A stretch of DNA of 53,800 nt from Candidatus Tectomicrobia bacterium (GTDB lineage: Bacteria > UBA8248), in NCBI GenBank assembly GCA_016192135.1, contig JACPUR010000007.1:1-53800 (forward strand), read 5' to 3'. A program made the translations under genes and the position numbers. Below, one piece after another: positions 1-53,800 of the stretch (positions are counted from its first letter, which is position 1; each line of letters begins with the position of its first letter). Below the pieces are notes generated by a model. It saw nothing but the letters and a program-made list of their open reading frames with translations, was not told the DNA's origin and did no database searches.

Positions 1-940
1 GCTTCAGCTCCTCCACCGTCGACGTCGTCTCGGCCACCGCCGTGGCCGTCTCCGCCGCCCCCGAGGCCACCTGCGTCGTCCCCGCCAGGATCTCCCCCGC
101 CGAGGAACCCAATACGTTCACACCCTCCTGAAGATCACGGGTCGACTGCCGAAGGTTCTCTACCATCTTCCGGAACGTCTGCTGCAGGACCCCCACCTCG
201 TCCGCGCGGCCGTCGGCGGATACGCCGACGGTCAAGTCCCCGGCGGCCAGGCGCTCGGCCACGCCCGAAATCTCCTTGAGGGGGTTTGCAATAACCCGGC
301 CCATCCCCCCCACGGCCAGCACGGCTGCCACGACTGCGGCCAGCCCAAAGATCAAAATCAAACGAATCGCTTGATCGGCCCTTTCCTCGGCTTGGGCGAC
401 GGCGACTCGGGCCTGGGCCTCCACTTCATTTGTCATCTGCCCCACGATGGCCCGCATCTTTCTGTTCTGCTGATCCTGGATTCCGAGCATCAGCTGCCTT
501 GCGTCCTCGCTTTTGCCTTCATAGAGGAGAGGGATGATCTTCGCGTCCCGGGTCTCTGAGAACTCTTTTTGGACGGAGACAAATTCATTCAGCTTCGCGA
601 GGAGCGAGGGGATGTGCTTGTTCCGATCGAGGAGCTTCGGGATTTTCTCGGAATTCTCCTTGTGGCGTTCCTTGATCTCTTGATGCGAGTCATCGAACGC
701 CGCGCCCCTGGGGCGGGACAGCATCTCCAGGACTTCGGCCCGGATGCCATTCTGATTGGCCCGGATGTCCTTGAGGTCGTGCACGTTCGCCAGGTCAAGC
801 CGGTAGAGATTTTCAAGAGAGGAGCGCATCCCCGTGACGGCCACGTATGACGCGCTGCTCACGATGACCAGCAAGAGAACCATCATCCCGAAGCCGACGA
901 CGAGCTTCCCTCGCGTGCTCATATTCAGGAACCATTTCAT
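1..940 (-). CDS. Methyl-accepting chemotaxis receptor, 3' end outside the window
   Basis: Membrane chemoreceptor; 313 codons are visible and the rest lies beyond position 1. The ATG at 940 follows a GGGGGA ribosome site and lies 21 bases after the preceding cheW-like stop. Residues about 14-34 form a first membrane helix. Residues 35-190 are a helical extracytoplasmic region that fits the four-helix-bundle sensor class. Residues 191-213 are the second membrane helix, followed by a HAMP domain (NPLKEISGVAERL) and the start of the Ala/Thr/Glu-rich signalling coiled coil. The methylation region and hairpin tip are not visible. It is the last visible gene of a CheW-CheR-CheW-receptor operon, so it is probably the sensor of that pathway. 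The ligand is unknown. Confidence 0.9.
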   Translation of the reverse strand, partial: MKWFLNMSTRGKLVVGFGMMVLLLVIVSSASYVAVTGMRSSLENLYRLDLANVHDLKDIRANQNGIRAEVLEMLSRPRGAAFDDSHQEIKERHKENSEKIPKLLDRNKHIPSLLAKLNEFVSVQKEFSETRDAKIIPLLYEGKSEDARQLMLGIQDQQNRKMRAIVGQMTNEVEAQARVAVAQAEERADQAIRLILIFGLAAVVAAVLAVGGMGRVIANPLKEISGVAERLAAGDLTVGVSADGRADEVGVLQQTFRKMVENLRQSTRDLQEGVNVLGSSAGEILAGTTQVASGAAETATAVAETTSTVEELK

Positions 941-961
941 GGTCGTCCCCCTATCACCGGG

Positions 962-1591
962 TCAGCCGACTTCTTCGTTCACCATGATCCGGGGATCCCG
1001 GGCCAAGGCGTCCAAATCCAAAACCCCCACCATCTCTCTCGTCACCCCACGGATGAATTCCTCGCGGCCGCCGGCGAGGACCGCCGGAGGAGGTGACAGC
1101 TCGTTTGCCCCGACCCGTACGGTCCCATCGACTGCGTCGGCGGAAATCCCCAAGGTCATCCCGCCCGCCTTCACCACCACGGCGCGGCCCCCCTCCCCGG
1201 CCGCCTGCCCGGGAAACCCGGACAACCTCCGGATATCCAGGACCGGAAGGACGTGGCCGCGGTGGTTCACCACCCCGAGGATGACGGGCGGCGTGCAGGG
1301 GACGGACACCAAGTCTTGGACGGGGATCACCTCCACAACATGCTCCGTTTCAATTCCGTACCGCTCCCCCCCGAGGGCAAAAACGAGAAGGTCCAGGGTC
1401 GCGGTGACTTCCGGTGCCTTTTCCCGGGGCTGGGCGAAGCGTTTGGCCCTCTCCCGCAGAATCCGCTTCACCTCCTGCGGCGGAAGCTCGCCGCCCGCCT
1501 CAAGGGCGCGGCGGCTCTGTTCCAGGCGCGCGTGGATTTCCCTCCAATCGATCGCCGCTTCGGGGATTGGGCTTCCCTTGTCTGGCTTCAC
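962..1591 (-). CDS. cheW: CheW-like scaffold protein with N-terminal extension
   Basis: Coupling protein of 209 residues that links a chemoreceptor to a CheA-type kinase. Residues about 62-205 make one CheW domain, with the typical segments YGIETEHVVEVIP and VILGVVNHRGHVLPVLDIR. The first 60 residues are a charged helical extension not found in minimal CheW. The GTG start overlaps the stop of the CheR gene (GTGA) and has GAGAGGG four bases upstream, so the two are translationally coupled. A second CheW gene lies on the other side of cheR. Paired CheW genes around a TPR-bearing CheR are known from Wsp-like and other alternative-function chemosensory systems. Confidence 0.92.
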   Translation of the reverse strand: MKPDKGSPIPEAAIDWREIHARLEQSRRALEAGGELPPQEVKRILRERAKRFAQPREKAPEVTATLDLLVFALGGERYGIETEHVVEVIPVQDLVSVPCTPPVILGVVNHRGHVLPVLDIRRLSGFPGQAAGEGGRAVVVKAGGMTLGISADAVDGTVRVGANELSPPPAVLAGGREEFIRGVTREMVGVLDLDALARDPRIMVNEEVG

Positions 1592-3036
1592 CGGACCCTC
1601 TCCCGCCGCGGGACGCGCTGCGTTCCGTTTTGGCCGTCCATCGCCTGCAGCTCAAGACAGGCCCTCGCCGTTTCCCGAAGCCTCCGCGCCGTCAGGCCGT
1701 CGCAGCCGGGAACCACCTCGTCGTGCGGGACCGGCTCAAGCAGACGCACCACCGTCTCCATGGCCCGCCGCCCCTGCCGATGATCCCCCTGCCGGAGGAG
1801 GAGGCCGCCCAGGAGAAAGTGAGCCGGGACGGAATCCGGCGTCAGGTAGATGGCCGTGCGGAGGGCTTCCAGGGCGGCGGAGATCTCTCCCTGCTCCTGG
1901 CAGATCTCAGCGAGAAGGAGATAGGCCTCCGCATTGAGCCGCTCCTGCGCCAGCGCGGCCCCGCACAGTTGCCGCGCTTTCTCCAGCTCTCCCCGCCCGG
2001 CCAGCGTCCGGGCCTCCTGGAGGAGGGTTTCCGTCCCGGGCGCAGGTTCCGGCGCCTCTTCTTCGGAAAGGGCGCTCTGGAGCGGGACAACGGGGGTGAT
2101 GGTGACCGGTGGCGCTTCAATGGGGAGGAGCAGGTCCGGCCAGGCGGGTTCGGCAGGCTCTTCCTCCCAAGCGCGCGGAAGCGGCGGAATGGATGCGGGT
2201 CCATTGCGGTACAAGATGGCCCCCGGGAAGTTGGCGGGGGCCAGCGGGTGAAAGAGTTCCGTGGAGGCCTCGGCGGGGCTCACCGCGAGCCATCCCCCGG
2301 CTCCGAGCGCCCGCCGGAGCCGGGCCGTGGCCGCCCGCTGGGCCCCGCGGGTGAAGTACATGAGGACGTTCCGGCAGAGGATCAAGTCCATGGAGGACGT
2401 GTTGGTCAGCAGGGAGGGATAGACGTCCGCCGCCAGGTTGAGGGGGGCGAAGGCGACCATCCGGCGGATCCCCGGGTCCAGCTCGAAGGTCTGGGCATCC
2501 CGCCGGCGGAAGTGCCTGTCCCGGATCCACTGCGGGGTCTCGCGGAGGGACCATTCCCGGTAGAGCCCCCGGCGGGCGGATTCGAGGGCCTCCAGGTTGA
2601 TGTCCGTCGCCAGGACGGTCAGGGACCAGGCGGATCGGTCGGGGAGGAGGCGATCCAGCAGGATGGCGAGCGTGTAGGGTTCCTCCCCGGTGGAACACCC
2701 GGCGCTCCAGAGCCGAAGACGAAAGACCCCCTCCGCCCGGCGGGCCGCGATGAGGGCGGGAAGGACATCCTGTTCAAGCGCCTCGACGCTGGCACGGTCG
2801 CGGAAGAAGTAGGTTTCCCCCACCGTAAGCCAGCCGGCCAGCCGGCCCCATTCCTGGCTCTCGTCGGGCAAGGTCTCAATCCACGCCAGATACGCCTCCA
2901 GCGTCGGGAGCGGCGACGTCTTCCAAGCCCGCACGAGACCTTGTTCGAGATCCGCCTGGCGTCTTTCCCGGAAATCCAGGCCCAGCCGGCTGGCGGCCAA
3001 CTCTCGTGCCCGGGAACCGACGTCAGGCGCCAGCAT
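1588..3036 (-). CDS. CheR-type receptor methyltransferase with C-terminal TPR repeats
   Basis: SAM-dependent methyltransferase that would methylate glutamates of the receptor encoded downstream. The protein has about 482 residues. An N-terminal CheR helical domain is followed by the catalytic domain, whose SAM-binding motif SAGCSTGEEPYTLA lies near residue 110-125. A Pro/Glu-rich linker then leads to about three TPR units (roughly residues 340-440, for example ELEKARQLCGAAL and AYLLLAEICQEQGE). TPR-tailed CheR proteins such as WspC or FrzF are known from alternative-function pathways. The ATG at 3036 has GGGGAG eight bases upstream and overlaps the stop of the upstream cheW; a GTG one codon earlier is also possible. 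Confidence 0.93.
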   Translation of the reverse strand: MLAPDVGSRARELAASRLGLDFRERRQADLEQGLVRAWKTSPLPTLEAYLAWIETLPDESQEWGRLAGWLTVGETYFFRDRASVEALEQDVLPALIAARRAEGVFRLRLWSAGCSTGEEPYTLAILLDRLLPDRSAWSLTVLATDINLEALESARRGLYREWSLRETPQWIRDRHFRRRDAQTFELDPGIRRMVAFAPLNLAADVYPSLLTNTSSMDLILCRNVLMYFTRGAQRAATARLRRALGAGGWLAVSPAEASTELFHPLAPANFPGAILYRNGPASIPPLPRAWEEEPAEPAWPDLLLPIEAPPVTITPVVPLQSALSEEEAPEPAPGTETLLQEARTLAGRGELEKARQLCGAALAQERLNAEAYLLLAEICQEQGEISAALEALRTAIYLTPDSVPAHFLLGGLLLRQGDHRQGRRAMETVVRLLEPVPHDEVVPGCDGLTARRLRETARACLELQAMDGQNGTQRVPRRERVR

Positions 3037-3515
3037 CACGTCTTCTCCCCTTCGAGAGCCTCGGTCAGCTGCCGCTCTTCCTCCAGGGAGAAAAAAGCGT
3101 CCAGGTCGTGAATGAGAAGAAGACCGTCCGGCAGGGCAACGACCCCCGCGACGTGGCCAATCCCGGGGAGGATGGAGTCCGGAGGTTTGACAGCGTCGGC
3201 ATTCGCCTCCACCACGCCGAGCGCTTCATCCACGGGCAACGCCAGTACCCGGCGGGTGGAACGCGCAATCACCAAGTGCGTCGACAGGCCGTAGCCGCGG
3301 GGCGGGAAGCCGAAGCGCCGCCGGACATCCAAGACAGGCACGACCTGCCCGTGAAGGTTGATGACCCCCATGGCCGAGGCAGGGGCCTTGGGAAGGGGAG
3401 AGACCGCAACGAGCGGGAGAACGCGATCGACCCGCTCCAAGGGGAGACCGTAACGATTCCCGTCGATGAGAAAGGCGACCAGCCGGATGAGAGAATCGGC
3501 AACTTGGGAAACCAT
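3036..3515 (-). CDS. cheW: CheW-like scaffold protein, first gene of the chemosensory operon
   Basis: A CheW of about 159 residues, with the core segments YGLPLERVDRVLPLVAVSPLP and AMGVINLHGQVVPVLDVR typical of the double beta-barrel fold. The C-terminal region (GIGHVAGVVALPDGLLLIHD) resembles CheW proteins that contact receptors and kinase. I chose the ATG at 3515 because GAGGG lies eight bases upstream; a GTG at 3521 is in frame but too close to that site. It begins an operon running toward the window start. No CheA or CheB is visible; they would be expected beyond the receptor gene. Confidence 0.9.
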   Translation of the reverse strand: MVSQVADSLIRLVAFLIDGNRYGLPLERVDRVLPLVAVSPLPKAPASAMGVINLHGQVVPVLDVRRRFGFPPRGYGLSTHLVIARSTRRVLALPVDEALGVVEANADAVKPPDSILPGIGHVAGVVALPDGLLLIHDLDAFFSLEEERQLTEALEGEKT

Positions 3516-4304
3516 GCCCACGTCCCTCAGCGATAGAGACTACCATCGGTGAGCCACAAGAAATAACTCGCTTTCAGAACACCATGGGATGGAAACATGG
3601 GCCGATTCTTCCGAAAGACAAAATATCAGAAAAATCAATTTCGGGACATTGACAACGAGGCCACGCTAATCCCCACCATGGCTTTGCAGTGCGTGTCAGC
3701 CCGTTAACGGCGCCTCTTCCATTCTTATATGAAAGTTTAATTTCTGAATATCAACTATATTCCCATTCCTTGATGGGTCTCCCCGTCCGGCGGTCCACGG
3801 GCATCCAGCCACCTGATAAGCCGCCCTCCGGCCCCCCGGGCGACGGCGGCGTCCAGCTCCCCGCAGCGGTGGCCCAGGTGCCGCGCCAAGTTCCACTCAC
3901 TTCCGTAGCCCTTGCCCATCCGCCATAGGATTCCCTGAATCTGCCAGCTACGGTTTTAGAATTTTTGCTATCGCAAACTCCTCCCACCTTGACCTCACGG
4001 AATTTCACGCTTTTTCTCATATCATGGTATTTTGCGCCGATTTGCTATGAATTTCCGCTTTTTCACGGAGTTTTACGGGCATTTTCGGCCAATTTGAACC
4101 GAAAAATCCGCCAAATCATTTCGTAAATTACATTTGTCATTTGCGAAATGGCCGGGCAAAAAAGGGTTTCCGCGTGATTTTGCGGGGATTTTACAGAATC
4201 TGGGCCCGGCGGCTTCTCCCGGGCGCAAGGCATCGATGGCGGGGCGTTTCTCCTCAGCGCCATAAGGCCAAGGATCCCCATGATTCGCCGCGTCTCTTCC
4301 GCCC
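3516..4304. other. AT-richer intergenic stretch
   Basis: This 789-base gap is much richer in A and T than its surroundings, with runs such as AAAAATC and TTTTTCTC. It contains the 54-codon ORF at 3755-3919. A possible hairpin without a T-tract (GCCCGG/CCGGGC, near 4203-4228) lies downstream of the DUF481 gene stop. I see no RNA gene and no convincing sigma-54 or FliA promoter. The composition and the orphan ORF suggest an old insertion or decayed gene. Confidence 0.4.
3755..3919 (-). CDS. Small hypothetical ORF, possibly the 5' remnant of a larger gene
   Basis: An ATG at 3919 opens a 54-residue frame beginning MGKGYGSEWNLARHLGHRCG and ending at TAG. The start looks like a true protein N-terminus: Gly/Tyr-rich, then an amphipathic helix. 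The frame stops abruptly after a Pro/Gly-rich segment. No upstream ribosome site is strong. I cannot assign a family. The compositional break around it and the lack of any continuation in other frames suggest a truncated relic rather than a complete small protein. Confidence 0.3.
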   Translation of the reverse strand: MGKGYGSEWNLARHLGHRCGELDAAVARGAGGRLIRWLDARGPPDGETHQGMGI

Positions 4305-5354
4305 CTAAAACGTCAGCTCCAGGTTCGAGAGGAGCGTGAAGTCGTTGCGCTCGCTTCCGGGGGCGGGGGTGTTGTCGAACCGATCCTGTCCCGAGAAGAC
4401 GAAGCTCAGGTTCGCCCGGAGGGGGACCCGCAGCGCCACCTCCGCACGGGCGATGAAGTCGTCCCCGGCCTCGAGGCCCTGGATGTACTCCGCGCTGGCC
4501 TCCAGGCGGATCCCCCTGGGGAACATGGTCCGGAAGAAGGTGCCCGCCCGGACGTTCAGCTGCTCGTCCCTCCGGCCTCCCTGAAAGCGGGTGAGCTGGA
4601 AGCCGGGGCCCGACTCGAGATCCAGGCGCGTCTCCCCGAAATCGATGATCCGGTAGCCCAGGCCGGCGCTGGTCTCGGAGTGGAGGCTGATGTCCGCGAT
4701 CTGGTCGTTCTCCAGCCTCTCGCGGAAGAAGGAGTACCAGGGACGGGCGAAGAAATGGGAGAAGTGCAGGTCCCCCTCGGACTTGTCGGCCGTGGCCTTG
4801 CCGTCCAGCTCCTCGAAAAGGTAGGCGCCCTTGAGCCGGAACTCGCTCCGGTAGGTCTCCCGGATGAGGCGCCCCCGCATGTTGTAGCCGAGGGAGTCCG
4901 AGTTGCCCTGCTTCATGGAGAGCCCCCCGCCGAGCGAACCGGTCAGCAGGGGCGCCTCCACGCCCCGCACCCGCACCCGCCAGAGGGCCTCGTTCGCGAT
5001 CTTCCGGGACACCTCCCCCTGCCGGAAGGTGACCGAGTCCGGGGTGACGCCCACGACCTCTCCCTCCAGCTCCTCCCCCGTCTTCAGGATGGCCCGGGAG
5101 GGCAGCGGGGGCTCGAACCGGTCGATCCCCTCCCGCGCCACCCAGACCTTGCCCAGGTGCTTCGTCTCCACCACGACCGCCTTGCTGTCGATGTCGATGA
5201 TGCGGCCGGTGAGCAGGTCCCCGTTCTTCAGGTAGATCCGGGCCGGCGTCCCCGGCTCGGCCGCGCGGGCCGGGCCGGCCGCCGCGAGGGCCGCGAGGAG
5301 CGCCAGGCACAAGGCGAGGATATGCGCGCGCATCGTGAAACGCGGAAACGGCAT
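4305..5354 (-). CDS. DUF481 (YdiY-like) outer-membrane beta-barrel protein
   Basis: Exported protein of 349 residues. A signal peptide with a hydrophobic core (ILALCLALLAALAAAGPARA) ends near residue 32. Residues about 36-90 and 93-140 look like two tandem small beta-barrel modules (LKNGDLLTGRIIDIDS and LKTGEELEGEVVGVTPDS). From about residue 145 the pattern GGLSMKQGNSDS followed by alternating aromatic strands matches the DUF481 barrel, and the chain ends in LELTF with a terminal Phe typical of outer-membrane insertion. The ATG at 5354 has GGAGG five bases upstream; an in-frame GTG six bases earlier would overlap that site. It appears to be monocistronic. The function is unknown; the E. coli relative is described as a stress-related membrane protein. 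Confidence 0.85.
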   Translation of the reverse strand: MPFPRFTMRAHILALCLALLAALAAAGPARAAEPGTPARIYLKNGDLLTGRIIDIDSKAVVVETKHLGKVWVAREGIDRFEPPLPSRAILKTGEELEGEVVGVTPDSVTFRQGEVSRKIANEALWRVRVRGVEAPLLTGSLGGGLSMKQGNSDSLGYNMRGRLIRETYRSEFRLKGAYLFEELDGKATADKSEGDLHFSHFFARPWYSFFRERLENDQIADISLHSETSAGLGYRIIDFGETRLDLESGPGFQLTRFQGGRRDEQLNVRAGTFFRTMFPRGIRLEASAEYIQGLEAGDDFIARAEVALRVPLRANLSFVFSGQDRFDNTPAPGSERNDFTLLSNLELTF

Positions 5355-5507
5355 GGACACCTCCGGAACTGGGCGAAGGAGCGGCTTTAAGAGTTGGGGT
5401 GTTCAGGCGGCGTAGCCGGGTTTCAACCGCGGAAAATCGGATCGGATTCTGTCACAGCGGGAGGGGAATTGCGACGCCGGAGCCCGCCTCTTGACCGAAC
5501 AGAGGGC

Positions 5508-5541
5508 AAAAAAAGAAGGCCCCCCGCAGGGAGGCCTTCTG
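5508..5541 (-). terminator. Rho-independent terminator of the OprB-like gene
   Basis: On the minus strand AGAAGGCC, an 11-base spacer and GGCCTTCT are followed directly by seven T residues. The hairpin starts about 25 bases after the porin stop codon, the right place to end that transcript. Confidence 0.8.
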
Positions 5542-5565
5542 AAAACCGGAAAGGACGGGGCGCCG

Positions 5566-6861
5566 CTAGAAATCCACCTGGAGCCGCGCCCCGATCACCC
5601 AGAAAAGGTCCTCACGCTCGCCCGCGCGGTCGTCCACCACCTGGAGGATGGGGCTCAGGTGGAACTTATCGGTGAAGTGCCAGCGGTAGTAGACCTCGTA
5701 CACTTTCTCGTTTCGGACCGGCCGGGCGGGGGCGGCCCGCTTGGCCGGCTTGATCTCGCCGTAGGCCAGGCCCAGCGCGTCCTCCGGGCGCCCCGGCAGG
5801 ATCTTCATGATCTGAAAGCCGGCCATCCAGGCGGCCTGGGTGTCGTAGTTCACGTTGGCGGAGTCGCGGTAGCCGATGCGGAAGAAGGCGCCCAGCCAGC
5901 CGGCGAGCTCCTGGTCGAGGCTCACGCCCGCGCCGTGGGCGGTGTAGCGGCGGAGCCCGCCGGACTCGCGGGCCCGCTGCCCCGCGCCGTCGGCGAAGGC
6001 CCAGACGCGGTAGCCGCCCGGCCGGCCGAGGAGCTTGGGCGTGACGCCGATCTCCACGACGCCGTAGACGTCCTCGAAGAAGCGGTTGGTGGTCCGGGCG
6101 TCCCGGTCGCGGTCGCCGTTCTGGAACCCGGCCTCGACGTAGAGCCACTCGGGGATCACCTCATAGCGGATGCGGGCGCCCGGGCCGTTCTCGGGGTTGC
6201 TCAGGATGGCGTTGTTCACGAAGGCGCCGGTCAGGAACTGGAGCGTCTCGTCGTTGGCGTAGGCGTTGGTGTCCACGTAGTTGGTGAGGTCGATCTTGCC
6301 CGCGGTGAGGACGAGGCGCTCCCCGAGGAAGGCAGCCTCGATGTAGGCCTCGAGGATGGTCACCGTGTCGTTCGTGGTGCCCAGGTCCCCGTTCAGGCCC
6401 GCGAGGGTGGGGAAGCGATCGTCCGGGCCGTTGCCGCCGATGGCCTCGAGGTCCAGGACCAGCCGGACGTTGTTCAGGGGCTTATAGGTCAGGATGAGAT
6501 CGAAGGAGCCGCCGGCGAAGCTCTCGTCCCCGCCCAGGGAGCGCGGGGCCCCCGAGGTGGACTGGAGGGTGCCGGTGGCTCCGCCCGAGATCTCGATCTT
6601 GGAGAGCGCCTCGACCGACTTCCGGAGGTCGGCCAGGGGCGCGAGCTGCTTCTCCTGCCGCTCGGCCTGGGCCTTCCGGGCCTTCTGCTCCTCCTGGACG
6701 GCCTGGAGCTGCTCCTTGAGGGCGTTGAGCTGCCGCTCCAGGCTCTGGATGCGCTCCTGGAGCGCCTCGGCCGGCTGCGCCCCGGCGGGCGGCGGCCAGG
6801 ACACGACGGCGGCACAGAGCAGGGCCGCGCCGAGCACATTCGGCATTCTCGAGCCTTTCAC
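5566..6861 (-). CDS. OprB-family-like outer-membrane porin with N-terminal coiled coil
   Basis: Outer-membrane channel of 431 residues. After a signal peptide cleaved near PPPAGAQ comes a coiled coil of about 60 residues (ERIQSLERQLNALKEQLQAV), then a barrel (about residues 100-431) with the segments LEAYIEAAFLGERLVLTAGK and ending GARLQVDF with a C-terminal Phe. These traits match carbohydrate-selective porins with a trimerising coiled-coil stalk. I chose the GTG at 6861: AGAGGAG lies six bases upstream and the N-terminus VKGSR supplies the positive charge a signal peptide needs. The ATG at 6846 would lack it. A terminator follows at 5508-5541. The substrate cannot be told from sequence. Confidence 0.82.
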   Translation of the reverse strand: MKGSRMPNVLGAALLCAAVVSWPPPAGAQPAEALQERIQSLERQLNALKEQLQAVQEEQKARKAQAERQEKQLAPLADLRKSVEALSKIEISGGATGTLQSTSGAPRSLGGDESFAGGSFDLILTYKPLNNVRLVLDLEAIGGNGPDDRFPTLAGLNGDLGTTNDTVTILEAYIEAAFLGERLVLTAGKIDLTNYVDTNAYANDETLQFLTGAFVNNAILSNPENGPGARIRYEVIPEWLYVEAGFQNGDRDRDARTTNRFFEDVYGVVEIGVTPKLLGRPGGYRVWAFADGAGQRARESGGLRRYTAHGAGVSLDQELAGWLGAFFRIGYRDSANVNYDTQAAWMAGFQIMKILPGRPEDALGLAYGEIKPAKRAAPARPVRNEKVYEVYYRWHFTDKFHLSPILQVVDDRAGEREDLFWVIGARLQVDF

Positions 6862-7017
6862 ACGTAACTCCTCTTCCGGTGGATGGGGGCCCGCAAATCG
6901 CGCCACGATACCGGAATGGGAAACTGAATTCACGGCCTCCGGACGGAGCGGGGCCGATATCCGGCCGGCGGGGGTGCGGCCGTGCCGCGCCGGCCGTCCC
7001 CCCGGTCCCCGACGGAC

Positions 7018-7782
7018 TTACTTCGCGGGCAAGGTGGCGGAGTAGGCCAAGATATCCAGCGCGTCTTGCAGGTTCCACCCGAGCTCCACCCCGGCGGGCA
7101 TGGGCGGCTCCGCCCCCGGATGGCCGGTGCGGACCTTGTGCACGAACTCCCAGGGGTTCGCCTTGGCGACGGTGCCCACATACTCCGGCTTGTCCGGCTT
7201 CCCGAAGTTCAGCTTCTTTCCGTCCGGCCCGTGGCAGGCGGCGCACATGGCGGACAATTGCTGCCCCCGGGCCGAGTCGGCCTTGAGGGGTTTCTTCGCC
7301 TTGGCGTCAATCGCCGGAGCCAGATCCACCAGTCCGTGCTTCAAAAAGATGGCGAGGTTCGTCAGCGCGGCGTCATCCAGGCCGGCGGAGAAGTTGTGCT
7401 TGGGGTTGGCGGCGCCCTTCAGGGCGTCCTTGATCTGGTCCACGCTCTTGGCCCGGACAGCCATGAGTCCCGTGAAGCCGGTGCGGTGGGAGCCGGAGCC
7501 GTAGGCGCCGTCCTTGCCGCGGTAGTCCCAGCCGTGGCACTCCTTGCACCGCCATGTGGCCGGGCCCTTCAGCTTGTTGGTGGTCTGGAGCGCCCACAGG
7601 GGATGGTCCCCTGAGGGCTCCTTCGCCCCGGGCACCGCCTTCCACCATTTGTCATAGAGCCTGCCGCCCAGGGCGATGGCGCCCGGCGACGGAGCCTGCG
7701 CGACGGCGGCCGTGACGGACCCGAAACCGGCACCGAGAAAGCAGACCAGCGCCGCGGCAACCCAGGTGCACCTTATCCTCAT
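7018..7782 (-). CDS. Periplasmic diheme cytochrome c
   Basis: Electron-transfer protein of 254 residues with an N-terminal signal peptide (RIRCTWVAAALVCFLGAGFG). Two heme-c attachment motifs are visible: CKECH near residue 80 and CAACH near residue 168. Candidate distal Met ligands lie near the C-terminus (EPPMPAG). The ATG at 7782 has GGAGGG seven bases upstream; the longer frame starting at 7812 has no advantage. It lies downstream of a terminator for the barrel gene, so it probably has its own promoter, though I cannot pick one. CcdA at the other end of the window could support its maturation. Redox partner unknown. Confidence 0.88.
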   Translation of the reverse strand: MRIRCTWVAAALVCFLGAGFGSVTAAVAQAPSPGAIALGGRLYDKWWKAVPGAKEPSGDHPLWALQTTNKLKGPATWRCKECHGWDYRGKDGAYGSGSHRTGFTGLMAVRAKSVDQIKDALKGAANPKHNFSAGLDDAALTNLAIFLKHGLVDLAPAIDAKAKKPLKADSARGQQLSAMCAACHGPDGKKLNFGKPDKPEYVGTVAKANPWEFVHKVRTGHPGAEPPMPAGVELGWNLQDALDILAYSATLPAK

Positions 7783-7926
7783 CTCACATCCCTCCATTCG
7801 AGCGCGGACCATGCCCGCTCCTTCGGGAGCAGCGCGGCCGAATTTATGATTGCAAGACCCTCAAATCCCATATTCGTATATATTGCGCTTTTCCCCCCGC
7901 GGAATCATCCAAGCGGGCTATTCCGG

Positions 7927-7959
7927 AAAAAAGAGGGCTACCCGCCGGATAGCCCTTTT
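7927..7959. terminator. Bidirectional-looking terminator between barrel and cytochrome genes
   Basis: GGGCTA, a 9-base loop and TAGCCC form a hairpin with TTTT on the plus side and an A-run (T-run on the minus strand) on the other. It lies about 120 bases after the barrel gene stop at 8076. A second, weaker minus-strand hairpin (8004-8023, with two G-U pairs, followed by TTTCTTTT) lies closer to that gene. Confidence 0.6.
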
Positions 7960-8075
7960 GGGCCAGGCCTTCGTGCCTCAGGGATGTGAACGCGGAAAAG
8001 AAAGAGCCCCCGAGAAGGGACCCTTTCAGGCGGGACGGCTGAAGAGGCGAACGGGGCGGGCGAGCCCCCCGCCGA

Positions 8076-8936
8076 TCAGAAGGCCACGGCCAATCCCACC
8101 ATGCCGATGACCTCGTCGGTGCGCCCGTTGTTCGAGGCGCGGGCACTGAAGGCGTCGAGGTAGAGGTATTCGACCTTGAGCCCGAGCGACCAGCTTCCGG
8201 CCTCCTTGGGCATGGGGAGCGGGATGCTGGCCGTGGCCGCCACGGAGACGAAACCCAGGTTGGCCTCCTTGCCGTTCTTCTTGAAGTAGTAGTCATCCCC
8301 GCTGAACCCGACCGTCACCGGGACGCCGAAGGTGAAGGGGACGGCCCCGATTTTCCCCTCGAAGGAGGGGCGGAGGCCGATCTCCCAGTAGGCGTCCTCG
8401 GTGCCGCCCTTGTCCTTGGTCTCCCAGGCGAACATGACGTAGGGGCTCAGCTTGAAGGGGAACCGCGTCATCTTGATCAGGTCGCCGTCGTCGAAGGTAA
8501 ACTTGAGCTGGACTTCGTGGATGTCCTCGAAGACGTCGGAGGGGTAGTGATAGAGGGTGTAGCCGGCGCCGATGGTCAGGGGGCCCACGCCGAAGTCCAC
8601 TCCCGCAAGGTAGTCGATCTCGTAGTGCTTCTTGTTCCCGGCGCCCTTCTCCTCGTGAATGCTGTTCCACACGCCGGCCCAGGGCGTGATGCTGAAGTCC
8701 TTGCCCTTGTACGCGTTCCAGTAGAGGTTGGCGTAAGGCTGGTAGATCACGCCCTCGTCTTGCTGCTGAATCCCTCGGAAGAAATAGGCCGTGGGGAAAT
8801 CGATCCCGCCCGAGAGCGAGAAGAGGGGCGGTTTCTCCTCCGCGGCGCGTGCGGGCGAGGGCGCCAGTCCCTCCCCCGAGGCCACCAGGGCGGCGAACGC
8901 GGCGACGGCCAGGAACGAGGTGAATTTCTTCTTCAT
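8076..8936 (-). CDS. Predicted outer-membrane beta-barrel protein
   Basis: Exported protein of 286 residues. The signal peptide (KKKFTSFLAVAAFAALVASG) is cleaved near SPARAAEE. The mature part opens with LSGGIDFPTAYFFRGIQQQ, an opening strand reminiscent of TorF/Gcw_chp-type putative porins, and continues with alternating aromatic strands to a terminal VGLAVAF. The ATG at 8936 has AAGGAGG ten bases upstream; the long upstream frame is rich in Arg/Pro and not credible. It is divergent from the cupin gene at 9209 across a 272-base spacer. The family assignment is by pattern only. Confidence 0.75.
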   Translation of the reverse strand: MKKKFTSFLAVAAFAALVASGEGLAPSPARAAEEKPPLFSLSGGIDFPTAYFFRGIQQQDEGVIYQPYANLYWNAYKGKDFSITPWAGVWNSIHEEKGAGNKKHYEIDYLAGVDFGVGPLTIGAGYTLYHYPSDVFEDIHEVQLKFTFDDGDLIKMTRFPFKLSPYVMFAWETKDKGGTEDAYWEIGLRPSFEGKIGAVPFTFGVPVTVGFSGDDYYFKKNGKEANLGFVSVAATASIPLPMPKEAGSWSLGLKVEYLYLDAFSARASNNGRTDEVIGMVGLAVAF

Positions 8937-9208
8937 GGCTGCCCTTCCTCCTTGAAAAGTGGAAGCTCCCCGAAGCCACGCCGGGGCTCCCCCGTTCGGC
9001 GGCCGGGCGCGACATGAGCGGCTATTATCCCGAGGAATGTTTCGGGGGGGTTTCACTGAAATTTCCTGGGCGTTAAAAGCGGAGGCCCCGCCCGGCCGTG
9101 CCGCCCCGGGAGGCCTCCGAGGTTTGACACCCGCCGGGGGCGCGTGATAGCAAGAGCCGGAATTTCCTGGCATTTTTCGAACCGACCGCAGGCAAGGAGC
9201 CCGGGGCA

Positions 9209-9580
9209 ATGACCAACCCCATCCGTCCGATCATCGTCGAGGGCAGCCAAGTGCAGCCTTTCGAGCTCCATCCGGGCATCCGGGCCCGGCGGCTGGTCAC
9301 CCAGGCCAAGCACGGCGCCCGGCTCTCCCTGAGCACCGTGGAGTTCGCCCCCGGTTGCGGCGAGCCCTGGCACGACCACCAGGACAAGGACACCGTGGCC
9401 ACCATCATCGAGGGCAACGGCGTCTACTGGGTGATGGAGCCCGACGGGCCCAAGTCCATCGAGTGCGGGACGGGCGACGCCGTCTTCTCGCCCGCCTGGT
9501 CCTGCCACAAGATGACCAACCCCTACGACAAGCCCCTGAAGGTGGTGGCGTCCCAGCACCCCTCGGCCACGGGGGGCTGA
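9209..9580 (+). CDS. Single-domain cupin protein
   Basis: Small beta-barrel protein of 123 residues. Residues about 45-120 hold a cupin with metal-ligand candidates in PWHDHQDKDTV and a later His in SPAWSCHKM. The ATG has AAGGAG nine bases upstream. A TTGACA box at 9124-9129 could be part of a promoter, but the matching -10 is poor. The next genes (CMD-like protein and cyclase) follow at short spacing on the same strand, so the three probably form an operon for the breakdown of a small organic compound. The substrate is unknown. Confidence 0.82.
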   Translation: MTNPIRPIIVEGSQVQPFELHPGIRARRLVTQAKHGARLSLSTVEFAPGCGEPWHDHQDKDTVATIIEGNGVYWVMEPDGPKSIECGTGDAVFSPAWSCHKMTNPYDKPLKVVASQHPSATGG

Positions 9581-9616
9581 GCCGGTCCGCCCGGAATCCG
9601 ATTCGAGGAGAGCGCA

Positions 9617-10144
9617 TTGGCCGCCACGCGAAGCGTCAAGGTTCCCCCGCGCGCCCTCAAGCGCGCGACCATGCTCTGGAGCAAGGAGTTCACCGAGCGC
9701 GTCGCCCGCGACATGGAGGACTGGGGCGGCCGGGAGTTCATGGAGATCTTCATGAACTTCTGCTACGGCGGCCTCTACGACCGGAACGTGCTCCCCCAGA
9801 AGACGCGCGAGCTGTGCGCCGTGGCCGCCTGCGTCATGGCGAACGCCCTGCCCCAGCTCCGCACCCACATCCAGGCCGCCTGGAACTGCGGGGCCAGCAA
9901 GCGCGAGATCATGGAGGTCATCCTCCAGATGCTCACCTACTGCGGCGCGCCCTACATGCTCCAGGCCGCCCGGCTCGCCCGGCACGACGTCTTCCCCCAC
10001 CTCAAGAAGGGGCAGAAGGCGTCCCTCGCCCCGGCGGGGACGGGCGCCGCCGCCCCGAAGGCGGCGAAGAATGCGGCCCGGAAGAAGCCCGCTCGCCCAA
10101 AGGCCGCCCGGCGCCCCGGGCGGCCCAAACGGACAATCCGCTGA
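9617..10144 (+). CDS. Carboxymuconolactone decarboxylase-like protein with basic AT-hook-like tail
   Basis: Protein of 175 residues. Residues about 10-125 match the CMD/AhpD-like helical fold (ELCAVAACVMANALPQLRTH, then GASKREIMEVILQML). The CAVAAC pair is not the CxxC of peroxidatic AhpD, so a decarboxylase-like or unknown activity is more likely. From about residue 130 the chain turns into a Lys/Ala/Pro/Arg-rich tail ending RRPGRPKRTIR, which contains a GRP core flanked by basic residues like an AT-hook. The start is TTG with GAGGAG six bases upstream; no ATG fits. It lies between the cupin and cyclase genes. Confidence 0.85.
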   Translation: MAATRSVKVPPRALKRATMLWSKEFTERVARDMEDWGGREFMEIFMNFCYGGLYDRNVLPQKTRELCAVAACVMANALPQLRTHIQAAWNCGASKREIMEVILQMLTYCGAPYMLQAARLARHDVFPHLKKGQKASLAPAGTGAAAPKAAKNAARKKPARPKAARRPGRPKRTIR

Positions 10145-10205
10145 CGAGGCATTCATCCGCGCAACCGCTGCGCACGGAATCGAGACGAAGAAGGAGCCAC
10201 ACGCG

Positions 10206-10979
10206 ATGGGCCGCAGACTCGTGGATCTCAGCATCCCCCTCCAGAACGCCCCGATGGAAGCCAACCCGACGAACATCCGGTACATCCCCCACTTGGAGCT
10301 GGGCCGCAGCCGCGCCAAGGCCTACAAGTTCCCGGACGTGAGCTACTTCCCCGACTCCATGCACTGCGCGACCGAGGACGTGTCGCTCTCCACCCACAGC
10401 GGCACCCATCTGGACTCCCCGTTCCACTACGGCCCCACCTGCGAGGGGAAGCCCTCGAAGACCATCGACCTGGTGCCGCTCGAGTGGCTCTACGGCGACG
10501 GCGTGGTGCTCGACTTCCACGACGCCCCGCGCGGCCACAACATCACCGTCGAGGAGACCAAGGCCAAGGTGAAGGCCCTCGAGGCGAAGGGCCGCAAGCT
10601 CAAGCCCATGGACATCGTCCTCATCCGCACCGACCACACGACCAAGCATCTCTACAGCCACGACTTCGAGCAGACCCATCCCGGCATGAGCGTGGACGCC
10701 ACCGAGTGGCTGGTGGACCAGGGCATCAAGGTCATGGGAATCGACGCCTGGGGCTTCGACATGCCCGTCGGCAAGATGGTCGCCGAGCGCCTCAAGGGGA
10801 ACCCCAAGGACTTCTTCGGCAGCCACTATCTCGGCCGCAAGAAGGAGTACATCCACGCCGAGAAGCTGGTGAACCTCGACAAGATCCCCGAGTTCGGCTT
10901 CGCCGTCTCGATGTTCCCGATCCGGATCGAGCGCGCCAGCGGCGCCTGGATCCGCGCGGTGGCGATCCTCGAGAATTGA
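10206..10979 (+). CDS. Cyclase / kynurenine formamidase-like metal hydrolase
   Basis: Enzyme of 257 residues of the cyclase family (PF04199 type), which hydrolyses amide or ester bonds using metal ions. The signature HSGTHLDSPFHYG lies near residue 63-75, preceded by LSTHS, and further ligand candidates lie in IRTDH and DAWGFD. The ATG at 10206 has GAAGGAG nine bases upstream. It is the third gene of the cupin-CMD-cyclase set, which suggests steps of one catabolic route. The substrate is not predictable. Confidence 0.88.
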   Translation: MGRRLVDLSIPLQNAPMEANPTNIRYIPHLELGRSRAKAYKFPDVSYFPDSMHCATEDVSLSTHSGTHLDSPFHYGPTCEGKPSKTIDLVPLEWLYGDGVVLDFHDAPRGHNITVEETKAKVKALEAKGRKLKPMDIVLIRTDHTTKHLYSHDFEQTHPGMSVDATEWLVDQGIKVMGIDAWGFDMPVGKMVAERLKGNPKDFFGSHYLGRKKEYIHAEKLVNLDKIPEFGFAVSMFPIRIERASGAWIRAVAILEN

Positions 10980-11006
10980 CGCCGCGGCGGGGAACCGAAC
11001 CTGCGG

Positions 11007-11042
11007 TATAATGGACGCGGCGGGGGTCGGCCCCCCCGCGCG
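11007..11042 (+). promoter_or_regulatory. Candidate -10 box and leader hairpin before cbtB
   Basis: A perfect TATAAT lies at 11007-11012, just after the cyclase gene, but no good -35 exists at 16-18 bases (a TTGACG lies 25 bases upstream). Immediately after it a strong GC hairpin (CGGCGGGGG and CCCCCCGCG arms, about 11017-11040) occupies the leader. There is no T-tract and no room for a cobalamin riboswitch. Confidence 0.35.
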
Positions 11043-11063
11043 GACATTCCCGGAGGACTCACC

Positions 11064-11258
11064 ATGGAGCAGCGGAACGAATCGGCTCTACCGCACGCCC
11101 CGGAGCTGGCGCTCTCGGGCCGCAAGGCCCTCGCCCCCGCCCTGGCCGCCATCCTGCTCGGCGCGGCCCTCATCGCGGGCGCCGGCTTCGCGGGCCCCGA
11201 GGCCCTGCACGAGGCGGCCCACGACTCCCGCCACGCCCTCGGCTTCCCCTGCCACTAA
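11064..11258 (+). CDS. cbtB: CbtB-type cobalt transporter small subunit
   Basis: Membrane protein of 64 residues with one transmembrane helix (ALAAILLGAALIAGAGFAG) and a metal-binding C-terminus containing LHEAAHDSRH and ending PCH. This His-rich end is the hallmark of CbtB, the small partner of CbtA in predicted cobalt uptake for cobalamin synthesis. The ATG has CGGAGGA seven bases upstream. CbtA follows 16 bases after the stop. In other bacteria this pair is often preceded by a B12 riboswitch; none is visible here. Confidence 0.85.
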   Translation: MEQRNESALPHAPELALSGRKALAPALAAILLGAALIAGAGFAGPEALHEAAHDSRHALGFPCH

Positions 11259-11274
11259 AGGGGGGCGGACGGGC

Positions 11275-11934
11275 ATGCCGGTTTTCCGCCGCATCCTCTT
11301 CACCGCCGCCCTGGCGGGGCTGCTGACCGGCCTCGCCGCGACGGCCTTCCACTCCCAGCGCGTCCTCCCGCTCATCCTCCAGGCCGAGACCTACGAGCGC
11401 GCCGCCGGGGGCGAGCGGCCCGAGGCCGCCCGGGTCCTGGACGGCCCCGGCCGCCTCGCCCTGACCGCCGTGGCCAACGTGCTCACCGCCATGGGTTTCG
11501 GCCTCCTCCTCGCGGCGGCCTTCTCCCTGCGCGGGGGGGCCGGCATCGGCTGGAAGGAGGGCCTCCTCTGGGGGCTCGGGGGCTTCGCCTCCTTCAGCCT
11601 GGCGCCCGCGCTGGGGCTTCCGCCCGAGCCGCCCGGCACCCTCGCCGCGCCCCTCGCCCTGCGCCAGATGTGGTGGGCCCTCGCCGCCCTCTCCACGGCG
11701 GGAGGCCTCGCCCTCCTCGTCTTCGCCAGCGGGGACGCCTGGAAGTTCCTGGGCGCCGCGCTCCTCGCCCTGCCCCATCTCATCGGCGCCCCCCACCCTC
11801 CCGGGCCGGGGGGCCCGGCGCCCGAGTCCCTCCAGAGGGCCTTCGCCGCCGCCTCGCTCGCGGCCTCGGCCCTGCTCTGGCTCCTGCTGGGCGCCCTCTC
11901 GGGCTTCTTCTACCGGCGCCTCGCGCGCGCCTAA
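11275..11934 (+). CDS. cbtA: CbtA-type cobalt transporter membrane subunit
   Basis: Integral membrane protein of 219 residues with about five hydrophobic helices (FTAALAGLLTGLAATAF, LTAMGFGLLLAAAF, AASLAASALLWLLLGAL among them) and His residues near helix ends (AFHSQRV, LPHLIGAPH) that fit the CbtA family. The ATG at 11275 has GGGGGGCGG upstream and sits directly behind cbtB. It presumably works with CbtB in cobalt import at the inner membrane. The next gene, a cupin, starts 11 bases after its stop. Confidence 0.85.
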   Translation: MPVFRRILFTAALAGLLTGLAATAFHSQRVLPLILQAETYERAAGGERPEAARVLDGPGRLALTAVANVLTAMGFGLLLAAAFSLRGGAGIGWKEGLLWGLGGFASFSLAPALGLPPEPPGTLAAPLALRQMWWALAALSTAGGLALLVFASGDAWKFLGAALLALPHLIGAPHPPGPGGPAPESLQRAFAAASLAASALLWLLLGALSGFFYRRLARA

Positions 11935-11945
11935 AGGAGGCCGCC

Positions 11946-12296
11946 ATGCCCGCGGGAGAGTGGGACCGCCGCCCCTGGGGCGGCTATCTCGTCCTCGCCG
12001 ACGAGCCCGACCACAAGGTGAAGCGCATCACCGTGGACCCGGGCCAGCGCCTGAGCCTCCAGCGCCACCAGAAGCGCGGCGAGCACTGGTACGCCGTCTC
12101 GGGCGAGGGCGTCGTGACGCTCGACGGCGAGGACATCCCGATGCTCCCCGGGGACGCCGTGGACATCCCCCAGGGGGCCTGGCACCGGGTGCGCAACCCG
12201 GGGGCCCTGCCCTTCGTCTTCATCGAGGTGCAGCGCGGCAGCTACTTCGGCGAGGACGACATCGAGCGCAAAGAGGACGACTACGGGAGGAAGTGA
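11946..12296 (+). CDS. Mannose-6-phosphate isomerase type II-like cupin
   Basis: Protein of 116 residues resembling the C-terminal cupin of type II phosphomannose isomerase / mannose-1-phosphate guanylyltransferase enzymes: RPWGGYLVL at the start, LQRHQKRGEHWYAVSGEG with His/Glu metal ligands, and DIPQGAWHRV. It stands alone, without a nucleotidyltransferase domain. AAAGGAGG lies just upstream. The last 29 bases of its coding part recur about 820 bases downstream, beyond the toxin-antitoxin pair. Either a sugar isomerase or a sugar-binding cupin is possible. Confidence 0.85.
   Translation: MPAGEWDRRPWGGYLVLADEPDHKVKRITVDPGQRLSLQRHQKRGEHWYAVSGEGVVTLDGEDIPMLPGDAVDIPQGAWHRVRNPGALPFVFIEVQRGSYFGEDDIERKEDDYGRK
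12260..12288 (+). repeat. Direct repeat, copy 1 (end of cupin gene)
   Basis: Twenty-nine bases at the 3' end of the cupin gene, coding for the final IERKEDDYG region, are repeated identically at 13079-13107. The two copies bracket the MntA/HepT genes. Confidence 0.9.
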
Positions 12297-12391
12297 GGCG
12301 GGATTCCATTCCTTCCGTACCGGAGCCCTACCCCTCCTCCACTATGATATGATTTTCCTGTTCGCCGCCCCGGCGGTGGAGGGATCACGCC

Positions 12392-12682
12392 ATGAAGCCG
12401 GACGACCTCCTCAAGCAGAAGCGCGCGGAAATCCTCCGGGCCGTGGAGCGCTACGGCGCGCGGAACGTGCGCATCTTCGGCTCCGTGGCGCGGGGCGAGA
12501 CCGACGAGAAGAGCGACATTGACCTGCTCATCGATCCGGGCCCCGAGATGAGCCCCTTCACCCACGCGGAACTCGAAATGGAACTGGAAGAACTCCTGGG
12601 CCGGAAGGTCCACCTCATCAGCGCGCGGGGTCTGCGCCCGCGTGTCCGAGAGAATGTGATGCGGGACGCCGTGCCGCTGTGA
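12392..12682 (+). CDS. mntA: MntA-type nucleotidyltransferase antitoxin
   Basis: Minimal nucleotidyltransferase of 96 residues. The catalytic pattern GS-x10-DxD is intact (GSVARGE then SDIDLLID). Such proteins pair with HEPN proteins and neutralise them, in studied systems by adding AMP to the HEPN protein. The ATG has GGAGGG nine bases upstream. The stop region overlaps the GTG of hepT. The pair lies between direct repeats, as expected of a mobile module. Confidence 0.88.
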   Translation: MKPDDLLKQKRAEILRAVERYGARNVRIFGSVARGETDEKSDIDLLIDPGPEMSPFTHAELEMELEELLGRKVHLISARGLRPRVRENVMRDAVPL

Positions 12683-13026
12683 GGGACGACCGGCTGTGGT
12701 TTCTCGATATCCTTGAAGCCGCCGCGCGCATCGAGGAACATGCCGCCAAAGGCAGGGAAGCTTTCCTCCGGGATGAGTTCCTCCAGGTCTGGATGCTCCA
12801 CCACCTTCAAATCATCGGCGAGGTCGCGGCGGGACTTTCCCAGGAATTACGGGCGCGCCACCCCCAACCTTCATGGAGAGCGGCCATCGCCTTGCGGAAC
12901 GTGGTGGTGCACCAGTACTTCGTCCTTGATCTCGAAGAGATATGGAAAGCCGCAACCGTGCACTTGCCCCCCTTCAAGCGGCAGGTGCAACAAATCCTGG
13001 CCGAGATAGACTCGCAGGGAATATGA
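12679..13026 (+). CDS. hepT: HepT-type HEPN toxin (DUF86)
   Basis: HEPN-fold protein of 115 residues, a probable RNase toxin. The active-site Rx4H motif is present in ALRNVVVHQYF near residue 73-78, and the helical pattern (HHLQIIGEVAAGLSQELR) matches DUF86. The GTG start overlaps the mntA stop (GTGA), so the two are co-translated. The last 27 bases including the stop are duplicated in tandem just downstream. Antitoxin-first order is usual for one branch of this family. Confidence 0.88.
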   Translation: MRDDRLWFLDILEAAARIEEHAAKGREAFLRDEFLQVWMLHHLQIIGEVAAGLSQELRARHPQPSWRAAIALRNVVVHQYFVLDLEEIWKAATVHLPPFKRQVQQILAEIDSQGI

Positions 13027-13053
13027 GCCGAGATAGACTCGCAGGGAATATGA
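13000..13053 (+). repeat. 27-base tandem duplication at the hepT stop
   Basis: Two perfect copies of 27 bases (13000-13026 and 13027-13053), beginning GCCGAGATAG and ending AATATGA, follow each other. The first copy carries the hepT stop codon. It looks like a recent slippage or recombination scar. Confidence 0.9.
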
Positions 13054-13078
13054 AAGGCTCGGGATATAGCAAAAGCGG

Positions 13079-13107
13079 CATCGAGCGCAAAGAGGACGAC
13101 TACGGGA
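13079..13107 (+). repeat. Direct repeat, copy 2 (orphan cupin-gene end)
   Basis: This exact copy of the 29 bases ending the cupin gene (12260-12288) lies outside any gene. Sequence further 5' does not match the cupin, so only the end was duplicated. The pair of copies is consistent with the toxin-antitoxin module having arrived between them. Confidence 0.9.
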
Positions 13108-13160
13108 TAAAGTAGGGGGAAGGAACGTGTGGGCCTCGGAATTGCCTGATTCGCTCTTTG

Positions 13161-13198
13161 GGTGTCATTCTGAGCGAAGCGAAGAATCTTCGGGAATT
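13161..13198 (+). repeat. Dispersed inverted repeat, left copy at the GIY-YIG gene
   Basis: The sequence beginning GGTGTCATTCTGAGCGAAGC reappears inverted at 13551-13585 with very few mismatches. It overlaps the stop codon of the GIY-YIG gene. A related inverted pair lies at 26618-26707, so this is a dispersed REP-like family. Confidence 0.85.
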
Positions 13199-13478
13199 AC
13201 CCCCGCATCAGGTCCGCCCACCCCGGATTGACCGATTCGATCAACGCGATCTTCCTCTCTCGCTTCCAGCCCTTGATATGCTTTTCACGGGCGATGGCCG
13301 CCTCTACATCGTTCGTTTCTTCGAAATAGACCAGGCGTCCAATGTCGTATCTTGAAGCAAATCCGGGTTTCGTCTTGTTGCGATGCTCAAAAGCCCTTCG
13401 CGTCAAGTTGCTCGTGATACCGGCGTAGAGCCGCCGCGAGTAATTCGCCACGATGTAGACGAAGTAACTCTTGCTCAT
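13197..13478 (-). CDS. GIY-YIG domain endonuclease-like protein
   Basis: Small protein of 93 residues that is essentially one GIY-YIG domain: FVYIVANYSRRLYAGITSNL with the two strand motifs, catalytic Arg candidates in LTRRAFEH, and AIAREKHIKGWKRERK with the conserved Glu and basic residues. The ATG at 13478 has GAGAGAAG upstream. The stop codon lies in one arm of the repeat at 13161-13198, and the inverted partner lies 73 bases upstream of the start. The gene plus arms looks like a compact mobile-like unit. The cleavage target is unknown. Confidence 0.85.
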   Translation of the reverse strand: MSKSYFVYIVANYSRRLYAGITSNLTRRAFEHRNKTKPGFASRYDIGRLVYFEETNDVEAAIAREKHIKGWKRERKIALIESVNPGWADLMRG

Positions 13479-13550
13479 GCTTCTCTCGCGCAAGACAAGA
13501 ACCCATCGGCTATCTTCCTGGCCGGAGCGCCGTTAGCCGATCGCCGCCAT

Positions 13551-13585
13551 TCACGAAGATTCTTCGCTTCGCTCGGAATGACACC
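13551..13585 (-). repeat. Dispersed inverted repeat, right copy at the GIY-YIG gene
   Basis: The reverse complement begins GGTGTCATTCCGAGCGAAGC and matches the left copy at 13161 over about 35 bases with two or three differences. Confidence 0.85.
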
Positions 13586-13626
13586 ATTAAAACCTGCTCC
13601 AGAAAGATGGCGGTAAGGATTTTCCC

Positions 13627-14823
13627 CTACCCCCTCATCCCCTCCAGCGCCTTGCCCAGCCGCTCGACGCCGCGCTCGCACTCCTCCTTGGAGCAGGAGT
13701 AGGCGAGGCGCAGGTAGCCCTCCCCGCTCGTGCCGAAGACGGCGCCGTCCACCGTGGCGATGGCGTGCCCGTTGAGGAGCTTGTCCGCCACCTCGCCCGA
13801 GGTCTTCCCGAAGACCTTCACGTTGGGGAAGGCGTAGAAGGCCCCCGTGGGCTCGGCCAGGGTCACCCCCTCGATGGAGCGCAGCCCCTCGGTGATGACC
13901 CTGCGCCGCGCGCCGAAGGCCTGGCGCATCTCCTCCACGCAGTCCTGGCTCGCGGTGAGGGCCTTGGCCGCCCCGTGCTGGATGAAGGTGTTGACGCAGA
14001 CTGTCGTGTACTGGCGCACCTTGAGGAGGTGGCGGGTGATCTCGGGGCTCGCCACCGTCCAGCCGAGGCGCCAGCCGTCCATGCTGTACACCTTGGAGAA
14101 GCCGTTGATGATGACGGTGCGCTCGGCCATGCCCGGCAGCGAGTAGATGCTCGGGGCGCAGGGCTCGGGGAAGTAGATGCGGGCGTAGATCTCGTCCGAC
14201 ATCACGACGAGGTTGTGCTTGACCGCCACGGCGGCCAGCTTCTTGAGCTCATCGAGGGAGACCGTGGTGCCCGTCGGGTTCCCCGGGGAGGTGATGCAGA
14301 GCATCTTGGTGCGCGGGGTGATGCGCTTCTCCACCTCCTCGGCGCGCAGCGCGAAGCTGTCCTCCTCCCGGGTGGGCACCTCGACCGGCACGCCCCCGGC
14401 GAGGGAGGCGCAGGACTTGTAGTGGTGCCAGTTGGGGTCGGAGACGAGCACCTCGTCGCCGGGGTTCACGAGGGCCAGCATGGAGACCAGGATGCCCTCG
14501 TTCGCCCCGGCCATGACGATGACCTGCTCGGGCTTGGTCTCCACCCCGGTGTCGATCTCGGTGCGGGCGGCGATGGCCTTGAGGAGGGGGGCTATCCCCG
14601 CGTTGGGGGCGTAGTGCACGTCGCCGCGCGCGAGGCTCTCGGCCGCCGCCTGCTTGGCGTGGGCCGGGGTGTCGAAGTCGGTGCGCCCGATCTGCCAGTG
14701 GATGACGTCCCGCCCCGCCGCCTCGAGCTTGGTCACGGCGTCGAACACCTTGCGGATGCCCGAGAAGGGGACCTCCTTCAGCCGCCGGGCGGCCACGGCC
14801 TGCGGGTCGAATCTCGCGTTCAT
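13627..14823 (-). CDS. Pyridoxal-phosphate aminotransferase, class I/II (aspartate aminotransferase-like)
   Basis: Fold-type I aminotransferase of 398 residues. The PLP-binding lysine lies in NGFSKVYSMDGWRLGW, with SPGNPTGT, SDEIYARI and the C-terminal arginine region YLRLAYSCS also present. This set matches aspartate/tyrosine-type aminotransferases. The ATG at 14823 has AGGAGG eight bases upstream; the long upstream frame runs through repeats and is not coding. The gene stands alone between the accessory patch and a repeat-rich gap. Amino-acid specificity cannot be fixed from sequence. Confidence 0.9.
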   Translation of the reverse strand: MNARFDPQAVAARRLKEVPFSGIRKVFDAVTKLEAAGRDVIHWQIGRTDFDTPAHAKQAAAESLARGDVHYAPNAGIAPLLKAIAARTEIDTGVETKPEQVIVMAGANEGILVSMLALVNPGDEVLVSDPNWHHYKSCASLAGGVPVEVPTREEDSFALRAEEVEKRITPRTKMLCITSPGNPTGTTVSLDELKKLAAVAVKHNLVVMSDEIYARIYFPEPCAPSIYSLPGMAERTVIINGFSKVYSMDGWRLGWTVASPEITRHLLKVRQYTTVCVNTFIQHGAAKALTASQDCVEEMRQAFGARRRVITEGLRSIEGVTLAEPTGAFYAFPNVKVFGKTSGEVADKLLNGHAIATVDGAVFGTSGEGYLRLAYSCSKEECERGVERLGKALEGMRG

Positions 14824-14956
14824 GCGGAGCGCCTCCTGCGGATGAATTGCGCCGGGTGGGCCGGAAGCGGCTCTTATATAGCGCGGCGCCGGGCCGCGCA
14901 AGGCGGGGAGGGGGTATCCGCCCGCCGGGGCAGGCCCCTGGCTCGGGACCGCTCGG

Positions 14957-14996
14957 CCTACCCGCGCGGTAGGGCGGCCACAGGGGGCCGCCCTGC
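14957..14996. repeat. Two adjacent GC-rich palindromes
   Basis: CCTACC-CGCGC-GGTAGG (14957-14973) overlaps a second inverted repeat GTAGGGCGGCC ... GGCCGCCCTGC (14969-14996). The second resembles the GTAGGG-type palindrome at 15112. Confidence 0.65.
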
Positions 14997-15111
14997 AGCC
15001 GATTCCCGCCCCAGATCGGGCCGAAGCACGAAATTGCTGCGATTTGCGCGAAATTGCGGTAGCGGGCGGCGCGGCGGGAGGAGGTATCTTTCCGGGGGGC
15101 GGGGCATGCCT

Positions 15112-15140
15112 GTAGGGGCGGGTTTGAAACCCGCCCCTAC
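15112..15140. repeat. Perfect 29-base palindrome of the GTAGGGGCGG type
   Basis: Arms GTAGGGGCGGGTTT and AAACCCGCCCCTAC flank a single G. A degenerate relative lies at 23811-23840. Such dispersed palindromes between genes resemble REP elements. Confidence 0.85.
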
Positions 15141-15194
15141 GGATCCCGGCGCGCCGGACGCCCCCGCCGCAGGCCGTCTCGCGAATTGAGGGGA

Positions 15195-15227
15195 ATTGAG
15201 GGGAAAAGCGCATCAAAAAATAGGAGG
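15195..15227 (+). repeat. 33-base direct repeat, copy 1
   Basis: Begins ATTGAGGGGAAAAGCGCATC and matches 15260-15292 with one mismatch. A shorter GGGGAATTGA duplication abuts it. It lies just past the 3' end of the PhzF-like gene. Confidence 0.9.
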
Positions 15228-15259
15228 CCCCGACACGCTAGTAACGGTTAATAACGGAT

Positions 15260-15292
15260 ATTGAGGGGAAAAGCGCATCAAAAAACAGGAGG
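15260..15292 (+). repeat. 33-base direct repeat, copy 2
   Basis: Matches copy 1 at 15195-15227 except T to C before AGGAGG. The two are separated by 32 bases of AT-richer sequence containing TAACGGTTAATAACGG. Confidence 0.9.
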
Positions 15293-15311
15293 GGCGGTCG
15301 ACTGTATCCTT

Positions 15312-16100
15312 TTACAGCAGGGTGCCCCTGAGCACCGTCACGGCCTGGCCCCCGAGGAGGACGCGCTCGCCCATCACCGTGACCCGCACCACCCCTCCCC
15401 GCGCCGAGGCCTGGAAGCCGGTCATCTCGGTCTTCTTCAGGCGCTTCCCCCAGAAGGGCCCCAGGCAGCAGTGGGCCGAGCCGGTGACGGGGTCCTCCTC
15501 GATGCCGGAGCCGGGGGCGAAGAAGCGCGAGACGAAGTCGTACTTGGGCCTCTCGGAGCGGCAGGTGACGATCACCCCGCGCACGGGCAGGGCCCGGAGG
15601 AGGGCGTGGTCCGGCGCGAGGGCCCGCAGGGTCTCCTCGGAGTCCACCTCGACCAGGAAGTCGAACCGGCTCCTCCCCACGTACCTCGGCGTGGCGCCCA
15701 GCGCCTCGGCCAGTCCCTCCGGCGGCTGGGCGGGCTCCTCGCGGGTGGCCGGGAAGTCCATCTCGATCCAGTCCCCGGCGCGGCGGCAGGCGAGCGGGCC
15801 GCTCTTCGTGTGGAAGCGGATCTCCTCGGAGGGCTTCTGGAGGCCCTCCTCCCAGAGCACGTGGGCGCTGGCGAGGGTGGCGTGGCCGCACAGGGCGATC
15901 TCGACGGTGGGGGTGAACCAGCGGAGGCCCCAGCCGTCCGGGCGCTTCGCGAGGAAGGCGGTTTCCGAGAGATTCATCTCGCGGGCGACGCGCTGCATCC
16001 ACTCCGGGTCGGCCGGGGCGCCGAGGAGGCAGACGGCGGCCGGGTTCCCCGCGAAGGGGACGGCCGTGAAGGCGTCGACCTGGAGGAGGGGACAGGGCAT
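15312..16100 (-). CDS. PhzF-family isomerase-like protein
   Basis: Protein of 262 residues with the PhzF/diaminopimelate-epimerase-like fold: QVDAFTAVPFAGNPAAVCLL at the N-terminus, the catalytic Glu in NLSETAFL, the ALCGHATLASAHVL segment, and GIEEDPVTGSAHCCLGPFW in the second half. The family includes PhzF of phenazine synthesis, but most members are of unknown function and no phenazine genes are near. It follows the MOSC gene by three bases on the minus strand, so the two are co-transcribed with the selenoprotein gene. Confidence 0.9.
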   Translation of the reverse strand: MPCPLLQVDAFTAVPFAGNPAAVCLLGAPADPEWMQRVAREMNLSETAFLAKRPDGWGLRWFTPTVEIALCGHATLASAHVLWEEGLQKPSEEIRFHTKSGPLACRRAGDWIEMDFPATREEPAQPPEGLAEALGATPRYVGRSRFDFLVEVDSEETLRALAPDHALLRALPVRGVIVTCRSERPKYDFVSRFFAPGSGIEEDPVTGSAHCCLGPFWGKRLKKTEMTGFQASARGGVVRVTVMGERVLLGGQAVTVLRGTLL

Positions 16101-16103
16101 GCG

Positions 16104-16583
16104 TCAGGCCTCTTCCACCGGGTCGCCCCGGCGGATGGTCCCGCCCTCGAGGATCTCGGCGTTCAGGCCCGAGCGATCCTCGAGCGCCGCCTTGAGGCCG
16201 GAAATTCCTATGAGACCCTCGAGGTGGAGGCAGGGCTGGTTGATGCGCACCCCGCGCAGGAGGGCCCCCCCGATGCGGAAGGGCCTGCCCACGAGGCGCC
16301 CGAGGTCCACGCCCCGGGTGACGAGGTTGCGGCGGCTGTGCTCCGGGCGGAGCGCGATGCCGCTGTCGCGGGCCATGGCCTCGAGGGCCTCGGCCGAGAT
16401 CAGGGTGATCTGGCAGCCCGGGTCGGAGGAGGAGTGGGTGCCCGCGCCCTCGGAGTAGCGGTCCCCCCGCAGCCCCCTGCCCACCAGGGCCTCGGCCGCG
16501 AGGACGCCCTCCATGGGCTCCTTGCCGATCGAGGCGAGGAAGATGCCCTCCACCACGCCCTGGGCCGCCGCGTTCCGGGCCAT
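16104..16583 (-). CDS. MOSC-domain protein
   Basis: Stand-alone MOSC domain of 159 residues, related to the C-terminal domain of molybdenum cofactor sulfurase. It shows ALVGRGLRGDRYSEG near residue 32-46, the ITLISAEALEAM strand-helix and a conserved Cys in NQPCLHLEGL. Such proteins are thought to handle a sulfur or metal-sulfur transfer at the cysteine. The ATG at 16583 has AGGAGGA seven bases upstream, and that site overlaps the stop of the selenoprotein gene, so translation is coupled. Operon partners are SelW-like and PhzF-like proteins. Confidence 0.88.
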   Translation of the reverse strand: MARNAAAQGVVEGIFLASIGKEPMEGVLAAEALVGRGLRGDRYSEGAGTHSSSDPGCQITLISAEALEAMARDSGIALRPEHSRRNLVTRGVDLGRLVGRPFRIGGALLRGVRINQPCLHLEGLIGISGLKAALEDRSGLNAEILEGGTIRRGDPVEEA

Positions 16584-16595
16584 CGAATTGTCCTC

Positions 16596-16832
16596 CTAGA
16601 GGTGCTTCCGGATGAGCTTCTCCGCCTCCGACTCGCTCGGGAAGCGGTGGGTCTGGAGCTTCGAGTAGAGGAGCTTGCCCTCGAGGGTGAGCTCGAAGGC
16701 GCCCACGCGAAACTTGCCGCCCTCGTTCCCGGCAATCTCGAGCCGGGGGAACTTCCTCTTCAGCGCTTGAGCCAACTGCTCAAACTGGGGCTGGTAGTTT
16801 CACCTCTGGCAGTACTCGACGTGGAGCTTCAT
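16596..16832 (-). CDS. selW: SelW/Rdx-family selenoprotein with in-frame UGA
   Basis: Small thioredoxin-like redox protein of 78 residues, probably cytoplasmic. The frame opens at ATG 16832 (AGAGGA five bases upstream) and runs MKLHVEYCQR, then TGA at 16802-16800, then NYQPQFEQLAQALKRKF and on to TAG at 16598-16596. The TGA is exactly at the second position of the CxxC/CxxU redox motif (Cys8, Sec11), where SelW proteins carry selenocysteine. Downstream residues FELTLEGKLLYSKL and HRFPSESEA match the SelW C-terminal pattern, so the sequence after the TGA is plainly coding. A SECIS-like hairpin lies 16-33 bases beyond the UGA. Ordinary gene callers would truncate or miss it. It leads the selW-MOSC-phzF run. 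Confidence 0.88.
16761..16787 (-). promoter_or_regulatory. Bacterial SECIS-like element of selW
   Basis: In the mRNA, 17-22 bases after the UGA, UUGAGC pairs with GCUCAA around the 5-base loop AGUUG; outer CAG/CUG pairs extend it past an internal loop. The loop has G in its second position followed by U, and begins 22 bases after the UGA. This fits the loose bacterial SECIS consensus (small apical loop with an early G, about 16-37 bases from UGA), which SelB would recognise. Confidence 0.75.
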
Positions 16833-16909
16833 GCCGGTCCTCTCGCTGTGGAACGGGCGACGCCGCCGGAGCATCCTCGCACCCGGGGCGGAAGGAGGCA
16901 AGGGCGCTC

Positions 16910-17980
16910 CTAATGCCGGTGGCGGTGGTGCAGGTCAGGATAATGGGGATGGCTGTGGACGAGGGGTTCGTGGCGATGCGGGTGGCTGTGCGGCCCCCGG
17001 GGGTCCATGCCGGGCGGATGCCCGTGCTGGTGGTGCGCGTCGTGCTCGTGCCAGTGCTCGTGCTCCATCTCCCCGTGCGCGTGGGGATGTTCGTGGCGCT
17101 CGGTCAAGTGAAGCCATATCCCCCCGCCCATCAGAAGCGCCGCCGCGATGAACGAGGCCGAGAGAGGCTCCCGCAGGAGGAGAAGGGCCACGCCCGAACC
17201 GATGAAAGGGGCCAAGGAGAAATACGCCCCCGTCCTCGCGGTCCCGAGATGGCGCAACCCAAGGACGAAGAGGACGAGGCTCAGCCCATAGCCGAAGAAA
17301 CCCACGATGAGCGCGGAGGCGAGCGTTGTCAGCCCCGGAAGAGATGCGCCACTCCCCCAGGCAAGGCCCCCGTTCACCAATCCGGCCACGAGGCCCTTCA
17401 GGCAGGCGATCTGGACCGGGTCCCCGCCCGAGATACGTCCGGTGAGGTTGTTGTCGATCCCCCACGCAAGGCAGGCGCCCGCGATGGCGAGCGGCCCGGC
17501 CAGCCCGCCCCAGCCGGGCGCACCATCCCAGGAGAGGAGACATCCGCCGGCCACGATGGCCGCCATGCCCAGGGCGATTCGCCGGTCGAAGTTCTCCCGG
17601 AAGGCGAACCACGCCAGAAGCGCCGTGAACACTCCCTCCAGGTTGAGCAGCAGCGAAGCCGCCGAGGCAGGGGTGATGGACAGCCCCGCCATCAAGAGCA
17701 CCGGCCCCGCGATCCCTCCGCTCAGGATGGCGCCCCCGAGCCAGGGCAGGTCCGGCAGGCGCAGAGGGGCTTCTCTCGCCCCGCCCGTGCCGGACCGCAT
17801 GGTCCGGCCGAGCAGGACCATGCCCAGGCCTATTCCCGATCCGAGGTAGAAGAGCCCCGCCAGGAGATGGGGCGAAACGCTTCCCAGCAGGATTTTCGCG
17901 AGGGGAGTGCTCAGGCCGAACAGGAGGGCCGCGCCGACGGCGAAGGAGACTCCCTTCCGTTCAGCGGAAATCATCTCCAA
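16910..17980 (-). CDS. EamA/DMT-family transporter with His-rich C-terminal tail
   Basis: Inner-membrane transporter of 356 residues. Residues about 8-295 hold roughly ten membrane helices in two EamA halves (AVGAALLFGLSTPLAKILLG in the first, GFFGYGLSLVLFVLGLRHLG in the second). The last 61 residues contain 23 histidines (HEHPHAHGEMEHEHWH and so on), a feature of metal-handling proteins. Nickel, cobalt or zinc efflux is therefore more likely than metabolite export, but this is inference. The ATG at 17980 is used; an ATG two codons later is possible. The selenoprotein gene starts 77 bases downstream on the same strand. Confidence 0.87.
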   Translation of the reverse strand: MEMISAERKGVSFAVGAALLFGLSTPLAKILLGSVSPHLLAGLFYLGSGIGLGMVLLGRTMRSGTGGAREAPLRLPDLPWLGGAILSGGIAGPVLLMAGLSITPASAASLLLNLEGVFTALLAWFAFRENFDRRIALGMAAIVAGGCLLSWDGAPGWGGLAGPLAIAGACLAWGIDNNLTGRISGGDPVQIACLKGLVAGLVNGGLAWGSGASLPGLTTLASALIVGFFGYGLSLVLFVLGLRHLGTARTGAYFSLAPFIGSGVALLLLREPLSASFIAAALLMGGGIWLHLTERHEHPHAHGEMEHEHWHEHDAHHQHGHPPGMDPRGPHSHPHRHEPLVHSHPHYPDLHHRHRH

Positions 17981-18041
17981 GACGATTCTCCCGGCGGGGT
18001 CCTGGCGCGCGGCTCCAGTATATCCGTTTGGGCCGCCGCGC

Positions 18042-19244
18042 TCAGCGCTCCTCGGGGGGCTTGATGGCGCGGAACTCGCGCCAGAGGAGGTAGTTGTACG
18101 CCATGCGGATGCCGGCCGAGATGAAGAGCGGGGCCGAGAGGGAGACGAAGCCCATGAGGTAGCCCGAGAGGGAGGGTCCCGTCATCCGGGCCACCCCCCG
18201 GGCGAGGTTGGTCATCCCCGTCATGGCGGATCGCTCCCGGGGGCCCACGATGGCCACCATGTAGGAGTGCCGGGTGGGGACGTCCATCTGGGAGATGAAC
18301 TCCCGGAGGAGGTAGGTCGCCACCGCCACCTGGAACGAGGGGGCGAGGGGCAGCAGCACAAGGAGGAGGTTCGAGGGGAGCTGGGAGAAGACCATGGTGT
18401 TGAGGAGCCCGATGCGCCGGGAGATCCAGGCGGCGGCCATATAGGAGGAGGCGGAGAGCACATGGCTCGCCGCGAAGAGGACCCCGATGGCGCCCTCCTC
18501 CACCCCGAACCGGCGGAAGAACCAGTAGGCGAACAGCGCCCCCGGCATGAAAGCCCCGCCCACGCTGTCCAGGCCGGAGAGGGCGGCCAGCCGGAAGATG
18601 ATCCGCCGCGAGCGCGGGCTCACCCTCCAGCCCCACGCTCCGCCGGGGGCGGGCGCCTCCTCCACCGCCGGGGAGAGGCGCAGGAAAAGGAAGGCCGAGA
18701 GGAGGTTCATGGCCGGGTAGACGGCGAGCACCCAGCGGAAAGAGAGGGCCTCATCCATCCCCGCCCAGGCCCGCAGGAGGGGCGGCGCCCCGCCCAGGAG
18801 CGCCCCCAGGGCGTGGGCGGTGTCGAGGGCGATCCCGTGCCCGGCGTAGACGATGGTGCGCTTCTCGTCCGGCGCGGTCGAAGGGAGGATGGCCTGCTCG
18901 AGCGTGTAGATGGCGCCCCGGTCCATCCCCGAGCCGCTCAGCATCCCGAGGAAGGCGCCGAGCGCGATCGCGGGGAGCGAGCTCCCGGCGATCACCAGGG
19001 AGCTCCCCGCGAAGGCGAGAAGGGAGAGACCGGACAGCACCGCGCGGCGGCCCAGCCGGTCGGCGAAGAGGCCCACGAAGAGCATGGCCGCCGCCATCCC
19101 AGCCAGCCCCGAGGCGACGACCAGCCCCACCTGGAAGGCGCCGTGGCCCGTCTTCACCAGGTAGAGGGCGAGCAGGACGCTCGCCATGCCGATGCCCATG
19201 CTGCGCAGGAAGGCGGTGCAGTAGATGATCGTCCTATCGCGCAT
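18042..19244 (-). CDS. MFS transporter, last gene of the ChrB cluster
   Basis: Major facilitator protein of 400 residues with 12 predicted helices. The motif-A loop LFVGLFADRLGRRAVLSG follows helix 2, and SEGEF-like acidic loops are absent. It lies 48 bases after another MFS gene and may share its transcript, though the two are not close copies. The substrate is unknown; its place behind ChrB suggests oxyanion or metal-linked efflux. The ATG at 19244 opens RDRTIIYCTAFLRS, a normal first helix. Confidence 0.88.
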   Translation of the reverse strand: MRDRTIIYCTAFLRSMGIGMASVLLALYLVKTGHGAFQVGLVVASGLAGMAAAMLFVGLFADRLGRRAVLSGLSLLAFAGSSLVIAGSSLPAIALGAFLGMLSGSGMDRGAIYTLEQAILPSTAPDEKRTIVYAGHGIALDTAHALGALLGGAPPLLRAWAGMDEALSFRWVLAVYPAMNLLSAFLFLRLSPAVEEAPAPGGAWGWRVSPRSRRIIFRLAALSGLDSVGGAFMPGALFAYWFFRRFGVEEGAIGVLFAASHVLSASSYMAAAWISRRIGLLNTMVFSQLPSNLLLVLLPLAPSFQVAVATYLLREFISQMDVPTRHSYMVAIVGPRERSAMTGMTNLARGVARMTGPSLSGYLMGFVSLSAPLFISAGIRMAYNYLLWREFRAIKPPEER

Positions 19245-19292
19245 GAAACTCCCGGCCCGGGCGGACGCGGGGCGAGCCCGGCCGCCTTTTCG

Positions 19293-20483
19293 TCAAGCGG
19301 AGGGCCCCCCCGCCGGGGGGGCGGGATCCCGCACGGCGAGGGCGAAGACGGCCGCCGCTCCCAGCATGAGGAGGGCGATCAGGTCGAAGGCGCTCCCGTA
19401 CCCCATCCGGGCGATGAGGAAGCCGGCGAGGATGGGCCCCGCCGACTCCCCGATGTCCCAGATGGTGCCGAAGACGCCCATGGCCGAGCCCATCCGGCCC
19501 GCCTTCACGAGGTCCGCCACCAGGGCGGTGGTGCAGGGCGTCACGGCGGCCACGCCCAGCCCCAGCAGGAGGGAGAGCCCCATCAGGGGCCAGAACCCCG
19601 CCGCCCGGAAGAGGAGCGGGAGCACCGCGGCGCACAGCACCAGCCCGGCCAGGATGACCGGCTTGCGGCCCACCCGGTCCGAGAGCCCGCCCGTCAGCGG
19701 CTTGACCGCCGTCGCGGTGGCGAGCTTGACCCCAAGGACGAGGGCGATCTGGGCGTCGTTCAGCCCCTCCGCCTTGCCGTAGATCGGCAGGAAGCCCAGG
19801 AAGGCCCCGTAGCCCACGTACATCATAGCTTCGAGGGAGGACGCGATGAGGATGGGCGGGCTGGAGAGCACCTCGGCCACCCCCTCGCGGAAGCGGCGCG
19901 AGCGCGAGGAGAGGGTGTCCCCGGCCGGCTTCTCCTCCTCCCGCTCGGGCAGGCGCAGCACCATGAGGAGGGGGAGCACGCCCAGCGCCCCCACCAGGAG
20001 ATAGGTGGCGGTGTAGGAGCCCGCCGTGGCGAAGAGCACCAGCCCTCCGGCGAGCGGCCCCACGGTCGCCCCGATGTCGGTGGCCGAGGCGAACCAGCCC
20101 AGCTTGGCCCCCCTCCCCTCCTCCGCCAGGGAGGCCACGTAGGCCGAGGCGACCGGCGAGAAGATGGCGGTGGCGAAGCCGTGCAGGAAGCGCAGGAGGA
20201 GGAGCGAGTAGGGCCCCGTCACGAAGGGGTAAAGAAAGGGCGGAAGCGCGAAGAAGAGGCAGCCCAGGAGCATCATGCGCTTCTTTCCCAGCACGTCCGA
20301 GAGGGCGCCCGCCGGGAGCTTGACGAAGATGCCGGTGACGGTCGAGGCCGCCACGATGAGGCCCAGGAGCTCGGGGGCGGCCCCCAGGTCCTGGGCGAAG
20401 CGGGGCAGCACCGGGCTCCGCGCCATCTGGTAGCCCAGGCGGGAGACCATCCCCGCGAGCACGATGGCCATGAAGGGCTGCAT
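19293..20483 (-). CDS. MFS transporter, third gene of the ChrB cluster
   Basis: Major facilitator protein of 396 residues. Both half-molecule signature loops are visible: LPAGALSDVLGKKRMMLLG after helix 2 and GGLSDRVGRKPVILAG after helix 8. It starts three bases after the DUF2148 gene stop, so it is surely co-transcribed with it and ChrB. No ChrA chromate pump is present; one of these MFS proteins may take that role, which is inference from position only. Confidence 0.9.
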   Translation of the reverse strand: MQPFMAIVLAGMVSRLGYQMARSPVLPRFAQDLGAAPELLGLIVAASTVTGIFVKLPAGALSDVLGKKRMMLLGCLFFALPPFLYPFVTGPYSLLLLRFLHGFATAIFSPVASAYVASLAEEGRGAKLGWFASATDIGATVGPLAGGLVLFATAGSYTATYLLVGALGVLPLLMVLRLPEREEEKPAGDTLSSRSRRFREGVAEVLSSPPILIASSLEAMMYVGYGAFLGFLPIYGKAEGLNDAQIALVLGVKLATATAVKPLTGGLSDRVGRKPVILAGLVLCAAVLPLLFRAAGFWPLMGLSLLLGLGVAAVTPCTTALVADLVKAGRMGSAMGVFGTIWDIGESAGPILAGFLIARMGYGSAFDLIALLMLGAAAVFALAVRDPAPPAGGPSA

Positions 20484-20486
20484 GGC

Positions 20487-21194
20487 CTACTCCTCGGGCA
20501 CGTAATGGGGCAGGTGCTCCCACCGGCCCTGGGGCGTCTTGACCGGCCGGGTGCCCGTCCCGGGGAGGGAGCGCACCGGCTCGGCCTCGAAGTCCACGGG
20601 GGGCATCCGGTTGTCGAAGCCCGGGTTCTTGTGGGTCACGCTCAGGGAGAGCGCCACCGCCGCCTCGGCCTGGATCAGGCCGAGCTTGCGCGCGGCCACG
20701 GCGATGCGGGTCTGGCAGCGGCTGTCCACGTTATTCAGGCTCGCCGCCTTGGCCGCCGAGCCCACGGCGATCCCCAGGTCCACGTTCCGGAGGTTGCACT
20801 GGGGGCCCATGAACTCCAGGTCCGCGCTCCTCTCGCGCAGCGCCTTCGCCGCCTCCATGAACTCGGCGCAGGTGGCGTAGCCGCACATGCCGCAGTCGTA
20901 GATGGGGGGATACCAGTCCTTGAGCCCGATGAAGAGGACGGCGTCGATGCGCTCGGCCATGGCCGCGTCGCGGAACCAGATCTCCTGCCGCCGCTCCCGC
21001 CCCCGCGCCCGCATCCACTCGGCCAGGCGCTTGAGGGTGGGCTTGTCGTCCACGATGACGGTCTCGATGAAGAGGGGCCTCCCCTTGAGGAAGAGCTGCC
21101 CGCCCGACTTGGGCGCCGTCACCGCCGCCGCCGCGCACAGCTCGGCCACCGTCCGCACCGCGCCCGCCTTGATCCGCTCGATGCCGCTCAGCAT
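20487..21194 (-). CDS. DUF2148 ferredoxin-like protein
   Basis: Protein of 235 residues. The centre carries YDCGMCGYATCAEF, three cysteines in C-x2-C-x4-C spacing, followed about 30 residues later by GPQCNLRNVDLGIAVGSAA, so a [4Fe-4S] cluster is likely. This matches the DUF2148 family, often described as ferredoxin-domain proteins. It lies 27 bases after chrB and three bases before an MFS gene. A role in electron supply for reduction of chromate or another oxyanion is conceivable but unproven. Confidence 0.85.
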   Translation of the reverse strand: MLSGIERIKAGAVRTVAELCAAAAVTAPKSGGQLFLKGRPLFIETVIVDDKPTLKRLAEWMRARGRERRQEIWFRDAAMAERIDAVLFIGLKDWYPPIYDCGMCGYATCAEFMEAAKALRERSADLEFMGPQCNLRNVDLGIAVGSAAKAASLNNVDSRCQTRIAVAARKLGLIQAEAAVALSLSVTHKNPGFDNRMPPVDFEAEPVRSLPGTGTRPVKTPQGRWEHLPHYVPEE

Positions 21195-21221
21195 GAAGAC
21201 TCCTTTCTCCCCGCCCCGCCG

Positions 21222-22211
21222 TCACGGGGCGATGGGCTTCCCCTTGAAGTATGCGTACAGGCCGTCCAGTGCGGCCGCCGCGTTCTTGAGGCGATCCTCG
21301 TCGCCGGCTTGGCTCAGCGCGATGCCGTCGAAGAGGCGCGCCAGGCCGGGCGCCTCCTCGCGGCCGAACTTGCCGTCCTTCATGTCGATGTCGTGCACGA
21401 TCTCGGCGATGGTCCGAAGGGCCGGGTCGTCCAGTCCGGCGCCCTCCAGCAGGACCTCGAAGGTGCACAGGTCCCCCTCGTGCGTGAACTCGGCCTCGAA
21501 CATGTCGAAGCGGATCTCGCCCGGCCCGGGCGAATGGATATTGGAGGACACGAAGCGGAAGCGCGCATCGGGGTCGATGAAGCGCCGGATGAGCCAGGCG
21601 CTCGCCATCCGGTCCACGTGGACGTCCCGCCGCGTGACCCAAGTGCGGCCCTCGGCCCCTTCCAGGAGGTCCGCCCGCCGGCGGGCCGCCTCCGGCCCGG
21701 CCTCGGCCCGCCCGGCGGGGCGCAGCGCGCTTTCCAGGGCGGCCACCGCGCCCTCGGCGGTCTCCCGGCCCGGCGCCCCGAAGAAGTCCAGGGCCGCGAT
21801 CTCGTGGAGGCGCTTCCGCAGCCGGGCAAGTGCCGCGCCGTCGTTCTCGCGCTTGCCTCCCTCCCCTCCCGCGGCCAGGGCCTCCTGCGCCGCGCGGGCC
21901 TCCCGGGCGAGCTCGGCGTACTCGGCGCCCCGGGCCTCCTGGAAGAGCGCCCGCACCTCTTGGTCCGTCAGGCCGTCCACGAACTGCGCCTCGCAGAGGG
22001 AGGCTTCCCCTCCCCCCTGGACGATCTCCCGGACGACCCACTGGAAGTCCTCCGTGGTCTGGGCGGTCCGAGGGAGGACGTAGACCGAGTTCTTGATGGC
22101 CACCGACCCCAGGCCCTGCAGCCGGCGCCAAATCTTGACGCGGAAATAGGCAGGCGACGGCGGGATGCGATGGATGAGGAGAAGCCAATTGCCTTCCGCA
22201 GTCCGGTCCAT
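21222..22211 (-). CDS. chrB: ChrB-type chromate resistance protein
   Basis: Protein of 329 residues with the ChrB architecture: an N-terminal domain (WLLLIHRIPPSPAYFRVKIW, then GSVAIKNSVYVLP), a helical linker, and a C-terminal domain with TRRDVHVDRMASAWLIRRFI and the His/Asp-rich segment IAEIVHDIDMKDGKFG. In Ochrobactrum-type operons ChrB acts as a chromate-sensing regulator. The ATG at 22211 has AAGGAGG a few bases upstream, and a plausible promoter lies at 22236-22264. It is the first gene of chrB-DUF2148-MFS-MFS. Confidence 0.9.
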   Translation of the reverse strand: MDRTAEGNWLLLIHRIPPSPAYFRVKIWRRLQGLGSVAIKNSVYVLPRTAQTTEDFQWVVREIVQGGGEASLCEAQFVDGLTDQEVRALFQEARGAEYAELAREARAAQEALAAGGEGGKRENDGAALARLRKRLHEIAALDFFGAPGRETAEGAVAALESALRPAGRAEAGPEAARRRADLLEGAEGRTWVTRRDVHVDRMASAWLIRRFIDPDARFRFVSSNIHSPGPGEIRFDMFEAEFTHEGDLCTFEVLLEGAGLDDPALRTIAEIVHDIDMKDGKFGREEAPGLARLFDGIALSQAGDEDRLKNAAAALDGLYAYFKGKPIAP

Positions 22212-22235
22212 ACCACCTCCTTGCTTGATAGAACA

Positions 22236-22264
22236 ACTGTATCTTACCTATAAAGCAACTGCAA
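22236..22264 (-). promoter_or_regulatory. Candidate promoter of the chrB cluster
   Basis: On the minus strand TTGCAG (-35), 17 bases and TACAGT (-10) lie in a locally AT-rich stretch upstream of chrB. CAGTTG occurs twice, 16 bases apart, across the promoter, which could be an operator. Transcription would start about 18 bases before the ATG. Confidence 0.4.
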
Positions 22265-22388
22265 TATCATTTTTCCCGGATTCTCCGCGGAGGCGGCGCA
22301 AAGGAGACCCCGGCGTCCTTGACTGCCCCCCGGTTCGCGTCAATCATGGCCCTGGCCTTTCTTCGATAATTCCAATCCTGGAGGGAAA

Positions 22389-23789
22389 ATGGCGGGCATC
22401 GTCAGCGTGGGGGCCTACGTGCCCTTCTACCGGCTGGGAGGGGAGGCGGTCCGGGCGGTGTGGGGAGCGGGGGACGCCAAGGCCTCCCGTCCCGTGGCGG
22501 GCTTCGACGAGGACGCCATCACCCTGGGGGTCGAGGCCCTGATCAACGCGGCGGGCTGGGGGGAGGCTCCCGTCGGCGCCCTCTACCTCGCCTCGACGAG
22601 CCTCCCCTACGCCGAGAAGTCGAACGCGGCCGTCCTCGCCGCCGCGGCGGACCTGCCCGAGACCCTCTACGCCGCCGATCTGACGGGCTCCCTGCGGGCC
22701 GGGACCTCGGCCCTGCTCGCCGCGCTCGACGCCGTAAAAGCGGGCTCGGCCGAGCGCGCCGCCGTGGTGGCCTCCGAGGTGAGGCCCGCGCGGCCGGGAG
22801 GCCCGGACGAGCTCGCCTTCTGCGACGCCGCCGCCGCCGTTATCGTGGGCCAGGGGGAAGATGTCGCCGCCGAGGTCGAGGCGGTCCACTCCTGGACGGA
22901 GGACTTCATCGATCGCTGGCGGATTCCGGGCGAGGGGGAGGTCCTCGCCGGGGACGCCAAGTTCATCCAGGACTACGGCTACATCCGCCAGACGGCGGCG
23001 ACGGTGGAGGGCCTCCTCAAGAAGACGGGCGCCACGCGGGAGGACATCGCCCGCGTCCTCGTCTACGCCCCGGACGCCCGCACCCACGCCGGCATCTGCG
23101 CCAAGCTGGGCTTCCCGCAGGGGGCCTACCCCGAGCGCCCCCTCGTCGCTCGCCTGGGGGACGCGGGGGCGGCGGCACCCCTGCTCGCCCTGGTCGAGGC
23201 TCTCCAGGGGGCCGAGCCGGGCGAGCACATCCTGGTCGCGGGGCACGGGAGCGGGGGGGACGCCCTCCTCCTCCGGGCGACGGAGAAAGTTCATCAACTG
23301 CGCGCCGCGCGCGGGGTGGCGTGGTCCCTCGAGCGGGCGAGGCCCCTCTCCTCCTACGGCAAGTGGCTGCGCTTCCGGGGGATGGGGCCCGAGGAGGAGA
23401 TCCGCCCCTTCAGCTCCCCGAGCATCCTGTGGAAGGAGAGCCGGGCGAGCATGCGCCTCCGGGCCGGGAAGTGCCGGAAGTGCGGGGAGGTCCAGTACCC
23501 CCGCCAGCGGGTGTGCAACGGCTGCGGGACCAAGGACCAGTGGGACGAGAAGAAGCTCTCCCGGCGGGGCAAGATCTACACCTTCACCCACGACTACCTC
23601 CCTCCCTCGCCCGAGGGCTATATCAGCATGGCCACGGCGGACCTCGACGGCGGAGGCCGCTTCTACGCCCAGATGACGGACCACGACAAGAAATGGGTGA
23701 AGGTGGGGGCGGAGGTGGAGCTCGTCTTCAGGCTTCTCCACCGGGGGGATGGGTATTACAATTACTTCTGGAAGCTGCGGCCCGCCTAA
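22389..23789 (+). CDS. HMG-CoA synthase-like protein fused to a zinc-ribbon/OB domain
   Basis: Two-domain protein of 466 residues. Residues 1-335 follow the archaeal-type HMG-CoA synthase fold (GIVSVGAYVPFYRL, SLPYAEKSN, HSWTEDFIDRWRIPGEG). Where family enzymes have the catalytic Cys (pattern DLxxxCKAGT), this one reads DLTGSLRAGTSAL, so the Cys is replaced. Residues about 355-466 form a DUF35 unit with a four-Cys zinc ribbon (CRKCGEVQYPRQRVCNGCG) and an OB fold. Together with the thiolase that follows, it resembles the acyl-CoA complexes of thiolase, HMGS-like and DUF35 proteins. The ATG has GGAGGG close upstream. Confidence 0.86.
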   Translation: MAGIVSVGAYVPFYRLGGEAVRAVWGAGDAKASRPVAGFDEDAITLGVEALINAAGWGEAPVGALYLASTSLPYAEKSNAAVLAAAADLPETLYAADLTGSLRAGTSALLAALDAVKAGSAERAAVVASEVRPARPGGPDELAFCDAAAAVIVGQGEDVAAEVEAVHSWTEDFIDRWRIPGEGEVLAGDAKFIQDYGYIRQTAATVEGLLKKTGATREDIARVLVYAPDARTHAGICAKLGFPQGAYPERPLVARLGDAGAAAPLLALVEALQGAEPGEHILVAGHGSGGDALLLRATEKVHQLRAARGVAWSLERARPLSSYGKWLRFRGMGPEEEIRPFSSPSILWKESRASMRLRAGKCRKCGEVQYPRQRVCNGCGTKDQWDEKKLSRRGKIYTFTHDYLPPSPEGYISMATADLDGGGRFYAQMTDHDKKWVKVGAEVELVFRLLHRGDGYYNYFWKLRPA

Positions 23790-23810
23790 CATCCGCGGCC
23801 AAGGACGCCC

Positions 23811-23840
23811 GTAGGAACGGTTCGCGAACCGCCCCTGCGG
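23811..23840. repeat. Imperfect palindrome between the HMGS-like and thiolase genes
   Basis: A perfect core CGGTTCGCGAACCG is extended by imperfect GTAGG/CCTGC ends. It resembles the GTAGGGGCGG palindrome at 15112-15140 and is likely another copy of that dispersed family. Confidence 0.65.
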
Positions 23841-23864
23841 ATACATCGGCCAAAGGGGATCGCC

Positions 23865-25061
23865 ATGACCAAGAACATCTCGGGCAAGGTGGCCATCATC
23901 GGCGCGGGCATCACGAAGTTCGGGGAGCTCTTCGAACAGAGCTACAACGACCTCGTGGTGGAGGCCGTCTTCGACGCCTACCAGGACGCGGGCATCACAG
24001 GGGACGACGTCGAGGCCGCCTGGCTCGGCACCTACCTCCCCCTGGGCTGGGGCTTCGACGGCACGGGCGGGCCCTCGCTCGCCGAGGCGCTGAACCTCTA
24101 CCCCAAGCCCGTCTCCCGCGTGGCGAACTACTGCACCACCGGGATGGAAGCCGTCCGCATGGGCGCCATGGCGGTGGCGTCGGGGCTCTACGACGTGGTG
24201 CTCGCCGTGGGCGCCGAGAAGATGCGCGAGGTGCCCCCGCGCGGGAGCCTCGTGGCCCAGCACGTGGAGAAGCTCCACCCCATGTACGCCAAGGGCCGCA
24301 CCGCGCCGGGCAGCTTCGCGGTGCTCGCGACGCGCTACTTCAACGAGTACGGGGCCTCGAAGGAGGACCTGGCCGAGGTCGCCGTGAAGAACCACTACCA
24401 CGGCTCCCTGAACCCCAAGGCCCACTTCCGCAAGGAGATCACCAAGGAGCAGGTGCTGAAGGCCCCGATGGTGACCGAACCGCTGGGCCTCTTCGACTGC
24501 TGCCCCACCACCGACGGCTCGGCCGCCGTGGTGCTCTGCCGGGCCGACCTGGCCGAGAAGCGCTTCGGCAAGAAGGACTACGTCCTCATCGAGGGGATGG
24601 GCCTCTCCTGCGCCACCGGCTACATCACCACCGCCTTCAACCCGCGCTTCGACTTCCTGGGCTTCGAGGCCACCCGCGAGGCCGCCCGCCAGGCCTACGC
24701 CCAGGCGGGCATCACGAACCCCCGGGAGCAGCTCGACCTGGCCGAGGTCCACGACTGCTTCACCATCACCGAGCTCCTGAACTACGAGGACCTGGGCTTC
24801 TGCGGGAAGGGGGAGGCCCCCGCCTTCGTGAAGGGAGGCTCCAGCCGCCTGGGCGGGGAGCTGCCGGTCAACACCTCGGGCGGCCTCAAGAGCTGCGGCC
24901 ACCCCATCGGGGCGACCGGGGCGCGCGTCGTGGCCCACCTCACGAACCAGCTCCTGGGCCGCAGCGGGAAGCATCAGGTGAAGGGAGCCAAGCGGGCGCT
25001 CGGCCACACCCTGGGAGGCCCCGGCGCGGTGTCGAGCGTGTTCGTGATGGCGAAGAACTAG
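23865..25061 (+). CDS. Thiolase-family protein (SCP-x-like acyl-CoA acyltransferase)
   Basis: Thiolase-fold enzyme of 398 residues that would make or cleave a C-C bond in an acyl-CoA. The nucleophilic Cys lies in VANYCTTGMEAV, the second active-site part is LAEVHDCFTITELL, and the third is SCGHPIGATGARV. These variants are typical of the SCP-x/thiolase-like branch, which works with a separate DUF35 partner. That partner is fused in the upstream gene, so the two products probably form a complex. The ATG follows AAAGGGG. Confidence 0.9.
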   Translation: MTKNISGKVAIIGAGITKFGELFEQSYNDLVVEAVFDAYQDAGITGDDVEAAWLGTYLPLGWGFDGTGGPSLAEALNLYPKPVSRVANYCTTGMEAVRMGAMAVASGLYDVVLAVGAEKMREVPPRGSLVAQHVEKLHPMYAKGRTAPGSFAVLATRYFNEYGASKEDLAEVAVKNHYHGSLNPKAHFRKEITKEQVLKAPMVTEPLGLFDCCPTTDGSAAVVLCRADLAEKRFGKKDYVLIEGMGLSCATGYITTAFNPRFDFLGFEATREAARQAYAQAGITNPREQLDLAEVHDCFTITELLNYEDLGFCGKGEAPAFVKGGSSRLGGELPVNTSGGLKSCGHPIGATGARVVAHLTNQLLGRSGKHQVKGAKRALGHTLGGPGAVSSVFVMAKN

Positions 25062-25085
25062 AACCCTGCCGGCGGCGGAGAGAGG

Positions 25086-26555
25086 ATGGCACGGCCCACC
25101 AACCTCCTCTTCATCATGACGGACGAGCACAGCCCCAAGGCGCTGGGCTGCGCGGGCCACCCCATCGTCCGGACCCCGAATCTCGACGCCCTCGCCGCCT
25201 CGGGGGCCTATTTCCCGGACGCCTACTGCAACAGCCCCATCTGCGTCCCCTCGCGCTCGAGCTTCTCCACCGGGCGCTGGATCCATCAGATCGGGCACTG
25301 GGACAACGCCCATCCCTACGACGGCCGGGTGCCCGGCTGGGGCCACCGGCTCCAGGGGGCCGGACGGCGCGTCTCGGCCATCGGGAAGCTCCACTTCCGC
25401 AACGCCCTCGACCCGACCGGCTTCGACGAGCAGCTCCAGCCCATGCACGTCGTGGATGGCGTCGGCGACCTCCTCGGCTCCATCCGGGACGAGCTGCCCT
25501 ACCGCCACGCCTCGAAGAAGTACGCCGAGCAGGTGGGCGCGGGCGAGTCGAGCTACAACCGCTACGACCGCGACATCGCCCGCCTGGCCGGGGAGTGGCT
25601 GGAGCGGCGAGCGGCGGAGAAGCCGGGCGATCCCTGGATGCTCTACGTCTCCTTCGTCTGCCCCCACTTCCCGCTCATCGCCCCACCCGAGTTCTGCGCC
25701 ATGTACCCCCCGGAGGAGATGCCCCTCCCCAAGCTCCACGACATGCCGGACGAGGCGCGCCACCCCTGGATCCGGGCGCTCAGGGGCTCCTACGCCTACG
25801 ACGACTTCTTCGCGGACGACGGCCGGAGGCGCCTCGCCGTCGCCTCCTACTACGCCCTGGTCAGCTTCGTGGACGACAACGTGGGGCGCGTCCTCCGCGC
25901 GCTGAGGGAGACGGGGCTCGACCGGACCACCCGGGTCGTCTACGCGAGCGACCATGGGGAGAGCCTGGGCGCCCGGGGTGTCTGGGGGAAGTCCAACCTC
26001 TACCAGGAGTCGGCCGGCGTCCCCCTCATCGTGGCCGGGCCGGGGGTCGAGGCGGGGCGGGTGTGCCGGACCCCGGTCTCCCTCGTGGACGGCTACCCGG
26101 CCATCCTGGAGTGCGTGGGCGCGGCGCCCGGCCCGGAGGACGCCGATCTGCCGGGGCGCTCCCTCCTCCAGACCCTCGCGCGGCCCGACGAGCCCGGGCG
26201 CTGGGTCTTCAGCGAGTACCACGCGGGGGGCGCCAAGAGCGCGGCCTACATGCTCCGAAGGGGACGGTTCAAGTACATCCACTATGTGGGCTTCCGGCCC
26301 GAGCTCTTCGACCTGGAGGCCGACCCGGAGGAGCTGCGCGACCTGGCTCCCGAGCCCGCTCACCAGGGGACGCTCAAGGAGTTCGAGGCCCTGCTGCGGA
26401 GCATCCTCGACCCCGAGGAGACGGACCGCCGGGCGAAGCGCGACCAGGCGGCGCTCGTGGCGAGGCACGGGGGGCGCGAGGCCATCATCAGCCGGGGCAC
26501 CCACACCTGGAGCCCAGCCCCCGGCGAGAAGGCCGAGCGGACCAAGCCGGACTGA
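25086..26555 (+). CDS. Sulfatase family enzyme (choline-sulfatase-like)
   Basis: Alkaline-phosphatase-superfamily sulfatase of 489 residues. Metal ligands are in IMTDEHS near the N-terminus. The formylglycine motif reads CVPSRSSFSTGRW (CxPSR), so an anaerobic or aerobic maturase is needed. Later motifs GKLHF, YASDHGESLG and the C-terminal FKYIHY are present. There is no signal peptide, so it acts in the cytoplasm. It follows the thiolase by 24 bases with GGAGAG upstream. The organic sulfate ester is unknown. Confidence 0.9.
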   Translation: MARPTNLLFIMTDEHSPKALGCAGHPIVRTPNLDALAASGAYFPDAYCNSPICVPSRSSFSTGRWIHQIGHWDNAHPYDGRVPGWGHRLQGAGRRVSAIGKLHFRNALDPTGFDEQLQPMHVVDGVGDLLGSIRDELPYRHASKKYAEQVGAGESSYNRYDRDIARLAGEWLERRAAEKPGDPWMLYVSFVCPHFPLIAPPEFCAMYPPEEMPLPKLHDMPDEARHPWIRALRGSYAYDDFFADDGRRRLAVASYYALVSFVDDNVGRVLRALRETGLDRTTRVVYASDHGESLGARGVWGKSNLYQESAGVPLIVAGPGVEAGRVCRTPVSLVDGYPAILECVGAAPGPEDADLPGRSLLQTLARPDEPGRWVFSEYHAGGAKSAAYMLRRGRFKYIHYVGFRPELFDLEADPEELRDLAPEPAHQGTLKEFEALLRSILDPEETDRRAKRDQAALVARHGGREAIISRGTHTWSPAPGEKAERTKPD

Positions 26556-26617
26556 GAGAGCCCGGTGATGGGCCGGTGTGCCAGCGGAAAAAGCTGTCAT
26601 TTCGAACTTTTTGGGCC

Positions 26618-26707
26618 GTCATTCTGAGCGAAGCGAAGAATCTGCTTTTGCTTGGATGACCGAAGACAGAAGCAGATTCTTCGGTCGCTGCGCTCCCTCA
26701 GAATGAC
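26618..26707. repeat. Inverted pair of the GTCATTCTGAGCG repeat
   Basis: One arm begins GTCATTCTGAGCGAAGCGAA (26618-26645); the opposite arm (26671-26707, read on the minus strand) begins GTCATTCTGAGGGAGCGCAG and ends in the same AGAATCTGC. It is the same dispersed family as around the GIY-YIG gene, but no nuclease gene lies between these arms. Confidence 0.85.
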
Positions 26708-26750
26708 GGCGCGCCTTGGTGCTCGGAGCAACTAGCGGAGGGAGGCTCCC

Positions 26751-27347
26751 ATGAAGATAGCGTTCATCCTGTACGACGACCTGACCGTGCTGGACTTCGT
26801 GGGCTTCTACGACGCCGTGACCCGCCTCAAGGGCATGGGCTTCCGGCCGGACCTCGAATGGACCGTCTGCGCCCGGACCCCCGAGGTGCGGGACGGCGCG
26901 GGGCTCCGCCTCCGGGCCGACGCCGCGCCGCCCACGCTCGAGGGCTTCGACCTCATCTTCCTCCCGGGCGGGATGGGCAGCCGCGCCCTCCGCAAGGACG
27001 AGGGCTTCGTCGGCTGGCTCCGCACGGCGCGCGCCTGCCCCCTCAAGGTCTCGGTCTGCACGGGCTCGCTCCTCTTGGGCGCGGCGGGCTTCCTCGAGGG
27101 CAAGACCGCCACCACCCACCCGACCGCCTACGGCCTCCTCGCCGAGTACACCCCCAAGACCACGCGCGAGCGGCTGGTGGACGAGGGGGACGTCATCACG
27201 GGAGGGGGCGTCTCCACCTCCATCGACCTCGGGCTCTACCTCTGCGAGCGCCTGGCGGGCGCCGAGGCCCGGGACAAGATCGCCGCGCAGATGGACTACC
27301 CCTACCGCGCCAAGCCGCCCCTGCGGCCCGCCCGCGCCGCTGGCTGA
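26751..27347 (+). CDS. DJ-1/PfpI-family protein
   Basis: Protein of 198 residues with the class I glutamine-amidotransferase-like fold. The nucleophile elbow reads SVCTGSLLLGAAG near residue 102, with LIFLPGGMGSRAL before it and TTHPTAYGLLAEY after it. This resembles isonitrile hydratase and PfpI-like proteins rather than true DJ-1. The ATG has GGAGGGAGG upstream. It stands alone behind the inverted repeats. The reaction is unknown. Confidence 0.87.
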   Translation: MKIAFILYDDLTVLDFVGFYDAVTRLKGMGFRPDLEWTVCARTPEVRDGAGLRLRADAAPPTLEGFDLIFLPGGMGSRALRKDEGFVGWLRTARACPLKVSVCTGSLLLGAAGFLEGKTATTHPTAYGLLAEYTPKTTRERLVDEGDVITGGGVSTSIDLGLYLCERLAGAEARDKIAAQMDYPYRAKPPLRPARAAG

Positions 27348-27408
27348 CGCTCCGCGGCCGGCGGGCTCGCGCCGTCCGTTTTCTTGACGCCCTCTCCCGC
27401 CAGTCAAA

Positions 27409-27431
27409 TTTCCGGCGCCGGGAATTTTTTT
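27409..27431 (+). terminator. Possible terminator of the PfpI-like gene
   Basis: TTTCC and GGGAA arms around GGCGCC are followed directly by seven T residues, about 60 bases after the stop. The stem is short, so this is tentative. Confidence 0.4.
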
Positions 27432-27583
27432 CCGGACAAATTGTCAGTTTTCCCCGCCTTCACGCCCGAAACCAAACCCGCCACCCGGTTTTTCCCGGCA
27501 CGTGGATTGCACTTATTCTCCCGCGGCTGGGAGACCCGGCCGCTCCGGACGATTCATTCACCCGCCGAGGGGAGGGGGACGGG

Positions 27584-28072
27584 ATGCACTGCGGGACCTC
27601 ACCCGCCTGGGTGAACCTGATCGACGCGGAGAGCGGCCTCTACAACCGCCTCCACCTCGTCCATTTCCTCACCGAGGCCTTCGCCCGCGCGCGGCGCTAC
27701 GGGGGGCCGCTCGCGTGCGCGCTCTTCCGGGCGACGTGGTGGAGGGGACTCGAGGAGATGCGCGAGCTCCCGGCCGGCGCCGTCCGCTCCCTGGGGCGCT
27801 TCCTCCTGCTGGGGGTGCGCGAGGGAGATATCCTCGGGCGGTGGTCGGAGGGGGAGTTCCTGCTGGTCGCGCCGAGCACCGGGCGCGAGGGCGCGAGAGC
27901 TTGTCTGGAGAAGATCCTGGGCCGGCTGGACGCCGCGCCGCCCGCCCTGGCGGAAGGGTGGGCCGTCTCCCTCCGAGCCGGGGAGGCGGGCCTGCCCGAG
28001 GACGCGGAGCGCCTCCGCTACCCGGAGGACCTCCCCCTCCTCGCCCACGATCGGCTCGTCGCCTCGCGCTGA
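27584..28072 (+). CDS. Degenerate GGDEF-domain protein
   Basis: Protein of 162 residues that follows the diguanylate cyclase fold: DAESGLYNRLHLVHFL corresponds to the DxLTGLxNR start of GGDEF domains, then RARRYGGPLACALF, then VREGDILGRWSEGEFLLVAPS. The signature is SEGEF instead of GG[DE]EF, so cyclase activity is unlikely. The domain is also short at its C-terminus. A binding or structural role is possible. The ATG at 27584 has GGGGAGGGGG upstream; the longer open frame over the PfpI gene is a shadow. It converges with the next gene over ten bases. Confidence 0.7.
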   Translation: MHCGTSPAWVNLIDAESGLYNRLHLVHFLTEAFARARRYGGPLACALFRATWWRGLEEMRELPAGAVRSLGRFLLLGVREGDILGRWSEGEFLLVAPSTGREGARACLEKILGRLDAAPPALAEGWAVSLRAGEAGLPEDAERLRYPEDLPLLAHDRLVASR

Positions 28073-28082
28073 TCCCTCCGGC

Positions 28083-28481
28083 TCATCCCCTGGATCGGAT
28101 GTAGGCCCGCCACCCCCCGAAGCGGGTGATGTCCTCGGCGTCCTCGATCCCATAGGGCTCGCAGACGAAGCCCTTGACCTCCGAGCCGTCCTCGAGCATG
28201 AACGTTCCGATCGCGAGAGGGGGCTTGACCCCGTCCATGAAGGCGCCGAAGGCGGCGCGGGGAATCTCCCACACCTCGACCTCGACGGCCGCGCCCTCCC
28301 CTTCCCCGACCCGCAATAGGCCCGGGCGGAGGGGCGGCCCACCCGGCAGGGCGAAGAGCCGGTAGCGGGGCGCCGTGCGGCAGGCCCTGAGGAGGCACGC
28401 CCCCAGCCGGGCGAGCTCCCCGTTCAGCGACATCCCGCTCAGGTGGGCCCCCACCACGGCCAGGGGCAGGAAATCGCTCAC
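28083..28481 (-). CDS. Stand-alone allophanate hydrolase C-terminal-like (AtzF-C) domain
   Basis: Protein of 132 residues resembling the C-terminal gamma-glutamylcyclotransferase-like domain of allophanate hydrolase: LAVVGAHLSGMSLNGELARL, TAPRYRLFALPGGPPLRPGL, then EVKGFVCEPYGIEDAEDIT and GGWRAYI. No amidase domain is present. The start overlaps the ubiE stop by four bases. Its association with quinone genes is unexplained. Confidence 0.75.
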   Translation of the reverse strand: MSDFLPLAVVGAHLSGMSLNGELARLGACLLRACRTAPRYRLFALPGGPPLRPGLLRVGEGEGAAVEVEVWEIPRAAFGAFMDGVKPPLAIGTFMLEDGSEVKGFVCEPYGIEDAEDITRFGGWRAYIRSRG

Positions 28482-29215
28482 CGCGCGGCCCCATCCGGGA
28501 GGCGCACCCCGCTGTGGAGCTGGACGATCCCCCCCGTGAGGGGCTTGGCCGATACCTTCCCAAAGCCCGCCGCCCGGATCATCGCCGAGAGCGCCTCCGG
28601 GGAGGGGAACTCCCCCACCGTCTCGGGGAGGTAGCGGTAGGCGGTCGGGTGGCCCGAGACGAGGCGCCCCGCGGCCGGGAGGAGGAACCGGAAATAGAAA
28701 TGGAAGACCGCCCCGAAGAGGCCGGCGGGCCTTCCGAACTCGAGGATCACCAGCCTCCCCCCCGGGCGCAGGGCGCGCGCCATCTCGGCGAGCCCCGCCC
28801 GGCGGTCCTCCAGGTTCCGGAGGCCGAAGGCGATGATGAGGCCGTCGAGGGCGCCGGAGCGCAGGGGCAGCGCCAGGGCGTCAGCCTGGAGGAGGCGGAT
28901 GTCCGCCCCCCGGCGCGCCGCCTTCTCCTTCGCCCGGACGAGCATGGGATAAGCGAAATCCGCCCCCAGGAGGCGCACCCGGGCGCGGGGGCCGAGCTGG
29001 CGCCGCACCTCCAGGGCCACGTCCGCCGTGCCGGCCGCGAGATCGAGGAGGAGGCCCCGCTCCCTGCCCTCCACGGCCTCGATCAGGATGCGCGCCCCCG
29101 CCTGGCGCCAGCCGCGGTCGATCCCCAGGCTCAGGAGGCGGTTCAGGAGGTCGTAGGTGGGGGCGATGTCCGAGAACATCCGCTGGACCGCCCGGCGTTC
29201 GATGCGCGCGGCCAC
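28478..29215 (-). CDS. ubiE: UbiE/MenG quinone C-methyltransferase
   Basis: SAM-dependent methyltransferase of 245 residues for the ring methylation of demethylmenaquinone or a ubiquinone precursor. It shows FSDIAPTYDLLNRLLSLGID at the N-terminus, the SAM loop LLDLAAGTADVAL, AFGLRNLEDRRAGL and VSGHPTAYRYLPETV, all typical of UbiE. The GTG start lies one base after the ubiA stop. UbiD and UbiA precede it, giving three consecutive quinone steps. Confidence 0.93.
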   Translation of the reverse strand: MAARIERRAVQRMFSDIAPTYDLLNRLLSLGIDRGWRQAGARILIEAVEGRERGLLLDLAAGTADVALEVRRQLGPRARVRLLGADFAYPMLVRAKEKAARRGADIRLLQADALALPLRSGALDGLIIAFGLRNLEDRRAGLAEMARALRPGGRLVILEFGRPAGLFGAVFHFYFRFLLPAAGRLVSGHPTAYRYLPETVGEFPSPEALSAMIRAAGFGKVSAKPLTGGIVQLHSGVRLPDGAAR

Positions 29216-29216
29216 G

Positions 29217-30077
29217 TCAGCCCACCGGAAGGAAAACGTCCAGGATGGCGCCCGCCGAGACGATCACCGAAACCCACGCGTTCAGGTTGAAGAAGGAAAG
29301 GTTCACCCGGCGCAGGTCGTCCGGGCGGACGATCCAGTGCTCCCAGGCCAGGAGCCCCGCCGCCCCCGCCAGCCCCAGCCAGTAGAGAAGCCCCAGGCCG
29401 AGCCGCCAGCCCGCCGCGGCGAAGCAGGCGACGGTCCCCGCGTGGGCCAGCGCCGAGAGGGCCAGGGCGGGCCCCGGGCCCAGCCGCCGGGGCAGGGAGT
29501 GGAGGCCCTCCGCCTTGTCGAACTCCACGTCCAGGCAGGCGTAGATGATGTCGAAGCCCCCGACCCAGAGCGTCACCCCGGCGAAGAGGAGGACGGGCGC
29601 CCAGCCCAGCTCCCCGCGCACCGCCACCCAGGCTCCCGCCGGGGCGCAGCCCAGCACGAAGCCCAGGAAGAGATGGGTCCAGGAGGTGAAGCGCTTGGAG
29701 TAGCTGTAGAAGACGGTCGCGCCCACGACCACGAACGAGAGGGCGAAGGCCAGCGGATTCAGCATCCAGGCCGAGAGGAGGAAGAGTCCGAGGAAGGCGG
29801 CCATCATCCCCCACACCCGCCCCGAGGCCAGGAGCCCCTGGAACTCGGCGCGGTCCTGGGTGCGGGGGTTCTTGGGGTCGATGTCGCGGTCGGCGAAGCG
29901 GTTGAGGGTCATGGCGAAGTTCCGGGCGCCGGCCGCCGCCATCACCATCCAGAAGAGAGTCCGGGCGGTGGGAAGCCCCCCCGCCGCGAGCACCCCGCCC
30001 ATCAGGACGAAGGGCAGGCCGAAGACGGTGTGCTCGAACTTCACCATCCGGAGGAACATGCCTAGGCTTGCCGGCAC
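29217..30077 (-). CDS. ubiA: UbiA-family prenyltransferase
   Basis: Membrane prenyltransferase of 286 residues that attaches the polyprenyl tail to an aromatic acid. Two Asp-rich motifs are visible: NRFADRDID near residue 75 and YACLDVEFDKAEG near residue 197, with eight or so membrane helices. The opening MVKFEHTVFGLPFVLMGG fits UbiA/MqnP. I chose the GTG at 30077, 17 bases after the ubiD stop, because AGGAGGGGGA lies directly upstream; the ATG at 30059 is an alternative without a ribosome site. UbiD next door without UbiC hints at the futalosine-type menaquinone route. Confidence 0.92.
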   Translation of the reverse strand: MPASLGMFLRMVKFEHTVFGLPFVLMGGVLAAGGLPTARTLFWMVMAAAGARNFAMTLNRFADRDIDPKNPRTQDRAEFQGLLASGRVWGMMAAFLGLFLLSAWMLNPLAFALSFVVVGATVFYSYSKRFTSWTHLFLGFVLGCAPAGAWVAVRGELGWAPVLLFAGVTLWVGGFDIIYACLDVEFDKAEGLHSLPRRLGPGPALALSALAHAGTVACFAAAGWRLGLGLLYWLGLAGAAGLLAWEHWIVRPDDLRRVNLSFFNLNAWVSVIVSAGAILDVFLPVG

Positions 30078-30093
30078 TCCCCCTCCTGCGCGA

Positions 30094-31554
30094 TCAGCCG
30101 CCAAGGCCGTACTCCCGCCAGCGCCGGGCCACCCGCTCCCGAATCTCCTCACTCATCACGATCTCGCCCGGCCACTCCCGCGCGAAGCCCTCCGAGGCCC
30201 ACTTCTTGGTGCCATCCACCCCCACCTTGCTGCCCACGTGGGGGAGGAACGAGGCGTGCTCCAGCGCGTCCACGGGGCCGTCCACGAAGACGAGGTCGCG
30301 CCGCGGGTCGATGCTCCCGAGCACCTTCCAGGCCACCTCGCTCACGTTGTGGACGTCCACGTCCTCGTCCACGATGACGATCACCTTGGCCAGCGCCATC
30401 TGCCCCATCCCCCACAGGGCGTACATCACCTTCCGCGCGTGGTAGGGGTAGGACTTGCGGATGGAGACGATGACCATGTTGTGGAACACTCCCTCGGGGG
30501 GCATGTGCACGTCCACGATCTCGGGGAGCTGCATCTTCATCAGGGGCAGGAAGACGCGCCCCGTGGCCTTCCCCAGCCAGTAGTCCTCCATCGGGGGCTT
30601 GCCGACGATGGTGGTGGGATAGATGGGGCTCCGCCGCCGGGTGATGGCCGTGACGTGGAAGACGGGATAATCGTCCGCGAGGGAGTACCAGCCGGTGTGG
30701 TCCCCGAAGGGCCCCTCGCGCCGCAGCTCGCCCGGATCGAGGTAGCCCTCCACCACGATGTCGGAGTCCGCCGGGACCTCGACGTTCACCGTCCGGCACC
30801 TCACCATCTCGACGCTCCGCCGCCGGAGGAAGCCGGCCAGGTTCATCTCGTCGATCCCCGGGGGGAGCGGCGCGCTCGCCGCGTAGAGGAGCACCGGATC
30901 GCCCCCCAGGGCGATGGCCATCTCCATCCGTCGTCCCAGCTTGGTACTCTCCAGGAAGTTCTGCGCCCCGTCGTGGTGGAGGTGCATGTGCATCCCGGCC
31001 GTCTTCTCGTCGAAGAGCTGCACGCGGTAGAGGCCCACGTTGCGGCGGCCGGTGCGGGGGTTGCGCGAGTAGATGTGGCCGAAGGTGATGTAGCGGCCTC
31101 CGTCCCCGGGCCAGCACTTGATCGCGGGGATGGAGAAGAGATCGGGCCGCCCGGTTTCGATCACCTCCTGGCAGGGGGCGGAACTCACCGCCCTGGGCGA
31201 GAAGGAAGCCATGCGCGCCAGCTTGGGCAGCATCTTCACTTTCTCGATCAGCCCCTCGGGAGGCTTGATCTCGAGGAGCTCGGCGATCTCCTCGGCCACC
31301 GCGTCCATGCTGTCCACGCCCAGCGCCAGGTGCATCCGCTTGTCGGAGGCGTAGGCGTTGATGAGGACCGGGATGGAGTACTCCTTCCCGTCCGGCGCGA
31401 CCGGGCGCTCGAACAGGAGCGCGGGGCCGCCATCCTTCACGCAGCGGTCGGCGATCTCGCTGATCTCGAGCTCGACCGCCACCGGCACCTTCACCCGGCG
31501 CAGCTCCCCTGCGCGCTCCAGGGCCTGCACGAAATCGGCGAGGGAGGAATACAT
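30094..31554 (-). CDS. ubiD: UbiD-family decarboxylase
   Basis: Prenylated-FMN-dependent decarboxylase of 486 residues. Family segments include CWPGDGGRYITFGHIYSRNP, NVGLYRVQLFDEKTAGMHMH and the catalytic-region GPFGDHTGWYSLADDYPVFH with the E-R-E surroundings. It would decarboxylate the prenylated aromatic acid in quinone synthesis. The ATG at 31554 lies 16 bases after the gatC stop and has no clear ribosome site, so it probably relies on coupling to gatC. A UbiX-type prenyltransferase is required and is not in the window. Confidence 0.93.
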   Translation of the reverse strand: MYSSLADFVQALERAGELRRVKVPVAVELEISEIADRCVKDGGPALLFERPVAPDGKEYSIPVLINAYASDKRMHLALGVDSMDAVAEEIAELLEIKPPEGLIEKVKMLPKLARMASFSPRAVSSAPCQEVIETGRPDLFSIPAIKCWPGDGGRYITFGHIYSRNPRTGRRNVGLYRVQLFDEKTAGMHMHLHHDGAQNFLESTKLGRRMEMAIALGGDPVLLYAASAPLPPGIDEMNLAGFLRRRSVEMVRCRTVNVEVPADSDIVVEGYLDPGELRREGPFGDHTGWYSLADDYPVFHVTAITRRRSPIYPTTIVGKPPMEDYWLGKATGRVFLPLMKMQLPEIVDVHMPPEGVFHNMVIVSIRKSYPYHARKVMYALWGMGQMALAKVIVIVDEDVDVHNVSEVAWKVLGSIDPRRDLVFVDGPVDALEHASFLPHVGSKVGVDGTKKWASEGFAREWPGEIVMSEEIRERVARRWREYGLGG

Positions 31555-31570
31555 CGGGGGAGGCCGGGCG

Positions 31571-31855
31571 CTATTCGATGACTTTGGGGACGCGGAAATG
31601 GCCCTTGTAGAAGCTCGGGGCCATCCCCTCCAGGTTCTCGACGGGCGGGTCGGCGACCTCGTCCTCGCGAAATACATTGGCGAGGTCCAGCGCGTGGGAG
31701 GTGGGGGGAACGTCCCGCGTGTCGAGCTCGTTCAGCTTGGAGATGTAGTCCAGGATGTTCCCGAGCTGGGCGGTGAACTTCTCCACCTCGGCCTCGGAGA
31801 GCCGGAGGCGCGCCAGCCGCGAGACGTGAAGGACATCCTGCCGGGAAATCGCCAT
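31571..31855 (-). CDS. gatC: GatC subunit of Asp-tRNA(Asn)/Glu-tRNA(Gln) amidotransferase
   Basis: Protein of 94 residues with the GatC pattern: HVSRLARLRLSEAEVEKFT, LGNILDYISKLNELDT and a C-terminal GHFRVPKVIE. It would stabilise GatA-GatB in making Gln- or Asn-tRNA. GatA and GatB are not adjacent; instead ubiD follows. The implication that the organism uses indirect amidation is from family knowledge. The ATG has GGAGGA upstream. Confidence 0.92.
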   Translation of the reverse strand: MAISRQDVLHVSRLARLRLSEAEVEKFTAQLGNILDYISKLNELDTRDVPPTSHALDLANVFREDEVADPPVENLEGMAPSFYKGHFRVPKVIE

Positions 31856-31882
31856 TGGAGACGGTCCTCCTTCGTGCGCCCC

Positions 31883-34192
31883 TTATACCTTCGGGCTCTT
31901 CCCGGCGTCAACGCCGCCGTTCGCGGGCCGGAGGCTGGCGAAGCCCAGCACGAGCTTCTTCTCCCCCACCCGCTCGAACCTCACCGTGACGATGGTGCGC
32001 TCGCCCGTACCCTCCCGGGCCGTGATCTTCCCCCGGCCGAACCTGTCGTGCTCCACCTCGGCGCCCGGGTGGAAGGGCCCCAGGGCGGCCGGCGGCGGGG
32101 CGGATATCTCCCCTTCCGCCGCCGTTGCCAGGCGCGGGGCGGGAGCCTCCCGCCAGGGGGAGAAGCGGAAGCCGGCCCTCTCCCCTCCCCGCGTCCTCTC
32201 GGGCCGCGCGGAATGATCTCCCTCGCGCGCCAGGAGGTCCTCCCCCAGCCCGGCCAGGAAGCGGCTGGGGCGTGAGGCCCACGACCCCCCCGCCTCCGGC
32301 CCCTCGGGGCGGCGCTCCCGCGCCCAGGCGAGCACAAGGTGCTCCTTCGCCCGCGTCATCCCCACGTAGAGCAGCCGCCGCTCCTCCTCCAGGCTCTCGG
32401 CGTCCTCGGCGGATCGGCCGTGGGGCAGCAGGCCCTCCTGCACCCCCGCGATGGCCACCGCCCGGAACTCCAGGCCCTTCGCCGCGTGGAGGGTCATGAG
32501 GGAGAGCTTGCCGCCCTCCGTCTCCAGCTCGTCCGCCTCCCCCATCAGCGCCAGCTCCTCCAGGAAGAGCGCCGCCGCCTCCCGGCTCTCCGGCGGTATC
32601 CCCTCCTCCTCCCGGACCCGCTCCTCGAAGGCTTCGGCCGCCGCCACGAACTCCGCCACCCCCTCGAGGGCCTGGGCGGCCGCCCGGCGGCGCTCGAAGG
32701 ATGTGCTCTTCTCCGCCGATTCCTTCAGCCACGCCCGGTAGCCCGTCCGCTCCAGGATGAGCTTGAGGAGCGCGGCGGGCCCCAGGCGCAGCGCGGAGAG
32801 GGAGCCGAGGGCCTGGAGCAGCCCGGCCAGGGTTTCGGCGGCCTGGCCGCGCAGCCTGCCCTCCTCCAGCGCCCGGCGCGCCAGGGCCGGGGTGAGGGCG
32901 TTCTCCTCCCCGGAGATGGCCTTGAGGCGCTCCACCCCGAGCCCCCGGGAAGGTCGGTTCACGATGCGCGAGAAGGCGGGGGCATCCCCCGGGCGCAGGA
33001 CGACGCGCAGGTAGGCCGCCAGGTCCTGCACCTCGGCCCGGTCGAAGAAGCGCACTCCCTTCACCACCTGGCTGGGGATGCCCCGGCGCCGGGCCTCCTC
33101 CTCCAGGGGGCGCGACTGGGTGTTCGTCCGGTAGAAGACGGCCGCCTCGCCCCAGGGGAAGGCGCTCCCCGCCCCGAACGCGGCCAGGCGCTCGAGGATC
33201 ATCTGGGCCTCGACCTGGGGATCCGGCGCGGAGAGGAAGGCCACGGCGCCGCCCGGAGGGTTCTGGGTGAACAGTCTTTTTTCCCGCCGCCCCCGCGCCC
33301 CGGCCATCAGCGCCCCCGCCACCGCCAGGATGCGCCGGCTCGAGCGGTAGTTCTCCTCCAGGCAGAAGACGCGCGCTCCCGGGAAATCCCTCTCGAAGCG
33401 GCGGATGTTCTCCACCTCGGCGCCCCGCCAGCGGTAGATGCTCTGGTCGTCGTCCCCCACGGCGAACACCCGCCCGTGCCCCCCCGCGAAGCGCGCCACG
33501 CGGCGGCTCTGGACGGCGTTCGTGTCCTGGTACTCGTCCACGAGCACCTCGCGGAAGCGCCGCTGGTAGCGCTCCCGTATCTCGGGATGCCGCTCGAAGA
33601 GGCGGATGGGCAGGCAGAGCAGGTCGTCGAAGTCCACCGCCCCCGCCGCACGCAGGGCGCGCGCGTAGCCGGGGGCCACCCGCGCGGCCACGGCGTCCAG
33701 GCTGAAGGGAAGCCCGGCCTCCGCCGCGGGGGCGCCCGAGGTCTTGAGGAAGCCGATGCGCTCGAGGATCGCCTTGGGCGCATAGCGCTCGGGGCTCACG
33801 TTCAAGGCGGCCATCTCGCGCTTCAGGAGGGTCAGGCACTCCCCGCGCGAGCAGACCACGAATTCGGCCGGGAGCCCCGCTGCCTCCGCCTCGGCCCGCA
33901 GGATGCGGGCGCAGACGGCATGGAAGGTGCCCACCCACAACCCCCGACCCCCGGAGCCCAGGGCCGCGCCCAGGCGGGCGCGCATCTCGCCCGCCGCCTT
34001 CTGGGTGAAGGTGATGGCGAGCACCTCCTCGGGGCGCAGGCCCTCCTCCAGCAGGCGCAGGATTCGATGGACGATGACGCGCGTCTTGCCCGAGCCTGCC
34101 CCGGCCAGGACGAGGCTCGCCCCGGGCGGCGCCAGGACCGCCTCGCGCTGCTGCGGGTTGAGCCCTTCGAGGGAGGAGGCCGCTCCCCTCAT
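31883..34192 (-). CDS. UvrD/PcrA-type ATP-dependent DNA helicase
   Basis: Superfamily 1A helicase of 769 residues that moves 3' to 5' on DNA, with roles in repair and replication. Motifs in order: LNPQQREAVLAP (Q-motif), AGAGSGKTRVIVHRI (Walker A), LVDEYQDTNAVQSR (Walker B), VGDDDQSIYRWRGA (III), LEENYRSSRRIL (IV), SLMTLHAAKGLEF (V) and YVGMTRAKEHLVL (VI). The C-terminal segment ends with GAEVEHDRFGRGKI, a Tudor-like module typical of PcrA. The ATG overlaps the preceding stop (ATGA). Confidence 0.95.
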   Translation of the reverse strand: MRGAASSLEGLNPQQREAVLAPPGASLVLAGAGSGKTRVIVHRILRLLEEGLRPEEVLAITFTQKAAGEMRARLGAALGSGGRGLWVGTFHAVCARILRAEAEAAGLPAEFVVCSRGECLTLLKREMAALNVSPERYAPKAILERIGFLKTSGAPAAEAGLPFSLDAVAARVAPGYARALRAAGAVDFDDLLCLPIRLFERHPEIRERYQRRFREVLVDEYQDTNAVQSRRVARFAGGHGRVFAVGDDDQSIYRWRGAEVENIRRFERDFPGARVFCLEENYRSSRRILAVAGALMAGARGRREKRLFTQNPPGGAVAFLSAPDPQVEAQMILERLAAFGAGSAFPWGEAAVFYRTNTQSRPLEEEARRRGIPSQVVKGVRFFDRAEVQDLAAYLRVVLRPGDAPAFSRIVNRPSRGLGVERLKAISGEENALTPALARRALEEGRLRGQAAETLAGLLQALGSLSALRLGPAALLKLILERTGYRAWLKESAEKSTSFERRRAAAQALEGVAEFVAAAEAFEERVREEEGIPPESREAAALFLEELALMGEADELETEGGKLSLMTLHAAKGLEFRAVAIAGVQEGLLPHGRSAEDAESLEEERRLLYVGMTRAKEHLVLAWARERRPEGPEAGGSWASRPSRFLAGLGEDLLAREGDHSARPERTRGGERAGFRFSPWREAPAPRLATAAEGEISAPPPAALGPFHPGAEVEHDRFGRGKITAREGTGERTIVTVRFERVGEKKLVLGFASLRPANGGVDAGKSPKV

Positions 34193-34983
34193 CGGGAGCG
34201 GGGGGCCACCTCCACCCGCGAGGCCGGGGAGCGGATGAGGTGGCGCGGGGGATAGATGCCCTTCGGGACGTTGGCGTTCGGGGTCACCCAGCAGCCCGGG
34301 CCCAGGAGGCAGCCGGGCGAGGTGACGGCGTTGCAGCCGATCTCGGCGTCGTCCCCGACCACGGCCCCGAACTTGCGGAGGCCGGTGTCGAGGGTCACCT
34401 CTCCCACGTGGAGGCGGATGCTGCGGGACTTGGACTTCCCCGCCTTCTCCTCCTCGGTGCGGAGCTGGAGGTTGGCGAGCTTGGTGCCGGCGCCGAGGTT
34501 GGCGTGGGCGCCGAGGAGGCTGTCCCCCACGTAGGCGAAGTGGCCCGCCTCGGCGTGGTTCAGGAAGAGGCTGTTCTTGACCTCGGTGGCGTGGCCCACG
34601 ATGGCGTCGGGGCCGATGAGGCAGCTCCCCCGCAGATAGGCCCCGTGGCGGAGTTCGGCTCCCGCGCAGAGAACCGAGAGCCCCTTCACCACCACGCCCG
34701 GTTCGATCCGCACCCCCGGCTCGATCCGCACCCCGGCCCGTGCGATGCGGAAGCGGCGCTTCGCGAAGAAAAGCCCCTCGCTGGCCACGAGGCCGTCCTC
34801 GACGCGGAGCCCCTTCAGGTCTGCGGCCTCCCCCTCAGGGAGGCCCGGCTCCTCCACCAGTCTCTGGACGCAGGCCTCCAGGTCGCGGATCGCCTCCCAC
34901 ACGTGGGCGACGCCGTCGAACAGATCGCGGTGGGGGAACTCCGCCAGGCGGAGGAAGTAATCCTTTGGAGCCGTCATGGACAT
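34189..34983 (-). CDS. Left-handed beta-helix acyltransferase-like protein
   Basis: Protein of 264 residues. Residues about 1-75 are a helical N-terminus; from about 80 the chain shows hexapeptide repeats (VRIEPGVRIEPG, GAELRHGAYLRGSCLIGPDA, LGAHANLGAGTKLANLQL), the GlmU/LpxA-type left-handed helix. ELRTEE-like and RKFGAVVGDDAEIGCN segments match the GlmU acetyltransferase end. No nucleotidyltransferase domain is present. It overlaps the phosphohexomutase gene by ten bases and helicase by four. It may complement the stand-alone nucleotidyltransferases of the region. Confidence 0.82.
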   Translation of the reverse strand: MSMTAPKDYFLRLAEFPHRDLFDGVAHVWEAIRDLEACVQRLVEEPGLPEGEAADLKGLRVEDGLVASEGLFFAKRRFRIARAGVRIEPGVRIEPGVVVKGLSVLCAGAELRHGAYLRGSCLIGPDAIVGHATEVKNSLFLNHAEAGHFAYVGDSLLGAHANLGAGTKLANLQLRTEEEKAGKSKSRSIRLHVGEVTLDTGLRKFGAVVGDDAEIGCNAVTSPGCLLGPGCWVTPNANVPKGIYPPRHLIRSPASRVEVAPRSR

Positions 34984-36914
34984 TTTCCCGTCTCCAGATA
35001 CCAGCGGCCCAGGCCGGTGAGCGAGCATTCTCCATCTGCCTCCCGGACGAGCCCGCCCCGCAAGGCCTCCTTGCGGACACGCTCGGGGAGGACTGGGGCC
35101 CCGAACCGCGCCTCGGCCTCCCGGACGAGCCCAGCGTCGAGGGAGCCGGCATCCTTCGGCCCCTGCGCCAGGCTCCGCAGGAGGGCTCCCTCCGCCCGGG
35201 CGTAGGGGTCGGAGGCGTCCTTCATCCGCGCCAGGATCTCCTTGAGGGCGGCCTCGCCGGCTTCCTTGAGCGCCTTTTCCCAACGGGAAGGACCCCGGAG
35301 GGAGACCCCGATCCGGCTCTCGGTCCCGGAGTTTCTGACGGCGATGGTGGCGAGGGGCTGGCCTCCGGCGCCCTCCATCATCAAGTACAGGACGCCCGGA
35401 TCGTCCTCCAGGGGGCTCCAGCGCGGGACAGTAGCGTCCGGGGCCGACTTCTCCATCTCCCCCCAGACGGCTGCCGCCACCGCCTCCCACGCCTCGCTCC
35501 CGGGGGCGAACCGCGAGCGGTCCACGTGATAGGCGTACAGCGACTTCTTGTAGCCGCGCGGAAAGGGCTCCGCCAGGACAGCATAGGCTTCCTTCACTCC
35601 TTTCGCCTCCCCCAGCCACCGGATAGAGGCGCAGGTGTTGAGAAAGCTCTTGAGGCCGTCCCCCACGGCGAGGCGCGCCACCCGCCCCTCCGCGTCGGCG
35701 AGGAGCCCCGGCACCACCGTGTGGCCCGACTCTTCGCCTCCCAGGGCGAACCGGTCGCCCCAGCGCTCCGCCGCGCGGAGGATCCACTTGTCCCCCACCG
35801 GAGCGAAGACCACGCCCAGGCCCGCCTCGGCCAGAGCGGCGGCGGCGCCCGCGTCGCTCTCGATGGTGAGCACCGCCTTCCCCCCCTCCGGCAGTTCGCC
35901 CTGCGCCGCCAGGAAGCGGGCCTGGAGGACCAGGGCCTCGTCCCCCCCGAGCACCCGCGCCGCGTCCTCGAAGGGATCGTAGACGAGGGTGTAGGCGCGA
36001 TCGCCGTCGGCGTCGAAGACCCCCCCCGCGGCGAATCCTTTTCCGGCTTGGAGCTCATCCCTTCTCGCGCGGCCGGCCTCGAAGAGCGCCCGCAGCCCCG
36101 CGTGGGCCTGGATGAGGCCCGTCTCTCCGCCCGCGACCTCGCGCCTTCCCTCGAGGGCGACGACGCCGCCTCCCTCGTTGACCGGCCCCTCGCCCAGCCG
36201 GTTCACCTCGCGGAGCTCCCGGGGCCCGGCCGGGGCCACCGCCTCGGGGGCCAACCCGCTCCAGGCGCCCCGAGCCGCGTCCAGCACCACCGACCAGCCC
36301 GCGAGATCTCCCTCCCGCAGCCAGCGGTTGGGCAGGCGGCCCATGTGGCCGAGGTAGAACGCGCGAGCCTCGGCGGCCGCGTCCAGGCACCGCCCCCGTT
36401 CCGGAGCGTCCTCGATCTCCTTCCAGGAGACGCCCCAGACGCGGGCGCTCACCTCGTCGTCCTCCTCCGGAAGGAGCTTCCGCGCGCCCGGGGAACGGAG
36501 GAGCTTGATGCCGTTCTGATCGGCCGGGTTATGGGAGGCCGTGAGGAGGATGGCCCCCGCCGCCCCGGACGCCTGCAGGTAGGCGGCGGCGGCCGGGGTC
36601 GGAAGGACGCCCGCCGCCAGGGCGTCGGCCCCGGCACGGAGGATGCCCCTCAGGACGGCCCCCGCGAAGCGGCCTTCCGCATCGCGCGGGTCCCAAGCCA
36701 GGAGGACGGCCGAGGGCGCGAGGAGCTCCTCGCCCGCCTGCTCGCGCAGCCAGCCCGCGGCGGCGTAGGCGTAATGCTCGGCGAAGGGCTCGGTGAAGAG
36801 GCCCAGCTTGAGAAAGGCCGCCCGCGGATCCTCCTCCCCCCGCAGGAGCGGATGATCCGGCCCGGCCGCGAGCCCGCGCACGCCGTCCGTGCCCTGGAAC
36901 CTCGCCCCCTCCAT
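34974..36914 (-). CDS. Large phosphohexomutase (phosphoglucomutase/phosphoglucosamine mutase-like)
   Basis: Alpha-D-phosphohexomutase of 646 residues. All four active-site parts are seen: the phosphoserine loop TASHNPADQNGIKLL, metal loop DADGDRAYTL, sugar loop GGEESGH and phosphate-binding RNSGTESRIGV. At 646 residues it is about 200 longer than usual GlmM; the extra length includes an insert and a C-terminal helical stretch (about residues 560-646). Its position after glmS suggests conversion of GlcN-6-P to GlcN-1-P, but a glucose or mannose substrate is equally possible. The ATG at 36914 has GGAG upstream; a GTG at 36929 overlaps the glmS stop. Confidence 0.87.
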   Translation of the reverse strand: MEGARFQGTDGVRGLAAGPDHPLLRGEEDPRAAFLKLGLFTEPFAEHYAYAAAGWLREQAGEELLAPSAVLLAWDPRDAEGRFAGAVLRGILRAGADALAAGVLPTPAAAAYLQASGAAGAILLTASHNPADQNGIKLLRSPGARKLLPEEDDEVSARVWGVSWKEIEDAPERGRCLDAAAEARAFYLGHMGRLPNRWLREGDLAGWSVVLDAARGAWSGLAPEAVAPAGPRELREVNRLGEGPVNEGGGVVALEGRREVAGGETGLIQAHAGLRALFEAGRARRDELQAGKGFAAGGVFDADGDRAYTLVYDPFEDAARVLGGDEALVLQARFLAAQGELPEGGKAVLTIESDAGAAAALAEAGLGVVFAPVGDKWILRAAERWGDRFALGGEESGHTVVPGLLADAEGRVARLAVGDGLKSFLNTCASIRWLGEAKGVKEAYAVLAEPFPRGYKKSLYAYHVDRSRFAPGSEAWEAVAAAVWGEMEKSAPDATVPRWSPLEDDPGVLYLMMEGAGGQPLATIAVRNSGTESRIGVSLRGPSRWEKALKEAGEAALKEILARMKDASDPYARAEGALLRSLAQGPKDAGSLDAGLVREAEARFGAPVLPERVRKEALRGGLVREADGECSLTGLGRWYLETGKCP

Positions 36915-36928
36915 TCGCTCCACCGCCA

Positions 36929-38749
36929 CTAGGCCACAGTCACGGATTTCGCGAGGGAGCGGGGGCGGTCCACGTCCCGCTTGAGGGCCACGGCGAGGAA
37001 GTAGGCCAGAAGCTGGCCCGCCACGAGGTGGAGGAAGGGGGCGAGCAGGGAGGAGACGCGCGGGAGCACGATCTCCTCGCTGAAGAGGCCCTTGGAGGCC
37101 TCGTCGCCCTCGAACCGGAAGCCGAGGACGAAGCCCCCCCGCGCCCGGACCTCCTCGGCGCTGCTCCGGGTGAGGGCGTGGAGCTCCTTCTCCTCGGGCG
37201 CGGGCATGAGGACGATGGTGTACATGTTCTCGTCGATCAGGGAGATGGTCCCGTGCTTGAGGAAGCCGGCGCTCATACCCTCGGCGTGGAGGTAGGTGAC
37301 CTCCTTCATCTTGAGGGCGCATTCCAGGGCCGCCGGATAATAGATGCTCCGGCCCAGGTAGAGCCAGTTCTTCATACGCTGGTGCCGGTGGGCCGCCGCG
37401 TGCAGGAAGCCGGCGCGCTCGTTCAAGGTTTCGGAAATCCGGTCGGAGAGGGCCGATACCTCCCCGCGGAGGCGGACGACGTCCTCCTCCCGGTGGCGCC
37501 CGTTCAGCGCGCCCAGCTCGAGCGCGCACAGCAGGAGCAGGACGGCCTGGCTCATGGCGGCCTTGGTGCTGATGACGCAGATCTCCGGCCCGGAACCCTG
37601 GAGGATGGGGATGTCCACCGCGCGGACCAGGCTCGAGCCCATGACGTTCACGATGGCGGCCGTCTTGGCGCCCCGGCTCTTCGCGTGCCGGATGGCGGAC
37701 AGCGTGTCGTAGGTCTCGCCCGACTGGCTGATGGCCAGCACGGAGTCGTCCGCGTCCACCTCGGCCAGGTGGGGGAACTCGTCCGTGCTGACGGCCGGCA
37801 GGTAGCGGCCTCCGTAGCGGCTGAAGAAGTACTGTCCCATGCAGGCCATGTAGTAGGTGGTGCCCACCCCGCACAGGAAGCCGTGATGGGAGCCGTGGAT
37901 GACCCGGGCGACTTGGGCCAGCTCCGCGCGGGGGACCCGCAGCGCCGCCTGGACGGTGGCCGGCTGATCGTAGATCTCCTTGAGCATGTAGTGGGGATAA
38001 CCACCCCGCCGGGCCATCTCGACGTCCCACTCGATCTCGGTCACCTCCTTCGAGACGGGCTCCCCCGTCTGGAGGTTCTTGACCCCGTACGCCTGCCGGG
38101 TGACGACGGCGTACTCGCCGTCGTCCAGGATGACGGCCTGGCGGGTGTACTCGATGAAAGCGTTGAAGTCGGAGCCCACGTAGTTGGCGTCGTCTCCCAG
38201 CCCGATGATGAGCGGGCTCTCCCGCTTGCAGCAGAAGATCGTTCCCGGCGCCACCACCGAGATGACGGCGAGGGCGAAGGTGCCCTCCAGCTCGCGCAGC
38301 GCCGCCACGAAGGCCCGCTCGAACTCCCCGCCCTGCCGCAGATGGTGGGCGATGAGGTGGGCGATGACCTCGGTGTCGGTCTCGGAGCGGAATATGGCGC
38401 CCGCCTTTGCCAGGCGCTCCCGCAGGTCGCGGTAGTTGGAGATGATGCCGTTGTGGACGACCGCGATGCGGCCGTCGTTGTCGGAGTGGGGATGGGCGTT
38501 CTCCCGCGTCACCCCGCCGTGGGTGGCCCAGCGGGTGTGGGCGATGCCCACGAGGCCCTTCATGTCGCTCAGGCGCTCGTGGAGGTTGACCGCCTCGACC
38601 GTCCCGATGTTCTTCCGGATGTCGAGGCTGCCGTTGCGCTGCACCGCCATTCCGCAGGAGTCGTAGCCCCGGTACTCGAGGGCGGCGATGCCCCGGAAGA
38701 GGCGCTGCGCGATGTTGGAGGAGCCCGCGACCCCAGCGATGCCGCACAT
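36929..38749 (-). CDS. glmS: Glutamine-fructose-6-phosphate aminotransferase GlmS
   Basis: Enzyme of 606 residues that makes glucosamine-6-phosphate from fructose-6-phosphate and glutamine. The chain starts with MCGIAGVAG, so Cys2 is the glutaminase nucleophile. IAHTRWATHG, HNGIISNYRDLR and SETDTEVIAHL follow. Two SIS domains (ISQSGETYDTLSAIRHA; LHAEGMSAGFLKHGTISLID) and the end DRPRSLAKSVTVA complete a normal full-length protein. It begins one base after the stop of the nucleotidyltransferase gene. No glmS ribozyme is seen upstream. Confidence 0.96.
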   Translation of the reverse strand: MCGIAGVAGSSNIAQRLFRGIAALEYRGYDSCGMAVQRNGSLDIRKNIGTVEAVNLHERLSDMKGLVGIAHTRWATHGGVTRENAHPHSDNDGRIAVVHNGIISNYRDLRERLAKAGAIFRSETDTEVIAHLIAHHLRQGGEFERAFVAALRELEGTFALAVISVVAPGTIFCCKRESPLIIGLGDDANYVGSDFNAFIEYTRQAVILDDGEYAVVTRQAYGVKNLQTGEPVSKEVTEIEWDVEMARRGGYPHYMLKEIYDQPATVQAALRVPRAELAQVARVIHGSHHGFLCGVGTTYYMACMGQYFFSRYGGRYLPAVSTDEFPHLAEVDADDSVLAISQSGETYDTLSAIRHAKSRGAKTAAIVNVMGSSLVRAVDIPILQGSGPEICVISTKAAMSQAVLLLLCALELGALNGRHREEDVVRLRGEVSALSDRISETLNERAGFLHAAAHRHQRMKNWLYLGRSIYYPAALECALKMKEVTYLHAEGMSAGFLKHGTISLIDENMYTIVLMPAPEEKELHALTRSSAEEVRARGGFVLGFRFEGDEASKGLFSEEIVLPRVSSLLAPFLHLVAGQLLAYFLAVALKRDVDRPRSLAKSVTVA

Positions 38750-38750
38750 C

Positions 38751-39959
38751 TCAGGAATCTCCGCGCGGCGGATAGGTGTAGTGATTGGGCACCACCGTCT
38801 TCGGCGCGATGACCGTGCCGGCGGCCAGCGTGTTCGAGGCGCCGATCTGGCTTCCGTCTCCGACGAAGGAGCCGAGCTTCTGCATCATCGAGTTCACTTG
38901 ATCCTCCTTCAAGCCGAGGCAGATTGGCGCCTGATCGAGGTTCTGGTTGAGGGTCATCACCCCCGAGCCGACGCGCACCCTCTCGCCGATCACGCTGTCG
39001 CCGACGAAAGAGAGCCGCCCCACGTGCACTCCGTCGAGCAGGACGCAGTTCTTGAGCTCGACGCCGAAGCCGATCATGGCCTCGGCCCCGATGGCCGTGT
39101 AGGGCCGGACGAGCACGCCGTTCCCGATGAAGGACCCCTGGCCGATGAAGCAGGGGCCGAAGATGGACGCGCCCGATTCGATCACCACGTCGCGCTCGAT
39201 CCGCACCGGCCCCCGGAACTGGACCGCCCCCCGGAGCTGGACGCTGCCGTCCACCACCGCCTCCCGCCAGGTGTCCATCACGATGCGGTTCCCCCGGAGC
39301 AAATCCCAAGGATGCTTTGGATCAAGCCAGGGGTCCTCCCAGATGGCCGACCGCAGGCCGTCCGTGGCGATGAGATCGTTGAGGGCGACATCCATCTCCT
39401 TCTTCTCGAGGAGATCGAACAGGCGGTAGGGCATCACGAAGACCCCGGCCAGGACGTAGTTCCCCATCTCCCGCTCGGTGGGCTTCTCCACCAGCCGGGT
39501 GATCTGCATGTCGGCTCCCAGGTAGACGGTCCCGAAGTCCTGCGCCTGGGGCGTGTGGCAGATAGCGGCGACGGGCTGGTTGAAGGAGCCGAAGGTCTGG
39601 GTGACGTGGCGGTAGATGTTGCCCGGCGTGAGGACGTCGGCGTAGACGAGGAGGAAGCTCTCGCCCGGCTGGAAGTGCCCGCGCGCGATCCGGATGGCCT
39701 CCCGGATGCCGGAGGGCTCCTTCTGGTGGACGTACTGGATGGTCATGCCGAAGGAGGCGCCCTGCCCGAAGTGTTGCATGATCTTCTGGGCGCAGTGCCC
39801 CACCACCATGACCACGTCGCTCACGCCGGCCGCCCGCAGCTTGGGGAGCGCCATCTCGAGGAGCATCCCGCCCGCGACGGGCAGCATCGCCTTGGGCCGG
39901 GTTTCGGTGAAGGGATAGAGGCCGGCGCCTCGGCCAGCGGCGAGAATGAGCGCTCTCAA
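38751..39959 (-). CDS. Sugar nucleotidyltransferase with beta-helix C-terminus
   Basis: Protein of 402 residues: an NTP-transferase domain (residues 1-235; RALILAAGRGAGLYPFTETR with PKAMLPVAGG, VYADVLTPG) joined to a left-handed beta-helix (FIGQGSFIGNGVLVRPYTAI and GVELKNCVLLDGVHVG). The architecture matches GlmU-like or archaeal-type bifunctional sugar-1-phosphate nucleotidyltransferases. The start is TTG at 39959 with AGGAAGG six bases upstream, giving the usual LILAAG opening; the TTG 21 bases upstream lacks a ribosome site. A TATAAT at 40024-40019 may start this transcript. Confidence 0.88.
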   Translation of the reverse strand: MRALILAAGRGAGLYPFTETRPKAMLPVAGGMLLEMALPKLRAAGVSDVVMVVGHCAQKIMQHFGQGASFGMTIQYVHQKEPSGIREAIRIARGHFQPGESFLLVYADVLTPGNIYRHVTQTFGSFNQPVAAICHTPQAQDFGTVYLGADMQITRLVEKPTEREMGNYVLAGVFVMPYRLFDLLEKKEMDVALNDLIATDGLRSAIWEDPWLDPKHPWDLLRGNRIVMDTWREAVVDGSVQLRGAVQFRGPVRIERDVVIESGASIFGPCFIGQGSFIGNGVLVRPYTAIGAEAMIGFGVELKNCVLLDGVHVGRLSFVGDSVIGERVRVGSGVMTLNQNLDQAPICLGLKEDQVNSMMQKLGSFVGDGSQIGASNTLAAGTVIAPKTVVPNHYTYPPRGDS

Positions 39960-40018
39960 GGCGAACCTTCCTGGCGACAATTGAGCAAAGGCGAAAAAAA
40001 CATCACATCCGCGTGAAT

Positions 40019-40024
40019 ATTATA
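40019..40024 (-). promoter_or_regulatory. Candidate -10 box of the sugar-nucleotide run
   Basis: A perfect TATAAT in AT-rich sequence lies 60 bases before the TTG start at 39959 and just after the uridylyltransferase gene stop. A TTGATT lies 23 bases upstream, too far for a standard -35, so the call is tentative. Confidence 0.35.
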
Positions 40025-40049
40025 ATCTGGGACGGCTCAAAAGGGGGAA

Positions 40050-40811
40050 TCAAATCTTACGCGCTTTCCATAAGGTATTTGCCCGATTGAGTTCCTGGGG
40101 CGTGTTCACGCCGAGCGCCTCTTCGGCATTCCGGACCAGATGGGCCACCACGGCGAGGCCCTCGCGCAGGGCGAGGATGAGCACGTCCGGCAGGTAATAC
40201 TCCCCCTGGCGGTTCTCGGCCTTGAGGCGGGGCAGCGCGGACGCGAGATACGGGAGGTCGAAGGCGTAGGTGCCGGTGTTGATCTCCCGCGCCCGCCGCT
40301 CCTCCTCCGTGGCGTCGGCGTCCTCGACCACGCGGAGGAAGGCGCTCTCCGGCCCCGCCGCGCGCAGCACGCGCCCGTAGCCCGCGGGATTCTCCACCAC
40401 CGCGGTGAGCACGGCCGCCGCCGCCCCCGCCTCGCGGCGCCGCTCCAGGAGGTCCCGCAGGGTGTCCGGGCGAAGCAGGGGCACGTCCCCGCAGAGAAGG
40501 AGGACCTCGCCCTCGCTCCGGCCGAGCGCCGCCAGGCCCGCCGCCGCGGCGTGCCCCGTCCCGAGCTGCTCGGCCTGCAGCGCGAACCGGATGTCCGCTT
40601 CCTCCGGGCCGAACGCGGCGCGGACTGCCTCGGCCTGGTGGCCCACGACGACCACGATGCACGAGGCGCCGGCGGCGCGGGCGCTCTCCGCCACGTGGCG
40701 GACCATGGGCCTCCCCCCCACCGGATGGAGCACCTTGGCCAGGGGGGAGCCCATGCGCTTGCCCTGGCCCGCCGCGAGGATGACGGCCGCCAGCGGCGGT
40801 CGCGCGTTCAC
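40050..40811 (-). CDS. GlmU N-terminal-like uridylyltransferase, single domain
   Basis: Protein of 253 residues that matches only the pyrophosphorylase domain of GlmU: LAAVILAAGQGKRMGSPLAK, ALQAEQLGTGHAAAAG, LCGDVPLLRPDTL, NPAGYGRVLR and EINTGTYAF. GlmU is normally about 450 residues with a second, acetyltransferase, domain; that is absent here. The GTG start lies just after the regulator gene stop. It may supply UDP-GlcNAc synthesis together with the separate beta-helix proteins. Confidence 0.9.
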   Translation of the reverse strand: MNARPPLAAVILAAGQGKRMGSPLAKVLHPVGGRPMVRHVAESARAAGASCIVVVVGHQAEAVRAAFGPEEADIRFALQAEQLGTGHAAAAGLAALGRSEGEVLLLCGDVPLLRPDTLRDLLERRREAGAAAAVLTAVVENPAGYGRVLRAAGPESAFLRVVEDADATEEERRAREINTGTYAFDLPYLASALPRLKAENRQGEYYLPDVLILALREGLAVVAHLVRNAEEALGVNTPQELNRANTLWKARKI

Positions 40812-40815
40812 GGAG

Positions 40816-42180
40816 TCACTTCCGGCGCGGCCCCCGGCGGCCCGCCGGAGGAGTGAGGTTCAGCTCCTGGAGCTTGCGGTGGAGGGTGTTGCGGTTCATG
40901 CCCAGGAGCTGGGCGGCCTTGAGCTGATTGCCGCCGCTCTCGCGCAGGACGAGCTCGAGCAGGGGCTTCTCCACGCTGCGGATGGTGTGCTCGTAGAAGT
41001 CGCTGCCCCCCCCCTTTCCCAGGACGCCGACGATGGGGGCGAGCCGCTCGCGGAAGAACTCCTCCATCTCGCCCCGGCGGCGCGCGGAGGGGTCGGGCGC
41101 GAAGGCGTCCACCGAGATGGCCGGCCCTCCGGAGAGAAGAACGGCCCGGCAAAGGCTCATCTCGAGCTCCGACTCGTTCCCCCACCAGGGCCGCTCCTGG
41201 ATCGCCTCCACCGCGCCCGGAGTGAGAACGTGCGGCTCGAGGCCGAACCGCTCGGCGAAATCCCGCAGGACGGCCTCCGCCAGCTCCGGCAGGTCCTTGC
41301 GGCGCTCGCGCAGGGTGGGGATGCGCACCGGCAGGCACCGCGCCTCGTCGCACAAGGAGGGAATGAGCGAATCCTGGATCAGGCGCTCCGGGTCGATCGT
41401 CTCGCACACGATGAGTCGGAACTCCGGGCAGGCGGGGCCGCCCAGCGCCGCGGCGGCGAGGCGGACCTGGAGCTCCCGCGGGAGGAGCTGCGCCTCCTCG
41501 ACGAGAAGCGTGCCGCCCAGCTCGAGGATTTCCCCCTCGGACCCTTTGCCCTTCTCCAGGCGCGCCAGCGCCTTCTCGAACGCCGGCTGCCGGGCCTGGA
41601 ACTGGATAAGCGGGTGGCGCTGGCCCGGATGGCGCGCGTGGAGGGCACGGCCCACGGCGGCGAAGCTGGCTCCCTTCTCCCCGCGCAGGAGGATGGCGCG
41701 GTGCCGGGGCCCGGCCTCCCGGATGGACCGCCGGAGCCGCTCGGAGGGGGCGCTGCCCCCGATCAGTATCCCCGCGCCCGCCTGCTGGCGCACCTCGGCC
41801 CGCAACCAGCGCACCTCGCGGCGCAGCAGGCCCTCCTCCGTCACCGAGCGCACGAAGCCCAGGACCTCCTCCGGATGGACTTCGTCCACGAACACCGAGC
41901 GCGCGCCCGCCTTCAGGCCGTGGGGCGCCAGGCCCTTGTCGCCCGCCCGCAGCACCATGCCCACGGGCTTCCCCTGCTCCTCGAAGCGCGGGATGAGGGG
42001 GATGTCCGCCGGAGAGCCCGGCGCCAGCAGCACCACGCCGCAGCGTTCCACGCACTCCCACGCCCGCCCGGGCTCCGCCGCGGCCTCGACCCGCACCCCG
42101 AGCTCCTCGAGCCCATCGAGCATGTGCCTCCGCCCGGGGGAGAGGGCGCCCACGAAGAGAAGGCCGCTCAAGCCGGCCAT
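40816..42180 (-). CDS. Degenerate NtrC-family regulator with Fis-type HTH
   Basis: Protein of 454 residues in three parts. Residues 1-115 resemble a receiver-like domain (LLFVGALSPGRRHMLDGLEE). Residues about 135-370 align with the AAA+ domain of sigma-54 activators, with LRERRKDLPELAEAVLRDFA well kept. Residues 400-445 form a Fis HTH (GGNQLKAAQLLGMNRNTLHRKL). The ATPase parts are damaged: Walker A reads GEKGASFAAVGRALH without the GK, Walker B reads GGTLLVEEA, and the GAFTGA loop is missing (QARQPAFEKALA). It therefore cannot work as a normal sigma-54 activator and may be a DNA-binding repressor or scaffold. Confidence 0.85.
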   Translation of the reverse strand: MAGLSGLLFVGALSPGRRHMLDGLEELGVRVEAAAEPGRAWECVERCGVVLLAPGSPADIPLIPRFEEQGKPVGMVLRAGDKGLAPHGLKAGARSVFVDEVHPEEVLGFVRSVTEEGLLRREVRWLRAEVRQQAGAGILIGGSAPSERLRRSIREAGPRHRAILLRGEKGASFAAVGRALHARHPGQRHPLIQFQARQPAFEKALARLEKGKGSEGEILELGGTLLVEEAQLLPRELQVRLAAAALGGPACPEFRLIVCETIDPERLIQDSLIPSLCDEARCLPVRIPTLRERRKDLPELAEAVLRDFAERFGLEPHVLTPGAVEAIQERPWWGNESELEMSLCRAVLLSGGPAISVDAFAPDPSARRRGEMEEFFRERLAPIVGVLGKGGGSDFYEHTIRSVEKPLLELVLRESGGNQLKAAQLLGMNRNTLHRKLQELNLTPPAGRRGPRRK

Positions 42181-42205
42181 CGCGCTTCCACCTTTGCCTC
42201 CGCGC

Positions 42206-43540
42206 CTACTTCGCCGCTTCGCGCAGGTCCACGAAGCGCTTCGCCTTGAACGTCGTCCGCTCGAAGGACCCCTGGGGGAGGATCTTGACCTCTGGAGTCA
42301 CGAGCAGCGCGTCGCGCAGCCGCTCCCGGAGCTTCTCCAGCAGCTGAGGGGAGGCCTCGCCCGCCGCGGCCTCGGCCACCACCACGCACAGGTCGCGCCC
42401 CGTCGCCGGGTCGGGGTGCAGCTCGATCCGGAACTCGTTGCTGAGGTCCGGGAAGCTGCGCACCACCTCCTCCACCTGAATGGGGTAGAACTTGGCCCCC
42501 TTGTAGATGACGAGGTCGTCGTGCCGCCCCAGGATGCCGCCCGGGGAACGGAGGTGGGTGCGCCCGCAGGGGCTGGGCCGGCTGTCGACCAGGGCAAAAT
42601 CATTGGACCAGTAGCGGAGCATGGGAGTGGCTTCCCGGGTCAGGTGGGTGATGACCAGAATGCCGACCTGCCCCTCGGGAACGGGCCTGTGGGTCTGGGG
42701 ATCCAGGACCTCGATGATGTGGTGGTCCTCGGCCCAGATGAGCCCCGACTTGGCCTCCGACTCGCTGGCGAAGGTGGGGCCGATCTCCCCCAGGCCGAAA
42801 TAGTCGTAGGCGTCCACGCCCAGCGCCGACTCCAGCCGGGCCCGCGTGGCCGGGTTCTGCGCCCCGGCCTCCCCGCCGAATGCGCCGATGCGGAGCGGGA
42901 GATCGCCGGGCCCCAGGCCCGCCTCGCGGAGCTTCTCCCCGATGTAGAGGCCGTAGCTGGGGGTGCTGAGGAGAATGGTGGAGCCGATGGTCCGCATGTA
43001 GAAGATCTGGCGGTCGGTCATGGCCGCGCCGATGGGGATGACGAAGCAGCCGATCTTCTGGGTGGCGTAGTGGACGCTCATGCCGGCCACCCACAGGCCG
43101 TAGCTGAAGGCGTTCTGCACGATATCGCCCGGCCGGACTCCGAAGCTCCACATGGTACGGGCGGTGAAGTCGGCGATGTGCTCGACGTCCCGCCGGTTCC
43201 AGATGGTGCTGACGGGCACGCCGGTGGTCCCGGTGGAGGGATGAAGTTCCCCCCACGCCTCGGGGGGCGCCACGGTGTAGCGGCCGAAGGGAGGATGGGC
43301 CACCTGCTCGGAGCGAAGCTCCTGCTTGGTGACGGGGGGGATGCGGCGCAGGTCGTCGAGGGTGCGGATGCCGTCGGGTCCCACCCCGGCCGCGTCGAGG
43401 CGCTCGCGGTAGAAGGGGGAGCCCTCGTAGCAGCGGCGCACCTGCCACTGGAGACGTTCGAGCTGCAGGGCGGCGAGTTCGTCGCGGCCCATGCACTCGA
43501 TGCGCTCGTCCCAGTAATCCCTCTTGGGCGGCTGTGCCAT
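42206..43540 (-). CDS. Phenylacetate-CoA ligase-like AMP-forming enzyme
   Basis: Adenylate-forming enzyme of 444 residues resembling PaaK. LHPSTGTTGVPVSTIWNRRD contains the P-loop-like ATP motif, IGAFGGEAG and YDYFGLGEIGPTFASE form the central A-motifs, and KGAKFYPIQVEEVVRSFP with the final KAKRFVDLREAAK lysine completes it. It would activate an aromatic or other carboxylic acid to an acyl-CoA. The ATG at 43540 gives the usual PPKRDYWDERIE start; the ribosome site is weak. It lies upstream of the degenerate regulator on the same strand. Confidence 0.9.
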   Translation of the reverse strand: MAQPPKRDYWDERIECMGRDELAALQLERLQWQVRRCYEGSPFYRERLDAAGVGPDGIRTLDDLRRIPPVTKQELRSEQVAHPPFGRYTVAPPEAWGELHPSTGTTGVPVSTIWNRRDVEHIADFTARTMWSFGVRPGDIVQNAFSYGLWVAGMSVHYATQKIGCFVIPIGAAMTDRQIFYMRTIGSTILLSTPSYGLYIGEKLREAGLGPGDLPLRIGAFGGEAGAQNPATRARLESALGVDAYDYFGLGEIGPTFASESEAKSGLIWAEDHHIIEVLDPQTHRPVPEGQVGILVITHLTREATPMLRYWSNDFALVDSRPSPCGRTHLRSPGGILGRHDDLVIYKGAKFYPIQVEEVVRSFPDLSNEFRIELHPDPATGRDLCVVVAEAAAGEASPQLLEKLRERLRDALLVTPEVKILPQGSFERTTFKAKRFVDLREAAK

Positions 43541-43763
43541 GACACGTCTGCCATCGATATGAAAGCGATCGGACCATCGCCGCACGGCGAACAACGAACG
43601 CTAAAGCCGAGGAAAAGCGGAACCGAACGCCCCAGCGCCCGGGCCGCATTCAATGTCCGGTTTGGATAACGCGCCTCACGCGCGCGGAGTGATTTCGGAT
43701 CGCGTCATGCGAAAGAAACCAAGGCCAGTAGGCAAGCCTCGAAACGCTAGCACAGCGCCGGGA

Positions 43764-43792
43764 CCCGCGCAAGAAGATTCACTTCGCGCGGG
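43764..43792 (-). terminator. Strong hairpin after the exonuclease/UvrC-like gene
   Basis: CCCGCGC and GCGCGGG arms with an inner AAG/CTT pairing lie 27 bases after the stop at 43819. No T-tract follows, so it may be a rho-type or 3'-stabilising structure. Confidence 0.4.
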
Positions 43793-43818
43793 AAGGGAAG
43801 GCAAGGCCGGAAATTGAA

Positions 43819-45687
43819 TCAGACTGAGATGATGGTGCCGGCGGCGCGGGGCTCCTGCAGGCTCTTGAGCATGGCGAAGCGGATCTGATCGGCCGTGCAG
43901 CCGGGCGTGATCTCCAGGATGAAGCCGTCCATCAGCTCGCGCCGCAGCCAGGCGGCGATGATGGCCGCCTCCTCGATCTGCTCCTTGGAGGGAGCGAAAG
44001 GCTCGCCTTCCTCGGAAAAATAAATTTCCCGCAGCTTGGCGTCGAACTCCCCCGCGGGAGGAGAGGATCGCTCGAATTCCATCTCCCCCGCGAGCAGCCC
44101 CCGGCGCACGAAATACGCCACCCGCCGGCGGCGCGTCTCGCCCGGCTCGACGATGACGAGGTTCCGCCGCTCGACCGAGGGGCCGGCGAGGCCCTGGCTG
44201 TGCATCAGATGGCGCAGGCGCCCGAATTGGCGCCGCAGCCGGGAAGCCGCCGGGCCGTTGCCGTTCCAGGCCTGCTCGATGAGCCCCAGCAGGCCCTGTT
44301 CTTCCTCCGCGGCCAGGCGGCCCTCCAGCATCGCCTGAAGGCCTTGAATCAACTGACCGTACAGGCGAGGCGAGAGATCGGGCGGAGGCGGAAGTTCCTC
44401 GGCCGCGGGCTCGTCCTCCCGCATCTTCGCCAGCCGCCGCAGAGGGAACACCGAGTGGATGGCCCCGACCAGGTCCTGCAGGTGGGCCTGTTTCCGGAAG
44501 GGACCGTAATAGGCGCATCCGTCGGCCTGGAGCCGGCTCACCGGGTAAACGCGCGGGAACCGGCTGGCCGTGCCGACCTTCAGGAAGCCCGCCCCGCCAG
44601 CGGCGGCCGTCCCGTTCACGATGTAGCAGTCCCGGGCAAGGCGCGCCGCGCGGAGGTTCATGCCGAGCTCGCTCTCGAGGGCCTGCGCCTCGACTCCCGT
44701 CACGCTCCTCAGACGCTGGGAAAAGCGGGCGGCCGAGCGACTGCGCGGGAAGAACAGGTCGCGCACGGCTCGCTGGATGTCCGGCGCCCGGCCGGCGTAC
44801 ACGGTGCGGCCCTTGCCGTCGAGCAGGCGGAAGACGCCCCGCTCGGCAGGGAGCGCGTCGACGGCGCCCGGGTCGATGAGGGCTCCCTCGAGCAGCGCGG
44901 GCGCCTCCTTCTGCGGGGCCTCCTGGCGGGCGAGCGTCTCCTCCAGCGTCTCCACCCCGAGGAGCTGCAGCATCCGGAGCAGGCGCAGGAGGATCTCCGC
45001 CGTCGCCCGCGCGTCGCCCAGGGCCCGGTGACGTTCCTCGGCCCCGTTCGGAATGCCCAGGTAGGCCGCCAGCTCGCCCAGGTTGTAGCGCTCGACCTGG
45101 GGAAGCAGCTGCTGGGCCAGCTTAAAGGTGCATAGGACGGGGGGATTGAACTCCCTGCCCAGGAACTCCCCTGCGAAGTAGCGGATGAAGTGAAGATCGA
45201 AGTTCGCGCAATGGCCCACGAACACGCAGCCCTCGATGGAATCGAGAAATCCCGGCAGGACCTCCATCAGGTCCGGGCAGTCGGCCACCATGGCGTCCGA
45301 GATGCCCGTAAGGCGAACCACGCTCCAGGGAATCTCGCGGCCCGGGTTCACCAGGGCGGAGGACTTCCCCGTCAGCTTCCCGGCCTGCGCCTTGATCGCG
45401 GCCAGCTCGGTGATCCGGTGCTGGGGAGGGCGCCCTCCGGTGGTTTCGATGTCCACCACGGCAAAGGTGACCTGAGGCAGGAAGTTGCCGGAGAGGCAGG
45501 TCTCGGGGATCTCCCACACCCCTAGGGGGTCGCGGCGGGCCAGGGGGCTCGCCTCGAGAAGGGGATCGAGGATGGTCTGGGAATGCTTCTCGCTCAGGCC
45601 GCCAGCGTCGAGGAGAAGCCGGGCCAGCGTGGAATAAGGAAGAGGCTTGCCGTCCCCGTCCTGCAGCCGATGCATGCTGTGTGCCAT
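43819..45687 (-). CDS. DnaQ-type exonuclease fused to a GIY-YIG/UvrC-like domain
   Basis: Two-part protein of 622 residues. Residues about 65-240 are a DEDDh 3'-5' exonuclease (FAVVDIETTGG, VFVGHCANFDLHFI, HRALGDARAT). Residues about 270-360 resemble a UvrC GIY-YIG nuclease (GVFRLLDGKGRTVYAGRA), followed by a C-terminal region with YYGPFRKQAHLQDLVGAIHS as in UvrC/Cho. Such DnaQ-UvrC fusions are known as DNA polymerase III epsilon-like or Cho-type proteins. I chose the ATG at 45687; the longer frame starts at a TTG without a ribosome site. It is flanked by the CoA ligase gene and the divergent tat genes. Confidence 0.85.
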   Translation of the reverse strand: MAHSMHRLQDGDGKPLPYSTLARLLLDAGGLSEKHSQTILDPLLEASPLARRDPLGVWEIPETCLSGNFLPQVTFAVVDIETTGGRPPQHRITELAAIKAQAGKLTGKSSALVNPGREIPWSVVRLTGISDAMVADCPDLMEVLPGFLDSIEGCVFVGHCANFDLHFIRYFAGEFLGREFNPPVLCTFKLAQQLLPQVERYNLGELAAYLGIPNGAEERHRALGDARATAEILLRLLRMLQLLGVETLEETLARQEAPQKEAPALLEGALIDPGAVDALPAERGVFRLLDGKGRTVYAGRAPDIQRAVRDLFFPRSRSAARFSQRLRSVTGVEAQALESELGMNLRAARLARDCYIVNGTAAAGGAGFLKVGTASRFPRVYPVSRLQADGCAYYGPFRKQAHLQDLVGAIHSVFPLRRLAKMREDEPAAEELPPPPDLSPRLYGQLIQGLQAMLEGRLAAEEEQGLLGLIEQAWNGNGPAASRLRRQFGRLRHLMHSQGLAGPSVERRNLVIVEPGETRRRRVAYFVRRGLLAGEMEFERSSPPAGEFDAKLREIYFSEEGEPFAPSKEQIEEAAIIAAWLRRELMDGFILEITPGCTADQIRFAMLKSLQEPRAAGTIISV

Positions 45688-45830
45688 AAGCTCGAATTTT
45701 CCATCGCAGGCCGCAGGGCCGGAGGTTGTCTTTGGGCAGGGCGGCGGAATCCTAGCAAAATCCGAAGGATATTTCAAAGACTATCGCCGATCCCCTCTCC
45801 TTGGAGCCGGTTTTTCCCCCGCCGGGCTTC

Positions 45831-45839
45831 TGGTATAAC
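45831..45839 (+). promoter_or_regulatory. Extended -10 promoter candidate for the tat genes
   Basis: TGGTATAAC carries the TG-N-TATAA form of an extended -10 box, 39 bases before the TTG start of tatB. No consensus -35 lies at the right distance, which is acceptable for this class. Confidence 0.45.
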
Positions 45840-45877
45840 CCCTCTTTCAAGGTGCCGCTGGAAAGAGGGAGCCCCCC

Positions 45878-46252
45878 TTGTTCGGAAGTATCGGATTTCC
45901 CGAACTGGTCGTCATTTTCATCGTGGCCCTCCTGGTTCTCGGGCCCCAGCGCTTGCCCGAGATGGCCCGCACCCTGGGCCGCACCCTCCGGGAGCTCCGG
46001 CGCACGGCCTCGGATCTGCAGAGCAGCTTCAATCTGGAGGAGGAGTTCGAAACCGAGCCCCGCGCCGGCCAAGCCCCCGTCAGCGAGAAGGACGCGGCGA
46101 AGGACCGGGAAGGGGCCGAGGGGCCCGGGGCGCCCGGGCCGGCTGAGGCCGAGGCGAAGGCCCCCGGAGCGGCCGGTGAGAGCCCGAAGAACGGGGAGGG
46201 CGCCGCGCCCGCGGAGAGGGCGGAACCGCCCGAAGGGAGCCGTCCCGCGTGA
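45878..46252 (+). CDS. tatB: TatA/TatB-type twin-arginine translocase subunit
   Basis: Protein of 124 residues with one N-terminal membrane helix (FGSIGFPELVVIFIVALLVL), the hinge GPQRLPEMARTLGR and an amphipathic helix, then a long Ala/Glu/Pro-rich tail. The Glu in FPEL and length above 100 favour TatB over TatA. The start is TTG with AGAGGG eight bases upstream. It overlaps tatC by four bases (GTGA). TatA itself is not visible, so this protein may serve both roles or TatA lies elsewhere. Confidence 0.9.
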   Translation: MFGSIGFPELVVIFIVALLVLGPQRLPEMARTLGRTLRELRRTASDLQSSFNLEEEFETEPRAGQAPVSEKDAAKDREGAEGPGAPGPAEAEAKAPGAAGESPKNGEGAAPAERAEPPEGSRPA

Positions 46253-47007
46253 GCCAAGACCAGGGCATGTCGCTCACGGAGCACCTCGCCGAGCTCCGAA
46301 AACGCATCGTCGTCATCCTCTCGGCGATCGGGATCATCTTCCTCGTTACGTATTATTTCTCGGCTTACCTGCTGGCGTTCGCGCAGCGGCCCATCGGCCC
46401 GCACAAGCTGATCTTCCTGTCCCCCACGGAGGCCTTCTTCGCCCACCTCAAGGTGGCCTTCTACGTGGCGTTCTTTCTGAGCCTGCCGGTGACGTTCCAC
46501 CAGGTATGGAAGTTCTGCTCGCCCGGGCTGCTGGAAACCGAGAAACGCTATGTGGCGCCGTTCGTCATCGCCTCGAGCCTCTGCTTCGCCGTGGGGGCCT
46601 TCTTCTGTTATTACGTCGTCCTCCCCCTCGGGCTCGAGTTCCTCCTGAGCTTCGGCTCCCCCACCCTCGAGCCCCAGATCTCCATCGGCTACTACATCTC
46701 CTTCGTGTTCCAGCTCATGCTGGCCTTCGGCCTGGTGTTCGAGGTGCCCATCCTCGTCATCCTCCTCGTCCAGATGGGGGTGCTCTCGACCAAGACCCTC
46801 ACCTCGAACCGGGGCTACGTCGTCATCGCCGCCTTCGTGATGGGCGCCGTCCTGACGCCCACGCCCGACATGTTCAACCAGATCCTGCTCGCGGGCCCCC
46901 TGCTGGTCCTGTTCGAGATCAGCATCCTCATCGGGCGGGTCATCGAGCGGCGCAGGGCGCGGCGCGCGGCGGAGCAAGAGGCCCAGGGCCAGGAGGCCTC
47001 GCCGTGA
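46249..47007 (+). CDS. tatC: TatC twin-arginine translocase
   Basis: Membrane protein of 252 residues with six helices. It shows MSLTEHLAELRKRIVVILSA at the N-terminus, FLSPTEAFFAHLKVAFYVAF and the conserved FEVPILVILLVQMGVL and LTPTPDMFNQILLAGPLL, all TatC hallmarks. It binds twin-arginine signal peptides and forms the export channel with TatB/TatA. The GTG start is coupled to tatB. Confidence 0.95.
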   Translation: MSQDQGMSLTEHLAELRKRIVVILSAIGIIFLVTYYFSAYLLAFAQRPIGPHKLIFLSPTEAFFAHLKVAFYVAFFLSLPVTFHQVWKFCSPGLLETEKRYVAPFVIASSLCFAVGAFFCYYVVLPLGLEFLLSFGSPTLEPQISIGYYISFVFQLMLAFGLVFEVPILVILLVQMGVLSTKTLTSNRGYVVIAAFVMGAVLTPTPDMFNQILLAGPLLVLFEISILIGRVIERRRARRAAEQEAQGQEASP

Positions 47008-47067
47008 CCCCGCCCGCTTCCCTCCCCCACGCCGGGGCCGCCTCGAAAAACTCCCCCTGAGGCCCCC

Positions 47068-47343
47068 GTGGCGGCCGAGCGGGTCCACCTCGTCATCCGG
47101 GGCCGCGTCCAGGGCGTCTGGTACCGGGCAAGCGCCGGGAAGGAGGCCCGCCGCCTGGGCCTCTCCGGCTGGGTGCGCAACCTTCCGGACGGCGCCGTCG
47201 AGCTCGCGGCCGAAGGCCCCTCCGGGGCCCTCGACGCCCTCATCGCCTGGTGCTGGAAGGGGCCGACCCTCGCCCGCGTGGACGACATCCAGATCGAGCG
47301 GGGAGAGGCGACGGGGGAGGCGGAGGGGTTCGAGGTGAGGTAG
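47068..47343 (+). CDS. acyP: Acylphosphatase
   Basis: Enzyme of 91 residues that hydrolyses carboxyl phosphates. The catalytic Arg lies in [10 protein letters not shown] and the Asn in [13 protein letters not shown], with [11 protein letters not shown] completing the fold. The GTG at 47068 has GAGG six bases upstream. It follows tatC by 60 bases and converges with ccdA. Confidence 0.93.
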
Positions 47344-47396
47344 GGGCTCGGTGGATATGCCGCCGGCGAACCATTCAAGAACCTTCCGAATTCCGC

Positions 47397-48290
47397 TTAC
47401 ACCCCCGTGTAGCCCGTCCACTGGATCAGGTAGGAGGAGAGGATGCTGAGGTAGTTGGAGATGAGGAGAAGGCCCACGGCGAGGAGCATGGCGCTGCTGC
47501 CGAGCTCGATGGTGCGGAACCAGGCGCGGAAGCCCTGGTAGTAGCGGAAGAAGTAGCCCACCCCCAAGCCGCTCAGCAGGAAGGGGACGCCCAGCCCGAG
47601 GGAGTACGCGAGGAGGAGGAAGATGCCCGTCGCGGCCGTCTGCTGGGTGCCGGCGTAGAGGAGGATGCTCCCCAGGATGGGCCCCACGCAGGGGGTCCAG
47701 CCGGCGGCGAAGGTCACGCCGACGAGGAGGCTCCCGGCCCAGCCCGCGGGCTTGCTCCGGATGTGGAACCGCCGCTCCTGGGAGAGGGCGGGGAGGAAGA
47801 CGGCCGCCAGCGCGTAGAGGGCCGCGGCCGAGGCCACCCCGCCCAGCGTCGGCGATCCCGCCCGGATGCCCGCCAGCCCGGCCAGGAGCAGCAGGCTGGC
47901 CAGCCCGCCCACGAGCCAGTCGGGGCGCTTGAGGAGGCTCTGCTGGAGCCTAAAGCCCACGGCGCGGTCCCCGACGTAGAGGCCGAACATGGTGATGAGG
48001 ACGCCCCCCGCGATGCGGATGACGTTCTGGTAGTCGAAGAGGAGCCTCCCGATGTAGGAGAAGCTCGCGCCCAGCGCGACGAAGACGGCGGTGAAGCCGG
48101 CGATGAAGAAAAGCGAGTTGAGCATCACGGCCGACCGGATGCCGGGCGTGTGGCCGCGCGCCTGGATGTCCTCGTAGGTGAGGCCCGTGATGTACGAGAG
48201 ATAGCTCGGGAAGAGGGGCAGCACGCAGGGGGAGAGGAAGCTCAGCAGCCCGGCCCCGAAGGCCAGCCCCAGGGAGACGCTTTCCGTCAT
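47397..48290 (-). CDS. ccdA: CcdA/DsbD-type thiol-redox membrane protein
   Basis: Inner-membrane protein of 297 residues that passes electrons from cytoplasmic thioredoxin to periplasmic thiols, needed for cytochrome c maturation. The two redox cysteines are in FLSPCVLPLFPSYLSYITG (helix 1) and GWTPCVGPILGSIL (helix 4). At least six helices are present, plus a longer loop than in minimal CcdA. It follows the cupredoxin-like gene by 28 bases. The cytochrome at 7018 is a plausible client. Confidence 0.92.
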   Translation of the reverse strand: MTESVSLGLAFGAGLLSFLSPCVLPLFPSYLSYITGLTYEDIQARGHTPGIRSAVMLNSLFFIAGFTAVFVALGASFSYIGRLLFDYQNVIRIAGGVLITMFGLYVGDRAVGFRLQQSLLKRPDWLVGGLASLLLLAGLAGIRAGSPTLGGVASAAALYALAAVFLPALSQERRFHIRSKPAGWAGSLLVGVTFAAGWTPCVGPILGSILLYAGTQQTAATGIFLLLAYSLGLGVPFLLSGLGVGYFFRYYQGFRAWFRTIELGSSAMLLAVGLLLISNYLSILSSYLIQWTGYTGV

Positions 48291-48318
48291 GACGGCTCGT
48301 CCTGATTCCGGCGGCGGA

Positions 48319-48834
48319 TCATTCGACCACCACCCGCGCGAAGGCGTTCCGCTCCGCGAGGGGGAGGCCCGTGACGAAGAAGTTGTAGGTCCCCGCGCGG
48401 GTGAAAGCGGTGCTGGCCGAGGCGCCCGGCCCGAACGCGGCGCTCACGTAGGTGCCGTCCGGCGCGAGGAAGAACAGCGTGGGCGACTGCGTGGACTTCA
48501 GGAGAGTCTCTCCCTCGTTGAAGATCACGGACGAGTAGCCCGGCGTCGCGTTGAACCAGATCACCGTGCTCCCCTTCTCGACGCGGACTTCGCGGGGGGT
48601 GATGCCGTCCCGGTCGATCCGCACCACGTGGAACTTCCCGAAGCCCGGGAGCTGGGCGTCCGCGGGCGGCCGCTCCGCCGGCGGGGGAGTTCGCGTGGCC
48701 GCCGGGGGCCTCAGGCTCGGGGAGCCCGAGCGCTCGGCGGCCAGGGCGGCGCCGCTCCAGGCGACGGCCGCGCACCATGCCAGAACAAGCAGCCCGCACC
48801 GTATATTCCCTCTCCGCGCCGTGCCCCTCTTCAA
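48319..48834 (-). CDS. Exported cupredoxin-like domain protein without copper ligands
   Basis: Protein of 171 residues with a signal peptide (GLLVLAWCAAVAWSGAALAA), a Pro-rich linker, and a beta-sandwich of about 100 residues with DGITPREVRVEKGSTVIWFN and GTYNFFVTG as in plastocyanin-like domains. The usual ligand positions are replaced: after WFN the His of a type 1 site becomes Ser (GYSSVIF), and no Cys-x-His-x-Met end is present. The TTG start overlaps the purA stop (TTGA) and has AAAGGAG eight bases upstream. CcdA follows. Confidence 0.72.
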   Translation of the reverse strand: MKRGTARRGNIRCGLLVLAWCAAVAWSGAALAAERSGSPSLRPPAATRTPPPAERPPADAQLPGFGKFHVVRIDRDGITPREVRVEKGSTVIWFNATPGYSSVIFNEGETLLKSTQSPTLFFLAPDGTYVSAAFGPGASASTAFTRAGTYNFFVTGLPLAERNAFARVVVE

Positions 48835-50159
48835 GACCCGGACTCCTTTCCAGCCCCGGCGGCGAAGGGGTCCCGCATCTCAATGGTGTCCTCCCGGCCC
48901 GGGCCGGTGGAGATGAGCCATATTCTGCGCCCGGCCAGGCGCTCCAGGGCCCCCAGGTAGTTCCGGGCGCCCTGGGGGAGGGCGTTCCAGTCCCGGCACC
49001 CGGAGGTCGCGCTCAGCCACCCGGGGAATTCCTCATAGACCGGCCTGCAGCGGTCGAGGATGCCCGTCTCGGCCGGGAAGGCGCCGAGCCGCTTCCCGTC
49101 CAGCTCATAGCCCACGCAGACCCGGATGGTCTTCTGGTTGTCGAGGATGTCGAGCTTGGTGATCACCAGGCCGTCCAGGCCGGTCACCTGGACGCAGTGC
49201 CGGGCCGCGACGGCGTCGAACCAGCCGCAGCGCCGGGGGCGGCCGGTGGTCGCCCCGAACTCGCCCCCCGCCGAGCGCAGGCGCTCGCCCTCCTCGCCGT
49301 GGATCTCGGACGGGAAGGGCCCCTGCCCCACCCGGGTGCAGTACACCTTCATCACCCCCAGGACGGCGGTCAGCTTCCCGTAGGGCAGGCCCAGCCCGCT
49401 CAAGGCCCCGCCCACCCCGGTGTTGCTCGAGGTGACGTAGGGGTAGGTGCCCATGTCGAGATCGAGGAGAACGCCCTGGGCGCCCTCGAGCAGGATGCGC
49501 TTCCCCTGCTCCAGCGCGGCGTGAATCTCGGTGTCGGTGTTCCGCACGTGGGGCGCCAGGATCTCGCGCACCCTCCGGCACACCTCCAGGTTGTAGCCCT
49601 CGTCGAGGGCCTGCGCCTCCTCCTTCGACAGCGGGATGTCGCCCAGGATGCGCCGCTTGAGGGCCAGGCTCACCCGGACGCGCTCGGTCAGCACCTTCTC
49701 GTCCAGCAGGTCCGAGACGCGCACCCCGAGGCGGGCGGCCTTGTCGGAGTACGCCGGGCCGATGCCCCGGCCGGTCGTCCCGATGCGGTTGACGCCGAGG
49801 AGGTCCTCCATGTGGGCGTCGAGCACCTTGTGGTAGGGCATGATGAGGTGGGCGCGCTTTCCCACCGCCAGGTTGTCGTTCACCTCGACGCCCTGCGACC
49901 GCAGGTACTGGATCTCCTCGACCAGGGCGAGCGGGTCCACCACCACGCCCGAGCCGATGATGCAGCGGACGTTGGGATGCAGGATCCCGGTCGGAACCAG
50001 GTGCAGGACGTACTGCTTCTCCCGCACGACCACCGTGTGGCCCGCGTTGGCGCCTCCCTGGTAGCGGGCCACGACGTCCGCGCGCTCGGCGAGCCAGTCG
50101 ATGACCTTGCCCTTCCCCTCGTCGCCCCACTGGCCGCCGAGCACCGCCACCACGCTCAT
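48831..50159 (-). CDS. purA: Adenylosuccinate synthetase PurA
   Basis: Purine enzyme of 442 residues that joins IMP and aspartate with GTP. VLGGQWGDEGKGK is the catalytic P-loop with Asp13, and NAGHTVV, GTTGRGIGPAYSDK, EGAQGVLLDLDMGTYPYVTSSN and TTGRPRRCGWFD are all present. The ATG at 50159 overlaps the hisZ stop by four bases. HisZ-PurA adjacency is common in proteobacteria. Confidence 0.97.
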   Translation of the reverse strand: MSVVAVLGGQWGDEGKGKVIDWLAERADVVARYQGGANAGHTVVVREKQYVLHLVPTGILHPNVRCIIGSGVVVDPLALVEEIQYLRSQGVEVNDNLAVGKRAHLIMPYHKVLDAHMEDLLGVNRIGTTGRGIGPAYSDKAARLGVRVSDLLDEKVLTERVRVSLALKRRILGDIPLSKEEAQALDEGYNLEVCRRVREILAPHVRNTDTEIHAALEQGKRILLEGAQGVLLDLDMGTYPYVTSSNTGVGGALSGLGLPYGKLTAVLGVMKVYCTRVGQGPFPSEIHGEEGERLRSAGGEFGATTGRPRRCGWFDAVAARHCVQVTGLDGLVITKLDILDNQKTIRVCVGYELDGKRLGAFPAETGILDRCRPVYEEFPGWLSATSGCRDWNALPQGARNYLGALERLAGRRIWLISTGPGREDTIEMRDPFAAGAGKESGS

Positions 50160-51511
50160 GAGCGCTCCTCTCGATCCCGCTCCCCGATGCGGGCCGCCAG
50201 CTCGGAGGCCTTGCACCGGTCCAGTTCCTTCCCCGAGGAATCCAGCAGCCGCACGCGGCCGGTCCGGGACTCCTGCGCGTCCACCACCACGCAGCGGTGG
50301 ACCCCCGCGCGCCGGGCGTAGTCGAGCGAGGCGGCGAGGTCGCGGCGGATGATGTCCCGGGCCACGCGCCAGCCCCGCGCGCGCAAATCCCGGGCCAGGG
50401 TGACGCCGATGCGCTTCTCCTGGGTGAAATCGATCACCAGGAAGTCGGCCCCGCCCGGCTCGGAGCCGTTCAACGTCGCGATGCGCAGGAGCTGGTCCAG
50501 GTCCAGGGCGAAGCCCGTGCCGTGGCCGTCGGTCCCGTACAGGCCGAGGAGGCGATCATAGCGCCCCCCGCCGCAGATCGGATAGCCCGAACCCTCGACG
50601 AAGCCCTCGAAGATCACCCCGGTATAATAATCGAAATCCCGGAAATCGCTCAGATCCAGGAGCACCCGGTCGGCCAGCCCGTAGAAATCCAGCAGCCGGA
50701 GAACGCGCGCGAGCTCGCGGAGGGCGCGCCGGGAGGAGGCGTTCCGCACTCCCTTCGCCGCCCGGTCCAGAACCTCCTTCCCGCCGAATAGGGAGGGGAG
50801 ATCGAGGAGCCGCCGGGCGTCCTCCCGCTTCCCCGGAAGGCCGCGCAGCAGGGCGTCGAGGCCCGCCGCGTCCCGGCGCGCGACGGCGTCGAGCACCTCG
50901 CGGCGGCGCGCTCCCTCGAGTCCCAGCGCGTCCAGGATGCCGCGCAGGTAGGCCGTGTGGCTCAGGGATATCCGGAAGTTCTCCACCCCGGCCGTCCGCA
51001 GGCACTCCACGGCGATGGCGATGGTCTCGGCGTCGGCCTCGAGCGAGATGAGGCCGATGAGCTCCACCCCGGCCTGCCAGAACTCCCGCTGCAGCAGCCC
51101 CGCCACGTGCGCGTGGCGGAAGACGTTGGTCATGTAGCACAGCCGGAGGGGGCGGGGCTGGTCGGCCAGGAGGGTGCCCGCCACCCGGGCGATTTGGGGC
51201 GTCATGTCGGCCCGGAGCGCCAGCAGCTCGCCCGACTCGCGATCCACCTGGCGGAAGGTTTCCGCGTCCCGGCCCTCCCCCGCCGGGCTCGGGACGTAGA
51301 ACTCGAAGACCGGCGTGACGATCTCGCTGAAGCCCCACCGCCCGAAGACCGCGAGAAGCCGCTCCTCTAGGAGGCGCTTGCGCCGCGCCTGCTCGGGAAG
51401 GAACACCTTCGAGCCGGCCGGCATCGCCTTGTAGGCGAGGATGCGCTCGGTTCCCCGCAGGCTCTCGCCGGACCCGGACTTCTTATTAGAGGCGGACGAG
51501 TTTGGCGTCAT
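50156..51511 (-). CDS. hisZ: HisZ, regulatory subunit of ATP phosphoribosyltransferase
   Basis: Protein of 451 residues resembling histidyl-tRNA synthetase but with HisZ features: LALRADMTPQIARVAG, LCYMTNVFRHAHVAGLLQRE, FDYYTGVIFEGFVEGSGYPI and GGGRYDRLLGLYG. The ATP and histidine-adenylation residues of true HisS differ. A C-terminal anticodon-binding-like domain (residues 340-440) is kept. It works with a short HisG, not in this window, to start histidine synthesis. It overlaps serA by 26 bases; a start at ATG 51424 (PAGSKVFLPEQARRKR) is an alternative, as neither has a strong ribosome site. Confidence 0.88.
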   Translation of the reverse strand: MTPNSSASNKKSGSGESLRGTERILAYKAMPAGSKVFLPEQARRKRLLEERLLAVFGRWGFSEIVTPVFEFYVPSPAGEGRDAETFRQVDRESGELLALRADMTPQIARVAGTLLADQPRPLRLCYMTNVFRHAHVAGLLQREFWQAGVELIGLISLEADAETIAIAVECLRTAGVENFRISLSHTAYLRGILDALGLEGARRREVLDAVARRDAAGLDALLRGLPGKREDARRLLDLPSLFGGKEVLDRAAKGVRNASSRRALRELARVLRLLDFYGLADRVLLDLSDFRDFDYYTGVIFEGFVEGSGYPICGGGRYDRLLGLYGTDGHGTGFALDLDQLLRIATLNGSEPGGADFLVIDFTQEKRIGVTLARDLRARGWRVARDIIRRDLAASLDYARRAGVHRCVVVDAQESRTGRVRLLDSSGKELDRCKASELAARIGERDREERS

Positions 51512-53078
51512 AGATGTTGGGGATGGAGCGGATCTTCTCCATCACCTCGTCCGGGATGGGGTCATCGAGGGCGAGGACGGCCACGGCGCGCGCGCTCATC
51601 TTGGCGCGGCCGAGCTGCATCCCGGCGATGTTGATGTTGTGGCTGCCGAGGAGGGTGCCAATGACGCCGATCATGCCGGGGCGGTCCTCGTTGGTGAAGA
51701 CGAGCTTGTAGCCCTCCGCCGTGACGTCCACGCTGAAATGGTCGATCTGCACGATGCGGGGCTCCTCCCCCACGATGGCGCCCCCGGCCGAGCGCTCCCC
51801 GTCGTCCGTCGCCGCCCGGAGCTCGATGAAGTTGGTGTACTTCTCCGTCTCGCTCCGGGTGGAGGACACCACCTCGATGCCCCGCTCCTTGGCGAGCAGC
51901 GGGCCGTTCACGAGGTTGACGCGGGCCCCGCTCAGGAACTTGCCCAGGAAGCCCTTGAGCGCGGACGCCGAGAGGGGCCCGATGGGCACCTCCAGCGCGC
52001 CGCCGTAGCTCACCTCGAGCCGCCGGACGCCCCCCTCCACCAACTGGGCGAGGAAATAGCCCAGCCGGTCCGCCAGCTGGAGGTAGGGGCCGATGCGCTC
52101 CAGCACGTCGGGCCCCAGCGCCGGGAGGTTGACCGCGTGGCGCACCACGCCCTTGGTGAGATAGGCCACCACCTGCTCCGCCGCGCTGATGGCCACATTC
52201 TCCTGCGCCTCGGCCGTGGAGGCGCCGAGGTGGGGCGTGCACACCACGTTCTCGCGCCCGACCAGCGGGTTGCCCGGATCGGGAGGCTCCTTCGTGTAAA
52301 CGTCCATCGCCGCCCCCGCCACCTTGCCCGAATCGAGGGCCGCGGCGAGCGCCGCCTCGTCCACCAGCCCGCCCCGCGCGCAGTTGATGATGCGCACCCC
52401 CTTCTTCATCTGGGCGATCTCCTCCGTCCCGATGAGGCTCTCGGTCTCGGGGGATTTCGGCACGTGGAGGGTGACGTAGTCCGCCTGGGCGAGCACCTCG
52501 CCGAAGGACAGGAGCTTCACCCCGCGCTTGGCCGCGGCCTCCGAGGAAATGTAGGGGTCGTACGCGATCACGTTCATCCCGATGCCGCGCGCGAGCTGAG
52601 CCACGGTGGAACCGATGCGGCCCAGGCCCACCACCCCGAGCGTCTTGCCGTGGAGCTCGCTCCCGACGAAGCGGTTGCGCTCCCACTTGCCGCCCTTCAC
52701 CGAGGAGACGGCGGCCGGGAGCTTCCTCGCCAGGGCGAACAGCAGGGCCACGGTGTGCTCGGCCGTGGTGATGACGTTCCCGTCCGGCGCGTTCACGACG
52801 AGGATGCCCTTCCGGCTGGCGCAGTCGAGGTCCACGTTGTCCACCCCGATGCCCGCCCGCGCCACCACCTTGAGCCGCTCGCCCGCCCCCAGCACCTCCG
52901 CGTCCACCTGGGTGGCGCTGCGGACGAGGAGCGCGTCCACCTCGGGCATGAGGCGGAGGAGCTCCCCGCGCGGGATGCCGGGCTTGTTGACGACCTCGAA
53001 GTCCGGCTGGGCGCGCAGGATATCCTCCGCCCGCGGGGAAAGCTGGTCCGAGATCAGGATCCGGCAGCTCTCGCTCAT
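51486..53078 (-). CDS. serA: D-3-phosphoglycerate dehydrogenase SerA, three-domain form
   Basis: NAD-dependent enzyme of 530 residues for the first step of serine synthesis. Residues 1-315 hold the catalytic and nucleotide domains (GVVGLGRIGSTVAQLARG, NCARGGLVDEAAL with Arg, and CTPHLGASTAEA with His). Residues 316-450 form the intervening substrate-binding domain and 455-530 an ACT domain (NEDRPGMIGVIGTLLGSHNI) that senses serine. The ATG at 53078 overlaps the preceding aminotransferase stop (ATGA). Confidence 0.96.
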   Translation of the reverse strand: MSESCRILISDQLSPRAEDILRAQPDFEVVNKPGIPRGELLRLMPEVDALLVRSATQVDAEVLGAGERLKVVARAGIGVDNVDLDCASRKGILVVNAPDGNVITTAEHTVALLFALARKLPAAVSSVKGGKWERNRFVGSELHGKTLGVVGLGRIGSTVAQLARGIGMNVIAYDPYISSEAAAKRGVKLLSFGEVLAQADYVTLHVPKSPETESLIGTEEIAQMKKGVRIINCARGGLVDEAALAAALDSGKVAGAAMDVYTKEPPDPGNPLVGRENVVCTPHLGASTAEAQENVAISAAEQVVAYLTKGVVRHAVNLPALGPDVLERIGPYLQLADRLGYFLAQLVEGGVRRLEVSYGGALEVPIGPLSASALKGFLGKFLSGARVNLVNGPLLAKERGIEVVSSTRSETEKYTNFIELRAATDDGERSAGGAIVGEEPRIVQIDHFSVDVTAEGYKLVFTNEDRPGMIGVIGTLLGSHNINIAGMQLGRAKMSARAVAVLALDDPIPDEVMEKIRSIPNIYDAKLVRL

Positions 53079-53800
53079 GACTGGAACGCCTTCTGCGCGG
53101 CGGCCACGCCGGCGCCCGGCTCCACGCGGCGGCCCAGGTCGGCCAGGACGCTCTCCAGCGCGCCCACGGCCGTCAGCATGTCGGATTCGTCCACGTAGCC
53201 CAGGTGGCCGATGCGGAAGATCTTGCCCGCGAGCTCCCCCTGCCCCCCGGCGATGGTGACGCCGTAGACGTCCTGCATCCGGCCGGGAATGGCCTTGCCG
53301 TTCACCCCCTCGGGAACCTTGATCGCGGTGACGCTCTCGCTGCGCAGGTCCTTGGGGAATATCTCGAGCCCCAGCGCCTCGGCGGCGGCCCGGGCGCCCG
53401 CCGCCAGCCTGGAGTGGCGCTTGAAGATGTCCGGGAGCCCCTCCGCCCGCATCATCTCCAGGGCCACCTTGAGGCCCACGATCAAGGAGATGGCGGGAGT
53501 CCAGGCCGTCGTGTTCTTGGCCTGCACCTTCCGCTCGATGCGCAGATCGAAATAATAGCGCGGGCTGCGGGACTTCGCCGCGGCCGCCCAGCCGCGCTCG
53601 CTCAGCCACAGGGTGGCGAGGCCGGGCGGGAGCATCATGGCCTTCTGGCTGCCGCTCACCAGCACGTCGATCCCCCATTCGGCCGGGCGGAGATCGTAGA
53701 CCCCCAGGGCCGTGATGGCGTCCACGGCGAGGAGGGTGTCCGGGGCCTTCTTCCGGAGGAGCGCGCCCAGGGCCTGGACGTCGTGCTTGGCGCCCGTCGA
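53075..53800 (-). CDS. Class V aminotransferase (serine-pyruvate/alanine-glyoxylate type), 5' end outside the window
   Basis: The visible 241 residues are the C-terminal two thirds of a fold-type I aminotransferase. The frame enters from the window edge with STGAKHDVQALG. The PLP lysine lies in DVLVSGSQKAMMLPPGLA, and TTAWTPAISLIVGLKVALE and GYVDESDMLTAVGALE follow. The gene overlaps serA by four bases, so it probably supplies the transamination step of serine synthesis in place of a classical SerC, or links serine with glyoxylate. This is inferred from position. Confidence 0.88.
   Translation of the reverse strand, partial: STGAKHDVQALGALLRKKAPDTLLAVDAITALGVYDLRPAEWGIDVLVSGSQKAMMLPPGLATLWLSERGWAAAAKSRSPRYYFDLRIERKVQAKNTTAWTPAISLIVGLKVALEMMRAEGLPDIFKRHSRLAAGARAAAEALGLEIFPKDLRSESVTAIKVPEGVNGKAIPGRMQDVYGVTIAGGQGELAGKIFRIGHLGYVDESDMLTAVGALESVLADLGRRVEPGAGVAAAQKAFQS

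Follow-up and report, generated by a model that had tools for sequence, protein, structure and literature searches.

A putative selenoprotein W-like gene with an in-frame TGA codon and a SECIS-like hairpin in a little-studied bacterial phylum

Reading frame of the locus

A short minus-strand frame in the 53,800-nt window (the whole stretch of DNA analysed) meets a TGA after ten codons and then runs on, and the question that it raises is whether this TGA is a stop, an error or a codon for selenocysteine. An initial annotation made from the sequence alone had proposed a SelW/Rdx selenoprotein here, with a frame reading MKLHVEYCQR, then TGA, then NYQPQFEQ and onward for 67 residues, and direct reading of the minus strand agrees with it. 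The gene (16596..16832, minus strand) begins at an ATG (16832-16830), reaches the TGA at codon 11 (16800..16802) after ten codons, and continues for 67 further codons to a TAG (16598-16596), giving 78 codons plus the stop. A putative Shine–Dalgarno-like element, GCGAGAGGACC (16836..16846, minus strand), recognized by sequence reading alone, lies 5′ of the ATG. After the stop come GAGGACAATTCG and the ATG of the next gene; the coupling of the two genes that had been proposed holds in that they are close, but they do not overlap, there being 12 nt between stop and start. Standard automatic annotation would probably miss this gene.

Family relationships and predicted fold

When the TGA is taken as a residue, the product matches the Pfam Rdx family (PF10262) with 69.1 bits against a curated cut-off of 22.6, and the alignment, in which the TGA is included, extends over residues 3-76 of the protein and positions 2-74 of the 74-position profile. 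The NCBIfam model for CXXU proteins of the SelT/SelW/SelH type (TIGR02174) scores 76 bits (curated cut-off 34.2). The TGA aligns with the second Cys/Sec of the CxxC/CxxU motif of Rdx proteins, as had been claimed, and conserved residues are found on both sides of it, with C8, G44 and S57 invariant and F46 and P65 nearly so. In length, N-terminal CxxU, full-length Rdx profile and the position of a SECIS shortly 3′ of the UGA the gene is like those of bacterial SelW-like selenoproteins (Rdx, PF10262, CxxU). Relative to the other aligned bacterial SelW members, the proteins of this phylum have five inserted residues ahead of the conserved GAFE stretch (alignment A3, at about residues 38-42 of the window protein).

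The best sequence matches in the PDB are MIEN1/C17orf37 (2ljk, E-value 5.7e-12) and mouse SelW (2npb, E-value 1.8e-7), and these mammalian proteins are thus the best-matching solved structures; MIEN1 differs in having Cys at the Sec site in the PDB sequence alignment. An AlphaFold2 model built from 26 aligned homologues (pLDDT 94.7, pTM 0.82) has SelW-related proteins as its top structural matches in the PDB (TM 0.72-0.80), and the predicted fold is SelW-like, as in the mammalian proteins. In this model C8-x-x-U11 sits between strand 1 (E2-7) and helix 1 (H14-27) of a thioredoxin-like fold.

Conservation of the TGA

The gene is present in 16 of the 18 examined genomes of the window's phylum and has TGA at the site in every case, all 11 high-quality genomes among them; completeness is 67 % and 70 % in the two that gave no match. 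Among the 16 genomes with the gene there is no form with Cys at the site. Outside the phylum, the search for relatives returned 24 Rdx matches, 19 of which contain a TGA; 18 of these 19 were placed in alignment A2 and have it at the same site, and in L023, the one Cys form that was read completely, Cys occupies this site. The named relatives in the species collection are metagenome-assembled genomes (MAGs) labelled Nitrospinota/Nitrospinae or unclassified.

The SECIS-like hairpin

Conservation and synonymous resampling point to a putative bacterial SECIS hairpin at 16761..16793 on the minus strand. An upper stem of eight contiguous base pairs (16785-16778 / 16772-16765) carries the loop AGUUG (16777-16773), which begins 22 nt after the UGA, and is joined across a 4-nt bulge to an outer 4-bp helix, CAGC/GCUG (16793-16790 / 16764-16761). 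The initial annotation was right about the hairpin, its loop and the SECIS-typical distance, but not about the stem, which it gave as 6 bp. The published bSECIS constraints are a loop of 3-9 nt, a stem of 4-16 bp, a G in loop position 1 or 2, a distance of 16-37 nt from the UGA and a minimum free energy of −7.5 kcal/mol or lower (PMC13188914), and the hairpin falls within all of these, with a 5-nt loop, G in second position and −9.7 kcal/mol for the upper stem. When the outer helix is included the folding energy is −15.2 kcal/mol for 41 nt. Among 5000 synonymous-codon resamples, a SECIS-allowed hairpin at least as stable as that observed arose in 0.16 %, and −7.5 kcal/mol was reached in 0.52 %. 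The z-score against shuffled sequences changes with the length folded, being −3.0 at 41 nt, −1.1 at 51 nt and −0.4 at 63 nt, so that folding energy alone is no proof, and since the values for the longer stretches are not significant the case was made from conservation and synonymous resampling. Rfam gave no match within the window at gathering thresholds, and the hairpin was therefore examined by hand.

Across the 16 phylum genomes there is no variation in the innermost five base pairs or in four of the five loop positions, the loop being AGUUG throughout except for one AGUUA. The codons of the hairpin core are frozen (GAG, CAG and GCT in 16/16, TTG in 15/16); Glu codons elsewhere in selW split 13:3, 8:8 and 11:5 among the same genomes. 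Covariation of the stem within the family is slight, with one change on both sides, and the lack of variation in the core makes it uninformative; among distant homologues the inner five base pairs include two pairs with compensated changes, which lends weak support. These homologues hold the hairpin in nearly the same place, with loops that are mostly AGUUU, AGUCU or GGUCU, in contrast to the AGUUG of the window and its lineage. In several relatives in genus g5 the contiguous stem has only 5 bp, and its −5.2 kcal/mol does not reach the published threshold; other structures are sometimes the lowest-energy fold in these relatives. The SECIS of the Escherichia coli formate dehydrogenase gene fdhF has the loop GGUCU, which the loops of several distant SelW hairpins resemble and from which that of the window differs. 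In eukaryotic SelW genes the SECIS lies in the 3′-UTR, unlike the bacterial placement.

Selenocysteine machinery

In the genome search selA (540 bits) and selB (389 bits; SelB winged-helix domains present) proved to be near neighbours on contig C15, separated by an alpha/beta-hydrolase-like gene, and a tRNA-Sec gene (selC; anticodon tca, UCA) lies on contig C28. Both selB and selC, whose absence the initial annotation had named as evidence against a selenoprotein, are thus present, and its prediction of selA, selB, selC and selD is borne out for the first three genes; the search of the assembly (96.8 % complete, 41 contigs) gave no selD, its best matches being ThiL-like and below the cut-off. 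The best of these, L011, was rejected as a thiamine gene of the ThiE-ThiL type.

Among the 17 other family genomes, selD scores over the cut-off in 14, comprising both congeners and 12 of the 15 others, and in all 14 it itself carries an in-frame TGA (L072, L061-L074). The congener selD locus (L072) has repeat-level and short matches only in the present genome, and the rest of the congener contig of ~12 kb has no match in this assembly at 1e-20; a control region from that congener did give a match, at 80 % identity over 3 kb. Since the entire congener contig is lacking and not selD alone, a contig missing from the assembly fits these sequence comparisons and is the likeliest explanation. We note that in the congener G002 selD adjoins an msrA-like gene as well as genes resembling those of ATP-dependent zinc proteases. 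A short palindrome-like repeat, which often matches on both strands at one position, occurs at about 40 sites in the present genome (G000) and also beside the congener selD (L072:249-324).

Alternative explanations

The TGA might be a sequencing or assembly error for TGC or TGT in the gene of an ordinary CxxC Rdx protein, and both the existence of Cys homologues such as L023 and the multi-contig nature of the source assembly would be compatible with this, or it might be a nonsense mutation in a pseudogene whose remaining frame is decaying, as the stop after ten codons and the pairwise dN/dS of 0.5-1.0 to the nearest relatives, which is not low, could suggest. The error, which the initial annotation itself had named as an outcome that would count against it, is at odds with the same TGA in 15 other, independent phylum genomes and with the 19 further Rdx matches elsewhere that hold TGA, as well as with conservation of the SECIS-like core at synonymous sites. 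A decaying frame would hardly keep Rdx-specific residues past the TGA across the phylum with no other stop, the dN/dS falls to 0.15-0.23 against more distant relatives, and the TGA is fixed in the lineage. That the TGA recurs in every one of the 16 phylum genomes carrying the gene excludes both explanations, to each of which we give a negligible probability, and the earlier statement that this is not a pseudogene stands, as TGA and downstream frame alike are kept across the phylum.

Reading of the UGA as another amino acid, by reassignment to Trp or Gly, is very improbable. The adjacent MOSC, ChrB and two MFS genes all end normally at TGA, and there is therefore no reassignment across the genome; the sole in-frame TGA falls at the redox position; and tRNA-Sec, SelA and SelB are present. 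Somewhat less remote, though still unlikely, is a selW gene that persists in a cell now unable to make selenocysteine because selD has truly been lost. The absence of selD and the surrounding ~12 kb of the congener from an assembly in which the congener control region was found can be read in this way. Against it, the assembly is 96.8 % complete and in 41 contigs, selD is present in both congeners, nothing is damaged in selA, selB, selC or the SECIS-like core, and it is the whole congener contig that is missing. The locus thus almost certainly encodes a SelW-like selenoprotein of the Rdx family, with SelB-guided insertion of selenocysteine at UGA-11 via the downstream hairpin.

Neighbouring genes and a UxxU relative

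Immediately downstream of selW, and in the same direction, are genes for a MOSC-domain protein (16104..16583, minus strand; Pfam PF03473, 46.6 bits), which starts 12 nt past the selW stop and ends with TGA, and a PhzF-family protein (15312..16100, minus strand; PF02567, 211 bits). The order selW-MOSC-PhzF, with MOSC directly downstream of selW, recurs in genera g1, g2 and g5, and genus g2 has two tandem MOSC-like matches (L041). In most family loci a same-strand PhzF gene lies downstream of selW, and in most other genera PhzF follows selW with no MOSC match. A functional link of selW with these neighbours is conceivable, the MOSC gene being a possible partner. Upstream is a gene for an EamA-family transporter (16910..17980, minus strand; PF00892), which as a selW neighbour is common only to the congener G002; its long His-rich tail (16910-17060; HEHPHAHGEMEHEHWHEHDAHHQHGH...) suggests metal binding.

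The SelW of G008, a relative in the same phylum (L105:1524-1745; G008:C35:5123-5341), reads MKMHVEYUQRUNYKPQ, with TGA at both redox positions, and its hairpin loop is AGUUA; in the congeners of G008 (G004, G012 and G014) the first of these positions is Cys. The reviews consulted list the SelW family only as CxxU. Taken at face value the sequence would describe a UxxU, or would-be diselenide, SelW, a reading that we put forward with considerable doubt; UxxU is known from one MAG only, and a single-base TGC-to-TGA error is thus possible. G008 also holds two equal-scoring tRNA-Sec genes, on different contigs.

Implications

In the proposed mechanism, SelB with Sec-tRNA(Sec) would bind the hairpin just 3′ of UGA-11 and direct insertion of selenocysteine in place of termination. 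The genome sequences show the gene, its motif, the SECIS-like element and the genes for decoding. By analogy with the family, the product would be a thioredoxin-like protein of 78 residues whose CxxU redox motif follows strand 1 and precedes helix 1, and would be expected to react with a thiol partner by chemistry of the selenenylsulfide/dithiol type.

Computational studies have reported SelW-like CxxU selenoproteins from bacteria and from marine metagenomes since 2005-2008 (PMC1088965, PMC1794560, PMC2398784), and these proteins are among the most widespread of marine selenoproteins (PMC2398784, PMC1794560, PMC13188914). The family and mechanism are therefore well known in bacteria, and what is new here is a probably unannotated SelW in a little-studied phylum; our literature search found nothing on SelW in Nitrospinota. 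The finding leaves the understanding of the SelW family and of selenocysteine decoding unchanged. The small uncultured phylum, with named relatives that carry the Nitrospinota label, gains a SelW fixed in its Sec form, and the locus is a clean case in which ordinary gene calling would truncate a short gene to 10 codons.
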